Assembly: GCF_000347635.1 (NCBI RefSeq)
Contig: NC_020514.1
Location: 4,402,001-4,466,000, forward strand
Direction: 5' to 3'
Length of the DNA: 64,000 nt
From: Paraglaciecola psychrophila 170
GTDB lineage: Bacteria > Pseudomonadota > Gammaproteobacteria > Enterobacterales > Alteromonadaceae
In this document: piece by piece, positions 1 to 64,000 of the stretch
How positions within the stretch are numbered: position 1 is the stretch's first letter
How the letters are laid out: every line of letters starts with the position of its first letter
Notes under the pieces: model-generated
The model's database searches: none
Told to the model about the DNA's origin: nothing
The model's input: the letters and a program-made list of their open reading frames with translations, nothing else
Position numbers and translations under genes: made by a program

Positions 1-94
1 CTGCCTACTTAATTTTGATAGATAGTGTTAATTGTCATAACAAATAGCTATTATAACCCAATAACCTACACATAACTTAAAACTTAACATCAAA

Positions 95-109
95 TGTAGT
101 AAGTTTACA
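95..109. promoter_or_regulatory. HexR-like operator upstream of hexR
   Basis: The imperfect palindrome TGTAGTAAGTTTACA resembles the known gammaproteobacterial HexR box (TGTAATT-centre-AATTACA). It lies about 170 bases before hexR and near the window edge. It may serve hexR or a divergent sugar-catabolism gene just outside the window. The match is partial. Confidence 0.35.
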
Positions 110-189
110 ACTTTCCACGGTCTTTAGCGGGTAAAATTGTCATTATAGGTGTTTTAGTCCATTAAACCGAAAGAATTCCTGTTAAAAAA

Positions 190-228
190 TTACAATTATA
201 GTACTCTTCTGCTAACAAATAATTGTAA
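190..228. repeat. 10-bp inverted repeat in the hexR upstream region
   Basis: TTACAATTAT (190-199) and ATAATTGTAA (219-228) are perfect inverted arms separated by 19 bases, just before hexR. The arms resemble HexR half-sites but are too far apart for a standard box. They could act in autoregulation or form a leader hairpin; function is inferred. Confidence 0.4.
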
Positions 229-275
229 CGTTGCCTCTTGATTGGAACTATTATAATGAAGTTTTCAGTACTCGC

Positions 276-1127
276 ATGAATATTCTTGAAAAAATAATTC
301 AGCACAATTCTGTCTTTAGTAAGTCTGAGCGTAAGGTCGCAGAAGTTATATTAGCGAATCCACAAACAGCGATACACAGCAGTATTGCCACCCTCGCAAA
401 AATGTCAGGGGTGAGTGAGCCTACAGTGAATCGTTTTTGCCGCAGACTGGATACCAAAGGCTACCCAGACTTTAAATTACATTTAGCACAAAGCCTTGCT
501 AATGGTACGCCTTATGTCAACCGGCATGTTGAAGAAGATGATGGTCCTGAGGAATATACCAATAAAATCTTTGAATCCACTATGGCCTCACTTGAGGTTG
601 CACGACAGTCAGTAGATATACCTACGATTAATCGTGCCGTTGACTTGTTAACACAAGCCCAAAAAATATCTTTTTTTGGGCTTGGCGCTTCAGCTTCAGT
701 TGCCCACGACGCATTAAACAAGTTTTTTCGATTCAACGTCCCAGTTATTTATTTTGAAGATATTATCATGCAACGTATGAGCTGTATGAATTCTGGTGAA
801 GGTGATGTAGTGGTATTGATCTCACACACCGGTAGAACAAAAAGCTTGGTTGAAATAGCCCAAATAGCCAGAGGAAATGATGCAACTGTTATGGGGATTA
901 CTTCAAAAGACAGTCCATTAGCCAAAGAATGCAACTTGGTCTTATCCCTTGAAGTCCCAGAGGATACAGATATGTATATGCCCATGGCATCAAGGATTGC
1001 ACAATTGACTCTAATAGACATATTGGCTACAGGTTTCACCCTCAGAAGAGGTAATAAATTCAGAGAAAATCTTAAACGTGTCAAAGATACTTTGCGCGGA
1101 TCAAGATTTGATAAACGCATTGATTAA
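276..1127 (+). CDS. hexR: HexR, RpiR-family transcriptional regulator of central carbon metabolism
   Basis: HexR represses or activates glycolytic, Entner-Doudoroff and gluconeogenic genes and responds to the intermediate KDPG. The protein has an N-terminal RpiR-type helix-turn-helix (about residues 1-77, with the SEPTVNRFCR recognition segment). A C-terminal sugar-isomerase (SIS) domain follows, containing FFGLGASASVAHDA and VVVLISHTGRT. The match to Escherichia HexR runs end to end. The ATG at 276 (MNILEK) matches the family's usual N terminus; an in-frame TTG at 231 would add 15 non-conserved residues. The gene sits immediately before pyk, the usual arrangement in Alteromonadales and Shewanella, and HexR-box-like sites precede both genes. 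Confidence 0.93.
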   Translation: MNILEKIIQHNSVFSKSERKVAEVILANPQTAIHSSIATLAKMSGVSEPTVNRFCRRLDTKGYPDFKLHLAQSLANGTPYVNRHVEEDDGPEEYTNKIFESTMASLEVARQSVDIPTINRAVDLLTQAQKISFFGLGASASVAHDALNKFFRFNVPVIYFEDIIMQRMSCMNSGEGDVVVLISHTGRTKSLVEIAQIARGNDATVMGITSKDSPLAKECNLVLSLEVPEDTDMYMPMASRIAQLTLIDILATGFTLRRGNKFRENLKRVKDTLRGSRFDKRID

Positions 1128-1219
1128 AGTATTAATCTATCCGCACCTAATAAAATAGCTCCAAAGATTTCTATCTTATTAGTTCAATTTAACTTTTTGG
1201 CCATTTTGCACTACCCTTC

Positions 1220-1234
1220 CGTAATAAAATTACA
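1220..1234. promoter_or_regulatory. HexR operator upstream of pyk
   Basis: CGTAATAAAATTACA is a near-perfect palindrome with arms GTAAT and ATTAC. It closely fits the published HexR consensus and lies in the hexR-pyk gap, where HexR sites regulating pyk are known in related genera. Confidence 0.6.
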
Positions 1235-1387
1235 TTTTTGTTTATTTATAACTAATTTTAGTCAACATTTACACAGAAAATTATAGCCTTACAGAGACTG
1301 TATATATTTTATTAGACGAGACCAATTTTATGCAGAGTACTGCGAAAATAGGTGACACATGCGCCACAACAACAGAGCACTCAAACT

Positions 1388-2821
1388 ATGTTAAGACGAA
1401 CAAAAATACTTGCTACCCTAGGTCCATCTACAGATACAGTAGAACAAATTGAAGCGATTATTAAAGCCGGAACCAACGTGGTTCGCATGAACTTTTCTCA
1501 TGGTACGGCCGAAGATCATATTAATCGAGCAGAAAAAGTTCGCACAGCAGCAAAAAAGTTAGGTAAATATGTCGCCATTTTAGGTGACTTACAAGGGCCA
1601 AAAATTCGTGTAGCTAAATTCGTTGATGGATCGATTATCTTAAAGATGGGTGATCATTTCATTTTAGATGCAGATATGGGTCGTGATGATGGTAACCAGC
1701 AAGCAGTAGGCATTGATTATAAAGCCTTACCCCAAGACGTCAACAATGGCGATTTATTGTTACTTGATGATGGACGTATTCAACTTAAAGTGACGAGTGT
1801 TGAAGGTAATAAAGTACATACCGAAGTCACAGTTGCCGGTAAATTATCAAATAATAAAGGCATTAACCGCCAAGGCGGGGGTTTATCTGCTGAAGCACTC
1901 ACTGCCAAAGACAAAGAAGATATTGTGACCGCAGCAAAGATTGGTGTGGACTATTTAGCGGTATCTTTCCCTCGCTCTGGTGACGATTTGCGGTATGCCC
2001 GTCAACTCGCTGAAAAAGCCGGTTGTTATGCCATGATATGCGCCAAGGTAGAACGTGCAGAAACCGTTGCCTCTGACGAAGCCATTGATGACATTATCGA
2101 AGCATCTGACGCAGTAATGGTGGCTCGCGGTGACTTAGGTGTTGAAATTGGCGATGCAGAATTAGTCGGTGTACAGAAGAAACTCATCGCTCGCTCTAGG
2201 CAGCTGAACAAAGTCGTGATTACCGCTACCCAAATGATGGAGTCAATGATCACCAGCCCTATGCCTACTCGTGCAGAGGTGATGGACGTCGCAAATGCAG
2301 TATTAGATGGCACTGACGCCGTCATGTTATCAGCCGAAACAGCCGCAGGTGAATACCCAGTAGAAACGGTAGAAGCGATGGCAAGAGTCTGCGTTGGCGC
2401 AGAGACGCATCCAAGTGTCACTATTTCAAAGCATAGAATGGATGAATCCTTTAGCTCTGTTAGCGAAACAGTCGCTTTGAGTGCAGTGTATTCAGCTAAC
2501 CACTTAAGTACTATCAAGGCAATTGTCTCCTTGACCGAAAGTGGTAGCACCCCTTTGTTAATGTCAAGAATGACCACGTCTTTGTCTATTTATGCGATGT
2601 CTAGACACGAAAGTACACTTAATAAAATGGCGTTATATCGTGGTGTCATGCCAGTATTTTTTGATTCAAGGGGCAGCGATCCTGGTCAATTGAAAAATGA
2701 TGTTGTCGCCATTTTATTAGAAAAAGGTATTTTGGAGCCAGGCGACCAGTTCATTATGACTTACGGCGATGTAATGGAAACAATCGGCGGTACTAATGCT
2801 TGTAAGATTGTTACAGCTTAG
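1388..2821 (+). CDS. pykA: Pyruvate kinase (PykA type)
   Basis: Pyruvate kinase converts phosphoenolpyruvate and ADP to pyruvate and ATP, the last step of glycolysis, in the cytoplasm. The sequence opens with [13 protein letters not shown] and contains [21 protein letters not shown], the AKVERAE segment with the catalytic lysine, GDLGVEIG and the ATQMMESM region. It aligns along its length with Escherichia PykA (about 480 residues). I prefer the ATG at 1388 (477 residues). An in-frame GTG at 1352 would add 12 residues, and neither start has a clear ribosome binding site. A HexR-like operator precedes it and a strong terminator follows. Confidence 0.95.
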
Positions 2822-2862
2822 TAAAATTTATAACTAGAGTTCCTAGTGAATATACTGAATAT

Positions 2863-2892
2863 AAAACGAGTCTCTTAGGCTCGTTTTTTTTA
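2863..2892 (+). terminator. Rho-independent terminator after pyk
   Basis: Arms AAAACGAG (2863-2870) and CTCGTTTT (2880-2887) form a hairpin followed by a run of T residues, 42 bases after the pyk stop codon. Confidence 0.85.
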
Positions 2893-3052
2893 CACTTTTA
2901 TTCACAGCTTGATGGATTAAGCATCGAGTCCATTATTCATTTAGCCTTCCGCTGCTTATTACTAAAGAATATAGTTTGCCATTACCCAAATAAATTAAAA
3001 TTATCGATAATCCCCATTACACTCAATACACTAAAATTAATTGGAGTACTGA

Positions 3053-4228
3053 ATGAGTACACACAAAAAGTTCGATATCGTTATTTATGGTGCAACTGGT
3101 TTTACAGGCCGATTAGTTGCTGAGTATTTAGTTAAACAATACGCTGGTGATAGTTCAGTGAAATGGGCAATGGCTGGACGAAGTGCTGAAAAACTAGCAC
3201 AAGTAAGAGATGATATTGGAGCACCTTCAAACACACCTTTGGTGGTGGCCGACTCTGATGATTTAAGCACAATACAAGCGATGTTAGACAGCACAAAGCT
3301 TGTATTAACCACAGTGGGACCTTATCAATTGTACGGTTCAGATTTGGTGGCTATGTGCGCTAAATCTGGAGTAGATTATGTTGATTTATGTGGTGAGCCA
3401 GTATGGATGAGCGAAATGATCCCTGCCCATGAAGCAGCCGCTAAAGACAGCGGAGCACGTATTGTGTTCTCTTGTGGTTTCGACTCTATACCATCGGACT
3501 TAGGTGTTTATCACTTGCAACAACTAGCCAAAGAAAAATTTGGTCATGTTATGCCTAGAGTAAGGTGCCGTGTTAGAAAAATGAAAGGCACGTTTTCGGG
3601 CGGAACAGCAGCAAGCTTTAAAGAAACTCTTATTGCGGCTAAAAAGGATCCGGCCAAAATGCAGGCCCTACTCAACCCATTTTCTCTCACGCCTGGATTT
3701 AAGGGCGCCGACCAACCTTATGGCAATAAACCTTATTACGAAGATGATTTAGGCTCTTGGGTGACACCTTTTGTAATGGCAGCGATTAATACACGTAATG
3801 TGCAGCGCTCTAACTTTTTGTTAAACAGCGAATATGGCGACGATTTTGTCTATGACGAAATGTTTATGACAGGACCCGGTGAAAAAGGTGAAACCATTGC
3901 CAATGCGATGGCGAATGACAAAAGCATGGGCGGCGACGGTGGACCTAAACCTGGTGAAGGACCAAGCAAAGAAGAGCGAGAAACTGGCTTCTACGATTTA
4001 CTTTATGTTGGCTCCGATGCAGAAGGTAACAGCATCAAAGTTGCAGTGACAGGCGACAGAGATCCAGGTTACGGATCAACTTCAAAAGTCATTGCTGAAG
4101 CGGCGATTTGTCTCGTAAAAGACGCAAAAGATACCCAAGGCGGCATTTGGACATCGGCGCCTGCTATGGGCGACAAGTTAATTAAACGCCTTATTGCAAA
4201 TGCGGGCTTAACTTTTACGCAAGAATAA
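3053..4228 (+). CDS. Saccharopine-dehydrogenase-like / trans-acting enoyl reductase family oxidoreductase
   Basis: The N terminus carries a Rossmann-type nucleotide-binding motif, GATGFTGR (residues 13-20), after a short beta strand. The remainder resembles the saccharopine dehydrogenase NADP-binding family and its trans-acting enoyl reductase branch, at the typical length of about 390 residues. No signal peptide is seen, so it is probably cytoplasmic. GGAG lies about 8 bases before the ATG, supporting this start. The gene stands alone, with terminator-like hairpins on both sides. The physiological substrate is unknown. A role in lipid or polyketide reduction is suggested only by family name, and true lysine-pathway saccharopine dehydrogenase activity is unlikely. 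Confidence 0.75.
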   Translation: MSTHKKFDIVIYGATGFTGRLVAEYLVKQYAGDSSVKWAMAGRSAEKLAQVRDDIGAPSNTPLVVADSDDLSTIQAMLDSTKLVLTTVGPYQLYGSDLVAMCAKSGVDYVDLCGEPVWMSEMIPAHEAAAKDSGARIVFSCGFDSIPSDLGVYHLQQLAKEKFGHVMPRVRCRVRKMKGTFSGGTAASFKETLIAAKKDPAKMQALLNPFSLTPGFKGADQPYGNKPYYEDDLGSWVTPFVMAAINTRNVQRSNFLLNSEYGDDFVYDEMFMTGPGEKGETIANAMANDKSMGGDGGPKPGEGPSKEERETGFYDLLYVGSDAEGNSIKVAVTGDRDPGYGSTSKVIAEAAICLVKDAKDTQGGIWTSAPAMGDKLIKRLIANAGLTFTQE

Positions 4229-4246
4229 CTAAGATCAATAACGATA

Positions 4247-4276
4247 AAATATCGTTCACAGCAGTGAACGATATTT
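4247..4276. terminator. Hairpin terminator after the oxidoreductase
   Basis: Perfect 13-bp arms (4247-4259 and 4264-4276) enclose a 4-base loop just after the stop codon. The following T-run is poor, so termination may be weak. Confidence 0.55.
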
Positions 4277-4654
4277 ATATTGCATTTTAATCATCAAATT
4301 TATAATGGTGAGTTAATCAAAAAAGGCGTTTTCTGCGCGCTCCAGTCATCACTAATCCTAACGCACCAGGCTGTTGATGAAATGGCGTCACGATAGAGTA
4401 TTGAGAAAGAGTTTCATTAAGTTTAAATCATCTCAGAATATTTAATGTCATGCCACATAAACCAAAAGTAGGTTATTAACAAACTTGACTGCATACAAAG
4501 ATGTGCTGTTTTTTGCGAGATAATAAGCAATAGATATAAGACTTACGTGACGTAATTATAGAAGTATTGAGGATTTGAGCAGCGCTATTACGTTAAAAAT
4601 ATCTTTGACGTTAATAGCACTTAATATATCTACACTTAACTTTTTAGATGGTTA
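4277..4654. other. Gap between convergent genes
   Basis: No intact gene is seen. On the minus strand around 4327-4435 a 36-codon open stretch ends in a peptide resembling a PEP-CTERM-like tail (PGALGLVMTGARRKR); it has no upstream gene and is probably a remnant or chance. Confidence 0.3.
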
Positions 4655-4693
4655 TTAGAAAATTCATCAGTTATTTTTCTGATGATTTTCTAA
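4655..4693 (-). terminator. Hairpin spanning the end of the esterase gene
   Basis: Arms at 4655-4670 and 4679-4693 pair with a single-base bulge and include the stop codon of the PAF-acetylhydrolase-like gene, so the terminator overlaps the coding end. Confidence 0.5.
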
Positions 4694-5993
4694 AGAATTT
4701 GAGCCCTACCCCCCATCTATTAGCAAACCCTGGCCAAGGTTTAGATGTTGAGCCATCTGCAAGTTTGACTTGAGTGCTACTTTCTCTTTTTGGCAAATAG
4801 CCACATGCAGACTCCTGCTCTTTTATATAACAGTCTAAAAATGCGAGTGTCATATGCTGGTTAATACGATTAATGGTCTCGCTGCTCCATGAAGGCTCAT
4901 AATAAAGGCCTAAATCGGCTTCGGCAGCATAAGCAATTTCCGGGGCTGGATGAGGTGCTACGTTGTGACGAGCATTTTCATACACCAACATAAAGCTGTC
5001 TTTTGCTGTTGATTGTTCAAATATTTTTTTGACACCTTGCTCGTAACCAGAAATATCATCTAGGGAGCCGCTAACGTATAAGCTCGGTACTTGTATAGCA
5101 TTCACATTATGTAAATTTTGTTCTTGTCCCCACGGGGCGAAAGCAATCATGGCCTTCCAGCGACTATCGACCTGTTTCCTTCCCGCATTACAAATATTAA
5201 ACACTGGTACCAATGCTTTTGCAGTAGGCTCAGTAAAACCATAGCCTTGCAGACCATGTTGATTAAAATTGTAACAGCCACCCACAGTATTCAATGCACC
5301 ATAACCGCCCATGGAAAAACCAATGACAGAAGCTTGCTCTGTATCCGCCACTTTGGCCAAGTCAGACTTGGCTGATGTGAAATAATCCAATACAAATTGT
5401 TGATCACGGGCGCGATTAATTAAGGTGCTGGGAAAACCAGCAAAAGAAGCATTTACAAAATCGATGTCTGCGGTAGTTGAGTCGGTATGATCAATCCCTA
5501 CTACTACATATCCGTGGCTAGCTAGATGTTCCCCAAGATAAAACATGATGGTCCGATAACCAGTATATCCATGGGATAACACCACCAACGGATAGGTTTT
5601 TTGTGGGTTGGTTTCTGCGTCTCTGACACTGTTACCTTGAAGAGAAAACGCTTTATGAGTGCGAGTCACATTCTCATAAGTCGCTTCAACATCTGTTTCT
5701 TTGGCATTCGCTGGGTACCACACTTCTAAGGTCAAAGAGCGATCTTCCAAACTTTTAAAATCTTTAGCGCTAAGTTGTTGTGGATTAGTCACCTCTATTG
5801 TTCTTACTCCAACCGAATAACTACCCCGCTTTCCTAATTCTGGGGTTACGTCAGGTTGAGAGGTATACAGTTGTTGCGCTTTATTGCCGGTCGCAACGCG
5901 ATCGGCAGCAGATACACTGAAAACCAAACAACTGCAGCACAGTAAAAAAGAGGCTATGAGCGTTTGTTGAAACGCACTTTTAAAGGTGGTCAT
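4671..5993 (-). CDS. Secreted alpha/beta hydrolase, PAF-acetylhydrolase/dienelactone-hydrolase-like
   Basis: A signal peptide (about residues 1-29, ending SVSAA) precedes an alpha/beta-hydrolase fold of about 400 residues. The oxyanion region is VLSHGYTGYR, the nucleophile elbow is GFSMGGYG, and a late histidine occurs in NARHNVAPHP. Together these resemble platelet-activating-factor acetylhydrolase isoform II. The likely activity is hydrolysis of an ester substrate in the periplasm or outside the cell; the substrate cannot be read from the sequence. It is the second gene of a two-gene minus-strand unit, 19 bases after the DUF3089 lipase-like gene, so the pair may process the same lipid or ester. 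Confidence 0.75.
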   Translation of the reverse strand: MTTFKSAFQQTLIASFLLCCSCLVFSVSAADRVATGNKAQQLYTSQPDVTPELGKRGSYSVGVRTIEVTNPQQLSAKDFKSLEDRSLTLEVWYPANAKETDVEATYENVTRTHKAFSLQGNSVRDAETNPQKTYPLVVLSHGYTGYRTIMFYLGEHLASHGYVVVGIDHTDSTTADIDFVNASFAGFPSTLINRARDQQFVLDYFTSAKSDLAKVADTEQASVIGFSMGGYGALNTVGGCYNFNQHGLQGYGFTEPTAKALVPVFNICNAGRKQVDSRWKAMIAFAPWGQEQNLHNVNAIQVPSLYVSGSLDDISGYEQGVKKIFEQSTAKDSFMLVYENARHNVAPHPAPEIAYAAEADLGLYYEPSWSSETINRINQHMTLAFLDCYIKEQESACGYLPKRESSTQVKLADGSTSKPWPGFANRWGVGLKFFRKSSEK

Positions 5994-6012
5994 ACTATAT
6001 TCCTTGAAATAA

Positions 6013-7218
6013 TCATTCTGATTGGGATGCGCTATTTGTAAGCATAAGTTGATTGACTCGGTGTATAGTGTTTTGACGAATATTGCCGTAAAACAAACTA
6101 AAGTCGAGTACGTGGTAACTTTTGTTGGGTTGTTCTAAATGATTTGAAAAAGCATTATCGGTCTGTTGCATAATTTCTAGTCTGCCATCAGGCATACATT
6201 GTGCCCACGTTAACTCACTCGTTAATGCAGGCAATTTTTCAAAGATAAATCCAGGGTTGTTGGCTAACAACATATTCATTGGTGTGCGCTTAAACTCTAC
6301 AGGCATAGCACCTACATGAGCACTTTTGTTCACCATATCTAGTTTATCTGTCCAACTTAATGGATTCACACACAAAGTGGGTTTTATTGAACCCTCTTCT
6401 AATTGACTCGATTCCCAGCCAGTTTTATACCAGTGAGGAACGTTAGCGTCTAATTGACCGTCTTGGCCATAGGTATCATAACTAACAATACAACCCGTCT
6501 GGCCAGCATCAATGCAGGGTATTATCTGCTCAAAGCCTCGACTAAATTTATCCTTGGGTATCCAATATCCCACCAGATAGGCTGCCACCAGTTGTTTATA
6601 TAGCTCAGTGTTATCAACCATTTGTTCTAATAAGCGTAAGGCGTGAGTTGTGCCCTGACTATGACCAACCACAATAAAGGGCCGGCCTTGATTAAAGTGA
6701 GTGAGATAATAATCAAATGCTGCTTCTACGTCTTGGTATGCTAAATCTAAAGCTTGGGTGCCAGAATCAAATTTTTCAGGCATAAATGACTGTAATTGAG
6801 CTTCACGGTGATGGAGTGCATAAATATTACAGCAGCCGTTAAAAATACTCGCCATGCTCGACAACATATATTCGATTGATTGGGCTTCGGAGTTTTTGAT
6901 TTCCATAGAGGAATTCAAACCACCGGGGCCAACAAATCCAGTTGAGTGAACAAAAAACACATCTACCGCTTTATTTATTATATCGCCACTGGTATCGACA
7001 CCAATAGGTACAAGATCAGAGGTGTCACTTTTATCAGGATGGGCCAACCAAAAATATTTGTCATTAAAATCAGGTGCTGAAGGCGCGTCAGCTAAAATAA
7101 AAATGTCTGGAGGCGATAGGTAACTAAATACCCATTGGCGTCCAAAAAAAATCAAGAGTATTAACAGAGCTACAACCGGCAACACTAACCAATAAACAAA
7201 CTTCTTAAACAACTGCAT
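6013..7218 (-). CDS. DUF3089 lipase-like alpha/beta hydrolase, membrane-anchored
   Basis: One N-terminal transmembrane segment (about residues 9-27, rich in V, L and I) is followed by a hydrolase domain whose nucleophile elbow reads VVGHSQGTTHALRLLE. The pattern, including VDVFFVHSTGF near the front and the ALHHREAQ segment, fits the DUF3089 family of lipase-like proteins. The catalytic domain should face the periplasm. It is transcribed just upstream of a secreted esterase, and both probably form one operon. The substrate is unknown. Confidence 0.75.
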   Translation of the reverse strand: MQLFKKFVYWLVLPVVALLILLIFFGRQWVFSYLSPPDIFILADAPSAPDFNDKYFWLAHPDKSDTSDLVPIGVDTSGDIINKAVDVFFVHSTGFVGPGGLNSSMEIKNSEAQSIEYMLSSMASIFNGCCNIYALHHREAQLQSFMPEKFDSGTQALDLAYQDVEAAFDYYLTHFNQGRPFIVVGHSQGTTHALRLLEQMVDNTELYKQLVAAYLVGYWIPKDKFSRGFEQIIPCIDAGQTGCIVSYDTYGQDGQLDANVPHWYKTGWESSQLEEGSIKPTLCVNPLSWTDKLDMVNKSAHVGAMPVEFKRTPMNMLLANNPGFIFEKLPALTSELTWAQCMPDGRLEIMQQTDNAFSNHLEQPNKSYHVLDFSLFYGNIRQNTIHRVNQLMLTNSASQSE

Positions 7219-7310
7219 ACTTGTATCTCAAATAACAAACTTGTTAAAACTAGCTCAATTCGGTAAATAGAAACAACTCAGCAATTTAAAGCAGTACTTA
7301 TAAGGCTGAC

Positions 7311-7988
7311 TTATTTGCTGGGATCTACATGTTCTGCTGACTGACTATTGACTCGATGCCATCCGGCAATACTGAATCTATCACAACGGCTTGCAAGGAC
7401 TTCATGAGGGAAAACATCGCTTAAAAATATGATGCAACTGTTGAAGTCCGGAGACACAGTTAACAAAGGTGATGGTTGTTCACCAGCATACAAAAGTAAC
7501 TCTCCTCCGTTATTTTTATTCCAGTGGGGATTCAAATAAAATACGGAGCTTAAAATTCGATTACTTCGGCCTTTGAAGGCATCTAAGTGCCGCTGATAAA
7601 AATCGCCTATTGAGTAGTGCGAAAAATGACATTCAAAATCGAATAGCCCCATAAATAGTCGCTTATTAAGACCCATTCTCAATTGCTCCATCCAGTCTAA
7701 ATATGCCTTTTGTGGGGCAGAATTACCACTAAACCACATAGTCGAATCCGTTCTCACTTGTGAATTTATTTGCTGATTATTGTTACGGCCGATACCAGCA
7801 GGTGTAAACTCGATTGAAGCTAAGTGCTTTGCTTCGTGCATCAGCTGGTTAGCAAGCCACTCAGGTAAAAAGTGCTGTAAGCGGATAAAACCATGTTGTA
7901 CCAAAGCGTCAGCAATATCATCTATTAATTGTGCTTCGAGATTTGTATGTTCAGTAATCGGTGTCATATCTATGCCGGATGAGTTCAT
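7311..7988 (-). CDS. 2-oxoglutarate/Fe(II)-dependent oxygenase (SM-20/prolyl hydroxylase-like)
   Basis: The core has the iron-binding HxD motif (RHLDAF), a GGELLLY strand, a distal histidine (FPHEV) and the 2-oxoglutarate arginine (RFSIAGW). These are the hallmarks of the prolyl-4-hydroxylase-like fold. The length of 225 residues is usual for bacterial SM-20-like proteins, which hydroxylate proline on translation-related proteins in some species; the target here is unknown. The first ATG is used, and GGG directly abuts it. A second ATG seven codons in (7967) is possible but has no better ribosome binding site. It stands as a single gene. Confidence 0.8.
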   Translation of the reverse strand: MNSSGIDMTPITEHTNLEAQLIDDIADALVQHGFIRLQHFLPEWLANQLMHEAKHLASIEFTPAGIGRNNNQQINSQVRTDSTMWFSGNSAPQKAYLDWMEQLRMGLNKRLFMGLFDFECHFSHYSIGDFYQRHLDAFKGRSNRILSSVFYLNPHWNKNNGGELLLYAGEQPSPLLTVSPDFNSCIIFLSDVFPHEVLASRCDRFSIAGWHRVNSQSAEHVDPSK

Positions 7989-8308
7989 CCCTTTATTTTA
8001 GCAAACCCATACCAATATTAACTAACGCTAATCCACAAAATGACCGTTATAATTGATAAACCGCAACGACTATTTGCATAGCCACGCTCATTATAAGCGT
8101 AGCTATAAGCGAACAAAAAATTGCGAGGTTAGCCGTGCGTGGCTCATTAGAAGTCGAATAGTGTTGTTAACTAACTCGTTTGGTAAAAGGTTTTGTCGCA
8201 TTATTTTATTAAAACCGTAAATATTCCGAAGCGGTGCAGTAAGTTAAACTAAATAACTAATAGTTTCAGTCATGACTAGTTGGACTATATAAATTAAGAA
8301 ACCTTTAA
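7989..8308. other. Gap with an inverted repeat
   Basis: No gene is visible. AGCCACGC (8080-8087) and GCGTGGCT (8137-8144) form inverted arms around a stretch with two AAGCG-type motifs. It could be a small palindromic repeat of the kind scattered in Alteromonadales genomes. Confidence 0.35.
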
Positions 8309-8854
8309 CTAATTAGCTTTATTGATACATATCTGCTGAGTTGTCACAAAAGTGTTTTGGATAAGCGCAGCATCACTGCTGGCTCGATGACGCTGCTCTT
8401 GCATTTGTTGAAATAAACGGTCTTTAGTTGAGTCCCATGACGACATTTGAGTTTCGCTTAAGATCATTTCCAGTGAACTAACATGAAATTGCATCGTCAC
8501 TTTAGCGGCATAAAAAAGTTTAATTAACCAAGTATCGTCGACTACCCAACCATCCGAATATACTATCTGGCCCATCAAAAATTGATTCAGTTGATGGCAA
8601 ACCTGTTGTGCCGAGAAACCTTTTTCTGCCAGTAATTGCCGACTGATACCGTGTAATGATTCAGCTTTCGGATCCCAGTGTGTCCAGTCGCTTTGTGGTT
8701 TAATTAAACGGCAAAATCTAATGCCTGACTGATTAATGACACCTACTTCAATGGGGTAACTTAAGGAGCCAAAACCGCTAGCTTCAACATCAATAATAAT
8801 GGGAATGGAATCACTGGCTTGACCTCTGACTTTGCTCACTAGACACCTAATCAT
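8309..8854 (-). CDS. DEDDh-family 3'-5' exonuclease (DnaQ-like)
   Basis: The protein shows the DEDDh pattern. IIIDVEASG supplies the first Asp and Glu, YSDGWVVDDTW the second Asp, and HRASSDA the His and final Asp. The order and spacing fit the exonuclease fold of DnaQ and RNase T. At 181 residues it is a stand-alone nuclease with no polymerase or GIY-YIG fusion. Such small proteins are usually annotated as exonucleases of unknown target. It lies about 65 bases downstream of the start side of the apbE-rsmI unit and is not tightly coupled to it. Confidence 0.75.
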   Translation of the reverse strand: MIRCLVSKVRGQASDSIPIIIDVEASGFGSLSYPIEVGVINQSGIRFCRLIKPQSDWTHWDPKAESLHGISRQLLAEKGFSAQQVCHQLNQFLMGQIVYSDGWVVDDTWLIKLFYAAKVTMQFHVSSLEMILSETQMSSWDSTKDRLFQQMQEQRHRASSDAALIQNTFVTTQQICINKAN

Positions 8855-8921
8855 AAGTTAGTGGTTAGAAAATAAACGTTACTCTAAAAACCAATCAAAA
8901 TTGTAGAGGTCATTTCAAGGC

Positions 8922-9908
8922 CTACCATAACTTCATCAAGGCGTTGGAGTAATGCATCTTTCGCTGATTATCGACAATGATAGCATCATATCCCGGCGTA
9001 CGATTTAGCAAGTCCATGCCTTTTTGCACACCCAAAACAAACACTGCGGTAGATAGGGCATCGTTTAACGTACTGCGCTGACCAATAATCGATACACTTT
9101 GCACTGCATTAGCAGAAGTACCTGTTTGTGGAGATAGGATATGGTGAAAGCGTTTTCCGTCTTGTTCGAAATAACGCTCGTAATCGCCTGAAGTCGATAA
9201 CCCAGTATCAGCCAAAGGTAACACCACAGCCTGTTTAACTTTATTACGGGGATCTCGAATCCCCACCATCCAAGGCTTGCCTAACCTGTCACCTAACAGT
9301 CTCGTATCGCCGCCTGCGGTCACTAAGGCATATTTAATCCCACGTTGTTTCAATATACCGATAGAGTTGTCTACTGCATGACCTTTAGCAATTCCCCCTA
9401 AGTCAATTTTCACATTGGGATGGGCGAAGAAAATACTGTATTCATCCACGTTAAACTTGATGTGCCGGTAATTAATGGCCTGTAACAAGTTATCAATTTG
9501 GCCTTGCTTTGGCTTCTGATTTTCACGATAGTTATACAAATAACCGACGCTAGCAAAAGTAATATCAAATGCCCCATCTGTCTCCTTAGCCAATTCAACA
9601 GATAAAGAAATCAGCTCAAATAACTCTTTTGATACGGGCACTGCGGATATAGAGCCACGGCTATTAAGCTGACTCAACTCACTGCTTTCAATATACGGAC
9701 TCATTAATTGATTAATACGCTGCATTTCGGCCATTACCGCTTGAGTGGCATCTTTACCTTGCTGCACAGACTCACTCCAAAGTTCGACGTGAATATTGGT
9801 GCCCATGATCCCTTGGTTGTCTTCAAACCACTTTGCATATGAAAGCCCTGAATAAGCCATCATACACAGCAACAATACTGGCGAGGCTAGGATGCCCTGC
9901 ATCTTCAT
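8922..9908 (-). CDS. apbE: FAD:protein FMN transferase ApbE
   Basis: ApbE transfers FMN from FAD to a threonine of flavoproteins such as the Na+-translocating NADH:quinone reductase subunits, outside the cytoplasmic membrane. A signal peptide ending LSYA (about residue 25) is followed by GIMGTNIHVELW, a central DLGGIAKGHAVD and VTAGGDTRLLG, and a final SVSIIGQRSTLNDALSTAVFVLG. These segments are typical of ApbE. There is no lipobox cysteine, so it is probably a soluble periplasmic form. Its ATG overlaps the rsmI stop as ATGA, which implies translational coupling. Confidence 0.9.
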   Translation of the reverse strand: MKMQGILASPVLLLCMMAYSGLSYAKWFEDNQGIMGTNIHVELWSESVQQGKDATQAVMAEMQRINQLMSPYIESSELSQLNSRGSISAVPVSKELFELISLSVELAKETDGAFDITFASVGYLYNYRENQKPKQGQIDNLLQAINYRHIKFNVDEYSIFFAHPNVKIDLGGIAKGHAVDNSIGILKQRGIKYALVTAGGDTRLLGDRLGKPWMVGIRDPRNKVKQAVVLPLADTGLSTSGDYERYFEQDGKRFHHILSPQTGTSANAVQSVSIIGQRSTLNDALSTAVFVLGVQKGMDLLNRTPGYDAIIVDNQRKMHYSNALMKLW

Positions 9909-10744
9909 AACTTTAATTCTAGGCCAAGCTGATAAAGGTGATTTTTCTTTAAATTGTATTGCTCAGCCGTCACAGCTGCCGCTTTTTTAAGGGGTAATTC
10001 TTTCATTAACAATTTAAGTAAATTAAGTGCATCATCTGACACTTCTGTCTGATCCTGTTTTTCACCCGCAATCATTAATACAAATTCACCTCTTTGATGA
10101 TTTGCATCAGCTTCAAGCCAAGTCAAACAAGCTTGGGCGTTACCGGAGTAAAACGTTTCAAAAGTTTTGGTAAGCTCTTTTGCCACCACCATTTGTCGGG
10201 CTTCACCCAACTCAGCTACGATTTGCCTGACAGTGTCTGCCACTCTGCGGGGAGATTCATAAAACACACTGGTGCTGGTCTCAGTCAGTAAACGCTGTAA
10301 TGCCTGCTGTTTGGCCACAGCCTTGACCGGTAAAAAACCCTCAAACTTAAACCTGTCAGTTGCTAAGCCCGCAGCACATAATGCGGTGATGGCAGCACAC
10401 GGACCAGGTAATGGTACAACTTTAACCCCGGCTTCTCGGCACTGACTGACTAAACCATACCCTGGGTCGCTGATCAGTGGTGTACCCGCATCAGAAATCA
10501 AGGCTATATTCTCGCCCAATTTAAGCTTTTCGATAAGCTGCTTAGCCCGCTGCGATTCGTTATGATCGTGTAATGAAGTTAATCGCGTCGAAATATCGTA
10601 ATGTTGCAATAAACGCTGACTATGCCGTGTATCTTCAGCCGCAATCAAATCAACTTCAGTCAATATACGTAAAGCCCTGTGTGTGATGTCTTCCAGATTG
10701 CCAATAGGCGTGGCGACGATAAATAACGTGCCTGATTCAATCAA
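9905..10744 (-). CDS. rsmI: 16S rRNA (cytidine(1402)-2'-O)-methyltransferase RsmI
   Basis: RsmI methylates the ribose of C1402 in 16S rRNA using S-adenosylmethionine. The family signature is complete: LFIVATPIGNLEDITHRA at the N terminus, IAAEDTRHSQRLL, LISDAGTPLISDPGY and VVPLPGPCAAITAL. The length of 279 residues is normal. It is divergent from lpoA, the usual gammaproteobacterial arrangement, and overlaps apbE by four bases. Confidence 0.95.
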   Translation of the reverse strand: MIESGTLFIVATPIGNLEDITHRALRILTEVDLIAAEDTRHSQRLLQHYDISTRLTSLHDHNESQRAKQLIEKLKLGENIALISDAGTPLISDPGYGLVSQCREAGVKVVPLPGPCAAITALCAAGLATDRFKFEGFLPVKAVAKQQALQRLLTETSTSVFYESPRRVADTVRQIVAELGEARQMVVAKELTKTFETFYSGNAQACLTWLEADANHQRGEFVLMIAGEKQDQTEVSDDALNLLKLLMKELPLKKAAAVTAEQYNLKKNHLYQLGLELKL

Positions 10745-10881
10745 TGCTAACTCTCCAAATTAAAGGGATCATCTAAGGTTTGTCTAAGTATAAGTTTTAT
10801 CTCCTAACCTAGTCACAAAGCATTAGATATTTATAACCGTTACTATAAACTATTAAACATATTATTTAATGGATATCAGCG

Positions 10882-12825
10882 ATGAGATTTCGAACGTTTG
10901 TTGTATTTTGTGTCGCTATTTTATGTTTACTCTCATGTGCGAGTAACTCTACTCGGCAGTCACCAAAAACTTTAGTCTCGCCATCAGAAAAAATCACAGA
11001 AGAAGCAAAAGACAGTAATTACTACCTAACCCGTGCACAACAAAATTATGTAAACAACGCTGATGTGTACCAACGTAATAATTATCTGATACAGGCCGCA
11101 GAATCATTGCAGGCAGAACAGCAATGCCCAAAAAGTATTAAGTTGCTAAAAGTGCTGCAAGCAGAGTTACAAGACAACCGCCATTACACTCACGCCAATC
11201 TGATTTTAGCTGAGTGTTATTTAATTTTGTCTGATAAAACGTTTCATAAAGTGGAGGCGATACTGACTAATTTGACTGGTGCTTATGGATATCAAGCTCG
11301 CATCGCTGCTTTGCAATCTCAACTTCATGTTAACAAAAAACAATGGTTAGAAGCTGCTATAGCATTGCAAAATACCAATATGGAAGAACTGGATAAAACT
11401 CGAACCATTTGGGAATGGATCAAAGCACTAGACTTACCTGAATTAGAAAATGCCCGCTTATCAGAGCCGTCATTGCAACCTTGGCTACAGCTTGCCATCA
11501 TTGTCAAACGTTTTGCATTAAAGCCGGAGATGTTTAACCAGCAATTAGTTAGTTGGCAGAGTAGACACTTGGGTCACCCATTGGTGATTAACCTTCCAGA
11601 AGAAATACAATTTTCGTTGCAGCAAGAACCGATTCAGGCTAAACGCATCGCGGTATTGTTACCACTAACGGGCAGACTCGCGAATCAAGGCTTAGCCATA
11701 AAAGAGGGCATTCTGGCCGCATATTTGGAAGATTTGCCCAACGCAAAATTTACTTCAAACAATTCATCTGATTATGACGGTGCAACAGGCAACATAGCTC
11801 AAGACAACGTTCAGCAATATCGTGAAATACGCTTTTTTGATTCTGCGTTAAAAACAGCACAGCAATTAAATACATTGGTCGCTGATTTTGATGTGGTTTT
11901 AGGGCCATTGGTTAAAGAACAAATTACTGAACTGACCGAGGTTTTACCCTCAGATAAGATTCTTTTGGCACTCAACAGAGTGCAGTTAAAAACAAAAACA
12001 ATCACAATTAATCAATTAGGCAATTTATTTGAGCCAAGTTCTCCCGTGGCGGAACATTATTACTTTTCGTTAGCACCAGAAGACGAAGCTCAGCAATTAG
12101 CGTTACATATGCAACAAAAACAATTAGTTAGACCAATTGTTTTTGCAGCAAACAATCCAACAACACAAAGAATGGCAGAAGCTTTTGTCGCCAAGTGGCA
12201 AGAAGCACCCAATGCAATTCAACCAGACTTAACTATATTTACAGACAGTAAAAACATGCGGAACCGTGTATCAGAAATGTTGGATGTAGCCCAAAGTAAG
12301 CAGCGCATCAGACAAATGGAAGTATTGGCTGATGTCGAAGTGTTTGGAGTAGAAAGAAATCGTCGAGATATCGATGCCATAGTATTATTTGCCAACCCTG
12401 AACAAGCCCAGTTGCTCAACCCTATTATCGAAGCAAGCCTAAGTCCATTCGCTCAAAAGTCATTGTCGGTATTTGCATCTTCACGTAGTTATAGCCTAGA
12501 TTTAAACAGTAACAGCCTGAGAGATTTACGTAACCTCACATTCACAGATATGCCTTGGATGTTGCCCGATCATAGTTGGCAGAGTTTAGCTTCACAAACC
12601 ACACAACTTTGGCCACAAAAACAGGATACCCTGTTAAGGTTATTTGCTATGGGTTTTGATGCCTACAATTTATTGCCTAATTTACGTCGATTAAAGACAC
12701 TGCCACAAGTCGTCAGTTATGGTCTAACCGGTAAAATCAATGTAGACGACAAGGGTGTATTACACAGACGTTTACTATGGGCACAAGTTGCCCAAGACCG
12801 AGTAAAGTTAATTGAAATGGATTAA
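10882..12825 (+). CDS. lpoA: LpoA, outer-membrane lipoprotein activator of penicillin-binding protein 1A
   Basis: LpoA spans from the outer membrane to stimulate the peptidoglycan synthase PBP1A. The lipoprotein signal ends LLSC (Cys near residue 20). An N-terminal helical TPR-like region (about 40-230) is followed by a periplasmic-binding-protein-like domain beginning at KRIAVLLPLTGRLANQG, as in Escherichia LpoA/YraM. The length of 647 residues is close to the family's. It heads a four-gene operon with yraN, diaA and dolP, the conserved order in Enterobacterales and Alteromonadales, and overlaps yraN by 14 bases. Confidence 0.93.
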   Translation: MRFRTFVVFCVAILCLLSCASNSTRQSPKTLVSPSEKITEEAKDSNYYLTRAQQNYVNNADVYQRNNYLIQAAESLQAEQQCPKSIKLLKVLQAELQDNRHYTHANLILAECYLILSDKTFHKVEAILTNLTGAYGYQARIAALQSQLHVNKKQWLEAAIALQNTNMEELDKTRTIWEWIKALDLPELENARLSEPSLQPWLQLAIIVKRFALKPEMFNQQLVSWQSRHLGHPLVINLPEEIQFSLQQEPIQAKRIAVLLPLTGRLANQGLAIKEGILAAYLEDLPNAKFTSNNSSDYDGATGNIAQDNVQQYREIRFFDSALKTAQQLNTLVADFDVVLGPLVKEQITELTEVLPSDKILLALNRVQLKTKTITINQLGNLFEPSSPVAEHYYFSLAPEDEAQQLALHMQQKQLVRPIVFAANNPTTQRMAEAFVAKWQEAPNAIQPDLTIFTDSKNMRNRVSEMLDVAQSKQRIRQMEVLADVEVFGVERNRRDIDAIVLFANPEQAQLLNPIIEASLSPFAQKSLSVFASSRSYSLDLNSNSLRDLRNLTFTDMPWMLPDHSWQSLASQTTQLWPQKQDTLLRLFAMGFDAYNLLPNLRRLKTLPQVVSYGLTGKINVDDKGVLHRRLLWAQVAQDRVKLIEMD

Positions 12826-13186
12826 GCAGGCCCTCTCACCTTTAATCGGTAGTGAGGCAGAACGTATTGCTCGAACCTTTTTAGAACAGCAAGGTCTTAC
12901 ATTTATTCTGCAAAATTATCGTTGTCGCACAGGTGAAATAGACTTAGTCATGCAAGACGGGGACGAACTGGTCTTCGTAGAAGTGAAATACCGAAGTCGG
13001 AGTCAATACGGCTCTGCTATAGAGTTTTTTCATGCTAGGAAAAAACGTAAATTTGAATCTGCTGTTATGCATTACATGCAGGATAAAGGTTTCAACCCTA
13101 GCATTGTCCCACATAGAATCGACCTAGTGGCCATAGAGGGAAAAGGCCAGCAACAGCAAAACATCAATTGGTTAAAAAGCGTTTAA
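12812..13186 (+). CDS. yraN: YraN family (UPF0102) endonuclease-like protein
   Basis: A small restriction-endonuclease-like fold with the family motifs CRTGEIDLVMQD, FVEVKYR and HRIDLVAIEG. Catalytic-type residues E, D and E-x-K are visible. The biological role is not settled. The start overlaps the lpoA 3' end in another frame, as in related genomes, which suggests coupled translation. Confidence 0.9.
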   Translation: MKWIKQALSPLIGSEAERIARTFLEQQGLTFILQNYRCRTGEIDLVMQDGDELVFVEVKYRSRSQYGSAIEFFHARKKRKFESAVMHYMQDKGFNPSIVPHRIDLVAIEGKGQQQQNINWLKSV

Positions 13187-13213
13187 CCCATTGCTGCGAT
13201 GAAAAGTTATTAA

Positions 13214-13822
<609 letters not shown>

Positions 13823-13825
13823 AAT

Positions 13826-14404
13826 ATGTTAAAACCAAGAAACATTTACATCCCCTTGTTGATCTCAACAACCTTATTGTTACAAAGCTGTGCAGGGTTG
13901 CTCATAGGGGCTGGAGTAGGTGCAGTGTCGGTTGCACATGACCGACGTACAATAGGCACCCAGGTTGACGATACAACAACTGCCGGCCGTATCTCTACTG
14001 CTATATATAATGACGTTGCAATAAATGAACAAACCAGCATTTCGGTTCAAGTATTTAATGGTACTGCCCTGTTAGTAGGTCAGGCTCCGACTCAGGCACT
14101 TATACAGCAAGCAGAAAATCTTGCTTCGTCAGTAAAAAACATAAAAAAACTACACAACCAAATTCGTTTAGGCTCTCCTATACCTGCAAGCGTAGTGGCG
14201 AATGACGCATGGATTGCCTCAAAAATCAAAACGAAACTGATCGCTGATAAGCGTATAGATGGCCTGCACATTGAGATAGAGGTCGAAAACGGCGAGGTAT
14301 TCTTGATGGGATTGGTCAGTGAACATGAATCGAATATTGCTGTAGAAATCACCCGTAATATTAGTGGTGTCAAACAAGTAATAAAAGCGTTTGAATATTC
14401 TTAA
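13826..14404 (+). CDS. dolP: DolP, BON-domain outer-membrane lipoprotein
   Basis: DolP (YraP) is a dual-BON-domain lipoprotein that supports outer-membrane integrity and the BAM complex. The signal ends LLLQSC, giving a lipidated cysteine near residue 22. Two BON repeats follow (about residues 50-115 and 125-192), each with the pattern of short alpha-beta units and V-x-L-x-G (ALLVGQAP; EVFLMGLVSE). It is the last gene of the lpoA operon and is followed by a strong terminator. Confidence 0.92.
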   Translation: MLKPRNIYIPLLISTTLLLQSCAGLLIGAGVGAVSVAHDRRTIGTQVDDTTTAGRISTAIYNDVAINEQTSISVQVFNGTALLVGQAPTQALIQQAENLASSVKNIKKLHNQIRLGSPIPASVVANDAWIASKIKTKLIADKRIDGLHIEIEVENGEVFLMGLVSEHESNIAVEITRNISGVKQVIKAFEYS

Positions 14405-14440
14405 CTCTGAGCCGGACTAAACAATATGTTAGTTCAAATA

Positions 14441-14466
14441 AAAAAAGCGCCTCTAAGCGCTTTTTT
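14441..14466. terminator. Bidirectional terminator between dolP and sspB
   Basis: Arms AAAAAAGCGC and GCGCTTTTTT around a 6-base loop give A- and T-runs on either strand, so it can end both convergent operons. Confidence 0.88.
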
Positions 14467-14487
14467 AATTGAATATTTCTAATTCGA

Positions 14488-14892
14488 CTATTTAACAACT
14501 GTTAAAGTAGGCTTTCCCTTTTTGGGTTTTTGATTAGTCTCATTGCCATCAGTCTTATTTTCTACTTCATCAGAAGCGATGTTTTCTTCAACAGTAAAGA
14601 CTGTACCCGCACCGTTTTCTTTGGCGTAAATAGCTAATACTGCTGGGCAAGGAACCACTATATTCCTTGGCACACCACCAAAACGAGCGTCAAACATAAT
14701 GTCATTTAAACCTAACTGTAAATTACCAGTAGACGATGGAGACATGTTTAACACTATTTGGCCGTCTTGAACAAACTCCTGCGGCACTTGAGTACCAGCG
14801 TAATGCGCGTCGACCACTATGTACGGAGTAAGATTGTTATCTACAATCCACTCGTAAAATGCACGTAATAAGTATGGCTGATTAGGTGTCAT
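14488..14892 (-). CDS. sspB: SspB, ClpXP specificity-enhancing factor
   Basis: SspB tethers SsrA-tagged proteins to the ClpXP protease. The N-terminal substrate-binding domain is recognisable (YLLRAFYEWIVDNNLTPYIVVD, IVLNMSPSSTGNLQLG, ISFDARFGG-like IMFDARFGGVPRNIVVP). An acidic, variable linker leads to a short C-terminal tail (GKPTLTVVK) of the type that docks on ClpX. It follows sspA directly on the minus strand. Confidence 0.95.
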   Translation of the reverse strand: MTPNQPYLLRAFYEWIVDNNLTPYIVVDAHYAGTQVPQEFVQDGQIVLNMSPSSTGNLQLGLNDIMFDARFGGVPRNIVVPCPAVLAIYAKENGAGTVFTVEENIASDEVENKTDGNETNQKPKKGKPTLTVVK

Positions 14893-14906
14893 ATCACTTT
14901 GTCCTT

Positions 14907-15539
14907 TTATAGAGGATTGTGTATTTCACGTTCTTGATCTGTCAATGACGCTATAAAAGAAGGTCTCTCAAAAATACGCTTCATATATGCTTTCACGTCT
15001 TTACTACCCGTACCCGTTAATTCGATACCCAACGCAGGTAAACGCCACAATAATGGTGCTAGGTAACAGTCAACTAAGCTAAATTCTTCACTCATGAAAT
15101 AAGGTGTTTCAGCAAATAATGGTGCTAAAGATAAAAACGCTTCACGTAACTCGTTACGCGTTGCTTCTAGATCGCCTTTCTTAGCCATGATTTTTTCTGC
15201 TAGTACATACCAATCATTTTGTATACGGTGCATAGTCAAACGACTTTGCCCACGGGATACAGGATAAACCGGCATAAGAGGTGGGTGCGGGAAACGCTCG
15301 TCCAAATATTCCATTATGATATGTGAATTATATAAAACCAACTCTCTATCAACAAGAGTAGGCACAGTACCATAGGGGTTGAGTTCGAGCAGATCTTCAG
15401 GTAACTCGTCAGGAACCGTAAAACTAATTTCTACGCCTACACCTTTTTCCGCTAATACTATGCGTGCTTGGTGACTGTATATATCTATCGTGTCTGAAAA
15501 TAACGTCATTATTGAACGCTTATTGGCGGCTACAGCCAT
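14907..15539 (-). CDS. sspA: SspA, stringent starvation protein A
   Basis: SspA has a glutathione-S-transferase fold but acts as an RNA-polymerase-associated transcription factor in stationary phase. The N terminus (MAVAANKRSIMTLFSD, then DIYSHQARIVLAEKG) is almost identical to Escherichia SspA, and PYGTVPTLVDRELVLY is the thioredoxin-like segment. The position between petC and sspB is the conserved order. Confidence 0.95.
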   Translation of the reverse strand: MAVAANKRSIMTLFSDTIDIYSHQARIVLAEKGVGVEISFTVPDELPEDLLELNPYGTVPTLVDRELVLYNSHIIMEYLDERFPHPPLMPVYPVSRGQSRLTMHRIQNDWYVLAEKIMAKKGDLEATRNELREAFLSLAPLFAETPYFMSEEFSLVDCYLAPLLWRLPALGIELTGTGSKDVKAYMKRIFERPSFIASLTDQEREIHNPL

Positions 15540-15647
15540 TTATATTTCTCCTATATGTCATACATAATCGCATCGTGCCTTAGGCATCTTGCTTTGTTCT
15601 TTTACTAGTGATTAGTAGGTCAATCAACTAATTAAAAACGGATAAGA

Positions 15648-15677
15648 AAGGGGCATATACATTATATATAGCCCCTT
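15648..15677 (-). terminator. Hairpin between petC and sspA
   Basis: AAGGGGC (15648-15654) pairs with GCCCCTT (15671-15677) around an AT-rich loop. It lies between the sspA start and the petC stop, where it could separate the two transcripts; the T-run is short. Confidence 0.45.
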
Positions 15678-15728
15678 CCAAAAAATTTTGCGGATTATAC
15701 ATCAAATTCCAAACAAAGTTTTGCTGAA

Positions 15729-16466
15729 TTAGTGTACATCTCTCCAATAATCTTTCTTAAGTAAATAAACCAAAACTAACAATACTAATAGGAAAATCAT
15801 GACCCAGCGGCCTATAGACTCAGACTGCAAACGTGAAGGCTCACCGACATAAACTAAGTAGTTAACCAAATCTAATACCGCTTTGTCATATTCGGGTGCA
15901 CTTAGCTGTCCGCTTCCGTCTGCTTTAATGCCAACATAACGTTCAACCATCTGTCCGTCTATCAAAGTTGTCTCATAGGTTTTGCTTGGTAAACCTTGAA
16001 GCTCTTGCAACACGTGAGGCATACCCACGTTTGCAAATACCATATTGTTTACACCAAAGGTAGTTCCGTCTTCAGCATAGAAGGATCTTAGGTAAGTATA
16101 AATCCAATCTGCACCTCGAACTCGACCCGTCAACGTTAAATCGGGTGGCGGCGCACCAAACCATTTAGCGGCAGATTCAGTCGGCATAGCATTTTTAATA
16201 TGGTCACCGGGCTTTGTACCCGTAAACTGCAAGTTTTCCTGACCAAGTGCTAAGGGGATCCCTAAGTCTTCAAAAGTACGCTGATACCGTTGATATTGCA
16301 TTTGATGGCAACCTAAACAGTAGTTCATAAAGGTCTGTGCACCGGATTGCAAAGACGCTTTATCTGTCAAGTCGTATTCAGCCTTATCTAGAGGTACTTT
16401 GCTGCCACCAGCAGCACTGGCCACAATTGGTACCAACAAGCACAATATAAAAATTATCTTTTTCAT
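15729..16466 (-). CDS. petC: Cytochrome c1 of the bc1 complex
   Basis: The subunit carries the c-type haem that passes electrons from the Rieske centre to soluble cytochrome c. A signal peptide (about 18 residues, ending ASA) is followed by the haem site CLGCH near residue 50, a distal M (VGMPHVLQ) and a C-terminal transmembrane anchor (VMIFLLVLLVLVYLL). The ATG overlaps the petB stop. The order petA-petB-petC is normal. Confidence 0.95.
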   Translation of the reverse strand: MKKIIFILCLLVPIVASAAGGSKVPLDKAEYDLTDKASLQSGAQTFMNYCLGCHQMQYQRYQRTFEDLGIPLALGQENLQFTGTKPGDHIKNAMPTESAAKWFGAPPPDLTLTGRVRGADWIYTYLRSFYAEDGTTFGVNNMVFANVGMPHVLQELQGLPSKTYETTLIDGQMVERYVGIKADGSGQLSAPEYDKAVLDLVNYLVYVGEPSRLQSESIGRWVMIFLLVLLVLVYLLKKDYWRDVH

Positions 16467-17731
16467 TCTGTGATCCTCGTTGGTACTGGATGAGTCCGCT
16501 CGTTTTTACTGTACAAAAACAATAAAACAAAGAAACCGAAATACATAATGGTCGCTATTTGCGATGCAGTAATTTTCCATGCTTCTTGAGGAGTACCACC
16601 CAAGTAACCGAGGAATATAAATACTGCAGCAAACGTAAGCAAATTCCAAGTATGTAAGCCACAACGGTAGCGCCAAGACTTCACTTTTCCTCTATCAATC
16701 CAAGGCAATAAAGCTAAGCAAATAATGGCCGAGAACATTGCAATAACACCGCCTAATTTATGAGGTACAGCTTTCAAAATTGCATAGAAGGGTGTGAAGT
16801 ACCATACAGGGAAAATATGTTCAGGGGTCTTCAACGGGTTAGCAATCTCAAAATTTGGCGCCTCTAGAAAATACCCGCCCATTTCTGGAATGAAGAACAT
16901 GATGTAGCAGAACACAAGTAAGAATACAGCAAACCCGACCAAGTCTTTCAAGACTATGTGTGGAAAAAACGGGACGATGTCGTCAAGAATATCGTATTTA
17001 TCTGTGTAATATTCGTGAATTTTATACTTGGTTTTTTCTTCTTCGCTAAGCGAACCTTTCTTACGTTTAACGTTAGTTCCGTCTGGATTATTAGAACCTA
17101 CTTCATGTAATGCGACTATATGTAAGAACACTAAAATCACAATAACTAAAGGAAGTGCAATAACGTGTAGCGCAAAGAAGCGGTTTAATGTTGCTCCAGA
17201 AATAACGTAGTCGCCTTGTATCCAAATCACTAAATCTGGACCAATTACTGGAATAGCACTGAACAACGATACGATTACCTGAGCGCCCCAATAGGACATT
17301 TGGCCCCAAGGAAGGACATATCCCATAAAGGCTTCTGCCATAAGTGCTAAGTAAATAAACATACCAAACAACCACAGTAATTCACGTGGCTTTTGATAAG
17401 AACCGTAAATCATGCCTCTGAACATATGCAAGTAAATAACAATAAAGAACGCGGATGCGCCAGTACTGTGCATATAGCGCAGTATGTAACCGTATTCAAC
17501 ATCACGCATGATGTATTCTACTGAAGCAAAGGCTTCTTCAGCAGTAGGTGTATAACTCATAGTTAGCCACACACCTGTCACGATTTGGTTAACTAAGACT
17601 ATAGTCGCCAAAAATCCAAACATATACCAAATATTCATATTTCTGGGTGCTGGATATTGAATGGCGTGCTGGTTAGCAACGCGCATTATGGGAAGGCGAT
17701 ACTCAACCCATTCCATCAAATTTTTCAACAT
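16463..17731 (-). CDS. petB: Cytochrome b of the bc1 complex
   Basis: Eight or so transmembrane helices carry the two b haems and the quinol sites. Visible hallmarks are the haem histidines in helix B and D segments (YMHSTGASAFF, FALHVIALPLVI), the Qo-site PEW-equivalent (FPVWYF) and LRAVPHK-like LKAVPHK. I set the start at the ATG at 17731 (MLKNLMEW), which has GGGG a few bases upstream. An earlier in-frame start at 17758 would overlap the Rieske gene and adds non-conserved residues. Confidence 0.95.
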   Translation of the reverse strand: MLKNLMEWVEYRLPIMRVANQHAIQYPAPRNMNIWYMFGFLATIVLVNQIVTGVWLTMSYTPTAEEAFASVEYIMRDVEYGYILRYMHSTGASAFFIVIYLHMFRGMIYGSYQKPRELLWLFGMFIYLALMAEAFMGYVLPWGQMSYWGAQVIVSLFSAIPVIGPDLVIWIQGDYVISGATLNRFFALHVIALPLVIVILVFLHIVALHEVGSNNPDGTNVKRKKGSLSEEEKTKYKIHEYYTDKYDILDDIVPFFPHIVLKDLVGFAVFLLVFCYIMFFIPEMGGYFLEAPNFEIANPLKTPEHIFPVWYFTPFYAILKAVPHKLGGVIAMFSAIICLALLPWIDRGKVKSWRYRCGLHTWNLLTFAAVFIFLGYLGGTPQEAWKITASQIATIMYFGFFVLLFLYSKNERTHPVPTRITE

Positions 17732-17732
17732 T

Positions 17733-18365
17733 TTATGCTGCCCCTTCTTCGGAACCAATCAAGATAGTGTTATCGTCAATATACATATAAGGCGGCACAA
17801 CTAGGTTTAGGCCTGCGGGTACATTTTGAAAAACTCGCCCTGCCATATCAAACTTGGAGCCGTGACATGGACAGAAAAAGCCCTCTGGGGCACCTTCAAC
17901 ATATTCTTCAAATGCACCATCTTTTAAATGTTGTGGTGAACATCCCAAGTGCGTACAAATACCTACCAACACTAAATACTCTTCTTTTAAAGAGCGATAT
18001 TGATTTTTAGCGAATGCTGGCTGTTGCTCTTCATCAGAATTGGGATCTTTAAGTTGATCGTCAAAATTAGCTAATGAAGCAAGCAACTCAGGTGTTCTGC
18101 GAGCAATCCAAACGGGTTTACTTCGCCAGATAACTCTGATCAACTGACCAGGTAGGATTTTACTGATATCAGCTTCGATATCCGCCCCAGCTGCTTTTGC
18201 TTTAATACTGGGGTTCCAGGATGCGATAAAAGGCACTGCAGCACCGACTACACCGATACCACCAACAACAGATGTAGCTACCGTTAAAAATCGGCGTCTA
18301 TTACTGCTAACTGGCTGGTTTTCGGTTTTAGACGAATCATGCGCATCTAAAGATACATTGCTCAT
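17733..18365 (-). CDS. petA: Rieske iron-sulfur subunit of the bc1 complex
   Basis: The Rieske protein holds a 2Fe-2S cluster. The two ligand boxes are clear: CTHLGC and CPCHGS, in the C-terminal third. An N-terminal twin-arginine-type stretch (RRRFLTVA followed by a hydrophobic helix) directs Tat export and anchors the protein. It heads the petABC operon after rplM-rpsI. It is slightly long (210 residues) because of an insert around residues 90-125 (DDQLKDPNSDEEQQPAF). Confidence 0.95.
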   Translation of the reverse strand: MSNVSLDAHDSSKTENQPVSSNRRRFLTVATSVVGGIGVVGAAVPFIASWNPSIKAKAAGADIEADISKILPGQLIRVIWRSKPVWIARRTPELLASLANFDDQLKDPNSDEEQQPAFAKNQYRSLKEEYLVLVGICTHLGCSPQHLKDGAFEEYVEGAPEGFFCPCHGSKFDMAGRVFQNVPAGLNLVVPPYMYIDDNTILIGSEEGAA

Positions 18366-18590
18366 CCACTAATCTCCGAGGGTTAAATTGACTGACACTT
18401 CACATTTTGAGTGGCACATGGATTATACGCGAATCAAGAAATAAAGTTTTTCTATTAACCGAAAATGATAAAAGAAATCCCACATAAAAGACAAGGAAAT
18501 CGTCAAAAAAATGAATAATTACTGATACTTAACACATTTTCAAGATAATATTGATTGGATGTCGGTTTATTGTACAAAACGTAGGCAATA

Positions 18591-18616
18591 AAAAACCCAG
18601 CACGAGCTGGGTTTTT
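18591..18616. terminator. Terminator after rpsI
   Basis: AAAAACCCAG and CTGGGTTTTT flank a 6-base loop 24 bases after the rpsI stop. It separates the ribosomal operon from petABC. Confidence 0.88.
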
Positions 18617-18639
18617 GTAAAGTGTTTGTCGTCGAACAA

Positions 18640-19032
18640 TTAACGTTTTGAGAACTGAGGACGCTTCCGTGCTTTATGAAGACCCACTTTCTTACGCTCA
18701 ACTTTACGTGCATCACGAGTTACAAAGCCCGCTTTACGTAACGCTGGACGAAGTGTTTCGTCAAATTCCATCAAGGCACGTGTAATACCGTGACGAATTG
18801 CACCAGCTTGACCACTAATACCACCACCGGCAACGGTGATGTAAATGTCAAACTTTTCAGTCATCTCGACTAACTCTAGCGGTTGACGCACGATCATACG
18901 TGCAGTCTCACGACCAAAAAATATGTCAAGAGGACGTTTGTTTACTACAATGTTGCCACTGCCAGCGCGAAGAAAAACACGAGCGGTAGAACTTTTGCGT
19001 CGGCCAGTGCCGTAATATTGATTATCTGCCAT
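18640..19032 (-). CDS. rpsI: Ribosomal protein S9
   Basis: The sequence [16 protein letters not shown] at the start and [18 protein letters not shown] at the end are S9 signatures, at 130 residues. The basic tail reaches the P-site tRNA. It is 12 bases downstream of rplM in the universal L13-S9 operon. Confidence 0.98.
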
Positions 19033-19044
19033 CTGTAATGCTCC

Positions 19045-19473
19045 TTAAAGTTCTAAGACTTGAGGCTGCTGAGCAGCATGATTATGCTCAGGACCAGCGA
19101 AGACTTTCATTTTGCGGAACATATCGCGTCCAAGTGGACCTTTAGGCAACATACCTTTAACCGCTTTTTCAATGATCATCTCTGGTTTGAAAGCTTGCAA
19201 CTTCTCAAAGGTAGTATCTTTAAGACCGCCTGGATAACCAGAATGAGAATAGTAAATTTTGTTCTTGGCTTTGTTGCCAGTAACAGTAACTTTCTCAGCG
19301 TTGATCACAACTATGTAATCGCCAGTATCCACATGAGGTGTGTACTCTGGCTTGTGCTTACCGCGTAAGCGGATAGCTATCTCAGTCGCTAAGCGACCAA
19401 GAGTTTTGTCTGCGGCGTCAACCACATACCATTCACGTTTTACCGTTTCTGGCTTTGCAACAAAAGTTTTCAT
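19045..19473 (-). CDS. rplM: Ribosomal protein L13
   Basis: L13 of 142 residues with [21 protein letters not shown] and [11 protein letters not shown] motifs. It leads the L13-S9 operon. A GC-rich stem-forming leader lies at about 19590-19635 upstream. In E. coli L13 represses its own messenger, so a regulatory leader is plausible here but unproven. Confidence 0.98.
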
Positions 19474-19816
19474 TTTAAAATACCCGAAATATATAAATAA
19501 TCGTTACGTTGGCTTTATGTTCGATATTTAACCACCGACTGCTACATAAAACCGCTAAAAATCAATACTTTGACCCCTTCGAGTCGTATGATTCATCCGC
19601 TTTCCCACAAGCGGGGGCAACTGGGCAGGGCGCGAATTATACAGATGTTAAGAGAAAACGCGAGACTAAATTTTGAGCTTTGTGTTAATAAGTAGGCTTT
19701 TAATCGGTGTTTAAGGCTTAGGCACTATATTTTAACTCTGTGGTGCTATATTTTGACGCTATCGCAGTATATTTTAAACGCTGTGGCACTATTTTATTTA
19801 ACGCTGTGGCACTATT
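19474..19816. other. rplM leader and upstream region
   Basis: It holds the rplM promoter and leader with a CCGCTT...AAGCGGG-type hairpin (about 19598-19615). The part from 19719 on is a tandem repeat reaching into the next gene. No coding region is seen. Confidence 0.5.
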
Positions 19817-19832
19817 TTAACGCTGTGGCACT
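19719..19832. repeat. Degenerate tandem repeat at the 3' end of the M23 peptidase gene
   Basis: About five to six head-to-tail copies, 19-23 bases each, of a unit like GGCACTATTTTAACGCTGT. On the minus strand each copy reads as the last codons of the peptidase gene with its TAA, so the gene's tail has been duplicated into the non-coding flank. Confidence 0.8.
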
Positions 19833-20650
19833 AAGAGTGCAGGATCTAATCTTTCCTTAAACCAATTAATTCGCCAATCTAGATGTGAGCCAGTGGCGCG
19901 ACCGGTGTCGCCAATTTCAGCCACTAAATCACCTTGCTTTACTGTTGTGCCGGCCTCTACATGACCTTTACTAAGATGTAAAAAAGTAGAAGACACGCCA
20001 TGTCCATGATCGATGATCATCGTACCACCGGAATAATACATATCTGGCACAAACAATGTCACCAAGCCATTTGCAGGTGCATATACAGATGTACCTGATG
20101 GTGCAGCTACATCTACGCCAAAATGGGGACGCTTCGGTGTTCCATTGAATACTCGCTGACTGCCATACACACCACTAATTGGCCCAGCAGCTGGCCAAAT
20201 AAAGTCTTGGTAAAAGTCAGTACGCTCATCGTTAAAGGAACGGGCTTGGCCAATTTGTTGGTTATCTAACGTGATCCGCTCGCTCACTTCTTTAGGAGGG
20301 GTAACATACTTACTAGGAATACCTGTAATTTTTTGAATATTGTAAGTTCTGGGCTGCAACATCAAGGTCCGGGTGTGTGCCACATCTTCGTTATTAATCC
20401 ATCTAAGTTGCTGTGATAGTTTCGCATCTCTACCAAATCCAAAAGCAAAATAGCCATCCGCTGATATTTTAAGTGGAGTGTCATTTAGCCAAACCTGATG
20501 ACCCACAGGAACTTGACCGCGAATTAAACTACCTTGGGTCATTTCACCTTTGAGTTGAGGGCCTCTAGCGGGTTGAATGTCACTGGCAAACACCAAGAAT
20601 GCAAAGCTACATAAAGCAGATAAAATACAAACAAAAACGAGTCTACGCAA
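19817..20650 (-). CDS. M23-family (LytM-type) metallopeptidase, secreted
   Basis: A signal peptide (about residues 1-23) precedes a linker domain and a C-terminal M23 domain (about 160-270). That domain contains HFGVDVAAPSGTSVYAPANG, FLHLSKGHVEAGTTVKQGD and GDTGRATGSHLDWRINWF. The likely role is cleaving peptidoglycan cross-links in the periplasm. The usual HxH pair reads HLDW here, so the second histidine is replaced by aspartate. This occurs in a recognised subgroup, and zinc binding may differ. The stop codon is embedded in a tandem repeat. The start overlaps the end of the upstream PTPS-like gene by 8 bases. Confidence 0.85.
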   Translation of the reverse strand: MRRLVFVCILSALCSFAFLVFASDIQPARGPQLKGEMTQGSLIRGQVPVGHQVWLNDTPLKISADGYFAFGFGRDAKLSQQLRWINNEDVAHTRTLMLQPRTYNIQKITGIPSKYVTPPKEVSERITLDNQQIGQARSFNDERTDFYQDFIWPAAGPISGVYGSQRVFNGTPKRPHFGVDVAAPSGTSVYAPANGLVTLFVPDMYYSGGTMIIDHGHGVSSTFLHLSKGHVEAGTTVKQGDLVAEIGDTGRATGSHLDWRINWFKERLDPALLVPQR

Positions 20651-21518
20651 AAGCTATGGCTCCTTTACCTACACCTTCGTAGGCTAAAACCTTGAAGTCA
20701 CTATTATTGTTCAAACGTTTATGTTCATCAGCCATAAACTGCGCTAAACATTCTACTGTGGTATCCGTATCCAGCATTTCTGATTCCGCTTTAGGAATAG
20801 CCAGTTCAAACCTGCCTTGTGAAGATTCATAGGCAAACACATTATGTTGTTCCAAATCGCCATTTGGTAATGAGAAAACTGTTTCGCTGACATCTACTAT
20901 ATCCTCAGTCGAACCAATGTAGATATCACACCATCTTTCAGACCAGTATTCTTGCCACTTGATACTTTCTTGTTGGTTTTCAAATACAACCACCTTCGAA
21001 CGGTGACCATGAGCGATACGTTGGCAATTGCCATCATGTTTTTTTAGGCCATGGGTGTAATGATAAAAAGGGGTATTGATGACTTCTGCCCGTAAATTAA
21101 GTTCAATACCTGCCACATTCTCTGGTAAGTGAGTCGCAATCACATCTTTGAGATAATCACTCACAGAAGGCATAGTGACATTTGGAGAATACACAAAAGC
21201 ATAAGCTTCAGCAGGACAGTTTAAATGAATAGATTGATTATCAGGTCGAATAAAATCAACTTTTACTCTGTCAGATTTTTCATCATGTTCTATGCGGCTG
21301 TATTCGTGTTCCACTGGTACTAACAGTTTGTGGTCGATGTATTCATCAATTAACTGTTTCAGTTGTTTCTTAACTTTACCGAAGTCCAACACCATGCTTT
21401 CTTCATTTAAATCACCGCTTAAGATCACATCTACTATCCAGCTTTCCCCGACCATGCCGCGCTCAGGGCAAAGATAAGAAAAATCCATAACGGTCAAATC
21501 ATTAACAAATAATTGCAT
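20643..21518 (-). CDS. 6-pyruvoyltetrahydropterin synthase/QueD-like protein, apparently two-domain
   Basis: At 291 residues it is about twice a QueD domain. The first half has FVNDLTVMDFSYLCPERGMVGESWIV with VLDFGKVKK. The second has YHYTHGLKKHDGNCQRIAHGHRS, which supplies zinc-type histidines and the catalytic-cysteine-like residue of 6-carboxytetrahydropterin synthases. LDFGKV also recalls the QueD motif. The ligands seem to be split between halves. A pterin or deazapurine role is inferred. There are no queuosine genes nearby; the neighbour is the M23 peptidase, which overlaps it. Confidence 0.65.
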   Translation of the reverse strand: MQLFVNDLTVMDFSYLCPERGMVGESWIVDVILSGDLNEESMVLDFGKVKKQLKQLIDEYIDHKLLVPVEHEYSRIEHDEKSDRVKVDFIRPDNQSIHLNCPAEAYAFVYSPNVTMPSVSDYLKDVIATHLPENVAGIELNLRAEVINTPFYHYTHGLKKHDGNCQRIAHGHRSKVVVFENQQESIKWQEYWSERWCDIYIGSTEDIVDVSETVFSLPNGDLEQHNVFAYESSQGRFELAIPKAESEMLDTDTTVECLAQFMADEHKRLNNNSDFKVLAYEGVGKGAIAFA

Positions 21519-21609
21519 AAAAAGTGTATAAGTCCTGTTCTGTAATTGTAATTGTAACTATTACTATAAAAGTATATGTGGGCATATTATAAAGATAACT
21601 AGCCAGATG

Positions 21610-22716
21610 TCAGCTTTGAGATTTCAAAAGTTGATCTTTCAAGTTAGGTGGAATACCTCTAATCATTAGAGTATCAGAACCCGCATCGTAACTGACTCTA
21701 TCGCCTAGTAACTTACGTTCAAAACTCAGTGAAACCCCTCCACCTTGGCCGCTAAACTTAGCTAAGGTTTTTAAAACACCACGATCCGCCTGAAACTGTT
21801 CTTCCAATGGTAATTCTGCGCCTTGGTTAAATTCCTCAAAGCTAACATGATCGCTGGGCAGTTTTGCAGCCAGTTCTTGTATTTGGATATCCTCTCCCAG
21901 CTCCAGCTTTTCTTTGTAATAAGCCGAAACCGTTTCTCGGGCTTGGTGTTTCTCTTGTGGGTCTAATTGTTCGGCTGATAAAAATGCATCTACCGTGGTT
22001 AATAACTGCTTATTTTGTTGCTTAACATCTACCAACTCTTCACAGCCGATAAAATGCATAAAGAAATCAGACACTTTACGTCCCATACGTCCTTTAATAA
22101 AACTGATATACCGAAGCTGTTCAGCGCTTACAGCTAATTGAGTCAAATCAATCCTAACCGCTAGTTGCATTTTGGCTAAATCTAAGTGGTCACTGCTGGT
22201 TAGTTCCAAATCGCGATTTATCTCGACATGTTCCTTAGTATTAATAATCGCTATCATCAAGTAATCAGTGGCTAAAAACTGGTAGTGGCTAAACACCACA
22301 AACCCAGTTTCAAGTGTGCCAGTATCAATTAAAGACTTTTTCAACAGCTCGCTGGCTTGAATGCTAAATTCAACAAAATCACTCTTTTCAGACTGCATGT
22401 CTTCTAACAATGTTTTAAATGATACCGAATGAGGAGCTAAGGCTCTCGGCTTTGTATTCGCTGATGGCTCTGTACTCGCTGATGGCTCTTCATTAGCTGA
22501 TGGCTCTCGACTAACACTGACTATCTCAGCGTTTTCAGTCACAAACGCACCCACCCCTTTTCCGGGCTTAGTATTAAAAGCGTGGTTAATTTGTTGAGCC
22601 AGATTTTCAATTTCTGGGCTCACATCAAAACAACTTGCTCTGGGAACTAAGGTAAGCTCCTGTTGTTGATTAACGGCCAACTGGTGTACAACAAAATGAT
22701 GGATCAACGCACTCAC
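21610..22716 (-). CDS. yejK: Nucleoid-associated protein YejK (NdpA)
   Basis: YejK associates with the nucleoid. The match to Escherichia YejK covers the whole length, with GFVVFSHYQFLATDYLMIAII, YISFIKGRMGRKVSDFFMHFIGCEE and the final LMIRGIPPNLKDQL. It is about 30 residues longer than the Escherichia protein owing to an insert near residues 70-95 made of repeated PSA-type units (EPSANEEPSASTEPSAN). This corresponds to a short tandem repeat at about 22460-22520. It is divergent from yejL-yejM, the usual arrangement. Confidence 0.93.
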   Translation of the reverse strand: MSALIHHFVVHQLAVNQQQELTLVPRASCFDVSPEIENLAQQINHAFNTKPGKGVGAFVTENAEIVSVSREPSANEEPSASTEPSANTKPRALAPHSVSFKTLLEDMQSEKSDFVEFSIQASELLKKSLIDTGTLETGFVVFSHYQFLATDYLMIAIINTKEHVEINRDLELTSSDHLDLAKMQLAVRIDLTQLAVSAEQLRYISFIKGRMGRKVSDFFMHFIGCEELVDVKQQNKQLLTTVDAFLSAEQLDPQEKHQARETVSAYYKEKLELGEDIQIQELAAKLPSDHVSFEEFNQGAELPLEEQFQADRGVLKTLAKFSGQGGGVSLSFERKLLGDRVSYDAGSDTLMIRGIPPNLKDQLLKSQS

Positions 22717-22838
22717 ATTTTTTCCTTAACAAAAATCAATTAAATTTGGTCGGTAACTTGTTGGTTTATTCGCATTTTATCTAGACCATTGTTACTATCG
22801 CTTTAATATAACATGCTACTATTTATGAGCTAAGCTAC

Positions 22839-23057
22839 ATGCCGCAACAATCCAAATACTCTGACAGCCAATTTGAAGCCATCATGCATGACATCATTAT
22901 TGCTTTAGAAAAAAACCAAGCAAATCGAGACCTATCACTTATGGTGCTAGGTAATGTCGTTACTAATATATTTCACCAGCAAGTTCCAGAAAACCAGCGC
23001 CAACAAATGGCTGAACAGTTTACACAAGTGCTACTAAAAAGTATCAACGGAAAATAA
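22839..23057 (+). CDS. yejL: YejL family (DUF1414) protein
   Basis: A 72-residue helical protein (QSKYSDSQFEAIMHDIIIALEKNQANRDLSLMVLGN) matching the YejL family in length and sequence. It has no known activity. It sits between yejK (divergent) and yejM, 19 bases from the latter, as in other gammaproteobacteria. Confidence 0.92.
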   Translation: MPQQSKYSDSQFEAIMHDIIIALEKNQANRDLSLMVLGNVVTNIFHQQVPENQRQQMAEQFTQVLLKSINGK

Positions 23058-23076
23058 AAAAAGGTCGACAGGTTAA

Positions 23077-24624
23077 ATGATCCTAGCAGAAACCCCGCGC
23101 AGAAAATTAGTTACCCAGTTAGTCAACTGGGGCCATTGGTTTGCGTTGCTTAACATTATTATCGCAGTAACTATTGCTGCCATTTACATTCTTAATTCTC
23201 CTGCTCCCGGTTCGATAACCGGTACCTTTTACTTATTTACCAACTGGTTAAGCCATATAGGATTTTTAACCTTTTTTGCTTTTGTAATACTCATTTTACC
23301 ACTTTGCTACTTAGTTCCAAATGCTAAGGCTGTAAAAGTGCTGAGTTCAATATTAGCGGCTCTAGGTTTGGCCCTGTTAGCTTTTGATGCATTACTGTAC
23401 AACAAGTATGGTGTGCATCTTAGTCTTAATTCAGCGGAACTAATCCGTAGCGAAACACAAACCGCCATTGCTCAGTTTGGCTGGCAACAGTGGGGATTTT
23501 TATTGTTACTGTTTGTGGTGTGGTTGTCATTTCAATTAATTGTTGCGAATGCATTATGGCAGCGCATAGACAGATTACAAAAACGCAAATTGGGTTTACC
23601 GATAGGTGGCTTTTTTGTCAGTTGTTTTGTTATCAGCCATGCCTTGCATGTTTGGGCCGATGCCAAGTTGTATCAGCCAATTGTGCAGCAAGACAACATG
23701 TTTCCTTTATCATACCCTGCTACGGCTAAAACACTGATGGCCAGATACAGCTTGCTAGATATAGAAGATTACCAACAACGCAAAGCTTTACAGTTCAATC
23801 AAACCATCAAAGGTATTATATACCCCGCAGAGCCAGTTTACTGTTCTGTAGATAGCAGCAAAAAAGTCTTGTTATTATCCATAGTGAAAGGAGAACTTCC
23901 GAGTTCCATAGCAAGCTTGTCTAATTTTGAGCATCACTATCTACTTGAATCCTCTATCGACAACGGCATCACTACTGTTTTATTCGGATTGCCTGAGTTG
24001 TATCACTCTGCTTTAAAAAGTTACTCTCCATTATTACTTCAGCTACCGAGATCCATGGGATTAAGCGTATCTGTATATCTTGATAACACTAGCCATCCGC
24101 AGTTGGCACCTTATCAAAAAGATTGGCAGCAGTTTACACGAGAGGTGTTTGATGCCTCGAGCAATTTATCGATTGGTTTTGTCCAAGCAGAGAAATTAGA
24201 CGAGCTTTTAACGGAAAATGTATTAGCACAATATCAGGTAATAGTGACAACTCTGGTAGAGCAAAACGCTTTTAAAAACTCATTATTAAGCAACATTACC
24301 ATCAATAAAGCCATGTCTAGTCTAGAAGATATAGCACCCACTGCCCTAAATTTATTGGGCTGTGCAGCACAAGCTAAGGCTTACAGTACGGGGGATACAC
24401 TCACCCAGAAAGGCAACCTCAACTACATTGTGAGCACTCAAGGCAGCAAAGTGTTGTTACTGACCAACAACCAGAGAATTGAAATCATGAAGAATGGTAT
24501 CGTGCGTGTTTTTGACCTGAACACAGGCGACGAGGCCTTCAGCCAAGTTGACCCTAATATTCTTAGCCAAGGCATTAAACATCTAAGTCGCTTTTCGGCG
24601 AAACGTTCAATCAAACCTTTGTAA
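23077..24624 (+). CDS. yejM: YejM/PbgA-like inner-membrane protein with a reduced periplasmic domain
   Basis: YejM (PbgA, LapC) controls LPS synthesis by restraining degradation of LpxC. Five N-terminal transmembrane helices (about residues 15-200) match the DUF3413 part (RRKLVTQLVNWGHWFALLNI, WADAKLYQPIV, FPLSYPATAKTLMARY). The following periplasmic part is sulfatase-like in relatives. Here it is short (515 residues in all, against about 586 in Escherichia) and lacks recognisable sulfatase metal motifs. This suggests that only the membrane and interfacial function is kept. GGTCGAC precedes the ATG at a workable distance. Confidence 0.85.
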   Translation: MILAETPRRKLVTQLVNWGHWFALLNIIIAVTIAAIYILNSPAPGSITGTFYLFTNWLSHIGFLTFFAFVILILPLCYLVPNAKAVKVLSSILAALGLALLAFDALLYNKYGVHLSLNSAELIRSETQTAIAQFGWQQWGFLLLLFVVWLSFQLIVANALWQRIDRLQKRKLGLPIGGFFVSCFVISHALHVWADAKLYQPIVQQDNMFPLSYPATAKTLMARYSLLDIEDYQQRKALQFNQTIKGIIYPAEPVYCSVDSSKKVLLLSIVKGELPSSIASLSNFEHHYLLESSIDNGITTVLFGLPELYHSALKSYSPLLLQLPRSMGLSVSVYLDNTSHPQLAPYQKDWQQFTREVFDASSNLSIGFVQAEKLDELLTENVLAQYQVIVTTLVEQNAFKNSLLSNITINKAMSSLEDIAPTALNLLGCAAQAKAYSTGDTLTQKGNLNYIVSTQGSKVLLLTNNQRIEIMKNGIVRVFDLNTGDEAFSQVDPNILSQGIKHLSRFSAKRSIKPL

Positions 24625-24677
24625 CTGACGTTTTTAACTTTTCTAGTTATCCCAGTTTTCTAAACTATCACTGTCTT

Positions 24678-24707
24678 CAGTGAGCTCTTATCATAAGAGC
24701 TTCACTG
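24678..24707 (+). terminator. Hairpin after yejM
   Basis: CAGTGAGCTCTTA (24678-24690) pairs with TAAGAGCTTCACTG (24694-24707) with one bulge. There is no strong T-run, so it is only a possible terminator. Confidence 0.4.
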
Positions 24708-24765
24708 TTCGACTGGTTTAGGTCATCTTTCAGTCAAGTTTCATTTCTGTATTGACATATTATCA

Positions 24766-24816
24766 AAAGCACCATAATGTAAATGATAACGATTATCATT
24801 TACATTATGGTGCTTT
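24766..24816. promoter_or_regulatory. 51-bp perfect palindrome containing a Fur box
   Basis: Arms of 24 bases (24766-24789 and 24793-24816) are exact inverted copies around CGA. The core AAATGATAACGATTATCATT at 24781 is a near-consensus Fur box. A TTGACA -35 at 24752 with CATAAT at 24773 makes a plausible promoter overlapped by the operator. The right arm ends directly before the first ATG of the FagA-like gene. Confidence 0.85.
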
Positions 24817-25233
24817 ATGCCTTTAGTTTACTGCTTTACTTTCTCCGCTGTTGAAATGTCTGTACGTTATGGTGATGGCGACTGCAATACCCACGACGGA
24901 GACATCATAAGTTGCTACGTGCATATGGGATTAGAGCGTGCCAAAAACCACACCTGCATAGCGGCTGTAAAACATGCGCACATGCGCGTTATCAATACCT
25001 TAATCGATGCCATGTGCGATCTCTGTCTTTCAAACGTTTGGCGTAAACAATGTTATCGCTATATAAAACGGTTCCTGCCGCTACTGTACGAAATGTTGAA
25101 CCCTCAACAATACCAGCAAAAAGTACAAGAAATTCAAACCTTACACGCTTATTACTTTGAAGATAATCGGAGTAAATATCAGTCCACTAGCATTAAACAA
25201 TCCCGTCAGCTTAGTGTCAAAAAACGACCTTGA
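24817..25233 (+). CDS. FagA-like small protein (copy 1), Fur-regulated
   Basis: I recognise no enzyme motif. The core (VKHAHMRVINTLIDAMCDLCLSNVWRKQCYRYIKRFLPLLYEM) aligns by eye with the small protein at 36378: LIDxMCDxCLxxxWRKQC against IVDESIEVHWREFC, then PL-L. That copy lies before fumC, as fagA does in the Pseudomonas iron-starvation operon fagA-fumC-orfX-sodA, hence the name. It is mainly helical and cytoplasmic. The start is uncertain: the first ATG abuts the palindrome and has no good ribosome binding site, and ATGs at 24856 and 24925 are alternatives. Confidence 0.55.
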   Translation: MPLVYCFTFSAVEMSVRYGDGDCNTHDGDIISCYVHMGLERAKNHTCIAAVKHAHMRVINTLIDAMCDLCLSNVWRKQCYRYIKRFLPLLYEMLNPQQYQQKVQEIQTLHAYYFEDNRSKYQSTSIKQSRQLSVKKRP

Positions 25234-25260
25234 ACCAGCGATATTGAATAGGAGTTTGTC

Positions 25261-25722
25261 ATGAAAGAATACAAATACATTTGTCTTAATCATAGATTTT
25301 GGGTCGATTCACACCCCAAAGAAGCATTTGCTAGCGTTCAGCAGATGACCAAACTAGCCGAACATTTGCTACAAAAAAATCAGCCTAACAAAGCAATACC
25401 CTTTTTAGGTACTGCGTTTGAAACAGCGGAAATCATTTTTGATAAACATCTAGAGTCTCCACAGCTCACTACTAGTTTAACATCCTTAGCCATTATGTTG
25501 GCACATGCTTACGCCTCAACTAACCAAATTGACGCAGCCAACGCGTTACTACAACATCTAAAAAGTAAAATGAAATGTGCTATTGACTGTGCTTTAGGCT
25601 ACGCCACAAAAGTGGCCTTTTTTGAGCATTGTTCTAGAGCTATCGCTGAGGCTAGCAGCGACATCGTATTAACTGCTGCAGCGTCATCAGTGAAAACTGG
25701 TTCCAGATTACAGATTCATTAA
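25261..25722 (+). CDS. Helical-repeat (TPR-like) small protein, copy 1
   Basis: A 153-residue all-helical protein with tetratricopeptide-like periodicity (AEHLLQKNQPNKAIPFLGTAFETAEIIFDKH, SLAIMLAHAYASTNQIDAANALLQHLK). It resembles the protein at 39565 in length and helix pattern. Both lie beside a FagA-like or superoxide dismutase gene, so it may correspond to orfX of the Pseudomonas fumC operon; that is inference. AGGAG lies about 7 bases before the ATG. Function unknown. Confidence 0.6.
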   Translation: MKEYKYICLNHRFWVDSHPKEAFASVQQMTKLAEHLLQKNQPNKAIPFLGTAFETAEIIFDKHLESPQLTTSLTSLAIMLAHAYASTNQIDAANALLQHLKSKMKCAIDCALGYATKVAFFEHCSRAIAEASSDIVLTAAASSVKTGSRLQIH

Positions 25723-25761
25723 AATCAACTTTAAAACTTGACTTAACATTAATACGATCAA

Positions 25762-25782
25762 TAATAAGAATCATTCTTATTA
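25762..25782. promoter_or_regulatory. Fur box before the first imelysin
   Basis: A perfect 21-bp palindrome centred on C25772, with the core AATAAGAATCATTCTTATT. It is the direct operator of the imelysin-DUF1111-receptor operon. Confidence 0.75.
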
Positions 25783-25801
25783 ATATTAAAGTGGATTAAA
25801 C

Positions 25802-27199
25802 ATGAACAAATCTTCAATCTCCCTAGCTTTGCTTCTAGCATTGTCTCTTACTGCTTGCGTAGACGATGGGGATGACGGTACTCAGGGTGTCGATGGCACT
25901 GACGGCGTATCAGGAACAAATGGTATTGACGGTGTAAGCAACTTTGTTACTCGAACTGATGTGATCACATCAAATGCAAACATAGCCTATGCCGCTTATG
26001 CCGATTCATTAATCTCAGTCCAAACTATGCGCGATACACTTGCCACTTTTATTGCACAGCCTACAGAAGCTAACTTCAGCAGCGCTAAAAAATCTTGGTT
26101 AGCATCTCGCGAACCTTATGGTCAAACCGAAGTGTATCGCTTTAGAGCCGGTCCAATTGATGCAGTATTAGCCGATGGCACAATGGGTGAGGATGGCGAT
26201 GGTCCTGAAGGCCGAATAAATGCATGGCCCTTAGGTGAAGCAATTATCGACTATGTCGCGGTTGAAGTTGACGGTGACTCTGGCCCAGAAAACGCGGCTA
26301 ATGCATTAAGCGGCAACGTTATTGCTAATACTGCTGACTATCCAATTATAGATGCCCAAACCATTCAAAGTGTGTCTGAATTTGGTGAGGATGAAAGGAA
26401 CGTGACGATAGGTTATCACGCAATTGAGTTTTTACTTTGGGGGCAGGACTTAAACGAAGATTCGTCTGGTTCAGGAGATAGAGATTCAAGTGGCGGTCAG
26501 CGACCAGTAACTGATTTTTCTATCGCTTTAGGTGAATGTACCTCCGGTGACGTTGCAGTAACAGATGATATCTGTGCCAGGCGAGGCGATTATTTGTTAG
26601 CCGTAACCGACGTATTAATTGCCGATCTAGCCATTATTGCTTCAGCATGGGAACCCAGTGCAGGTGTCCATTACAATGCATTTATTGCAGGTGGTGATCA
26701 ATCATTAGCAAAAATCTTAGAAGGAATGGGCCGTTTAAGTTATGGCGAGCTAGCCGGTGAACGTATCAATATTTCTTTAAAAACGGATTCACAAGAAGAT
26801 GAACACTCTTGTTTTAGTGATAACACCCACAGAGATATCTTCTTAAATGCTAAAGGTGTTCAAAATTCTTTCAACGCCAGTTATACACGCATCGACGGTG
26901 AGCAAATTGAAGGCGCATCTATCTATGATTTAATGGTAGTTGAGGGTGAACATGAACTTGCCAATAACTTGCGTGCTTCACTAGAAGCGACTATGGCAGC
27001 CGCTGCAGTTATCGATACTAAAGCCAAAACTGGTACACCGTTTGATGTGTTAATTCAACAAGGCATTAATCAACCTAATGTGGTTGCAGTCATCGACACA
27101 TTGGTTAATCAAACTAATTACATCGAACAAGCCATTGTGGCTTTAGGTGTAACAACTAACGATTTACGCCAAGATACTGAAGAGCCTATTGGTGGTTAG
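25802..27199 (+). CDS. Imelysin-family (M75) iron-regulated lipoprotein, copy 1
   Basis: Imelysins are bacterial surface or periplasmic proteins linked to iron uptake (IrpA, EfeO-like). The lipoprotein signal ends LSLTAC (Cys about residue 19). It is followed by seven collagen-like Gly-x-x triplets (GTQGVDGTDGVSGTNGIDG) and then the helical imelysin domain with the family GxHxxE motif, GYHAIEFLLWG. A predicted iron- or ligand-binding role is inferred from family and operon. It heads the operon after a Fur box and is followed by two di-haem proteins, a second imelysin and a TonB receptor. Confidence 0.88.
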   Translation: MNKSSISLALLLALSLTACVDDGDDGTQGVDGTDGVSGTNGIDGVSNFVTRTDVITSNANIAYAAYADSLISVQTMRDTLATFIAQPTEANFSSAKKSWLASREPYGQTEVYRFRAGPIDAVLADGTMGEDGDGPEGRINAWPLGEAIIDYVAVEVDGDSGPENAANALSGNVIANTADYPIIDAQTIQSVSEFGEDERNVTIGYHAIEFLLWGQDLNEDSSGSGDRDSSGGQRPVTDFSIALGECTSGDVAVTDDICARRGDYLLAVTDVLIADLAIIASAWEPSAGVHYNAFIAGGDQSLAKILEGMGRLSYGELAGERINISLKTDSQEDEHSCFSDNTHRDIFLNAKGVQNSFNASYTRIDGEQIEGASIYDLMVVEGEHELANNLRASLEATMAAAAVIDTKAKTGTPFDVLIQQGINQPNVVAVIDTLVNQTNYIEQAIVALGVTTNDLRQDTEEPIGG

Positions 27200-27284
27200 T
27201 TCGACATAATTGGAAAGTTATTAATTGGGGCGAATTCGCCCCTTTGTCGTTTCAAAAAATGAGTGGGATCATCTGGAAAGCAAC

Positions 27285-28965
27285 ATGAAAAGTATTACTA
27301 TTATGCCACTGCAACCCTTAAAAGTTGCCCTGGTTTTAGCATTTTTAACAGCCTGTGGCGCTGATTCAGACGAAAAAGTCACACTACCTGTTGTTCTAGC
27401 CCCCACACCAGATCCTGAGCCCATGCTTGACCACAGTGGCTTAACGCCGCTAAAGGCAAACGCTATCGATGATGCTGAATACTTATCGGGTGGCGATGCT
27501 ACCTTATTTATTAGTGATGAAGATGCGTTTAGCACCCGACCAGATCCCATTGCTGACGATTTTACTTTAGACGGAAATTTTACTTCAGGTGATCACATTT
27601 TTAGAACCCCACACGAAGACGCGGGTCCTTTGCTTAACACCAGCAACTGTCAAGGTTGCCACTTGAACGACGGGCGTGGAGTGCTGCCAAACAGCATTGA
27701 ACAGCCTTTTACTAGCATGTTAGTCAAAATTGGCGACCGTTCAGGTGCACCGGACCCTATCTATGGTAATCAACTACAAACGTTTGCTGAACAAAGTTTT
27801 AGTACATCAGATTTTACTTCAGGATGGCCCAGCTATAATGGTTCGATTAATGGTGATGTGCTATTAGGCGAGGCATACACTTATATCGAATTTGAAGAGA
27901 TAACTAGCAATTATCCAGACGGCACAACTTATAGCCTACGTAATCCCATCTATAAGACCAAAGATTTAAGTTTTGGCGATTTCACCACCGATATACATTT
28001 TTCTCCAAGAGTCGCACCCCAGGTCTTTGGTGTGGGTTTACTAGAAGCAATTCCTGAAAAATACATACTCGCACTGGCTGATGACAACGACACCAACAGC
28101 GATGGCATTTCAGGCCGAGCTTCGATGGTCACCGACCTATCTGGAAATGAAACCCGCCTTGGCCGTTTTACTTATAAAGGTCAGACTTCAAGTGTTCTTC
28201 AGCAAGGTGCCGCTGCTTATCAAGGTGATATTGGTATTACCAGCAGCCTATTCCCTGATGAACCTTGTACCGAAGCACAAACAGCATGTTTAACCGTTGC
28301 CGAGCGAGAAAAAAAAGTGGGAGATCAATACGACATCAGCGATTTAGAAATGGCTCAGGTCGAATTTTATAACCGCGTCTTGGGTGTGCCCGCTAGGCGC
28401 GGATTCGATAGCAACAACGCACAATGGGACACCAACATAGCAGCAGGGCGCCAACAGTTTTTTTGAAGTTGGCTGTATTGGCTGTCATACCCCAAGACAC
28501 ATCACAGAAGAAGCGCCAGGCAGTGTACTAGGTGAAATATCATTTAGTGGGCTACAAGAAAACGCAGCACCTATCGAAATGTTATCCAACCAAACCATTT
28601 TTCCTTACACCGATTTGTTATTACACGACATGGGTGGCAGTTGTGTTGTAACACGCGAAACAGCTGATGAGACAAGTTGTACAACAGGCGAAGAGTGTAT
28701 GTATGTGCAACGCTGCAACGGTTTGGCCGATGGTTTAACGCAAGGTATGGCATCAGGCACCGAATGGAAAACACCTCCTTTATGGGGAATAGGATTAGTA
28801 CAAACGGTGAACCCAGCGGCGACCTTCCTCCACGATGGCCGCGCTCGTAATATTGAAGAGGCGGTGTTATGGCATGGCGGCGAAGCACAAGGTAGCTTAA
28901 CTGCTTTTAAACAACTTAGCAGTGACCAACGCTCGCAAGTACTGGCCTTTATCGAATCACTTTAA
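27285..28965 (+). pseudogene. Di-haem DUF1111 lipoprotein, frameshifted
   Basis: DUF1111 proteins are di-haem c-type cytochromes (cytochrome c peroxidase relatives, often annotated putative thiol oxidoreductase). The lipoprotein signal ends LTACG, and ATG 27285 has GGAAAG upstream. The first haem site CQGCH lies at 27648-27662. At 28458-28464 a run of seven T residues shifts the frame to an immediate TGA. With six T residues the reading continues through CIGCH (28474-28488) and LLLHDMGG to 28965. It is therefore one gene split by a single-base indel: a sequencing error, a recent mutation or slippage control. An intact paralogue follows 13 bases later. Confidence 0.85.
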
Positions 28966-28978
28966 TGGCTAGAATTAA

Positions 28979-30439
28979 ATGATAAACAATCGATATTGGC
29001 TCATCATTTTGATGACCTGTCTTACAAGCTGCAGCAAAGTATCCGTGCCCGATTTTGAGCAGGCAGAACTCCTGCCTGCAGGTGGCATGACCGGAAAAGG
29101 TTTGTCTGATAGAAGTTTTGTACAAGTCGGCAGAAATGTAGACCGGAAACAGGAATTACTGTTTTGGACCGGTTTTTCGCTATTTCGTGATCCTTGGGTC
29201 ATCGCCCCTAGTTCGACTAAAGACAGGGATGGTCTAGGGCCATTATTCAATACCCGCTCTTGTATTAGCTGCCACTCTTCAGGGGGCAAGGGGCCTGCAC
29301 CAGAGGAGGGTAACTCTATACCTTCTGCCTTGGTAATTCGCTTTGGCTCTGCTGAAGATAAACTCTTTAGTGACCCTATCTATGGTGATCAGCTGCAACC
29401 TCGAGCCATCGCTATAACCCATAACAGCATTCAACCTGACTTATTGGGCGAAGCAAAATTGCAGTTAGATTACCAAGCTGTGTATGGCGAGTATGCGGAT
29501 GGTACAACTTACATCTTACGTCAGCCCACTTATCATCTAACCGACTTAGCTTATGGTGACTTAGATAAACGTACTGTACTTTCACCGCGCTTTTCTCCAG
29601 TGATTTATGGTGTGGGATTGTTAGATGCTATCAGCGTACAAGATTTACTTGCCCAAGAAGATATTAACGACGACAACCAAGATGGTATCTCGGCCAAATA
29701 CAACCGTGTACCTATTGCACCTTCTGGCCACAATACCGCTGACTTTCATAATTCAGTTGAAAACTTTGAAGGTACTATTCGCTTGAGCGTCGGCCGTTTT
29801 GGCCACAAAGCTAAACACCCCAGTTTGCATCAGCAAGTAGCAGCAGCGTTTAGGGACGATATAGGTATCACTAATACCTCCTTTGTATCTGAGTCATGTA
29901 GTACAGAACAACCAAACTGCCAAGCAGCATCAGTTATTGGTGGTCATCAATCTGTCGAAATCCCCGATAAGTTACTGGACCTTGTGACTCAATTTAATCA
30001 GCTAATTGCTGTGCCCCCTGCTAGAAATTTAGACTCTGCGACAGCCCAACAAGGCCGTGAATTATTTTACAAGATAGGCTGCGAGTCCTGTCACACCGCC
30101 AGCTACAAAACAGATGCAGAATATCCACTCAAGAGCCTTGCCAATCAAACTATCTGGCCTTACACCGATTTGGCTTTACATAACATGGGTGCAGGTTTAG
30201 CAGATGGCGTTAACGAATATGATGCAGATGGCCAAGAATGGCGCACTCCCCCTTTATGGGGCATAGGTGCGAGGAAAAATATGCGTAGTGAAAACCTATA
30301 TTTACACGATGGTCGTGCCAAAACTGTCGCCGAAGCTATTTTATGGCATGGCGGTGAAGCGCACATTAGCCATCAAAAATTCATTCAATTAAATCAACAA
30401 CAACGAAACGCATTATTAGCGTTTTTAGATGCCATTTAG
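28979..30439 (+). CDS. Di-haem DUF1111 lipoprotein (intact)
   Basis: An intact 486-residue paralogue of the preceding gene. The lipoprotein signal ends CLTSC. Two c-haem sites are visible: CISCH (29261-29275) and CESCH (30080-30094). Family blocks include DGDQLQPRA-like YGDQLQPRAI, SPRFSPVIYGVGLLDAI and RTPPLWGIG with YLHDGRA. It is presumably a periplasmic redox protein, perhaps reducing or oxidising iron during uptake; this is inferred from its place between imelysins. It is close-packed with its neighbours. Confidence 0.85.
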   Translation: MINNRYWLIILMTCLTSCSKVSVPDFEQAELLPAGGMTGKGLSDRSFVQVGRNVDRKQELLFWTGFSLFRDPWVIAPSSTKDRDGLGPLFNTRSCISCHSSGGKGPAPEEGNSIPSALVIRFGSAEDKLFSDPIYGDQLQPRAIAITHNSIQPDLLGEAKLQLDYQAVYGEYADGTTYILRQPTYHLTDLAYGDLDKRTVLSPRFSPVIYGVGLLDAISVQDLLAQEDINDDNQDGISAKYNRVPIAPSGHNTADFHNSVENFEGTIRLSVGRFGHKAKHPSLHQQVAAAFRDDIGITNTSFVSESCSTEQPNCQAASVIGGHQSVEIPDKLLDLVTQFNQLIAVPPARNLDSATAQQGRELFYKIGCESCHTASYKTDAEYPLKSLANQTIWPYTDLALHNMGAGLADGVNEYDADGQEWRTPPLWGIGARKNMRSENLYLHDGRAKTVAEAILWHGGEAHISHQKFIQLNQQQRNALLAFLDAI

Positions 30440-30447
30440 GAGCAGAT

Positions 30448-31665
30448 ATGCACAACATTGTAGAGTCTTTGACAAAACTGGCTTTAGCCACATCCATAAG
30501 CTTGGCATTAACCGCATGTGGTGGCGGTGGTAGTAGTGATAGCGCCTCAGCTGTGATCCCACCAGTGGTGGTTAACCCTGTCCCAACTTCTACTTTAGAA
30601 GAGCAATTCGCCTTATATTTAGTGGATTTAACAGATAAACACATTATTCCAAGTTATGCAGCCATGCAGACTAAAGCACAAACACTGAAAGATTCAGCAG
30701 ATGTATTTTGTGCACTCTTATCTACAAGCACCACCGCAAGCACCTCGACCAGTAACTCCCCGAGCAGTGCTGACTTAGTAACGCTACAACAGGATTGGCA
30801 ACGTTTCAATGGTGCTTGGCAACAAATTCAATGGCTAAAAGTAGGAGCCGTGGTGGAAGACGACCGCTTACTTCGTATTCAACTCTGGCCTGATAAAAAT
30901 GATGCCGTTAGTCGTGGTGTTGATGCTCTGATTGCTGAACAATTTGTGATAACTGCCGAGTACGTGTCAGGCGAAAATTTGGGAGCGCAAGGCATACCTG
31001 CTCTTGAATATTTGTTATTTCCTGAAGCGTCGAGTGATTCTCTGCTAACGGCAACCGATCGACAAAAACGCTGCGAAGTAAGCAGCGCCATTGCACAAAA
31101 CTTACTCAACATGAGCACTGATATTACTGCTGACTGGCAAGCAACAGGAGGCAACTACCGAGCTGAATTTGTTGCTGGTACAGGCGATTTCACTTCAGTC
31201 AAAAATGCGCTAGAGGAGTTAACCACTAATTGGCTGCAACATATTGAAATTGTTGAAGATACTAAATTAAATGAAGTGTTAGGTGCTAGTTCACCGGGTA
31301 AGGCACGCGATGCAGAACACTATTTAAGTGATAAGTCATTAGCCAGTATCAGCATCAATATTTACAGTTTTTTAAGTATCTATACTAACGATGACGGTTT
31401 GGGATTCGATTCAATCTTAGTTGACTTCCTAGAACAACAAACCATCAACCAAGAGATCACATCATCATTAACTACTATCGTCGCCCAGATTGAGCAAATC
31501 AATCAAAATTTTGATTCTTACGAAACGATGCTAGCTGATGCAGCAGGTCGCGAGGCATTGACAGACTTAGTCTCAGAAATGCGCGTGCTGATAGATCTTA
31601 TAGACGTAACTTTCACTCAAGCTTTAGATCTTAACCTTGGCTTTAACTCTTCTGACGGCGACTAA
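30448..31665 (+). CDS. Imelysin-family lipoprotein, copy 2
   Basis: The lipoprotein signal ends LALTAC and is followed by a Gly/Ser linker. The imelysin domain contains LQQDWQRFNGAWQQIQWLKVG, RGVDALIAEQ and GIPALEYLLFPE. The region equivalent to the GxHxxE motif reads GIPALEYLLF, so the histidine is replaced, which is common in one imelysin subgroup. It is closely related in layout to the third imelysin at 48305, and both precede FecA-like receptors. The stop is 9 bases before the receptor start. Confidence 0.85.
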   Translation: MHNIVESLTKLALATSISLALTACGGGGSSDSASAVIPPVVVNPVPTSTLEEQFALYLVDLTDKHIIPSYAAMQTKAQTLKDSADVFCALLSTSTTASTSTSNSPSSADLVTLQQDWQRFNGAWQQIQWLKVGAVVEDDRLLRIQLWPDKNDAVSRGVDALIAEQFVITAEYVSGENLGAQGIPALEYLLFPEASSDSLLTATDRQKRCEVSSAIAQNLLNMSTDITADWQATGGNYRAEFVAGTGDFTSVKNALEELTTNWLQHIEIVEDTKLNEVLGASSPGKARDAEHYLSDKSLASISINIYSFLSIYTNDDGLGFDSILVDFLEQQTINQEITSSLTTIVAQIEQINQNFDSYETMLADAAGREALTDLVSEMRVLIDLIDVTFTQALDLNLGFNSSDGD

Positions 31666-31673
31666 TTTTTACT

Positions 31674-33902
31674 ATGCAAATAACAACCACCAAAATCCAA
31701 CATGCTCAGCTATCTAAAGTGATGCTAGGCATCCTTAGCGCCCTAATGCTGCCAATAGCCAATTTGGCATCAGCCCAAGATGATGTTAACGAAAAAAGTC
31801 AAACTAACATCGAAGACGTGATTCAGATTTTTGGCAACAAGCAAGTATTAGAAACAGCTACTGGATCAGGATTTGTATTAAACAACGCAGCCTTAGAACA
31901 GTTTGAATTCGACGATATCCATCGTGTATTACAAAGTGTGCCCGGTGTGTATATCCGCGAAGAAGACGGGTACGGGTTACGCCCGAATATCGGTTTACGA
32001 GGTGCCACCAGCGAACGCAGTAGCAAAATAGCTTTGATGGAAGATGGCGTGTTAATTGCGCCAGCACCCTACTCTGCCCCTGCAGCCTATTATTTCCCTA
32101 ATATATCTCGCATGACTCAGGTTGAAGTATTCAAAGGTCCGTCAGCCATCACTTATGGCCCCAATACTGTAGGCGGCGCAATCAATATGTTATCCCGCTC
32201 CGTGAATGCAAAAGACGGCGGCGAATTAGACTTGGCAATAGGCCAGCAAAGCTATGGTAAAGCCCATGGGCATTATTCAAAAAACATCGGTAATTTAGGC
32301 TTAATGCTTGAGGGTGTGCACCTAAGAGCTGATGGTTTTAAGACCTTGGCCAACGATAATAATACCGGTTTTGTAAAAAATGAGATATTGGCCAAGGCCC
32401 GTTATGAATTTGCTGATGATCCCTACAACCAGCAAATTCAAGTCAAACTAGGATATTCCGAAGAAGTATCTCACGAAACTTATTTAGGTTTAACCGATGT
32501 CGACTTTACCAAAAATCCTTACCAGCGTTATGCAGCCAGTCAAAACGATAAGTTTGATTGGGAGCATCTACAAATACAGGCTTCTCACTATATCGAATTC
32601 AATCCAGACATAACCTTGCTAACCCAGGTCTATCGGCGGGATTTTAATCGCGATTGGGATAGATTAAACAGTTTTGTATCAAGCCGCAGTATCGACCGTA
32701 TTTTAGCGGCCCCAGAAACAGGCCTAAATGAACGATTTTTAAGAATATTAAAAGGTGAGACTGATTCGTTAACCGCTGATGAAACGCTAATATTTTCCCT
32801 CAACGACCGTACGTTTTACTCACAAGGTATCCAGTCCAAACTGTCATGGGACAGTAAACTAGGTGAAGCCGATATGACGGTCGATGCCGGGTTGCGTATT
32901 CACCAGGACCAAGTCGAACGATTACATCGAGCACGTTACTTTGACATGCTCAGCACACGGTTAGTGTATGCCGGACAGGCAGATGAAATCACCACCAGCA
33001 ACAAAGACAGTACCATCGCTATTGCCGCCTTCGTGAATTCCAAAATACAGTTGGGCAATTTACACACATCATTTGGATTGCGTGTAGAAAATATAGATGG
33101 CGAGTCCAACAATTATTTAGCACAAACGCAGCAAAAAAATAGCGATACCGTGGTGTTGCCAGGTGCTGGGGTGTTTTATCAAATAAGCCCAGAGCTAGGT
33201 TTAGTGGCTGGCATCAACAAAGGTTTTGTGCCCAATAGCCCCGGTGAAGCAAGCGACATCGAGCCAGAAGAAAGTTGGAATTACGAGCTAGGGCTAAGGG
33301 CAAGTGTGGCGGATTGGCAAATCGAAGTCATAGGTTTTTTCAACGATTACAGCAATTTAAAAGGCAGTTGCACCTTCTCTAGTGGCTGTAAAACAGAGCT
33401 TGACGTGGAATTTAACGGCGGAGAAGTCGATATATACGGCGCAGAGTTGAGTGCCAATGGGCAGTTCAAATTTGCCAATGGACTCTCGTTGCCCATTAAA
33501 ATTGCCTACACCCACACCCAATCAGAATTCCAGAGCTCTTTTGATTCAACCTTCTCACAATGGGGCAATGTTAGCGTGGGTGATGAGTTACCCTATTTGC
33601 CAGAACATCAGTTTAATTTACAAGTGGGTCTAACGGGTGAAAATTGGCAACTAGACTTGGCCTACAAATATATCACCGAAATGTCAGAAGCTGCGGGCAC
33701 AGGTGTTGAGCTAGCAGGAGTGGTGACCTCAGATATCAGTCAAATTGACCTAGCCGCTTGGTACCAAATAAATGCGGCTTTAAAAATATACGCCAAGTTA
33801 GATAACCTGACCGATGAAGCAAAAATAGTATCTCGCAGGCCTTTTGGTGCAAGACCCGGAAAACCTAGACAGTTTATTATAGGTGCCAAATATGCGTTTT
33901 AA
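31674..33902 (+). CDS. TonB-dependent receptor, FecA-like, copy 1
   Basis: An outer-membrane ligand-gated channel. A signal peptide ends ASAQ (about residue 35). The plug domain contains VLQSVPGVYIREEDGYGLRPNIGLRGATSERSSKIALMEDG, which is FecA-like. The 22-strand barrel ends in a C-terminal phenylalanine (GAKYAF). The 49554 receptor is very similar in plug and barrel (RRPFGARPxKPRQF near the end), so the two share an ancestor and perhaps a ligand of the ferric-chelate type. There is no FecR-interaction N-terminal domain. Confidence 0.92.
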   Translation: MQITTTKIQHAQLSKVMLGILSALMLPIANLASAQDDVNEKSQTNIEDVIQIFGNKQVLETATGSGFVLNNAALEQFEFDDIHRVLQSVPGVYIREEDGYGLRPNIGLRGATSERSSKIALMEDGVLIAPAPYSAPAAYYFPNISRMTQVEVFKGPSAITYGPNTVGGAINMLSRSVNAKDGGELDLAIGQQSYGKAHGHYSKNIGNLGLMLEGVHLRADGFKTLANDNNTGFVKNEILAKARYEFADDPYNQQIQVKLGYSEEVSHETYLGLTDVDFTKNPYQRYAASQNDKFDWEHLQIQASHYIEFNPDITLLTQVYRRDFNRDWDRLNSFVSSRSIDRILAAPETGLNERFLRILKGETDSLTADETLIFSLNDRTFYSQGIQSKLSWDSKLGEADMTVDAGLRIHQDQVERLHRARYFDMLSTRLVYAGQADEITTSNKDSTIAIAAFVNSKIQLGNLHTSFGLRVENIDGESNNYLAQTQQKNSDTVVLPGAGVFYQISPELGLVAGINKGFVPNSPGEASDIEPEESWNYELGLRASVADWQIEVIGFFNDYSNLKGSCTFSSGCKTELDVEFNGGEVDIYGAELSANGQFKFANGLSLPIKIAYTHTQSEFQSSFDSTFSQWGNVSVGDELPYLPEHQFNLQVGLTGENWQLDLAYKYITEMSEAAGTGVELAGVVTSDISQIDLAAWYQINAALKIYAKLDNLTDEAKIVSRRPFGARPGKPRQFIIGAKYAF

Positions 33903-33917
33903 CAAAAGTAACCTTCG

Positions 33918-35018
33918 ATGACCATTAACCGCAGACAATTTATGCTAGGAGCAAGCCAAGCGGCATTAGCTGCTTGGTTTCTGCCCGCCTGCACTGCTCA
34001 AAAGTCTGAACAATGGTTAGTCAGCACATGTAACGATCAACAAGGTCAAAATATGGCTGCAGCGATTAACAGTCAAGGACAGATTGTTAGTACAGTCAAT
34101 CTCCCCGCTCGTGGCCATGACTCATTAGCATTGCCACACAAACCCGGACACGCATTGGTATTTGCTCGTCGACCTGATCGCTTTGCCATAGAAGTCGACT
34201 TTATCAACGGCGAGATAGTCAGCCACATTCAAAGTCAAGCTGATAGCCATTTTTATGGACATGGTGCATTCTCAAAAGATAATAAATATCTCTACACTAC
34301 CGAAAATTTGTATGACAAAAAACGTGGCTTGATTGTGGTGCGAGATGCACAAACATACCAAGTCTTAGACAGATTTGATTCCGGTGGCATTGGCCCACAC
34401 GAGTTAATGTTGATGCCTGATGGCAACACATTAGTGATAGCCAACGGTGGCATTGAAACCCACCCTAGCCAACCACGAAAAAAACTGAATATTGAAACCA
34501 TGCAACCAAACTTGGCCTATTTAGATATAGCAACAGGCAAAATATTGTCTAGCTTCGCCCCTCCGGATCACCAGTTAAGTATTAGGCACTTAACCGTTAA
34601 TCCTAACGGTGCCGTCTATGCCGGTGCCCAGTACCAAGGTAGAAAATCAACGATTCACCCCTTGGTCTTTGCCCATCACGGTGAAGACAACTTGCAAGCC
34701 TTCAGGGCCTCACAGACCCAGTGGTTCAAGATGCAACAATACACCGCCAGTCTTTTAGTTAAAGATGACTTACTTTGTGTTAGTTGCCCAAGAGGCTCTC
34801 ACCTTAGTTTTTGGGATACCGCAACTCGAGAATTTATTGGCCAACAAGCCTTTAGCGATGTATCAGGTTTAGCTTACTCAAATGGCAATTTGTTAGCGTC
34901 TAGCGGCAAAGGTTTACTCAAGAAACTAAACCACGCAAACCCCATAACCGGACCTGCGAGTACTAGCTCATTAGCGCTGAAGTTTGATAATCATATGACG
35001 ATGATTGCTGCGGGTTAA
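33918..35018 (+). CDS. DUF1513 protein, Tat-exported
   Basis: NRRQFMLGASQAALAAWF is a twin-arginine signal, and the following C (LPACTAQ) may be lipidated. The body is a beta-propeller-like DUF1513 domain (RGHDSLALP, FYGHGAFSKDNKYLYTTEN, GIGPHELMLMPDG, SIRHLTVNPNG). DUF1513 genes commonly accompany imelysin and DUF1111 genes. It is the last gene of this operon. The function is unknown; a folded cofactor would fit Tat export but none can be seen. Confidence 0.82.
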   Translation: MTINRRQFMLGASQAALAAWFLPACTAQKSEQWLVSTCNDQQGQNMAAAINSQGQIVSTVNLPARGHDSLALPHKPGHALVFARRPDRFAIEVDFINGEIVSHIQSQADSHFYGHGAFSKDNKYLYTTENLYDKKRGLIVVRDAQTYQVLDRFDSGGIGPHELMLMPDGNTLVIANGGIETHPSQPRKKLNIETMQPNLAYLDIATGKILSSFAPPDHQLSIRHLTVNPNGAVYAGAQYQGRKSTIHPLVFAHHGEDNLQAFRASQTQWFKMQQYTASLLVKDDLLCVSCPRGSHLSFWDTATREFIGQQAFSDVSGLAYSNGNLLASSGKGLLKKLNHANPITGPASTSSLALKFDNHMTMIAAG

Positions 35019-35447
35019 ATTGTTAGCGATAAAAAGGGAATATTGTAGTTTTTAAATGTTAAGACTTAACCCAACAATTTTTCATAACTAATCACACCAA
35101 TACTATTTACCTTAATAAATCATTGATTATTAAGTTCTTTCTAACTAATTTAACGATGGATGGGAGTGTCAAATTTGTTAAAAGAAGGGTAAGCAGATAA
35201 TTCCAAAGGAATACAAATCTGGATCTACCAAAGGGGTAAGGAGGACTAGGAGGTAAAACCTCAGCTTTGCTGATTGGAGAAATCAACTACTCTGTTTCCG
35301 CATTTTTCAATGCGTTTCATCTTAACGAAAAAAGTTTGCTTAAAAATCATATTAATTAAGCAACCTGCCTCACGAGCTTTTGAACCCGAGCCTTTTAATT
35401 CCTAGATTGATATATTTAAAATGAATAGCGTGGGCATTACATGCGAA
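35019..35447. other. Long gap before the HugZ-like gene
   Basis: No intact gene is found. On the minus strand around 35150-35403 there is an open stretch starting like ELKGSGSKAREAG. It faintly recalls the end of an IS256-type transposase but is too short to name. An AGGAGG-like string at 35238-35251 leads nowhere. Confidence 0.3.
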
Positions 35448-35462
35448 TGCGAATCATTGTTA
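35448..35462. promoter_or_regulatory. Fur-box-like site before the HugZ-like gene
   Basis: TGCGAATCATTGTTA agrees at 10 of 14 positions with the 7-1-7 Fur motif TGATAAT-N-ATTATCA. It lies about 90 bases before the ATG. Confidence 0.5.
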
Positions 35463-35548
35463 ATTGCAAATACAAATGATACAGTCTCTATAGATATTCC
35501 CTCACGCTAATCATTATCTCACTATGTGCAAGATTTAAAGGTAATCAC

Positions 35549-36334
35549 ATGAGTAATAAAAGTTACCACATTCATCAAGCCGCTTTACTTATGCGAAGCC
35601 AGCACACCGCGGTTTTATCGACGCATAGTGTATCTATGCAGGGCTATCCTTTTGGCTCTGTTATGCCGTTTTTAATGACGGAAGAAGGCAACTTAGTTGT
35701 CTACGCGTCTGATATTGCGCAACATTCTCGTAATATGAAAAAACACAATAAAGTCAGTTTATGTATTTATGATGGCAGACAAAGTGATAGCCAAGCAAGC
35801 GCGCGCATCACTGTTTTAGGTAATGCTGAGGTAGACACTGTTGACGACCCATTACAGGACCAATACATGGCGATTTTTCCGCAGGCGAAATCCTATGTGC
35901 AGGCCCATGATTTTCGTTTTTACTTAATTAGTACCGAGCGCGTGCGCTATATAGGTGGGTTCGGTGAAATTTACTGGTTTAGCCTAGACGATTGGCAAAG
36001 TCATATGTTTAGCTTGGCTAAAAGTGCGCAGGGTGCCATTGAACATATGCACCAAGACCATAGCGATGCATTAGCGTTAATTGTTGCGCAGCAGTTAAAA
36101 CGACCAATAAAACAAGGGCAAGTCACAATGCTTTCTTGTTATCAACATGGTTTCCATTACTCGTGCACAACAGATTCAGCAAGTGGCGAAGTGACTTCGC
36201 ATATTGGCTTTATTTGTTTTAAGCAGCCGATTACCAAAGATCACGGCCTGCGCCACGCAATGGTTTTGTTGACCCAAGAAGCGAAAAAAAGCGTCGAAGC
36301 TCAGCAGCGACAAAATCAAAACGATCAGCAATAA
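35549..36334 (+). CDS. HugZ-family haem-utilisation protein
   Basis: The N-terminal half is a PNPOx-like split barrel (AALLMRSQHTAVLSTHSVSMQGYPFGSVMPF). The C-terminal DUF2470 domain has IEHMHQDHSDALALI. This two-domain form is found in HugZ-type haem oxygenases that release iron from haem, and in related haem or flavin proteins. At 261 residues it fits. It is preceded by a Fur-like box and followed by the FagA-like and fumC genes, so an iron-limitation role is likely. Actual haem degradation is inferred. The stretch looks slightly richer in GC than the flanks. Confidence 0.75.
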   Translation: MSNKSYHIHQAALLMRSQHTAVLSTHSVSMQGYPFGSVMPFLMTEEGNLVVYASDIAQHSRNMKKHNKVSLCIYDGRQSDSQASARITVLGNAEVDTVDDPLQDQYMAIFPQAKSYVQAHDFRFYLISTERVRYIGGFGEIYWFSLDDWQSHMFSLAKSAQGAIEHMHQDHSDALALIVAQQLKRPIKQGQVTMLSCYQHGFHYSCTTDSASGEVTSHIGFICFKQPITKDHGLRHAMVLLTQEAKKSVEAQQRQNQNDQQ

Positions 36335-36377
36335 AACGTAATATTCGCGAGCAAGCGACGATTATGAGGAAAACAGC

Positions 36378-36749
36378 ATGCACAGATATCCACAGAATCG
36401 CCCAAACCTATTGAGTCCTCGCCGTCCTCTAGATATTATTGAAACCCGTATTCGTAGGGGGATAGAGCACAACAATCCGCCGCTGGTTAATATTTATCTT
36501 TTGCAAATTGCAGACTTAGCGTCAGCCAAAACAACCTCAACTGCTAAATTTGTTATTGCAAAAAGGGCGTTTCAACTACTTTACGACACCATTGTCGATG
36601 AATCGATTGAAGTGCATTGGCGCGAGTTTTGTCTAGACAAAATTAATCTACCCTTGCAGTTGATGAAAAAAAGTGGCGACAGCCCTAAACTCAAGCAGCA
36701 GTGCCGCCTTATGCAATACAAATTGACATTGCTATGTCAAAAAAATTAA
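36378..36749 (+). CDS. FagA-like small protein (copy 2), upstream of fumC
   Basis: A 123-residue basic helical protein with no named domain. It occupies the position of Pseudomonas fagA (Fur-associated gene A) directly before fumC, and shares the W-R-x-x-C segment (VHWREFCLDKINLPLQLM) with the protein at 24817. GAGGAAA lies about 7 bases before the ATG. It may be an iron-starvation accessory protein; the activity is unknown. Confidence 0.6.
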   Translation: MHRYPQNRPNLLSPRRPLDIIETRIRRGIEHNNPPLVNIYLLQIADLASAKTTSTAKFVIAKRAFQLLYDTIVDESIEVHWREFCLDKINLPLQLMKKSGDSPKLKQQCRLMQYKLTLLCQKN

Positions 36750-36783
36750 TGAAATTAACGCTAAAAATAGTAGGGTCAATAAC

Positions 36784-38211
36784 ATGAATACCAATATTAA
36801 GGCTGAGACTAGCGATAAGCTCAAAGCTCACCAAAGCCGCATTGAAAAAGACAGTATGGGATCGCTTGAGGTACCTATTGATGCGCTTTATGGCGCACAA
36901 ACTCAACGCGCTATCAATAATTTTACGGTGAGTGATCTTACTCTGCCTGAAAACTTTATTCGTGCCCTATTGAGCATTAAGCAAAGCGCGGCTTGCACCA
37001 ATGTTAAACTGGCACTTATTCCTCAAGATGTGGGTGAAGCGATAAGCATTGCGGCCAACAAATTGTTGGCGACACCTGATTTAATGTCGCATTTTCCGGT
37101 CGACGTTTTTCAAACTGGCTCGGGTACCAGCACCAATATGAACGCCAATGAAGTGCTGTGTAAACTTGCTAATCAAATGGCTGGTTTGTCGTGCGAGGTG
37201 AGTCCTAACGACCACGTGAATTTTGGCCAAAGCAGCAATGACGTCATTCCTAGCTGCATCCACGTTAGTGCCGCTATTGCTATACATCAACAGTTACTGC
37301 CTGCGCTCGTCAGTACAGTAGAGATAATTAAACACAAAGCGAAATCACTGGACGGCATCTGTAAAACAGGCAGAACTCACTTAATGGATGCCATGCCCAT
37401 TAGGATGGATCAAATGTTAGGCGGTTGGGCGGCCCAGTTGTCTCAGCAAATACTTGTATTGCAACATTTACAACCTAGCTTAACGCAACTCGCGATAGGT
37501 GGCACAGCGGTTGGCACAGGCATTAATACACATCCAAAGTTTGCGCAAATAGTGTGCGATGATTTAAGCGAAAAGACCGGCCTAGCGTTTCGGCCAAACC
37601 CAAACTATTTTGCGGCGATGGGTTCGCAAGATATTGCGGTGAATGTGTCTGGCGCTTTAAAGACAATTGCCGTAGCGCTCATGAAAATATCAAATGATCT
37701 AAGGTGGATGAATTCTGGCCCACTTGCCGGCTTAGGCGAAATAGCGCTGCCGGCATTGCAACCCGGTTCTTCTATTATGCCAGGTAAGGTCAATCCTGTT
37801 GTGCCGGAGTCGGTTGCTATGGCGGCGGCACAGGTAATCGGCAATGATGTAGCCATCAGTATTGGCGGGCAGTCAGGTAACTTTGAACTCAATGTTATGC
37901 TTCCTATGATTGCGCATAACTTGTTGTCGAGCATTGACTTAATGAGCAACAGTTTGATTATGCTGGCAGAAAAAGCGATACAAGGCTTTAGTATCAATCA
38001 AGCTAATTTGGATAAAGCACTCGATAAAAACCCCATTTTAGTGACCGCGCTTAACCCAATCATCGGCTACGCGAAAGCGGCTGACATTGCTAAAAGAGCT
38101 TATAAAGAAAGTCGTCCCATTGTCGACGTTGCACAACAAATGACGGATATTTCACGCGACGAGTTACTCATTCTTCTTAAACCATTAACCCTCACCAAGG
38201 GAGGACTCTAA
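36784..38211 (+). CDS. fumC: Class II fumarase FumC (iron-independent)
   Basis: Fumarase C interconverts fumarate and malate without an iron-sulfur cluster. It therefore replaces FumA/B under iron limitation or oxidative stress. Hallmarks are TGSGTSTNMNANEV, NFGQSSNDVIPS, GRTHLMDAMPIRM with the catalytic His region, and the superfamily signature GSSIMPGKVNP. The length of 475 residues is slightly more than the usual 463, from an N-terminal extension of about 20 residues (MNTNIKAETSDKLKAHQSR). It follows the FagA-like gene by 34 bases, presumably in the same Fur-controlled unit as the HugZ-like gene. Confidence 0.95.
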   Translation: MNTNIKAETSDKLKAHQSRIEKDSMGSLEVPIDALYGAQTQRAINNFTVSDLTLPENFIRALLSIKQSAACTNVKLALIPQDVGEAISIAANKLLATPDLMSHFPVDVFQTGSGTSTNMNANEVLCKLANQMAGLSCEVSPNDHVNFGQSSNDVIPSCIHVSAAIAIHQQLLPALVSTVEIIKHKAKSLDGICKTGRTHLMDAMPIRMDQMLGGWAAQLSQQILVLQHLQPSLTQLAIGGTAVGTGINTHPKFAQIVCDDLSEKTGLAFRPNPNYFAAMGSQDIAVNVSGALKTIAVALMKISNDLRWMNSGPLAGLGEIALPALQPGSSIMPGKVNPVVPESVAMAAAQVIGNDVAISIGGQSGNFELNVMLPMIAHNLLSSIDLMSNSLIMLAEKAIQGFSINQANLDKALDKNPILVTALNPIIGYAKAADIAKRAYKESRPIVDVAQQMTDISRDELLILLKPLTLTKGGL

Positions 38212-38454
38212 TATGCTCCTTATCTTATCGCCATGAATTTACTGGTGCGTGGCAGCACGAAACTAACGTTTCAAGTTAACTAATAATTTTCATGCCATTC
38301 TTTGCAAAGCACACACCATTGTTGACAGTGAAAAATACGATTCACACAAGGGTAAGCACCAAATAGAAGCAATGCTGATAGCGTTTATTAAGCTGTCAAA
38401 CTACGTTTTTTAGGCACCATAAAAGGCTATTTACAAGGGTTAACAAGATACTAC

Positions 38455-38754
38455 TTAACGTTTGTTTGCAATTTTCAGGAGCACTAGTCCAGCAATATTT
38501 TTTTGGGTTACAAAACCCAATTCCTGACTGCTCGTGCTTTGAGGGTTGTCGCCGACTAACCAATAACTTCGATTATCGCTAATCTGTTGGATACATTTGA
38601 TGCGTTTAATAATGGTCTGGTACTTAGGGTGATTGACGACGACCACCTGACTTTCTGTGAATCTAAAAAGTGGCCAGGTTAAGCACAATACATAGTCACC
38701 TTGATAAAAAGTGGGTGTCATACTGGCACCCACTACTTTATAAAATCGTAACAT
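38455..38754 (-). CDS. sodX: SodX, nickel-superoxide-dismutase maturation protease (S26 signal-peptidase family)
   Basis: A 99-residue S26-type serine peptidase. The catalytic Ser11 is in GASMTP and the Lys50 in TIIKRIK, followed by the GDNPQSTSSQELGFV box. It lacks an N-terminal membrane anchor, as do the small SodX proteases that cut the leader from pro-SodN to expose His1. It follows sodN by 42 bases. Its start region is a triplicated 16-bp repeat, each copy with an ATG; only the last ATG (38754) opens the full frame. Confidence 0.88.
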   Translation of the reverse strand: MLRFYKVVGASMTPTFYQGDYVLCLTWPLFRFTESQVVVVNHPKYQTIIKRIKCIQQISDNRSYWLVGDNPQSTSSQELGFVTQKNIAGLVLLKIANKR

Positions 38755-38789
38755 TATAAAATCGTAACATTATAAAATCGCAACATTGG
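38739..38789 (-). repeat. Three tandem 16-bp repeats, each carrying a start codon
   Basis: On the minus strand AATGTTACGATTTTAT occurs three times (the first with G in place of A), placing ATGs at 38786, 38770 and 38754. The first two open 10-codon mini-frames that stop at TAA, and the third is sodX. The repeat fills most of the sodN-sodX gap. Confidence 0.9.
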
Positions 38790-38796
38790 TAGCTAT

Positions 38797-39303
38797 CTAA
38801 TGTTGGCTAAGCCTTGGATACACTACCTTTTCGCTGGGTGGATACGGACATGTTGCCGTGTAGGTCGACAAATTCTTACTGCGCCAAAAACTATCTGCAA
38901 ATTCATTCACTAAGCTTAGCAACTGCTCTGCCTTGTCACGCACAATATGTTGTTTACACGCTGATGCAGTTAACATAATTTCATGCACTAAAGAATGTGT
39001 ATTGGGAAACTGCTCTAATTGTGGTGCCTTAAAATAGTCTCCCCAAATCACCCGGATCTCTTCTTTAACGTTATTAGCATGCATTTCTTTTTCTCGCGTT
39101 AAGCGGCTTAGCTGTGAATATTCGGCGGCCGTAAGCTGCGGTTTATCACTTAATTCTGTTATCAGGTCTATAAAGCGCAGCACACTTAAGCAAGATACCT
39201 GCGCTACAATAGGATCATAAATTTTGCACGGAATATCGCAGTGCGCTGCCGCCGAGGCTATTCCAAATTTATTGTCGAATGCGTGAATTAAGCCAGCAAT
39301 CAT
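38797..39303 (-). CDS. sodN: Nickel-containing superoxide dismutase (SodN)
   Basis: SodN disproportionates superoxide with a nickel ion instead of iron or manganese. A 20-residue leader ends SAAA. It is followed by the nickel-hook HCDIPCKIYDP (residues 21-31), in which His1, Cys2 and Cys6 of the mature protein are ligands. The helical body has EKEMHANNVKEEIRVIWGDYFKAPQLEQFPNTH, matching the Streptomyces enzyme's LAKHHVSVLWSDYFKPPH region. The C terminus is longer than usual by about 20 residues (from TYTATCPYP). The ATG overlaps the stop of the preceding small gene. Confidence 0.93.
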   Translation of the reverse strand: MIAGLIHAFDNKFGIASAAAHCDIPCKIYDPIVAQVSCLSVLRFIDLITELSDKPQLTAAEYSQLSRLTREKEMHANNVKEEIRVIWGDYFKAPQLEQFPNTHSLVHEIMLTASACKQHIVRDKAEQLLSLVNEFADSFWRSKNLSTYTATCPYPPSEKVVYPRLSQH

Positions 39304-39521
39304 ATATGTTCCTTATTGGTGTTATTGCGTTTTTTAATCATTACTTTTGTTAGCAGAAATACGCCGGTGCTAAGTAGTGCAAATAGCGACACATAATAGG
39401 CTGTATGTAAAAAATCGCTGCTCCAATGGCTGTGCTCATGGCCAGGGTGAGAGAACGAATAAAAACTAGGGCTTAGTAGCAGGGTAAATATTACACATTG
39501 GATAATAGGTTTCATGGTCAT
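39300..39521 (-). CDS. Small His-rich membrane protein in the sodN operon
   Basis: A 73-residue protein. The signal-like helix ends FYSFS, then the mature N terminus reads HPGHEHSHW, then one transmembrane helix (about 42-60) and a basic tail. The HPGHEH motif resembles the start of HupE/UreJ nickel transporters, but the rest of that transporter is absent. Overlap with sodN (4 bases) implies co-translation. It may bind nickel in the periplasm or help a permease; this is inference. No family name is known to me. Confidence 0.65.
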   Translation of the reverse strand: MTMKPIIQCVIFTLLLSPSFYSFSHPGHEHSHWSSDFLHTAYYVSLFALLSTGVFLLTKVMIKKRNNTNKEHI

Positions 39522-39564
39522 TCCTTATTGTGGTTAAATAAACGGTAAAGTCTTCAAACAGAGA

Positions 39565-40014
39565 TTAATTTGACTGCTTCGTGGTTAAACTGTTGAGTTG
39601 ACATGGATGTTTTAGTGAAAGGCTATCGTGATGCAGATGTCTAAATTGGAGTAAGGCAAAATTGGCTTTGCTCTTACCCCGTCTTAATGCTTCTTTTTGC
39701 TCCTCAGATTGCTCGTTGAGCAATAGGGCATTAATAATGTTGTAGGCTTTAGTTAACTCGTTCTCACTTAAGGCATGTTCATTTTGTTGGGTATATAATT
39801 CAGCTAAGTTATGAAAGCTAGCGAGTAGTGCAGCAACCGCTGCTTTTCCTGAATTGAGCATATTGATAAGCATAATCGCTTCGCAAATCGCGATTTCATA
39901 ATGCTCAATAGAATCCATAATTTGATTTTTTTCGAAATATGAATTACCTGCTAAAGTATGGTATTTCCAAGACATAAAATGCGGGTCTTGGTTAATATTT
40001 TTATCCTGTTGCAT
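39565..40014 (-). CDS. Helical-repeat (TPR-like) small protein, copy 2
   Basis: An all-helical protein with SYFEKNQIMDSIEHYEIAICEAIML and SFHNLAELYTQQNEHALSENELTKAYNIINALL, a two-repeat tetratricopeptide pattern similar to the protein at 25261. The ATG at 40014 has GGAGAG 7 bases upstream; an earlier in-frame ATG (40041) adds nine unlikely residues. It leads the minus-strand unit with the His-rich protein, sodN and sodX, and may match the orfX position of Pseudomonas fumC-sodA operons. Function unknown. Confidence 0.6.
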   Translation of the reverse strand: MQQDKNINQDPHFMSWKYHTLAGNSYFEKNQIMDSIEHYEIAICEAIMLINMLNSGKAAVAALLASFHNLAELYTQQNEHALSENELTKAYNIINALLLNEQSEEQKEALRRGKSKANFALLQFRHLHHDSLSLKHPCQLNSLTTKQSN

Positions 40015-40261
40015 GCAATCTCTCCAGTAACAAAACAGCACAAATTAACTATGAATATAATAACGTAAATTATTTTGCCTCAAAGCACCTTCGCAGGAAA
40101 ATAGAGACGGTTACTGTAATGCTCGAAGCGTTATTCAAAATTTGTTTAAGCCACGTTGCCGTGCCAGGTATATTCCAATTTAAGTTCAAGTATGGGGGTA
40201 TGTAGAAGTCATATTATGATAGTCGACACAGTAGAATTTATAGTTCTGCCATGTCGTCTGC

Positions 40262-40714
40262 CTACTCAGCTATCGTGAATGTACCTTTCATCATTGCAAA
40301 ATGTCCTACAAAAGAACAAAAGAAAGTGTAGTCACCACCTACCTTCAGATCACTAAGATTGAATGAAACACTGTCACTTTCGCCTCCTCCAATAATTTTT
40401 GTATTGGCGATGACTCTAATGTCGGCAGGTTTCAAATATTGATTTTCAAGTCCAGCGCTCCATCCTTCTTGTGCTGCCCCTTGAGCATTTTCGGTGGCAG
40501 AAAGCACCCAGTTATGGCCCATCGCATTTCGAGGAAGTGAGCCTGTGTGGGTTAAATTAATCGTCACTGTTTTGCAGACTGCTGCAGACACTGTCAGTGC
40601 TGCAGGAACAAAATTCATATTGTCACCTACTTGAACTTCAATGTTGCAAGAGTTTGCATATACGTCAGAGGAAATGAGTGTTATTAGCAAACATCCATAA
40701 TATAAAAATTTCAT
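40262..40714 (-). CDS. azu: Azurin (blue copper protein)
   Basis: A periplasmic type 1 copper electron carrier. The signal peptide ends VYA. The mature protein has the azurin disulfide cysteines (CNIEVQVGD, VCKTVT) and the copper ligands in GHNWVLS (His46) and FFCSFVGHFAMMKGT (Cys112, His117, Met121). MGHNWVLS and DYLKPDD-like YLKPAD are azurin-specific. A Fur-like box lies directly upstream, suggesting copper replaces iron cytochromes when iron is short. It stands alone. Confidence 0.95.
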   Translation of the reverse strand: MKFLYYGCLLITLISSDVYANSCNIEVQVGDNMNFVPAALTVSAAVCKTVTINLTHTGSLPRNAMGHNWVLSATENAQGAAQEGWSAGLENQYLKPADIRVIANTKIIGGGESDSVSFNLSDLKVGGDYTFFCSFVGHFAMMKGTFTIAE

Positions 40715-40759
40715 ATTTTTACCCTTTATAAAAATTCATGATGACATTAAAATCCACTA

Positions 40760-40790
40760 AATGCAAATGATAACAATTACTATTTGCATT
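40760..40790. promoter_or_regulatory. Fur box upstream of azurin
   Basis: AATGCAAAT and ATTTGCATT are perfect outer arms around a 13-base core that fits 11 of 14 Fur positions. It lies about 45 bases before the azurin start. Confidence 0.6.
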
Positions 40791-40984
40791 GAGTTTTATT
40801 TGTTTTTCGTTTCAAAATAGAGCGGAATAAGCGTTTATTTGCGTAATAAAATGTACCTTATGTCATCAAATTGTTCGCCCAAAAATAAGATCTACACACA
40901 TCAAATTTAATAACAAATATGCGATAAAAAATCGGACTATATTCACATACAGCCCGTTGCTTAATATCGTCTATCTTTATGTGC

Positions 40985-43159
40985 TTAAAACGTCATTTTT
41001 ACAGCCAACCCGATCATTCTAGGTGAAGCCAAAGGCGCATAGAAATTACCATCATCTCCAAATAGAAAGTTCTGGTATGCCTGTCCCGCTGCATATCGTT
41101 GGTTACTTATATTTTCCACATTTATTGACACTGACCATTTATCTGTTTCATAGCCTGCTGACAGCCCACCAATATATTGCATATCTCTGACCGCAGTTCC
41201 TTCTGGATTAAGTGGCGTTTTTCCGATTGCTTGCAAGTCTGCTTGCACATACCAATGGTCTGTGAATCGGTAAATCAGGCCTAGATAGGCATCAAATTTC
41301 GGTATTAAGTAGACACTATTACCTTTCAGGTTTTGAGTAGAAGTAAATGGATAATCCTTGTACTGGGCATCGGTGTAACCAAACCCTAAATTAATGGAGA
41401 GCTTTTTAGTCAGATATCCAGACAGTTCAGCCTCCAAACCTTGGCTTTTTATTGCTGCATCTGAGCTAATCAGATTGGTTGATAAAACTCGACCTTCAGC
41501 ATCGGTTAAAATACGATTCTCCTGCCAAGTGTTAGCATCGATATAAAATGCCGCGACAGAAAAGAATAATTTGTTCTGGAATAGATACCCTTTGCTGCCT
41601 ATTTCGTAAGACCAGAGTTGCTCTTTGTCATAACTGCCAAATTCATTTGCAATGTCAGCGCCATTACCAGCTACAACTAGGTTGTAATTGCCAGGTAGGT
41701 AACCTTTGGTCATTGTGGTGTAAACACTCAGCTCATTATCAAATACATAACTTAGAGAGAATTTAGGAATAAGAGTTTTATCCTGCTCACTTTGTGCGAC
41801 TTCAGGAAAACCAAACACACCGAGTGCGCCCAAATCCAGTTCGCCTGCATCTTGCTCAATCTCACGTGATGCTAATTCGTGGCGAAGACCAAACGTCATG
41901 TTAAGTTGATCCGTCAGAGGATAAATAACCTGTCCGAAAATTGCGGTGTCTTTTGCGTCAAAGCGTTGTTCTGGAGCGGGAGAAAAGTCATCGATGTTAC
42001 CAGGTCCTATTAATGTCGATAATTTACGTGTTCGTTTTTGATAGAGGTAATTAAGGCCAATTACCCATTGAACCACTTCATCATCTGCACTGTTAAAACG
42101 TGTTTCTAGGTTCCAAAAAGTATCTTTTAACTGAGTCCCCCCTGCACTAAAAGCGGCCGCAGTGAGGTCTAAATCAGTACCATAAGATTCATCGTCTCTA
42201 TTACGATAGCTGCTCACCACATGAAAAACGCCGGCATCATAATCTTTTTCTAACGCTAACCCTAACGCCCACTCTTTTGAATTGGTTTGTTTGGGCGCAT
42301 CGTTGGCAATTTCAAAATCACCTACTGTCAGCCCTGCATTAAAAGACTCAGCATACAGTGCGTTATAAGCGTCGATATCCAAGGGGGCAAACTCTTGTTC
42401 ATAAAGACCTGGGGCATCAATTTCGTTATAAATACCTATCATATTCAGTTGTGTATCATCGTTAAATTGATAACGAAGTCTGGTACTTAGGGCTAAATCA
42501 TTAATTTCTCCCTGTTCATCAATAGAGCTAGCGATATTTTTCACATAGCTATCACCATGTTCATATTGAAAATTAAATATGCTGCTTAAATTGGTATTCA
42601 GATTAGCGTAAATATTACCATTTACTTCTTCAGTGCTGCGTCCTTCAAAAGCCTTTAGTTTTAACCCTATCTGCCCACCTTCTTCACCATCAGGCGCTTG
42701 TGAGTTAATAATAATAATTCCGGCATTAACATTAGCGCCGTATAAGGTACTTTGCGGGCCACGTAAAATTTCAATTTGTTCGATATTATTAAGTTGTATC
42801 GTGCCAGGATCACGAAATGGAATACCGTCTACATAAACCGCCACTCGGTTAACGACGAACGGGTTAGATTGAATACCTCGAATAGAAATCGATGTTGGGC
42901 CCACCTGACCAATTTGATTGACCGAGACGTTAGGTGCAACTTTACTTATATCCCTGAGATCTTCAATATTAGCCCTTTTGATGAGTTCACGACTCAATAC
43001 AGTGACCGAATTAGGCGTTTCAAGGATAGTTTGTTTGAGCTTAAAACCATTCACGACAATTTTTTCAATACTCTGTTCTTGGCTTTCAAGGTCAGAAGAC
43101 TGAGCGAGGCTGCTTAGGCTTATAGTGGTGCTGACTAATATAAGTGCTGTTTTGAACAT
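40985..43159 (-). CDS. TonB-dependent siderophore receptor (FyuA-like)
   Basis: A 724-residue outer-membrane receptor. A signal peptide ends SLAQ. The TonB box region reads EKIVVNG, the plug has IEDLRDISKVAPNVSVNQIG and ILRGPQSTLYGANVNAG, and the barrel ends AVKMTF. The plug resembles pesticin/yersiniabactin-type receptors. The neighbouring PchR-like AraC regulator supports a siderophore ligand. A Fur box and a heptanucleotide repeat lie upstream. Confidence 0.88.
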   Translation of the reverse strand: MFKTALILVSTTISLSSLAQSSDLESQEQSIEKIVVNGFKLKQTILETPNSVTVLSRELIKRANIEDLRDISKVAPNVSVNQIGQVGPTSISIRGIQSNPFVVNRVAVYVDGIPFRDPGTIQLNNIEQIEILRGPQSTLYGANVNAGIIIINSQAPDGEEGGQIGLKLKAFEGRSTEEVNGNIYANLNTNLSSIFNFQYEHGDSYVKNIASSIDEQGEINDLALSTRLRYQFNDDTQLNMIGIYNEIDAPGLYEQEFAPLDIDAYNALYAESFNAGLTVGDFEIANDAPKQTNSKEWALGLALEKDYDAGVFHVVSSYRNRDDESYGTDLDLTAAAFSAGGTQLKDTFWNLETRFNSADDEVVQWVIGLNYLYQKRTRKLSTLIGPGNIDDFSPAPEQRFDAKDTAIFGQVIYPLTDQLNMTFGLRHELASREIEQDAGELDLGALGVFGFPEVAQSEQDKTLIPKFSLSYVFDNELSVYTTMTKGYLPGNYNLVVAGNGADIANEFGSYDKEQLWSYEIGSKGYLFQNKLFFSVAAFYIDANTWQENRILTDAEGRVLSTNLISSDAAIKSQGLEAELSGYLTKKLSINLGFGYTDAQYKDYPFTSTQNLKGNSVYLIPKFDAYLGLIYRFTDHWYVQADLQAIGKTPLNPEGTAVRDMQYIGGLSAGYETDKWSVSINVENISNQRYAAGQAYQNFLFGDDGNFYAPLASPRMIGLAVKMTF

Positions 43160-43238
43160 ATATTTCCTTTAGCGCTTCTATTTGCTGTCTTTGTTGAGCT
43201 GGACAATAAACAAAGCAATTGTTGAATGCTGTGAATGT

Positions 43239-43269
43239 TAATAGTTATCATTCTCAATTATAACTATTA
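43239..43269. promoter_or_regulatory. Fur-like palindrome before the siderophore receptor
   Basis: TAATAGTTAT (43239-43248) and ATAACTATTA (43260-43269) are perfect arms around 11 bases containing ATTCTC. It lies about 80 bases before the receptor start. A PchR-like activator might also bind here. Confidence 0.5.
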
Positions 43270-43346
43270 AGTCACAATGATAACTTCAGCAATAGAGTGT
43301 TTTATTTCAGCAATTGGGCAAAGCGCTAGTGTTTATTGATTGTCGG

Positions 43347-43407
43347 TTATTGATTATTGATTATTGATTATTGATTATTGATTATTGATTATTGATTATT
43401 GATTATT
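43347..43407. repeat. Heptanucleotide tandem repeat (about 8.7 copies of TTATTGA)
   Basis: An uninterrupted run of a 7-base unit begins at the stop codon of the AraC gene and ends about 190 bases before the siderophore receptor start. Simple repeats of this length are prone to slippage. Confidence 0.95.
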
Positions 43408-44300
43408 CAAATGACGATCACAGTGCTGGCATTAAAACCATAGTGAGTGTTAAATTTTTCACTAAAATAAGGCAGACTATAGCCAATCCGATAAGCGGTT
43501 TCAGTTACGCTATGTCCTTGTTCAAGCAACATGATTGCTTTCTCCATTCGACGTTCGGTTACATACTCTTGAATAGTACATCCGTAGCTATTTCGAAATG
43601 CTTGGGTAAGTGATCTAACATTGGTCGCAGCTATACTCGCCATTACGGCAAGTGTGGGTACATTTTCAAGATCGGCTTCAATAATGTCCCTAGCCTGCTT
43701 AGCATAACGTGTCACGTTTTTAGCTAATATGAAGTCGTTATTTGTCAGTACCGCCGTAGCAACCGCCATATACTCATACGCTTTTGCTTCCATATATAAC
43801 TCTAACGCTTTGCCTTGAAACCACTGATCAGCACTAGAGCAGAGACGTTTCGCTATATCAAAGGGAATATTAGTTGAAATATTGAGCGGTGCATCGGTTG
43901 CCAACTTAGCTAAAATATCCTGCAATTCTTCAGACTGTAAAGTAGCGATGTCAGAGAAATGTAAACCACCGGAAAATACCCGCCCTTTGCCTATTCGCGT
44001 AGTGACATTTTCATCAAAACCTGCAGGACATTGAAGGATTTGCAACGACGCTCCGCAAGTCTGAATTTGACCGAGCGAAAGGGACTGAAACTGCATATTC
44101 GCAAAGCCAGATCCAATATGCAGACCTTCCGGCACTTTGGTGTTGTATGTAGTGTCAGTGTTTAAATGATGCTGACTTGACCAAAGTTCGCCAAATCGTG
44201 TAGTGCCGTTTTCAAATGCCTTATTTTCAGGTGAAATAAGGTCATCTATTTGTTTGAGTTTGCATGTCGGCATAAACCGTACTGATCTCTTTTTATTCAT
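43407..44300 (-). CDS. AraC-family regulator, PchR-like
   Basis: The C-terminal 100 residues form the double helix-turn-helix of AraC proteins (IAATNVRSLTQAFRNSYGCTIQEYVTERRMEKAIMLLEQ and SVTETAYRIGYSLPYFSEKFNTHYG). The N-terminal part (about 1-190) resembles ligand-binding regions of PchR-type siderophore regulators. It is upstream of, and in line with, the siderophore receptor gene, which it presumably activates when the siderophore is present. The stop codon abuts the heptanucleotide repeat. AATGCAAATAATAAC at about 44431 may be a weak Fur site. Confidence 0.8.
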   Translation of the reverse strand: MNKKRSVRFMPTCKLKQIDDLISPENKAFENGTTRFGELWSSQHHLNTDTTYNTKVPEGLHIGSGFANMQFQSLSLGQIQTCGASLQILQCPAGFDENVTTRIGKGRVFSGGLHFSDIATLQSEELQDILAKLATDAPLNISTNIPFDIAKRLCSSADQWFQGKALELYMEAKAYEYMAVATAVLTNNDFILAKNVTRYAKQARDIIEADLENVPTLAVMASIAATNVRSLTQAFRNSYGCTIQEYVTERRMEKAIMLLEQGHSVTETAYRIGYSLPYFSEKFNTHYGFNASTVIVI

Positions 44301-44763
44301 TTATATTCTGACACTCCGAAGGTTTAGTTCCTTTTGATTAAAGTTTGAAACCTGTGGTTTTAAAAATAGACCTGATACTGACACCCATCAGTTGTTGATA
44401 GGCGAGGTGTAAAATATAGATCGCATCTTAATGCAAATAATAACAATGGGTGATTACACTGATAATTAGGTGCTTAATCGATCAGGATCATGAATTATCA
44501 GGGTCAAAACAAGGTTAAAAAATTTGTATCGTTGTGCGTTATTACTTATTAAAAACCGTCATTTTAATTAATGTAAGTTTATATTTGCTCTGTATGGGTA
44601 TTTTATTTTTCCAAAAAAGTGAATGTAAAAAGAAAAATAATTGGAACTTAACTACGCATACACCATAAATAATCGAACTTTTTCGCTCTGGTGATGTTAT
44701 CGAAATCTCTTATTAATAAAATATATACTGCAGCAGTAGATGGCGCTCAAACACGTGCTGGAA
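44301..44763. other. AT-rich non-coding region
   Basis: No coding region is seen. It contains the likely promoter of the AraC-family gene (near 44430) and no clear terminator. Confidence 0.4.
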
Positions 44764-44770
44764 ATTTTTT

Positions 44771-44873
44771 CAATCCACAGCATCACTACTATTCGGTTAG
44801 TGTTGAGCAGGTACCCTCGGAGAATACCTGCCCATAGAGCGATGTTAGGCAAAGACCAGTCCACCTAACATAA
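44771..44873 (-). ncRNA. Candidate Fur-repressed small RNA
   Basis: Downstream (minus strand) of a perfect Fur box and a TTGATA/TTAATA promoter, three stem-loops are stacked. They are ATGTTAGG with CCTAACAT (44842-44871), GCAGGTA with TACCTGC (44807-44831), and CACTA with TAGTG (about 44786-44803). No protein gene begins for about 570 bases. I see no clear terminator, so the 3' end is a guess. It is tentative. Confidence 0.3.
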
Positions 44874-44879
44874 CAAATA

Positions 44880-44907
44880 TATTAATCTAAATGATAATGA
44901 TTATCAA
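44880..44907 (-). promoter_or_regulatory. Perfect Fur box overlapping a promoter
   Basis: TGATAATGATTATCA at 44892-44906 matches the 7-1-7 Fur consensus at every position. On the minus strand TTGATA (44907-44902) and TTAATA (44885-44880), 16 bases apart, form a promoter that the box would block. Confidence 0.75.
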
Positions 44908-44966
44908 TAGTATTTTTAGATATATTACAAAATCAAAAAACGTTTCGATATATTCAGATCGTAAAA

Positions 44967-45515
44967 CTATTTTGTCGTCCTGCTTGCCCTTGCGATCTCT
45001 GAAAAGTCGACGTCTTTATAGGTATAACTTTGCTCTTTAGAAAGGTTATTTCCATAAGTGTTAAGCCAGTCTCTGTGTATTGCTAACTCCGTATGCGCTG
45101 GAGGAATAATATTGAATGTCACAGTGTATTTGTCATCAATACTGCCAGGAAGCGTTATATTTCGGGCATAATGAAAGTTATCGACCAAGTTAATATGTGG
45201 TACTACATCTATAAAAGTGCTTAATCCTGTTTTTTGATTAATCACCCGAGAAGTAATATGTAGGTATGGGACAAATCCACCACTGGGCGTACCTTTGGGT
45301 GTATTTTTAGTATCCCAGTTTGCTCTTGCCTCAATATGAACATGTGTCTCATGTTCTTTAAGATGCAGTAATCCAGCAGGCTGCACATGATCTTTAATTG
45401 CACCTTCAAAGATAAATACCAGTCCAGGCTCTAAGCGTTCTTCACCGATAACCAGTTCTAGTGCCATACTGTTGGCAGCCCAAAATATGCTTATAAGGGT
45501 TAATAGTTTTTTCAT
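44967..45515 (-). CDS. P19/Tp34-family periplasmic iron-transport protein
   Basis: P19-type proteins bind iron and copper in the periplasm and work with FtrABCD- or EfeU-type uptake. The signal peptide ends MALE or just before it (about residue 19). The family blocks are HVHIEARANW, GGFVPYLHITSRVIN, VVPHINLVDNFHYARNI and YTVTFNIIPP. The His and Glu metal ligands in HIEA and the His in FHYA align with P19; the usual methionine in the middle block is not seen. No permease gene is adjacent. It is transcribed with a small CxxC protein downstream of a Fur-like box. Confidence 0.72.
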   Translation of the reverse strand: MKKLLTLISIFWAANSMALELVIGEERLEPGLVFIFEGAIKDHVQPAGLLHLKEHETHVHIEARANWDTKNTPKGTPSGGFVPYLHITSRVINQKTGLSTFIDVVPHINLVDNFHYARNITLPGSIDDKYTVTFNIIPPAHTELAIHRDWLNTYGNNLSKEQSYTYKDVDFSEIARASRTTK

Positions 45516-45540
45516 TGTAGTGTCTCCAGTTTAAGATGTT

Positions 45541-45729
45541 TTAAGTTAGTTTCAGTGCCAATTTTTTTATAAAAGTCTTTTTTTTAAAAATACCCCAGAG
45601 TTCTTGATGTGGCTCTTTGTCGCCTAGGATCTGTTTAAATGTCTTCAAAATTCCACATTTATCACAAATCATAAAACGGTCCACTGGAGGATCTATATAT
45701 GGAAAATTAAGTTTTTTGCATTTCCTCAT
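45541..45729 (-). CDS. Small CxxC protein upstream of the P19-like gene
   Basis: A 62-residue basic protein with one CDKCG knuckle and an earlier single cysteine, so at best half a zinc ribbon. It lies between the Fur-like box and the P19-like gene, with 25 bases to the latter. There is no good ribosome binding site, so it could be a chance frame or a short leader gene. Confidence 0.4.
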   Translation of the reverse strand: MRKCKKLNFPYIDPPVDRFMICDKCGILKTFKQILGDKEPHQELWGIFKKKTFIKKLALKLT

Positions 45730-45785
45730 CTGAATGTTTTGTATCTAAAGTATTTACGCATAAATACACAGTAAACAAATAATAA

Positions 45786-45800
45786 TAAGAACGATTATCA
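45786..45800. promoter_or_regulatory. Fur box between the P19 unit and the Fur-paralogue gene
   Basis: TAAGAACGATTATCA fits 11 of 14 positions of the 7-1-7 motif, with one perfect half. It lies between divergent genes, so it may control both. Confidence 0.6.
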
Positions 45801-45873
45801 TTTGCAATAAAGTTCTGCATAGATATATATTAAAAACCTTCATTTTTAATAAGTTAAAAAACAAGGGAATAGC

Positions 45874-46311
45874 ATGATAGGTGAGCCAGATACTCAAAAT
45901 ATTTCAAAAAACGAGCGTCTATTGATGAGTAAAGGAGTGAAGATCACCAAACCTCGCTTATTGATATTGGAGCTGCTGCAACAATCATCCACACAACATT
46001 TCAGTGCAGAGGAGCTATACAGACTATTAGTTTCTAACGGCGGAAAGGTAGGTCATGCCAGCATTCGCAGGATACTCACTGAATTTTGTGCTGCACGCAT
46101 TGCTGTTAGGCACCATTTTTCTCCCAATAGAATGATTTACGAATTATCCTCACAAAATGACCATGATCACATGATTGATGTTCATACAGGCCAAGTTATT
46201 GATTACAACAGCAATGAGTTAATTGAGCTTGCTAAAAAGATTGCCTATGCGCAAGAGTATGAGTTGGCCGATAAAATGCTGGTTCTATACGTTAAAAAAG
46301 CCCCCCTTTGA
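45874..46311 (+). CDS. Divergent Fur-family regulator
   Basis: The layout matches Fur: winged helix (KITKPRLLILELLQQ, HFSAEELYRLLVSNGGKVGHASIRRILTEF), then a dimerisation domain with DHDHMIDVHTGQVIDY. Two features are unusual. The recognition helix reads SIRRIL where Fur has TVYRVL, losing the conserved tyrosine. The CxxC of the zinc site is replaced (DVHTG for CLDCG), and no C-terminal His/Cys tail is present. The DHDH cluster and the His of QHFSAE remain, so a metal site may persist. AAGGGAA precedes the ATG. The DNA target and signal may differ from true Fur. Confidence 0.85.
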   Translation: MIGEPDTQNISKNERLLMSKGVKITKPRLLILELLQQSSTQHFSAEELYRLLVSNGGKVGHASIRRILTEFCAARIAVRHHFSPNRMIYELSSQNDHDHMIDVHTGQVIDYNSNELIELAKKIAYAQEYELADKMLVLYVKKAPL

Positions 46312-46329
46312 GTTACATACAAATAATGG

Positions 46330-46356
46330 CGCAAATAGTATTGATTCTCATTTGCG
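46330..46356. promoter_or_regulatory. Fur box before the DUF4856 gene
   Basis: CGCAAAT and ATTTGCG flank a core (46336-46350) matching 10 of 14 Fur positions, about 60 bases before the ATG. Confidence 0.6.
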
Positions 46357-46414
46357 TTTTAATTATAGTGGCTTTATTCAAATATATTAATTATTTTTTA
46401 ATTCCGAGGAAAAC

Positions 46415-48145
46415 ATGTTTAAAACTAAAAAGAGTTTATTGTCAGTTGCTGTAATCGCATCCACACTTGGATTAACCGCCTGTGGTGGAAGTTCTAATGA
46501 TTCTTTGCCAACGCCAACACCGACTCCTTCGGTCAATAGAGCACCTACAGACATAACGTTGTCTGCCAGTAATGTTTCAGAGAACGTTACAGGTGCCGCT
46601 ATTGGCACGTTATCAGCAACCGATGCTGATACGGCAGATACCTTTACTTTTGCTGTTAACGACGATCGTTTTGAAATAGATGGTGCGGCGCTAAAACTAA
46701 AAGCAGAAAATGCCCTCAACTTCGAACAAGAAACAAGTGTCACCTTGAGTGTTACTGTTACTGACAGTGCAAGTGCCACTTTCAGTAAAGACATAACAGT
46801 GAGCGTTGATGACTTATTAGATTATTACGACTTCGAAAGTAAAGCGATGCCTGGAGAGTCTTCAGTTAGTTACAGTGGACAAATTGCACGTCAGTTGTTG
46901 ATTAGTGATCTATTCAAAGTGATTGGTGCAGAACTAAGCGATGCAACGACGTTTGATACTAACAGCACATTTATTAATCGTGAAGCGGTTATCAATGCAC
47001 TTAATTCATATTTTGATGTAGCTGATTACGACGTAGCGTCACAGCGCACACTTTTGACTACCACCACACCTAGCAGTCAAACGATGCTGACCGAAATCTC
47101 TAGTTCTTCTAAAGATCTAGTCGGTAAAATTGCAGGTAACGATGCCACAGGTCAGCATAAAGACTGGAATAGTGAGTTTGCAGGTTGGGGAGCAAAAGGC
47201 TCTACAACACCTGAAGGCCTAGTTCGCACCTTCTTCGGGATGCTAGCAGATAATGCCCAAACACAACTAGACGGAACAGTTCGTCAAGATCCCTTTGGCA
47301 ACGATATTACTAATATTTCTTTAACCAGTGATGGCCGTGATTTAAAACAACTTATTCAAAAGTTTTTATCAATGTCAGTCTCATTTTCACAAGGTGTAGA
47401 TGATTACTTAGATAATGATATAGATGGCAAAGGGTTACTTTCTGATCATACTGATACCGCAAAAGCATACACTGATTTAGAGCATCAGTTTGATGAAGGG
47501 TTCGGTTATTTCGGTGCGGCCAGAGATTATCTTGATTACAGTGATGAAGAAGTAGCAACGAAGGGCGGTCGTGACGATTGGCAGCTTTATCACGATACCA
47601 ATGGAGATGGATCCATTGACTTCAATTCTGAGTATAATTTCGGTCATTCTACTAATGCATCTAAGCGTGATCGAGGTGCGACAGTCGCTAACGATTTCAG
47701 CAAACAAGCGATGGACGCATTTTTACAAGGTCGTAAATTGTTAAATGATACCGCTGGTGTTGCGTTAACAGATGGGCAAAAGACTGAGCTCTATGGGTAT
47801 CGTGATACTGCCGTTCTAACATGGGAAAAAGCCATTGCAGCAACGGTTGTTCACTACATCAATGATGTAGATGCAGATCTAGGATCGATTGGAACTGATG
47901 ACTTTAGTTATGCTGATACTGCAAAACATTGGTCTGAAATGAAGGGCTTTGCTTTAGGCTTGCAGTTTAACAAAGCCACACCTCTTAGCGATACAGACTT
48001 CATCACAGTTCACACCATGATAGGTGACATGCCGGTGTTAACAGGTGAGGTTGAAGTGTCGGCTTATCGTGCTGATCTATTAATAGCTAGAGATTTGTTG
48101 CAGGCAGCTTATGCATTTGATGCTGAGAATGCTGCCAATTGGTAA
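46415..48145 (+). CDS. DUF4856 lipoprotein with an N-terminal cadherin-like domain
   Basis: The lipoprotein signal ends LGLTAC. A cadherin-like repeat spans about residues 35-135 (NRAPTDITLSASNVSENVTGAAIGTLSATDAD, LNFEQETSVTLSVTVTD). The remaining 440 residues match DUF4856, with ISYSGQIARQLL-like VSYSGQIARQLL, HKDWNSEFAGWG and ALGLQFN. DUF4856 genes often lie beside imelysin and TonB-receptor genes, as here, so it is likely a surface component of an iron-uptake system. The cadherin domain may hold it to a partner or to calcium. Confidence 0.8.
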   Translation: MFKTKKSLLSVAVIASTLGLTACGGSSNDSLPTPTPTPSVNRAPTDITLSASNVSENVTGAAIGTLSATDADTADTFTFAVNDDRFEIDGAALKLKAENALNFEQETSVTLSVTVTDSASATFSKDITVSVDDLLDYYDFESKAMPGESSVSYSGQIARQLLISDLFKVIGAELSDATTFDTNSTFINREAVINALNSYFDVADYDVASQRTLLTTTTPSSQTMLTEISSSSKDLVGKIAGNDATGQHKDWNSEFAGWGAKGSTTPEGLVRTFFGMLADNAQTQLDGTVRQDPFGNDITNISLTSDGRDLKQLIQKFLSMSVSFSQGVDDYLDNDIDGKGLLSDHTDTAKAYTDLEHQFDEGFGYFGAARDYLDYSDEEVATKGGRDDWQLYHDTNGDGSIDFNSEYNFGHSTNASKRDRGATVANDFSKQAMDAFLQGRKLLNDTAGVALTDGQKTELYGYRDTAVLTWEKAIAATVVHYINDVDADLGSIGTDDFSYADTAKHWSEMKGFALGLQFNKATPLSDTDFITVHTMIGDMPVLTGEVEVSAYRADLLIARDLLQAAYAFDAENAANW

Positions 48146-48237
48146 ACCTTTTATAACAAGATTCCGTAATAGGATTTCATAATGAAATTCTATAACAAAT
48201 CATATAAATAAACTGGAATAACACTGCTGATATTCCT

Positions 48238-48272
48238 AAGAGGTTACCCTTTCGAGGCTAACCTCTTTTTTA
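48238..48272 (+). terminator. Terminator between the DUF4856 and imelysin genes
   Basis: AAGAGGTTA (48238-48246) and TAACCTCTT (48259-48267) form a strong hairpin with a following T-run. It may attenuate expression of the downstream imelysin and receptor. Confidence 0.8.
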
Positions 48273-48304
48273 AATTTTACGTTATACATATTGGAGTAGA
48301 AGAA

Positions 48305-49561
48305 GTGGCAAAACCTTTTAATTCGAAGCTAATCAATATAGTGCTAAATAGCGCCGCTATTGGTGTCATATTGGGTTTGGTGGCCTGTGGCGAAAGTTCA
48401 AGTAGCACTCAAGGGGCGCTATTTTCTAAAGCTGCAACTAACCCAACAGCGCCAAGCAATAATTTCAACCAAACATTGCTTCTGCAAAGTTTAACTGACA
48501 ATGTCATCGTTCCGACTTACACAAAATTTGCTCAATTAGCGGTTGATCAAGAGACTGCAATTGGTGATTACTGCGATGCTTTGACCTCTCAAGCAACTGA
48601 TACGGACGCAAAACAGATTTCAGCAAAACAAAGCTGGCGAGATGCCATGGCGGTTTGGCAAATAGCCGAAGTGATGCAAATAGGGCCACTTCTGGATAAC
48701 AACAACGCTCTGAGAAACAAGATATATTCTTGGCCTAATACGAGTGCTTGCGCATTAGATCAAGACGTAGTGTTAGCTGAACAAGCAGGCTATGACATCA
48801 GTACACGTACGGCTAGCAGAAAAGGCTTGGATGCCATCGAATACTTGTTGTTCAATCCAAACTTAAATCATAGCTGTACTGTATTTGGCACCGATCCCCA
48901 AGGTTGGAATAATCGTACAGATGAAGACAGAACAGCCGCAAGATGCGGATTAGCAAAATTGGCTTCGGCAGATTTAGTTTCTAATTCTGAAGAACTATTG
49001 ACGGCCTGGAACGGCACAGAAAACGCCCAAGGTTATGCAGATATTCTTAAAAATGCAGGTCAGCAGGATAGCATATTCAGCAGTGCTCAAGACGCTGTAA
49101 ATGATGTGTCTGACGCAATTTTCTATATTACAGAATTCACTAAAGATGCCAAATTAGCGACACCACTTGGTGTGTTTGCAAATGATTGTGGACTTTCACC
49201 CTGTGCTGAAAACGTAGAATCTCGTTTTGCTTATCAATCTCTACAAAATATCATCAGTAACATTCAAGGATTAAATATGATTTTTTTGGGTGGCGAGACG
49301 GATGCAGGTATCGGATTCGATGATTATCTGCTTGATGTAGGTGCAACTGACACCGCAGCAAAAATGCGTGGTGATTTAACTGAGGTCATAGAGTTTTCCT
49401 TGAGTTTACAAAGTTCGCTTACAGACTTGTTATTGCAAGATCCAGAGCAAGTACAAAAAGTACACAAGCAACTTAAAGACGTAACAGATATTATGAAAAC
49501 AGACTTTATTCAAAGACTCGCGCTTGAATTACCCGCTACATCGGCAGGTGACAATGATTAA
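48305..49561 (+). CDS. Imelysin-family lipoprotein, copy 3
   Basis: It starts at GTG (48305) with GGAG upstream. The lipoprotein signal ends LGLVAC. The domain has SWRDAMAVWQIAEVMQIGPL, RKGLDAIEYLLFNP and a C-terminal RLALELPA. It resembles copy 2 (30448) in motif and context and likewise lacks the GxHxxE histidine (KGLDAIEYLLF). The last bases overlap the start of the receptor gene. Confidence 0.85.
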   Translation: MAKPFNSKLINIVLNSAAIGVILGLVACGESSSSTQGALFSKAATNPTAPSNNFNQTLLLQSLTDNVIVPTYTKFAQLAVDQETAIGDYCDALTSQATDTDAKQISAKQSWRDAMAVWQIAEVMQIGPLLDNNNALRNKIYSWPNTSACALDQDVVLAEQAGYDISTRTASRKGLDAIEYLLFNPNLNHSCTVFGTDPQGWNNRTDEDRTAARCGLAKLASADLVSNSEELLTAWNGTENAQGYADILKNAGQQDSIFSSAQDAVNDVSDAIFYITEFTKDAKLATPLGVFANDCGLSPCAENVESRFAYQSLQNIISNIQGLNMIFLGGETDAGIGFDDYLLDVGATDTAAKMRGDLTEVIEFSLSLQSSLTDLLLQDPEQVQKVHKQLKDVTDIMKTDFIQRLALELPATSAGDND

Positions 49562-51788
49562 TTTAAATGAATTAAGACCATCAATGAACAAAAAGCCCTT
49601 AGCAGTATTAATTACCAGCATACTGCTTAGCACATTCGCTGTAGCAGATGATGACAACACTTCAATCGAGCGAATGAGTGTGATCGGCAGCAAAGAAGAT
49701 CTCATAAAATCGACAGGCTCAGTCACGTTGATTGATGAATTGGAGCTAGAAAAGTTTGAATATGATGACATCGGCAGAATTTTAGCTACCGTACCTGGTG
49801 TCAATATCCGTCAAGAGGACGGTTATGGGTTACGTCCTAATATCGGGTTTCGCGGCGTGACACCTGAGCGTAGTAAAAAAATAAATATCATGGAAGATGG
49901 TGTTTTAATTGGCCCTGCCCCCTACTCTGCATCTGCTGCTTATTATTTCCCTAATACAACACGTATGACGGCAATAGAAGTCACCAAAGGTCCATCAACC
50001 ATTAAGTACGGCCCCAATACGGTGGCGGGAACCTTAAACCTCATTTCTAGGCAAGTACCAGATAGCCAAGAAGGTGCCCTAGATTTAGGTCTTGGTACTG
50101 ACAACTATGGCAAACTCCACGCTTATTATGGCGATACTGTTGGCGACTTTGGATTCCTAGTGGAAGGTTTGCATCTTAAAGCCGATGGTTTTAAAAAGAT
50201 AGATGGCGGCGGTGATACTGGGTTCGATAAGTCAGATTTGATGGCGAAGTTCAATTATCGACTGGATGGTGATGATTATTCTCAGTTGATTGAATTAAAA
50301 CTTTCTTACGGAGAAGAAACATCGGATGAAACCTACCTTGGCATAACTGATGCGGATTTTGCTGAAAATCCTTATAGACGTTATGCATCTAGTCAATTAG
50401 ACCAGATGAACTGGGAGCATCAACAAGTTCAGTTAACCCATCATATTGAATTTTCTGATTTTAATGCCACAACACGGATCTATCGTAATGACTTCGAACG
50501 CGATTGGTTCAAAGTAAACGAATTCATTAGTTCCCAAGGTGGCTTTGTACCCACGTTGCAGCAAATTTTGCGTGACCCAACAAGCGAACAAAACCTTCCT
50601 TACTACCAAACCTTAACAGGTGATAGAGATAGCACCTTAAGAGAAATCTTGGTGTTAAGTACAAACGCTCGTGAGTATTATTCGCAGGGCATGCAAATAG
50701 ACTTTGCATGGGACTTGGGACTGTTTGGCCTTGAACATGAAATTGAAGGAGGTATTCGTTTTCATGAAGACCAAATTGAGCGAAATCATATAGAAGACAA
50801 CTTCTTTGTACGCTCAGGAAACCTGCAATCTACCGGTGAAGCTACAAAACCCACTTCAACCAATACTGAAAACACTGAAGCACTGTCTGTATATATTCAA
50901 GACACACTGCAGTTTGAAGATCTCAGTTTAACGTTGGGTGTTAGAGGTGAGTCGATTGATGGTTATTATCAAAACCGGGCACCGGGCCGAAAGCAAGACT
51001 TTCTGAAAAAAACTAACAGGATCTGGTTACCCAGCGTCAGTGCGTATTATGAGTTGTCTGAATTCTCAGGTATCTTTGGTGGTGTACACAGTGGTTTTGT
51101 GCCTACCAGTCCTGCGCAAGCGGCAGAAGTTAAAACTGAAAAAAGTGTTAACTATGAACTAGGTTATCGATACGTTAATAGTGGTCAAAAAGCTGAAGTG
51201 ATAGGTTTTTTCACTGACTACAGTAACCTTAAAGAAAGTTGTTCTGTCTCTGCTGGCTGCGACACTGACACTGAATTTAATGCAGGAGAAGTCGATATTT
51301 ATGGGGTTGAGGCCACGTTAAGTGATACATATAAACTTAATAGCCAGTTATCCCTACCTTGGTCGATTGTGTATACGCATACTGAATCCGAGTTTAAAGA
51401 CACCTTTTACTCTGATTTTACTCAATGGGGATTTGTGAACGAGGGTGATGGTGTCCCTTATTTAGCTGATGATATGTTATCTCTCAGTCTGGGTTTAACC
51501 GCCAATAACTGGCAAATATTTATATTAGCCAGTTATTCTGGCGAAATGAAAGAATCGGCACAGGCTGCTCTAACGGGTGATCCAAGAGATTCATCACTAG
51601 CAGGCATAAAAACTGACGCACTGAGTAATGTTGATTTATCAGGAAGTTATAATCTAACAAGCAATAGTCAGCTGTATGCAAAGATAGATAATATTTTTGA
51701 TACCGCAAAAATATCAAGTCGTAGACCTTTTGGCGCAAGACCGACTAAACCTAGACAGTTTCAAGTGGGTTATAAATACAGGTTTTAA
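49554..51788 (+). CDS. TonB-dependent receptor, FecA-like, copy 2
   Basis: The plug DIGRILATVPGVNIRQEDGYGLRPNIGFRG and a barrel ending GYKYRF closely match the receptor at 31674. A signal peptide ends FAVA. The ATG at 49554 overlaps the imelysin stop (ATGATTAA) and follows AGGTG. A later ATG at 49584 gives a more standard signal peptide and is equally possible. The shared TBDR-imelysin pairing suggests a related ferric substrate for both copies. Confidence 0.9.
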   Translation: MINLNELRPSMNKKPLAVLITSILLSTFAVADDDNTSIERMSVIGSKEDLIKSTGSVTLIDELELEKFEYDDIGRILATVPGVNIRQEDGYGLRPNIGFRGVTPERSKKINIMEDGVLIGPAPYSASAAYYFPNTTRMTAIEVTKGPSTIKYGPNTVAGTLNLISRQVPDSQEGALDLGLGTDNYGKLHAYYGDTVGDFGFLVEGLHLKADGFKKIDGGGDTGFDKSDLMAKFNYRLDGDDYSQLIELKLSYGEETSDETYLGITDADFAENPYRRYASSQLDQMNWEHQQVQLTHHIEFSDFNATTRIYRNDFERDWFKVNEFISSQGGFVPTLQQILRDPTSEQNLPYYQTLTGDRDSTLREILVLSTNAREYYSQGMQIDFAWDLGLFGLEHEIEGGIRFHEDQIERNHIEDNFFVRSGNLQSTGEATKPTSTNTENTEALSVYIQDTLQFEDLSLTLGVRGESIDGYYQNRAPGRKQDFLKKTNRIWLPSVSAYYELSEFSGIFGGVHSGFVPTSPAQAAEVKTEKSVNYELGYRYVNSGQKAEVIGFFTDYSNLKESCSVSAGCDTDTEFNAGEVDIYGVEATLSDTYKLNSQLSLPWSIVYTHTESEFKDTFYSDFTQWGFVNEGDGVPYLADDMLSLSLGLTANNWQIFILASYSGEMKESAQAALTGDPRDSSLAGIKTDALSNVDLSGSYNLTSNSQLYAKIDNIFDTAKISSRRPFGARPTKPRQFQVGYKYRF

Positions 51789-51836
51789 ATGACTGTGTTT
51801 TAAATGGCTGTGTTTTAAGTGACTGTGTTTTAAAGA
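51784..51836. repeat. Three 15-bp tandem repeats after the receptor gene
   Basis: The unit (GACTGTGTTTTAAAT and variants) occurs three times. The sequence begins at the receptor's TAA stop and ends at the ribosome binding site of the next gene (AAAGAGG). Confidence 0.85.
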
Positions 51837-51843
51837 GGATTAG

Positions 51844-52803
51844 ATGCAAATAGTTGATTTACTAAGCGAGAGTATTCTGTCCTTACCTGGATATTTCATG
51901 GATGCCAATAAACGTGTTTTTGGTATCTACTTAGTATCAGCTATTTTGCTCGCTATTCCGGCTTACTTAGTTCAAAAGAAAAACTTTAGGTTGGGCGCTT
52001 TTTGGGGTTACCTGTTTAATAAAAAAATATGGTTTCATGCTTCTGCGCGACTTGATTACAGCTTGTTTATCGTAAACCGTCTGCTAAAAGTATTGTTTTG
52101 GGCACCCATAGTCTTGACTATGGTGCCAATCGCAATCGGATTTTCAGATTTACTTGCAACTCTGTTCGGCGACATGGCACCTATCACTGAAAACCAAATG
52201 GTTATCATCAGTATATTTACCTTGGTACTGTTTTTGTTAGATGACCTGACGCGTTTTTTACTACACTTAGCCATGCATAAAGTGCCCGTTCTGTGGGATT
52301 TCCATAAAGTACATCATTCAGCAAAAGTGATGACACCGATGACAATATATCGAAGTCATCCTTTTGAAAGCTATTTATATGCATGCAGAATGGCACTTGC
52401 TCAAGGGTTAGCAGTGGGTATTGGTTATTATTTTTTTGGACCAACACTGAGTATGTTTGATGTACTGGGTGCCAATATTTTTGTATTTGTTTTCAATGTC
52501 ATGGGAGCAAACCTACGCCACTCTCACGTATGGTGGTCTTGGGGGGATACAATTGAGTCATGGTTTATCAGCCCTGCACAACATCAAGTACATCATAGCG
52601 ATAAGCCTGAGCACTTCGACCGTAATTTAGGCTCAACCTTCGCTATTTGGGATAGGATGATTGGCACCTTAATTTACTCATCTAAGGTGGGTAAAATTCG
52701 GTTTGGTATCGGCGCTGGTGACTCAGGTCATCAGTCAATATATCAAGCCTATATCAAGCCATTTCAAGATAGCGTTTCAAGAATGACATCCGTAAAAAAA
52801 TAG
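51844..52803 (+). CDS. Fatty-acid-hydroxylase / sterol-desaturase-superfamily membrane protein
   Basis: Several transmembrane helices and the di-iron histidine clusters of the fatty-acid-hydroxylase superfamily: LLHLAMH, WDFHKVHHSAK, LRHSHVWWSWG and QHQVHHSDKPEH. It is a non-haem di-iron membrane oxidase by family; the substrate is unknown (perhaps a lipid). It follows the FecA-like receptor by 55 bases of repeat and may be in the same transcript. Its role in an iron cluster is unclear. Confidence 0.8.
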   Translation: MQIVDLLSESILSLPGYFMDANKRVFGIYLVSAILLAIPAYLVQKKNFRLGAFWGYLFNKKIWFHASARLDYSLFIVNRLLKVLFWAPIVLTMVPIAIGFSDLLATLFGDMAPITENQMVIISIFTLVLFLLDDLTRFLLHLAMHKVPVLWDFHKVHHSAKVMTPMTIYRSHPFESYLYACRMALAQGLAVGIGYYFFGPTLSMFDVLGANIFVFVFNVMGANLRHSHVWWSWGDTIESWFISPAQHQVHHSDKPEHFDRNLGSTFAIWDRMIGTLIYSSKVGKIRFGIGAGDSGHQSIYQAYIKPFQDSVSRMTSVKK

Positions 52804-52910
52804 GGCCTATTCTTAGCCATACTGATTATTGTATTGATGCTAATGGGTATTCAATTTTTTAGATAAAGTCAGCATCACCAAAAGATTTAAGATGATGCGG
52901 ACTCAGTTAC

Positions 52911-55058
52911 CTAAAAGTTATGACTGACCTGTAACAGGACGGTTCGTGGCTCACCGGGAAAATGGCCATTGCGTTGATTAAATCCACTAGACGCATATTC
53001 TTTATCAAACAGGTTACGAATATTTAACTGAACATCGAACGTTTTATATGACGTCCTCCAGCTAGCGTCCCAGACAACATATGCTTTAACCGTTTGACCA
53101 CTAAAGCTGATACGTTCACTGACGTAATCCATGCCCATCGCAAATGCAGAATCGATAGAAGGCATGTCGTAACGCGTCCAGAGTCCGAGTGTGTGGTCTG
53201 GTGCATTAACGAATTCATCGCCCACAGAGTTACGTATTGAGTTAGGCAGTCCTCCCGTAATTTTTGCATCGTTGTATGCGTAATTGAATGTACCTGTCCA
53301 GTTTTCACTGATATCGCCTACTGCATCAAATTCAATGCCTTTACTGGTCACTTCTCCAATTTGAAGCACACTAGGTTGGCCGTCGTTTATCCCTGTATCG
53401 TCAGGGTTGCCAACGGTGACATTATCTTTAACGATGTCATAAAATGTCAGAGTGGTTAATATGGCATCGTCAAACCACTTATTTTTGACCCCCAACTCCC
53501 ATTGTTCACTTTCTTCAGGTTTTAGCCTACCGGTTGTGTCGTCATCAAAATCACCGTCTAATATAGAAGAAAGTGATTGCGGATTAAAGCCACTACTTTT
53601 TGAAGCAAAGACCGACATATCTGCATTGGGCTTATAAACCACACCAAAACGTGGCGATATATCTGAATCGGAATAGCTTAGATTATTGGTATTATCTTCT
53701 TCTTCAAAACGATCGTAACGCATGCCAACAATAGCCTGCCATTGCTCACTTAATGCAATTTGATCCTGTATGTAGAGCCCTGCACGCTTGTTACCTGACT
53801 CACTCAAAGGAAATTCTCTAACAAGATAAGTAGAAGGGTCTGCTCCATATACTGGGTTGATAATATCAATATTAGGAATAAGAGATGGCGCTCCACGACC
53901 TGCAATAGATAAAAACTCCATATCATTTACAAAATAATCCCCCCCGACTAAAAGCGTATGTTGCATATCCGCCATAGATGTTGTGTAAACAAAATCAGTG
54001 GTCACACTGTATTCATCGTTAGCACGATATTGATTACGGAACTCTCTTACCATAGTACGACCATCTTCTAATAGGCCTCTGTTCTCATGGTAGTTTTGAG
54101 TCCGTTCGTTAGTCAGGTAGCGCAACACCGTAGTATTGGACAAATTTTCGCTAATGTCTGTATTGATTATGGTTTGCAAGACATCTGCTCTTACCCGTTG
54201 AAAATCTGTTTTTTCATTAGGACTGTAGCTAATATCGGCTAGGAAATTACCATTATCGTCCACTGGCACACCTCTTAATCGGTGTCCCCCAAGATCCTGA
54301 TCGATAAAGTCATACTGGAATATAATTTCACTGTGCTCACTGGGCAGCCAAGTCATTCCTAATGAGAGCAAAGAATTTGTTTCATCGGTATTATTTCTAA
54401 AAGGTTTGACGTTTTGATGGAAGCCGCCTATTCGGTATGCCAACGTATCGCTCCCATTTACTGAGCCTGTAAAATCGGCAAACACACCTTTGAGGTTGTA
54501 GTTCCCAGCAAAAAGTGCAACTTCTCGTTGTGTTTCAAACTTAGGTTTTTTGGTCACATAATTCAACAAACCACCTGGTTGACCACCTCCGTACAACATA
54601 CCTGAAGGACCTTTAAGCACTTCAATTCGTTCTATATTAAATAACTGTGGTATCGAAAAACCACCGTATGGGTCGCCTTGAACACCATCATAACGGACCT
54701 GATCTTGGCGAAACCCTCTGGCGTTGACACCGGAATAAGAAAACTGTGTCATGCCCGAAATAGAACGGTAAACATCACTGGTTTGACGCGCCGCTTGGTC
54801 TTCAAGTAATTCTTGAGATAGCACCTGTAATGATTGAGGTAAGTCCATGTAATCAGTAAGCGTCTTTGTTGCCATTACGGATTCTTGAAAGAAATAAAAC
54901 TGCGTGGCGCGTCCCTTTACTTCTATCACTTCAATCGGCTTAGTCTCTTCACCCGCCTCACTCACCACCTCAATCACATTATTCATGCTTTGCTGCGCTG
55001 CAATACTGCTGCTGAACCCTAACGCTAAAAGCGCTAGGGAAATTTTATTTTTCGTCAT
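52911..55058 (-). CDS. TonB-dependent siderophore receptor (FhuA/FpvA-like)
   Basis: A signal peptide (about residues 1-21). The TonB box is within TKPIEVIEVKG. The plug has YMDLPQSLQVLSQELLEDQAARQTSDVYRSISGMTQFSYSG and LKGPSGMLYGGGQPGGLLNYVTKKP, and the barrel ends VSHNF. MDLPQSLQV and the GMLYGGGQPGG pattern belong to hydroxamate or catecholate siderophore receptors. It is divergent from a PepSY gene with a Fur box between them, the normal pairing. Confidence 0.9.
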   Translation of the reverse strand: MTKNKISLALLALGFSSSIAAQQSMNNVIEVVSEAGEETKPIEVIEVKGRATQFYFFQESVMATKTLTDYMDLPQSLQVLSQELLEDQAARQTSDVYRSISGMTQFSYSGVNARGFRQDQVRYDGVQGDPYGGFSIPQLFNIERIEVLKGPSGMLYGGGQPGGLLNYVTKKPKFETQREVALFAGNYNLKGVFADFTGSVNGSDTLAYRIGGFHQNVKPFRNNTDETNSLLSLGMTWLPSEHSEIIFQYDFIDQDLGGHRLRGVPVDDNGNFLADISYSPNEKTDFQRVRADVLQTIINTDISENLSNTTVLRYLTNERTQNYHENRGLLEDGRTMVREFRNQYRANDEYSVTTDFVYTTSMADMQHTLLVGGDYFVNDMEFLSIAGRGAPSLIPNIDIINPVYGADPSTYLVREFPLSESGNKRAGLYIQDQIALSEQWQAIVGMRYDRFEEEDNTNNLSYSDSDISPRFGVVYKPNADMSVFASKSSGFNPQSLSSILDGDFDDDTTGRLKPEESEQWELGVKNKWFDDAILTTLTFYDIVKDNVTVGNPDDTGINDGQPSVLQIGEVTSKGIEFDAVGDISENWTGTFNYAYNDAKITGGLPNSIRNSVGDEFVNAPDHTLGLWTRYDMPSIDSAFAMGMDYVSERISFSGQTVKAYVVWDASWRTSYKTFDVQLNIRNLFDKEYASSGFNQRNGHFPGEPRTVLLQVSHNF

Positions 55059-55154
55059 GTCGTGTTCCGATTTTTTAGATAAGTGCGAACTAATTAAGTG
55101 CGAACTGATTAATTTGAGGTAGAAATGTTAGAGTATATAATTTATTATTGCAAA

Positions 55155-55169
55155 TAATAATCATTCTCG
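55155..55169. promoter_or_regulatory. Fur box between the divergent siderophore receptor and PepSY genes
   Basis: TAATAATCATTCTCG fits 11 of 14 positions, inside outer GCAAA and TTCGC arms. It is about 25 bases before the PepSY start and 95 from the receptor start. Confidence 0.65.
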
Positions 55170-55191
55170 TTCGCAAAAGGAAGATAGTCAT

Positions 55192-56397
55192 TTGGATAGA
55201 GCAAAATGGTTCAATGTTCACAGTTGGGTCGGTGTTCAGCTGTCTATATTGCTATGTTTTGTGTTGATTACCGGTACGCTCGCAACGGTGTCACACGAAA
55301 TAGACTGGGTTACAAATAAAGCGATGCGTGTTGCACCAAGTTCAGTGACCAAGATTAACTGGCAAGCCATATATGTAAGCGCTACAGAGCAATCCCAAAC
55401 AAAACATTTATCAGTAATTAAACAACCAACAGAAGATTGGTTTGCAGCTGAAGTCATCGCATATGATACAAATAAACAGCGATACAGAATGTTTTTTCAT
55501 CCAACAACTGGAGAGTATTTAGGCGAAGGCCGCTGGTACAACTGGCAAGTGTTCTTTAGAATGACTCATCGTCATCTGATGTTACCTGTTAAGTATGGCG
55601 TGCCCATTATTAGTATCTGTGCATTTCTTTTATTGACCTCGCTTATTACTAGTTTTGTGGTGTATCGACACTGGTGGAAAGGGTTTTTACGTTGGCCTAG
55701 AAAACAGCACAGAAAGCTGTTTTGGAGCGATATTCATCGGTTGTTAGGTGCATGGAATATTTGGTTCATACTGGTTGTTAGTATCACGGGAGTTTGGTAT
55801 TTGCTGGAGGTTTTGGGTGTTAGAGCCAGCTATCCAGATAGAGGCCAGGTCGTGTCTCAGCAAGCGAAAGATAACCGCGTAATGCCATCACCTGATGTTT
55901 TCTTAAAAGCAATGAAAACGGTGGATATTGAGTTTCCCGACCTAGACATCAAAACCGTACGATTTCCTACTAGAAAAAACGCCCCAATGATCGTCCAAGG
56001 ACAATCCACAGCGATATTGGTTAGGGACAGAGCCAATTTGATCTCATTCGACCCTATGACAGGCGAGTTTTTAAGCAAATTTAGAGGCGAGCAGCTAAAT
56101 TTAGTCGCACGTGTAACAGAGGCAGTTGATCCACTACATTTTGGTACTTTTGCTGGTTTACCGAGTAGGATTTTATACTTCGTATTTGGGGTTTTATTGA
56201 GTACTTTAGCGGTAAGCGGCACCTACATGTTCGCAATGAAAACCTCTCGAATAAGCCACCGACAAGTTTTTTCAAAACGAAAAGTATGGAAAAGTGCGCT
56301 TTCAAAAATGGGCTTTGGAAAATGGTTTTCTTATATCTCGATAACTATATGTCTGTTGATCGCATTCGGGTTGTTTACTGGACTTATCACTCAATGA
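55192..56397 (+). CDS. PepSY-associated membrane protein (iron-regulated)
   Basis: It starts at TTG (55192) with AGGAAG upstream. Four transmembrane helices (about residues 10-32, 140-165, 190-215 and 350-375, plus a final one near 380-400) and the PepSY-TM signature (FNVHSWVGVQLSILLCFVLITGTL, RDIHRLLG-like SDIHRLLGAWNIWFILVVSITG). Members near siderophore receptors are thought to reduce ferric siderophores in the periplasm. Regulation by Fur is likely. Confidence 0.82.
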   Translation: MDRAKWFNVHSWVGVQLSILLCFVLITGTLATVSHEIDWVTNKAMRVAPSSVTKINWQAIYVSATEQSQTKHLSVIKQPTEDWFAAEVIAYDTNKQRYRMFFHPTTGEYLGEGRWYNWQVFFRMTHRHLMLPVKYGVPIISICAFLLLTSLITSFVVYRHWWKGFLRWPRKQHRKLFWSDIHRLLGAWNIWFILVVSITGVWYLLEVLGVRASYPDRGQVVSQQAKDNRVMPSPDVFLKAMKTVDIEFPDLDIKTVRFPTRKNAPMIVQGQSTAILVRDRANLISFDPMTGEFLSKFRGEQLNLVARVTEAVDPLHFGTFAGLPSRILYFVFGVLLSTLAVSGTYMFAMKTSRISHRQVFSKRKVWKSALSKMGFGKWFSYISITICLLIAFGLFTGLITQ

Positions 56398-56576
56398 CCA
56401 GTGCAGAATTTCTTATTAAGAATAATCGGGGCGTCACAAAATACTGCTGAACCAGAATTATTATTGATGGACAATACTGAAATATTTTGATCAGTAAGTG
56501 GACTTCTTTCATATTGTTTTTCTGGACTATTGTGGGGATACCTCAGGTTCTGGCCCTGATTAATTCCCACAGATTC

Positions 56577-56891
56577 TTATTCTGATATCGCGATAAAAAT
56601 TATTGGAAAGCAAAATACTAGGCTTTCCCATAAATTTTCACTCGCTGCGCAGGGAAAATACCTTTCGTCTTTGCTGTTTGCCTGTGGCGATGCGATGCGA
56701 TAAGTAATGGAATACCCCTGAATTTGTAACATCGGAGCGTCTTCCAGCCCATCCAAAGCCAAGTAGTTATTGCCATCATCCCACACTAATAAGTCCTCGC
56801 GCTCAAGAAAACCCATAACACGCTGGCTAATGTGGTGGGTAAGACTATTCAGTTCACTTTTTGTCGGGGCTTTATCGGGTGACCAATTCAT
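56577..56891 (-). pseudogene. Transposase remnant (IS91/IS801-type)
   Basis: A fragment of 104 codons. The first half (LNSLTHHISQRVMGFLEREDLLVWDDGNNYLALDGLEDAPMLQIQGYSITYRIA) resembles an internal part of Y2/IS91-type transposases of marine gammaproteobacteria. The second half loses the pattern. N-terminal and C-terminal parts are missing, so it is a decayed leftover. Confidence 0.55.
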
Positions 56892-56926
56892 CGGGAATGA
56901 ATTTATTCATTACATCCATGTAATTC

Positions 56927-57010
56927 ACCCTACGGGCCAGCAGAGCTGTTGCTGTTTATTCCAGATAAACAGGCTGGACAACCTCAGGTTGCCCGTAAGG
57001 TGGTGAACAA
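56927..57010. repeat. Hairpin-rich junction element
   Basis: Nested inverted repeats lie together: TCACCCTACGGGC with GCCCGTAAGGTGGTGA at the ends, and inside CAGCA/TGCTG, TGTTTA/TAAACA and CAACCT/AGGTTG. It sits where the pseudouridine synthase gene is cut and before the transposase remnant, and could be an IS end or a mobile hairpin element. Confidence 0.55.
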
Positions 57011-57318
57011 GGATATTCATTATCAAAACCCAATTCACTTTGAACATTTTCAACCAGTAGCACACCAAACATCTCACCAATAATACTATGAGGACCATCC
57101 AACAAGCCATAGTTGTGTTGCCATTGGTTTTGACTCACAAGATCCCCTTGTAATTGTTGTACAGCCAATATGCATAGTAGATGTGGCTGATAATAGAATG
57201 GAAAAGTAAAACGCTCAGGTAAGGTATACATTTCAATAGGCGCAGTAAAACAAGGATCGTCAAATGGCGATAACCATCCCCCACGGCAGTTTACAACACT
57301 ATAAGAATGACTTTGCAT
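56956..57318 (-). pseudogene. Truncated RluA-family pseudouridine synthase
   Basis: The fragment reads LPERFTFPFYYQPHLLCILAVQQLQ and QNQWQHNYGLLDGPHSIIGEMFGVLLVEN. This resembles the N-terminal part of a RluA-type pseudouridine synthase variant seen in gammaproteobacteria, but the catalytic domain is missing. The last 25 residues come from the hairpin element. It overlaps the rlmA 3' end by about 20 bases. The gene looks interrupted or deleted by a mobile element. Confidence 0.55.
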
Positions 57319-58156
57319 AAACCCTAATATCAAAGTCGGTTGTGAACTGTTGCAAATCATCGACTAACTTTTGTTTCTTCTGTGCTGTAGCTGACCAATA
57401 ATAAGGTGTCATCATCAACAAGTTTTCTCTTTGTTGGGGTTCAGTAAGGTGAATAACAAAACCGAGGTTTAATTGCTGCGCCAATGTAAATCCTTCAGGG
57501 GTAACTTGACCTGCTTTGTGTTCAGCAGGTTTATCATACAAAGCTTGTTTGAATTCATATAAGTGATTGGCCGCAGGGTTAACGGTTATCCAAATGCCAC
57601 TGGGTTTTAAGACACGATGAATTTCAATCTCACTGCTGGGCGCAAAAATTTGCAAGACTGCGTCCTGACTGTTGCTTACCAATGGCAATTGAAACGTGCT
57701 GGCTACAGAGAAATGGTTATTAGGATACTTTTTAGCGGCTTTTTGTACCGCGAATTTTGAAATGTCCAATCCACTAAATTTAATTTTGAGGTCAGTTTTA
57801 ATGCACAACTGACTTACTTGGTTCATGTAATAACCTTCACCACAACCCGCATCAAAAAAATTCACCTCGGTTTGGTCTTCAATAGTTGGAAGGGTTGAAA
57901 GAGTTATAAGGTGTTGATTAAAGATTTTAGAAATAGAATCTGCCAATGGTTGATAAAACCCTTGTTCTAAAAACGCTCTTCGACCATTTACCATATCTTT
58001 ATTGTCACCGGGTTGTTTACTATTTTTATGTTGCACCAGTAATAGATTAACGTAGCCCTCTTTCGCAACGTCATAACTATGGCCATTTGTACAAGCCCAG
58101 ACTTTATTATTTAGTAACAGTACATTTGAGCAAGAGGGGCATTTCCACGAAGACAT
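57299..58156 (-). CDS. rlmA: 23S rRNA (guanine(745)-N1)-methyltransferase RlmA
   Basis: RlmA methylates G745 of 23S rRNA. A zinc finger at the N terminus (CPSCSNVLLL then CTNGHSYD) is followed by VAKEGYVNLLLVQHKNSKQPGDNKDMVNGRRAFLEQGFYQPL and the methyltransferase GCGEGYY motif. It matches the family at 285 residues. It is monocistronic apart from the damaged pseudouridine synthase. Confidence 0.92.
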   Translation of the reverse strand: MSSWKCPSCSNVLLLNNKVWACTNGHSYDVAKEGYVNLLLVQHKNSKQPGDNKDMVNGRRAFLEQGFYQPLADSISKIFNQHLITLSTLPTIEDQTEVNFFDAGCGEGYYMNQVSQLCIKTDLKIKFSGLDISKFAVQKAAKKYPNNHFSVASTFQLPLVSNSQDAVLQIFAPSSEIEIHRVLKPSGIWITVNPAANHLYEFKQALYDKPAEHKAGQVTPEGFTLAQQLNLGFVIHLTEPQQRENLLMMTPYYWSATAQKKQKLVDDLQQFTTDFDIRVYAKSFL

Positions 58157-58678
58157 AAACTATAAATAAACCTTGTTAGGCAGCACTATTTTAGAAACGA
58201 AATTGTAACACTAACCTGGGTGTGTTTAATTTTTTGTTACTAAATAACCTGAGCCTGGTGTATGCCATATCGTCCAGTAACACTACTATCGCGCCTAACT
58301 TCGTTGAAATTGCTCACTATAGCGGGCGATTCCCTCACAAGTTCGCCTCAATAATCGCAACAAGAGCAACAAATGCTGCACTGGGGCGTTCAATGTCCTT
58401 GCAAACCAATTGACATCATCTAACATGTTATTTTTATTGTAATGACTTCTAGGGACGCGGCACCTCTTAATCCGAGTTCAGATTCAATAACCTAAGCTCT
58501 GGATAAATAGGCTTTCATCTCATCGTTTTGCAGGAATTTAAATTCGACTACCCATCCATAGGGAACTGATAAATGCGCTCGCATTTCTTAATCTGTACTA
58601 CTGACAATACAATAGATTAGACATTGGCAGTATTAACCCTAATGTACAAAGCTAGCATTTACTAAAAGGATAGGTGTC
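58157..58678. other. Long gap
   Basis: No gene I can support. A 63-codon frame at 58222-58413 has no known family and no ribosome binding site. There is a short hairpin ACAC...GTGT followed by a T-run at about 58208-58242. Confidence 0.3.
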
Positions 58679-59612
58679 ATGTTTAAACTCATAGCAGTTT
58701 TAATTTTAATTTTAATTTTAATTTTAATTTTAATTTTAATTAACACCAATAGTTATACCAGCCAGTGCAAGGTTGACCAAGTTAAGTTACAAGTATTGGG
58801 CTCCGGTGGCCCTGAAATTGATGATGGGCGCAGTTCCAGCGGTTATTTGATTTGGTATAAGAATAAAGCGCGAGTACTTATAGATACTGGCACAGGTTCG
58901 AGTGTTAAATTTTATAAAAAGCGGGGCAATGTTTGAAGACCTTCAAGGTATTTTGCTTACCCATTTACATGTTGACCACAGTGCTGATTTACCAGGGTAT
59001 ATTAAAGGTAGTTATTTTACTTCTAGAACTGCTGATATAGGTTTATATGGTCCAGCAGCAAACGATTTGATGCCATCCACTAGTGATTATTTACAAAGAC
59101 TACTGGGCGATAAAGGTGCCTTTACGTATCTGAAGAGTCATGTGAACAAACGTGCTAGCGCTGACTAAAAAATTGTTGCAATTGATGTTCCATTGGTTAA
59201 GGGACAAACATCCACTTATACCCTTGGAAATGATATAACAGCCAAGGCAACCTCCGTGCACCACGGTCCCGTAGCAGCTGTCGCATGGCGAGTTGAAGTG
59301 GCAGGCTGTAGCATTGTGTTCTCTGGCGATATGAGTAATAAGTTTGATGTGCTTAGCACATTCGCAAATGAAGCCGATACATTGGTAGCAAGCAATGCGG
59401 TACCTGATAATGCCGTTGGCGCACTACTTAATTTACATATGACGCCATCAACAATAGCTCAAATAGCTAAACAAGCTCAGGTAAAACAACTGGTGTTATC
59501 ACATTTTATGAAACGTACCTTAACCATTCAAAAAGTAACGCAGGCCATTATTCGCCAAAAGTATAGAGAGCCAATAATCCTTGCTACCGATGGTATGATA
59601 GTGAGTTTGTAG
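58679..59612 (+). pseudogene. Metallo-beta-lactamase-fold hydrolase, broken
   Basis: A signal anchor is made of repeated LI pairs. The MBL fold then shows VLGSGGPEIDDGRSSSGYLI, the metal motif LTHLHVDHSADLPG, VHHGPVAAVAWRVEVAG and FSGDM. Two lesions are visible. A one-base frameshift lies in a T-run near 58908-58912 (GSSVKF to FIKSGAMFE). An in-frame TAA lies at 59166, after which the same frame continues (KIVAIDVPLVKG). Intact relatives hydrolyse small esters, lactones or RNA; this copy is probably inactive. Confidence 0.75.
58698..58743 (+). repeat. Hexanucleotide repeat TTTTAA (seven copies)
   Basis: Seven exact copies in the signal segment of the MBL pseudogene, each coding two hydrophobic residues (alternating L and I). 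Copy-number change keeps the frame. Confidence 0.95.
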
Positions 59613-59628
59613 GCTTTTATTGACTCCC

Positions 59629-60522
59629 TTACTTAATGATTAATGTTTCGGTGAGAGCTCTTAAACCTTTGCCTTTGTTACTTATTTTCCATGCTAAAAA
59701 AGACTCAGCGTTATCTTGTTGCTTAATGTCTAAAGGTAAAAGCACGCCTTTATCAAGATAACCTTGGATCCGATGTTTTGGCAAATTACCAATGCCTATG
59801 CCTGCTAATATTGCCTGTATTTTTTGATCCATGTTTTGCACATAGAACATTTGGCCATCACTGCTTAACCCTTCACTGCGAAGTATGCCGTTAAATGACG
59901 TATCGTGAATAACGACACGTCTTAATTGCCTCATGACACTTTCTATATTTTGCTTCTTAGCTGAAGCATGGGAAGCTAATGCATGTTTAGCCGCAATAAC
60001 TGGTACTAACTCAACCCGACCAATAGCGACCGACCTGTAACCTTTTTGAGAAGGTACCGGGCCAGGTGAGCCTACTAACAAGTCAACTCTACTTTGCTCT
60101 AATGCCTCCCATCCACCGTTTAATACACATTCAGATATATCAATTTCAATTGTTGGAAATGCCTGTAAAAATTCATTGATCACATTAAAAAAATCTGGAA
60201 ATGAATGCAACGACTCAAGTCCGATACTGATTCTAGGCTCCCAGCCGGTTGCCACCTCTTTGGCTTTATCTGCCAACCTACGGGTAGTCTGTAAAATATC
60301 TCTGCCTTCGGCCAAGATTAAACGCCCAGCAGGTGTTAAAACTGAGCGACGACCCATACGCTGAAATAAAGCGATATCGAGTTGTTCTTCAAGTTTCTGC
60401 ACTGCATAAGATATAGCCGAGGTTGCTTTGTTCAGCTCCTCTGCGGCTTTTGCAAAACTTCCACGTCTATCGATAGCATCCAGAGTTTCAAGCACCTCGA
60501 TACTAATTGGATTTCTGGCCAC
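59629..60522 (-). CDS. LysR-family regulator of the quinone-stress cluster
   Basis: An N-terminal winged helix-turn-helix (IEVLETLDAIDRRGSFAKAAEELNKATSAISYAVQKLEEQL, residues about 6-46) and a substrate-binding domain make 297 residues. It is divergent from the DoxX-AzoR-GSH reductase genes with a perfect palindrome between them. It presumably activates them in response to a quinone or electrophile; the inducer is inferred. Confidence 0.85.
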   Translation of the reverse strand: MARNPISIEVLETLDAIDRRGSFAKAAEELNKATSAISYAVQKLEEQLDIALFQRMGRRSVLTPAGRLILAEGRDILQTTRRLADKAKEVATGWEPRISIGLESLHSFPDFFNVINEFLQAFPTIEIDISECVLNGGWEALEQSRVDLLVGSPGPVPSQKGYRSVAIGRVELVPVIAAKHALASHASAKKQNIESVMRQLRRVVIHDTSFNGILRSEGLSSDGQMFYVQNMDQKIQAILAGIGIGNLPKHRIQGYLDKGVLLPLDIKQQDNAESFLAWKISNKGKGLRALTETLIIK

Positions 60523-60539
60523 AGCGTCAACTTCCTATT

Positions 60540-60556
60540 GTTCTAATAATTAGAAC
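60540..60556. promoter_or_regulatory. LysR operator between the divergent genes
   Basis: GTTCTAATAATTAGAAC is a perfect palindrome with the T-N11-A form typical of LysR sites, directly before the regulator and about 100 bases from the DoxX gene. Confidence 0.6.
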
Positions 60557-60654
60557 ATATTAAACATATATTCCCCCTTATTCCAAATATTCAGTTCAGT
60601 ATAATAGTTCATCAGTTACCTAAACACATCGCAATACTTTATTGGAGCAGCAAA

Positions 60655-61101
60655 ATGAAAACATTTATCAATACATTAATCGTTACAAAAATTGGCCTAG
60701 ATACCGTACCTGTTCGTGTAGGAGCAGGTGTAATATTCGCCGCTCACGGCGCGCAAAAACTGTTTGGTTGGTTTGGTGGCTATGGGCTAGAAAGCACAGC
60801 AGGTTGGATGGAATCTATTGGCCTTGCACCCGGCACGTTAATGGCAGCGTTAGCCGGCAGTGCTGAGTTTTTTGGTGGTTTGTTATTAATCGTGGGTTTC
60901 TTGGTACGCCCTACTGCGATTGTTTTAGCAATCACTATGTTGGTGGCAATTGTTACAGTGCATTTTCAAAATGGCCTATTTATGTCCAACAACGGTTACG
61001 AGTTTGGGTTGGCACTATTAGTCATAAGTATGGGCTTAGCGCTTAGAGGTGCTGGCAGCCTGAGCATAGACAATCTATTACAAAACAAATTGACTAAATA
61101 A
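60655..61101 (+). CDS. DoxX-family membrane protein (YqjF-like)
   Basis: About four transmembrane helices (VRVGAGVIFAAHGAQKLFGWFGGYG, MAALAGSAEFFGGLLLIVGFLVRPTAIVLA, FGLALLVISMGLALRG). DoxX proteins of this type (YqjF) are tied to resistance to quinones and nitroaromatics. GGAG lies about 10 bases before the ATG. It is first in a three-gene operon. Confidence 0.85.
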   Translation: MKTFINTLIVTKIGLDTVPVRVGAGVIFAAHGAQKLFGWFGGYGLESTAGWMESIGLAPGTLMAALAGSAEFFGGLLLIVGFLVRPTAIVLAITMLVAIVTVHFQNGLFMSNNGYEFGLALLVISMGLALRGAGSLSIDNLLQNKLTK

Positions 61102-61127
61102 CCATCATTACTGGTTAGGAGAATACC

Positions 61128-61736
61128 ATGAGCATTTTACATATAGACAGCAGCGCCCGTTTAACCGGCTCTAATACACGCCTTATTGGGCAATACCTTG
61201 TGAATACATTAAACACAACCGTGGTGCATCGTGATCTGGCCGTTCACCCCCTTCCTCCCATTACCGCGGAAGATCTCATGGGTGTACATGGCTCATCTAA
61301 TGATCAACGGGACAGTTTACACACACATTTGACGTTGTCCGATCAACTGATTCAGGAACTAAAAGATGCCGACACATTAGTTATTGGCGCAGCAATGTAC
61401 AATTTTGGTATACCCGCATCGTTAAAGCAGTGGATAGACGCCATATGCCGCGCGGGCGTCAGTTTTAAATATACCGATCAAGGTCCAGTAGGACTATTGA
61501 ATATTAAACGCGCATTCATTATTACTGCTACTGGCGGTACACCTGCTGGTAGCAGTATGGACTTTGCCAGTGGTTACTTGGCACACATTTGTAGTTTTTT
61601 AGGTGTTAAAGAGGTGTTGCATATCGATGCTAGTGGTTCGAAGGGATCACCTGAACAAATCATTGAGTCGGGTAAACAACAAGTCGATAATCTATTATCA
61701 ACCGCACAAACCACTGAAGATGTGGTTGTCGCGTAA
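61128..61736 (+). CDS. azoR: FMN-dependent NADH:quinone oxidoreductase AzoR
   Basis: AzoR reduces quinones and azo compounds with NADH using FMN. The flavodoxin-like fold starts ILHIDSSARLTGSNTRLI, with GAAMYNFGIPASLKQWIDAICRAGVSFKYT and ITATGGTPAG around the FMN. The length of 202 residues is normal. It follows the DoxX gene and overlaps the next gene by one base. Its role is probably quinone detoxification. Confidence 0.92.
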   Translation: MSILHIDSSARLTGSNTRLIGQYLVNTLNTTVVHRDLAVHPLPPITAEDLMGVHGSSNDQRDSLHTHLTLSDQLIQELKDADTLVIGAAMYNFGIPASLKQWIDAICRAGVSFKYTDQGPVGLLNIKRAFIITATGGTPAGSSMDFASGYLAHICSFLGVKEVLHIDASGSKGSPEQIIESGKQQVDNLLSTAQTTEDVVVA

Positions 61737-62692
61737 TGGGTTTACTACAGCAAGGTAAATGGGTCGATAAGTGGTATGACACCAAAAATAACGACGGCGA
61801 ATTTCGTCGTCAAGACAGTCGTTTTAGAAGTTGGCTAACCGCAAATGGCAAAGCCGGCCCTAATAGCGAACAAGGCTTTAAAGCTGAAAAGGGTCGATAT
61901 CACTTATATGTTTCCTTGGCTTGTCCTTGGGCACATAGAACCCTGATTTTCAGGGAGTTGAAAGGTTTACAAGACTACATTGATGTCACAGCTGTTGAAC
62001 CCATCATGTTAGAAAATGGTTGGGAGCTCAACGATCCACTGTATGGATTTGATTATGCCTACCAACTCTATTTAAAAGCAGACCCAAGTTATGAAGGCAG
62101 AGTCACTGTGCCCATTCTCTGGGATAAACAGACCCAAACGATTGTCAGCAACGAATCATCAGAAATTATTCGCATGTTTAACACAGCGTTCAATCATTTA
62201 ACCGGTGACCAAACCGATTATTACCCTGAGAGCTTACGCAGCAAAATAGATGTTGTGAACACTCGAGTGTATGAAACCATTAACAATGGCGTGTATCTCT
62301 CGGGTTTTGCCACCACGCAACCAGCCTATGAAAAAGCGATCAAGGCGTTGTTTGAGTCACTGGATTGGGTTGAAGATATTTTATCTAAACAACCTTATCT
62401 GACAGGAGACCAACTTACTGAAGCCGACTGGCGCCTATTTACCACTTTGATAAGATTTGACGCGGTGTACTTCGGTCATTTTAAAACCAATCGCCAGCAA
62501 ATTGCTGACTATCCGGCCATGAGTAACTACCTGCGTCAGTTGTATCAAATTCAAGGCATTGCCGAATCTGTGAATTTTGAGCATATCAAAACCCACTACT
62601 ATAGGAGTCATCTTACAATCAATCCCACAGGAATTGTGCCTGTAGGCCCGCTACAAGATTTTATGACTGCACACAATAGACAAGACCTCTGA
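61736..62692 (+). CDS. yqjG: Glutathionyl-hydroquinone reductase (YqjG type)
   Basis: A GST-fold enzyme that removes glutathione from glutathionyl-hydroquinones. The match to Escherichia YqjG covers the full length (GQLIDG-like LLQQGKWVDKWYDTKNNDG, YVSLACPWAHRTLIFRELKG with the catalytic Cys, VSNESSEIIRMFNTAF, HYYRSHLTINPTGIVPVGP). The start codon overlaps the azoR stop. The partner DoxX and AzoR genes support a quinone-cycle role. Confidence 0.93.
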   Translation: MGLLQQGKWVDKWYDTKNNDGEFRRQDSRFRSWLTANGKAGPNSEQGFKAEKGRYHLYVSLACPWAHRTLIFRELKGLQDYIDVTAVEPIMLENGWELNDPLYGFDYAYQLYLKADPSYEGRVTVPILWDKQTQTIVSNESSEIIRMFNTAFNHLTGDQTDYYPESLRSKIDVVNTRVYETINNGVYLSGFATTQPAYEKAIKALFESLDWVEDILSKQPYLTGDQLTEADWRLFTTLIRFDAVYFGHFKTNRQQIADYPAMSNYLRQLYQIQGIAESVNFEHIKTHYYRSHLTINPTGIVPVGPLQDFMTAHNRQDL

Positions 62693-62831
62693 AGCACAAT
62701 CAGCATATTGCAGTCATTGTCAATCTGCACAGTGACTGCAAAATAAAATCAATATCAGGATAATTCACGTATAAGATGGCCTATAGCAGACTCAATCGAG
62801 TCGGTTAAATTTCCATTATCAGGCGGTCGAT

Positions 62832-63272
62832 ATGAAATTATTATTTTTATGGATTGTCGCCCTTCACGTCTGCACTGCAATAGCGACAACAAAAGTAATG
62901 CACCTAACCTCATTAACAGAATTTAAATGGCAAAATAGATTGCTAATCATTCAGGTCAACTCCAAAAAAGAGTTGAGTCAATTACAGGACGAAATCTATT
63001 ATCACAGCAGTGATTTTAATGATCGTAAGCTGTTAATGTTAATTAGTATTAATGACAAAACTTGGATATTAGATGCAACAACAGCTCAAACTGTATCACC
63101 ACAACTCAATCATCAAGTACTAAAAATTATCAATCAAAACCTCGAAAAAGTTTTATTAATTGGGCTAGATGGTGGCATCAAAAATCGGTATACCGCTAAA
63201 ACCTTCAGCTTAGAACAAGTGTTTAATGAGATTGATTTAATGCCGATGAGAAGCAGAAAAACAGATGATTAA
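62832..63272 (+). CDS. DUF4174 protein, exported
   Basis: A signal peptide (about residues 1-18, ending AIA) and a thioredoxin-like DUF4174 domain (FKWQNRLLIIQV, LLIGLDGGIKNRY, IDLMPMRSRK). Function unknown. It stands alone. Confidence 0.78.
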   Translation: MKLLFLWIVALHVCTAIATTKVMHLTSLTEFKWQNRLLIIQVNSKKELSQLQDEIYYHSSDFNDRKLLMLISINDKTWILDATTAQTVSPQLNHQVLKIINQNLEKVLLIGLDGGIKNRYTAKTFSLEQVFNEIDLMPMRSRKTDD

Positions 63273-63579
63273 CAGCTGAATATAAGACCGTAAAGCATCA
63301 TATATAACAGCCAGTTTTAGCGATAAACTGTTACAGAAAAAGCGAGTACACGATAACCCCAAACGATGAAAAGCAGTTAATTATTCGGTGATTTTAAGAC
63401 TGGTCAAGGTGGAAAAGCTACCCTTAGTTTAGAACTAATTTAGATAAACCAAGCTGTTGAACACCTACTTTTCCTATTCATGTAATCGCTGGCCTAGCTT
63501 ACAAAAGCAAAAACAATACAGATCCTATTTGATAAGGAATTTATTTAGAAGAATCAAACTCTTGCTCTGTCCTGCTGAC
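63273..63579. other. Gap before the decayed GGDEF fragment
   Basis: No coding region or repeat is seen. Confidence 0.4.
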
Positions 63580-63789
63580 TTAACAACATGTCATGATGAT
63601 TAAAGAAGCTCCTGCTAAACTACACTGCAACATAACGTGATGTAATCCGTCTGCAAATAATGAACGATTAGGTAAGTTAGTAAGCGTATCGTAATGGGCT
63701 ATTTTTTCTAACTGCTCTTGATGCTTCTTTATAAAAATTAACTCATCGGCTCGTTTGTCTTTTTCTTTGTTGGCAGTAACAAGTGACAA
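63580..63789 (-). pseudogene. Remnant of a GGDEF diguanylate-cyclase protein
   Basis: A coiled-coil segment (TANKEKDKRADELIFIKKHQEQLEKIA) leads into the start of a GGDEF domain (HYDTLTNLPNRSLFADGL). The reading then ends after about 20 residues, before the active-site motif. It is a truncated remnant. Confidence 0.7.
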
Positions 63790-63859
63790 CTAAATTAGGG
63801 GAAGTTCAGTCGCAGCGCTATTGAGGATATAACGGGTAGTAGCGGCCGCAAATTGTGCG

Positions 63860-63979
63860 TCAGCTTGCGTTGATAGTTTTAATGCTCACGCCAACCAATG
63901 TGGGCAGTAAAGCCACGTCGACATTAGCAACACTTTTATCATAGGAACTGTAGGTTATCGTGCCGCTGACATCAGCGCC
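63860..63979 (-). pseudogene. Fragment resembling a bacterial Ig-like (Big_2) domain
   Basis: A short open stretch (SGTITYSSYDKSVANVD) fits one strand pair of a Big_2 repeat. In-frame stops on both sides leave 39 codons. It is probably a decayed piece of a surface protein; confidence is low. Confidence 0.25.
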
Positions 63980-64000
63980 GCTGGCAGACTACTTAAGGTC

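Follow-up and report, generated by a model that had tools for sequence, protein, structure and literature searches.

A recurrent locus joining iron-free fumarase and nickel superoxide dismutase in a Paraglaciecola-like genome, with a candidate nickel-supply protein

The locus described here lies in a 64 kb stretch of DNA (the window) from a Paraglaciecola-like genome, a stretch that also encodes an imelysin, DHOR, a TonB receptor and Fe2+ transport. On the forward strand, a HugZ-like gene, a fagA-like gene and fumC run toward sodX, sodN, the mini protein gene HisTM and orfX on the reverse strand (Table 1). A first-pass annotation had described this gene content as two convergent units, and both points were borne out, as every named gene has an open frame and the two units, known here from genes alone, are convergent by strand. 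Scans of positions 35000-41000 gave 8 promoter sites (16.5 in shuffles) and 6 terminator-like sites (5.0 in shuffles), and were not used further. The named set of 80 loci comprises the best 80 of 374.

Table 1. Features of the locus, in window coordinates.
Feature	Position	Strand	Basis
Weak Fur-like box before HugZ-like gene	35443..35461		11.3 bits, best site there
HugZ-like split-barrel protein, DUF2470	35549..36334	+	CREG/PNPOx barrel and DUF2470
fagA-like gene	36378..36749	+	Relative P0167 with UniRef name 'FagA protein'; FagA alignment
fumC, iron-free class II fumarase	36784..38211	+	Lyase_1, FumaraseC_C
sodX-like NiSOD maturation protease	38455..38754	-	TIGR02754, 52.4 bits; place after sodN
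sodN, nickel superoxide dismutase (NiSOD) precursor, 20-residue leader	38797..39303	-	TIGR02753, PF09055
Nickel hook HCDIPCKIYDP	39211..39243	-	After 20-residue leader
HisTM: signal peptide followed by a His-rich mature N terminus and a single membrane span	39300..39521	-	His-rich mini protein
HisTM motif H1-P-G-H4-E-H6-S-H8...H15	39405..39449	-	Motif-bearing members compared
orfX, TPR-like, DUF2753-related	39565..40014 (frame open from GTG 40041)	-	AlphaFold, PDB matches, DUF2753
Single TTTACGTTA copy (9 bp)	40061..40069	-	Window compared with L050/L051
Azurin, possible first gene of sodN transcript	40262..40714	-	TIGR02695, 162 bits (cut-off 105.1)
Two overlapping Fur-like boxes before azurin	40763..40787		13.1 and 13.0 bits

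SodN scored 166.7 bits against TIGR02753 (cut-off 90), is the sole match to PF09055 in the genome, and carries after its cleavable leader the nickel hook HCxxPCxxYxP; the hook is invariant across the 11 sequences of alignment A1, I28 excepted. The product of the next gene had TIGR02754 as its best match at a score under the curated cut-off of 63.25, and was named SodX-like because the gene directly follows sodN. Such a sodX comes after sodN in 92 of the 93 loci with a hook, which are the 101 distinct SodN sequences minus eight without the exact HCDIPC. The hook, the leader and the adjacent S26-type protease are as in known sodN-sodX pairs; unlike those pairs, the window has orfX and HisTM ahead of sodN. 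Within the genus, 21 of 22 genomes have one Fe/Mn SOD (PF02777) each, while NiSOD was present in only three of the 22. In the window genome, the only PF02777 match lies 0.8 Mb away, and no Mn-SOD sits in the operon.

The FagA-like protein had no Pfam or NCBIfam match at E 0.05, and the order fagA then fumC in the window relies on an identity drawn from our own alignment, whose invariant residues the protein has, and from one UniRef name. Its AlphaFold model is all-helical (pLDDT 88.8), and the best match of a fold search reached only E 0.16. Elsewhere in the genome are one class I fumarase and a second fumC with a broken 5' end. The AlphaFold model of OrfX has five helices (pLDDT 90.4); TPR proteins head its PDB matches, none of them better than E 0.018. 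Against DUF2753 (PF10952) the window protein scored 23.2 bits, compared with a gathering cut-off of 28.7 that was passed by OrfX of L084 (36.4 bits) and L067 (30.2); in a newer Pfam version DUF2753 is precomputed on 45 of 45 listed OrfX relatives, one of them 95% identical to the window protein. By our counting rule orfX precedes sodN in 74 of the 93 hook-bearing loci, and our literature search found no paper on an orfX-HisTM-sodN-sodX block. The first-pass annotation had also counted an extra haem-release gene as part of the locus. The HugZ-like protein falls far below the curated HutZ/HugZ cut-offs (45.9 of 225 bits and 41.3 of 240 bits) and its gene is internally deleted in the nearest relative, L090, so that it was rejected as a core member and is incidental to the conserved set. 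In L050 it comes after FecCD and ABC ATPase genes.

HisTM is the most surprising part of the locus. Its presence had been recorded earlier, with no link to nickel drawn. The gene overlaps the start of sodN by 4 bases, and H1, H4, H6 and H15 of its motif are kept in 79-80 of 80 motif-bearing members. HisTM precedes sodN in 79 of the 93 hook-bearing loci by a counting rule that missed L098 (overlapping HisTM) and L149 (fusion), and was not found at 12, including L109, L120 and L124. It adjoins sodN in all 24 sampled family genomes with hook-bearing NiSOD, a count that is partly circular because the profile was built from sodN-linked members. The profile search, in which up to 30 candidates were scored per genome, matched 59 of 196 genomes at E 0.01 among the matches listed, the weak ones probably by chance. 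Window HisTM had no match to DUF6732 (PF20506) at E 1; of six relatives scanned, four scored 15.6-26.4 bits (gathering cut-off 27) and two had no match, while a precomputed PF20506 assignment was present on three of 120 relatives among the matches listed. No mention of DUF6732 was found in the literature searched.

Several arrangements bear on the function of HisTM. In L149, a single MAG contig (CALIUX010000251.1) and the one source from which such a fusion is known, HisTM is fused to SodN, with a motif that lacks H4. At four fetched urease loci, a HisTM relative lies immediately downstream of ureG. At L136, L141, L146 and L147, the HisTM-sodN-sodX unit is divergent from an Fe/Mn-family SOD gene and is not near fumC. 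The His1-rich mature N terminus of HisTM probably binds nickel on the periplasmic side and would help supply NiSOD. We tentatively extend this to a fuller model, which we regard as possible: HisTM may be an unnamed NiSOD nickel-supply factor, a minimal inner-membrane protein with a periplasmic His1-x-x-His4-x-His6...His15 nickel site, working with SodN on the cytoplasmic side of the membrane, where SodX releases the enzyme, with a sister form serving urease; it would then fill a gap in nickel delivery to NiSOD in gammaproteobacteria and be controlled by Fur. It is rather doubtful that HisTM is instead an envelope protein that binds copper, zinc or metals in general. Several metals are bound by His-rich motifs, azurin is next door in the window, and in L212 HisTM adjoins azurin with no sodN there; however, NiSOD and urease, the enzymes to which HisTM is linked, are distinct nickel enzymes, and HisTM is missing at L050, L051 and L076, family loci whose sodN lost the hook, though kept at five loci with decayed sodN (L208-L211, L213) and at L214 without sodN. 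A nickel-supplying HisTM would resemble the anglerases, described as N-terminal-His metal-capture domains fused to HupE/UreJ-2 (PMC12537917), in that the His at the mature N terminus of an exported segment would capture metal at the membrane. Unlike anglerases, HisTM lacks a permease and a separate folded domain, being a short single-span peptide, and homology is not claimed.

The closest known arrangement is the fagA-fumC-orfX-sodA operon of Pseudomonas, reported to be iron-responsive with a putative Fur motif (PMC3377617). The window likewise has fagA and fumC, a gene at the position of orfX (likened to Pseudomonas orfX by its slot after fumC alone) and then a superoxide dismutase. Unlike the Pseudomonas operon, it has NiSOD with the protease sodX rather than Mn-SOD, its units are convergent rather than a single transcript, and HisTM and azurin are added. 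FagA searches matched 7 of 369 class genomes and, in two orders, 1 of 48 and 5 of 109 genomes; no Pseudomonas-type fagA-fumC-orfX-sodA locus was found, and none of eight loci then fetched had an Fe/Mn SOD at E 1e-8. The proposal that NiSOD fills the Mn-SOD slot holds for position, with head-to-tail fagA-fumC-orfX-sodN-sodX in four loci (L067, L109, L120, L124) and a convergent arrangement in three, two of which (window and L090) are near-identical relatives; these lineages gave no sign of one enzyme literally replacing the other, with no Fe/Mn SOD found at the fetched fagA loci.

Among 76 distinct NiSOD loci with enough flank (the 93 hook-bearing loci minus 17 without 5 kb on both sides, L131 with fumC 1.3 kb away being one of the 17), fumC lay within 5 kb of sodN in 12 and was not found within that distance in 64. 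Chance adjacency was rejected, as about 0.9% per locus would be expected (P about 4e-12); the calculation takes two fumC per 4.5 Mb and treats the loci as independent, which does not hold for related genomes. The linkage recurs; the two units are apart in six of nine sampled family genomes having a FagA match and hook-bearing sodN (for G032, one of the six, only 'on different contigs' can be said). The fagA-fumC and orfX-HisTM-sodN-sodX groups form two modules that repeatedly occur together at a single locus, in head-to-tail or convergent order.

A Fur-like box had been noted before the HugZ-like gene and none before the sodN unit. The former is present but weak on a weight matrix trained on relatives' sites (training-site median 17.7 bits); a second site there (35500-35518) scores 8.0 bits, and the matching region of L090 reaches 5.1 bits at most. 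The latter observation stands, the best site before the window sodN unit having 11 of 19 matches; L090 has 12 of 19 at both units. A site with 15 of 19 matches (39859-39877), inside orfX, was left out of the boxes. Set against the Fur motif of the Pseudomonas operon, the window has a pair of boxes at azurin and a weak one at the HugZ-fagA unit, while the sodN unit has none. Counterparts of the azurin pair occur in L090 (13.3 and 13.2 bits) and in L050 and L051 (11.8 and 10.1). Across the window, 19 positions reach at least 11 bits, compared with 1.6 expected, overlapping offsets being counted apart. Using only the 19-bp Fur consensus, and no weight matrix, boxes were found before 36 of 74 orfX-headed NiSOD units compared with 115 of 1304 control promoters (Fisher P about 3e-17), the controls being promoters from the same loci that may include iron genes; the other 38 units had no box of 14 matches. 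Boxes were also found at 22 of 31 fagA units (not deduplicated).

In Alteromonas macleodii under iron limitation, fumC (MASE_14985) rose 20-fold and NiSOD (MASE_02360) was also up in a published transcriptome (PMC7190382). Their locus tags there are distant, whereas in the window the two genes share a locus. This transcriptome and the Fur-box enrichment both support the view that NiSOD units are under iron control. It appears unlikely that the sodN unit was separately acquired, is constitutive or nickel-controlled, and is merely placed in an iron island, as the scarcity of NiSOD in the genus, the lack of a Fur box before the window unit, the separation of the units in most sampled family genomes having both, and the reported nickel control of Streptomyces sodN through Nur (PMC3919588) would suggest. 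Against this, all three genomes of the genus that have sodN show fumC facing it within 4 kb, with fagA behind fumC, NiSOD units are enriched in Fur boxes, and NiSOD rises in Alteromonas when iron is limiting.

The upstream region of orfX offers an account of the lacking box. L050 and L051 have two TTTACGTTA copies, 102-103 bp apart, enclosing a palindromic Fur box; the window has one copy of this 9-bp direct repeat, and the segment with the box is missing. We infer the direction of this change to be a loss, by which the sodN unit of the window lineage would have been deprived of its own Fur box. That the g3 loci instead gained the palindrome by insertion is improbable, for although the 9-bp duplication could be a target-site duplication, the segment ends have no inverted repeat of at least 9 bases (the search gave the Fur palindrome and one unrelated pair, and nothing else), and relatives commonly have a Fur-like box ahead of orfX (36 of 74), P. 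marina L113 (14 of 19) also having one. After such a loss, the sodN unit may be driven by the azurin promoter with its Fur boxes or by a constitutive promoter. Co-transcription with azurin is conceivable; azurin is followed by an inverted repeat, most evident in L090 and lacking a T run, so that read-through from azurin to orfX is a candidate only.

We consider it likely that the locus is an iron-sparing metal-swap block, in which FumC and NiSOD back up Fe enzymes, HisTM probably supplies nickel and the sodN unit no longer has a Fur box of its own. When iron is short, the Fe-S fumarase and Fe-SOD would be backed up by iron-free FumC and NiSOD, the latter encoded by sodN-sodX in what would be the slot of Pseudomonas sodA, and copper azurin would possibly stand in for a haem carrier. 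SodX would trim the SodN leader, leaving His1 free to bind nickel. An iron response in this organism would be expected. The physiology of iron limitation is already known, because the published Alteromonas transcriptome shows induction of fumC and NiSOD (PMC7190382); the shared fumC-NiSOD locus is the newer part. One recurrent locus thus joins an iron-sparing fumarase and a nickel SOD in several marine gammaproteobacteria, and NiSOD units are linked to Fur. HisTM offers a concrete candidate for nickel delivery to NiSOD, one directly open to testing thanks to its fusion with SodN and its link to urease.

The neighborhood of the nickel superoxide dismutase gene sodN was compared across 108 loci. 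Besides the window, these are the remaining 27 of the 28 Sod_Ni matches that 196 family genomes yielded (in 27 of those genomes) and, out of 374 named loci, the best 80. Together they encode 101 distinct SodN sequences, of which 93 carry the nickel-binding hook HCDIPC exactly. In this set, which includes those best 80, sodX (maturation protease) followed sodN at 92 of the 93 hook-bearing loci, orfX (TPR-like protein) preceded it at 74, and the gene for HisTM, a His-rich mini protein with one transmembrane span, preceded it at 79 by a rule that missed L098 (L149 is a fusion); all three were present at 64. Among the 76 loci of this set with 5 kb on both sides, fumC lay within 5 kb of sodN at 12. 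The order is head to tail, fagA-fumC-orfX-sodN-sodX, at L067, L109, L120, and L124 (HisTM in L067 only) and fagA-fumC-HisTM-sodN-sodX at L128; the units converge in the window, L110 and L090, the last from an uncultured Paraglaciecola MAG and the nearest named locus among the best 80 of 374 (SodN 98% identical); sodX is followed by fagA-fumC at L118 and L131; and fumC is near sodN at L095, L113, and L132. One genome (L056/L091) has imelysin-DHOR-TonB-DUF1513-TPR-fagA-HisTM-sodN-sodX, without fumC.

The first-pass annotation had suggested that NiSOD fills the slot of the manganese enzyme in the Pseudomonas fagA-fumC-orfX-sodA operon. The linkage of fumC and sodN recurs at the 12 loci just counted. 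The sampled family genomes count against its generality: FagA matched in 20 of the 196 (E 0.01), and nine have both a FagA match and hook-bearing sodN. The two genes are linked in three of the nine (G000, G033, G065); in the other six (G001, G032, G035, G153, G189, G191) they are apart or lie on separate contigs. At four loci from Pseudoteredinibacter and a Cellvibrionaceae MAG (L136, L141, L146, L147), HisTM-sodN-sodX has another partner ~200 bp away, a divergent gene for an Fe/Mn-family SOD that is close to SodB.

The 5.41-Mb single-contig genome of the window has one NiSOD, one class I fumarase and one PF02777 SOD, adjoined by a glutaredoxin-like gene and presumably Fe-type by its residues. 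Its second fumC carries three stops near the 5′ end, and the block's FumC is therefore the sole intact class II fumarase that the fumarase search found; for the matching gene of several other members of the genus, no stops were reported. Three of the 22 genomes of the genus (the window's, G207, G200) encode NiSOD, and in all three fumC faces sodN with fagA behind fumC; in P. marina D3211 (L113), genes for a TPR-type protein, a response regulator and a likely sensor kinase intervene. A further Sod_Ni copy in G207 has five internal stops. In the window HisTM and sodN overlap by 4 bases. The block is part of a larger iron island: on its low-coordinate side are genes for imelysin, a di-haem oxidoreductase, a TonB receptor and DUF1513, and on its high-coordinate side genes for a TonB receptor, an AraC regulator and an Fe2+ transport protein. 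A second FagA-like gene, directly after strong Fur-like boxes, heads TPR-imelysin-DHOR genes.

Coordinates of features in the window and in related loci
Feature	Locus	Position	Strand
HugZ-like gene, fagA, fumC	window	within 35443-40787	+
azurin, orfX, HisTM, sodN, sodX	window	within 35443-40787	-
Fur-like boxes	window	24779-24803	
Second FagA-like gene	window	24817-25233	
Fur box	L050	10685-10757 (palindrome holding the box)	
Fur box	L051	9030-9110 (palindrome holding the box)	
Second fumC	L194, own genome	4142-5437 (C1:2719136-2720443)	
Further Sod_Ni copy	L192	G207:C40:27348-27725	
Fe/Mn-family SOD gene	L136, L141, L146, L147	about 8954-9535	
HisTM-SodN fusion	L149	3942-4619	

With at least 14 matches within 410 bp to the 19-bp Fur consensus, Fur-like sites preceded 36 of 74 orfX-headed units versus 115 of 1304 control promoters of the same loci (odds ratio 9.8), and 22 of 31 fagA units, counted without deduplication. 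The sodN unit of the window scored 11 at best (L090, 12; P. marina, 14), confirming the earlier observation that it has no Fur box. In L050 and L051 (genus g3), a palindromic Fur box sits just 5′ of orfX between two TTTACGTTA copies 102-103 bp apart, while the window and L090 have a single copy and no Fur-bearing segment. The simplest reading is a deletion between the direct repeats, which would explain the missing box. Each of the L050 and L051 boxes is embedded in an extended imperfect palindrome, with arms of 36-40 nt (83%). A Fur-like pair 5′ of azurin is kept in the window, L090, L050, and L051; any iron control of the window's sodN unit may therefore act by way of azurin. Azurin occurs at eight mapped loci (window, L050, L051, L089, L090, L095, L125, L131) and at L229, each time no more than about 5 kb away from fagA, fumC or sodN, a placement consistent with a copper-for-iron swap.

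Missing from L050 and L051 are fumC, sodX, HisTM, and the latter half of sodN; the remnant hook lacks His1 and Tyr9, and HugZ, fagA, orfX, and azurin are kept. In L050, genes for a FecCD permease and an ABC ATPase precede HugZ, an arrangement compatible with iron or haem uptake. Because of such evidence, including an internal deletion of HugZ in L090, the HugZ-like gene, earlier assigned to the block for haem release, is taken as a passenger. Elsewhere (L208-L211, genus g13, and L213), orfX-HisTM-sodX accompanies a sodN shrunk to a short open frame, of about 56-63 residues in g13 with NiSOD leader and VSA cleavage site kept and hook gone; L213 is also truncated. Their sodX is highly conserved; the short frame may encode another SodX substrate, or be a product of decay. 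L076 encodes a full-length SodN-like protein without hook or HisTM.

The HisTM motif is present in 80 of 81 members at hook-bearing loci (H1 in 80, H4 in 79, H6 in 80, H15 in 79, numbered from the mature N terminus); a simple hydropathy rule places a signal-peptidase-like site ahead of H1 and a hydrophobic span behind it in all 80. The exception, L149, is a single reading frame that runs from a signal peptide through a His-rich stretch (H1, H6, and H8 present, H4 missing), a span and a linker into SodN. At E 1e-6 the profile matched 37 times in the 196 family genomes. Of these matches, 24 adjoin sodN, in the 24 genomes whose NiSOD bears the hook, and 12 of the 13 remaining ones were fetched (all but G193): HisTM stands beside decayed sodN in five (L208-L211, L213), after orfX without sodN in one (L214), directly after a ureG-like gene in four (L216-L219), beside azurin in one (L212) and between TPR-type and TonB receptor genes in one (L215). 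Pfam confirmed ureG for L216 and ureC for L217, and the remaining urease loci were assigned by sequence likeness; urease-linked forms keep H1, H4, and H15 at unchanged spacing. Among the matches listed, 2 of 120 HisTM relatives bear the source name HupE. A 2025 paper reports that HupE/UreJ-2 permeases can be fused to domains whose mature N-terminal His captures metal; a NiSOD signal peptide was the starting point from which one of the two domains was identified (PMC12537917). HisTM may be their minimal counterpart in function, with no claim of homology.

Induction of FumC and NiSOD by iron limitation in Alteromonas (PMC7190382) and the iron-responsive Mn version of the operon in Pseudomonas (PMC3377617) are already published. 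Among the papers listed in full-text searches of open-licence literature, none describes the shared fumC/NiSOD locus or HisTM, judged by title or opening of the abstract. We judge the block to be a novel version of an iron-sparing operon that is already known, one component of which merits bench work.
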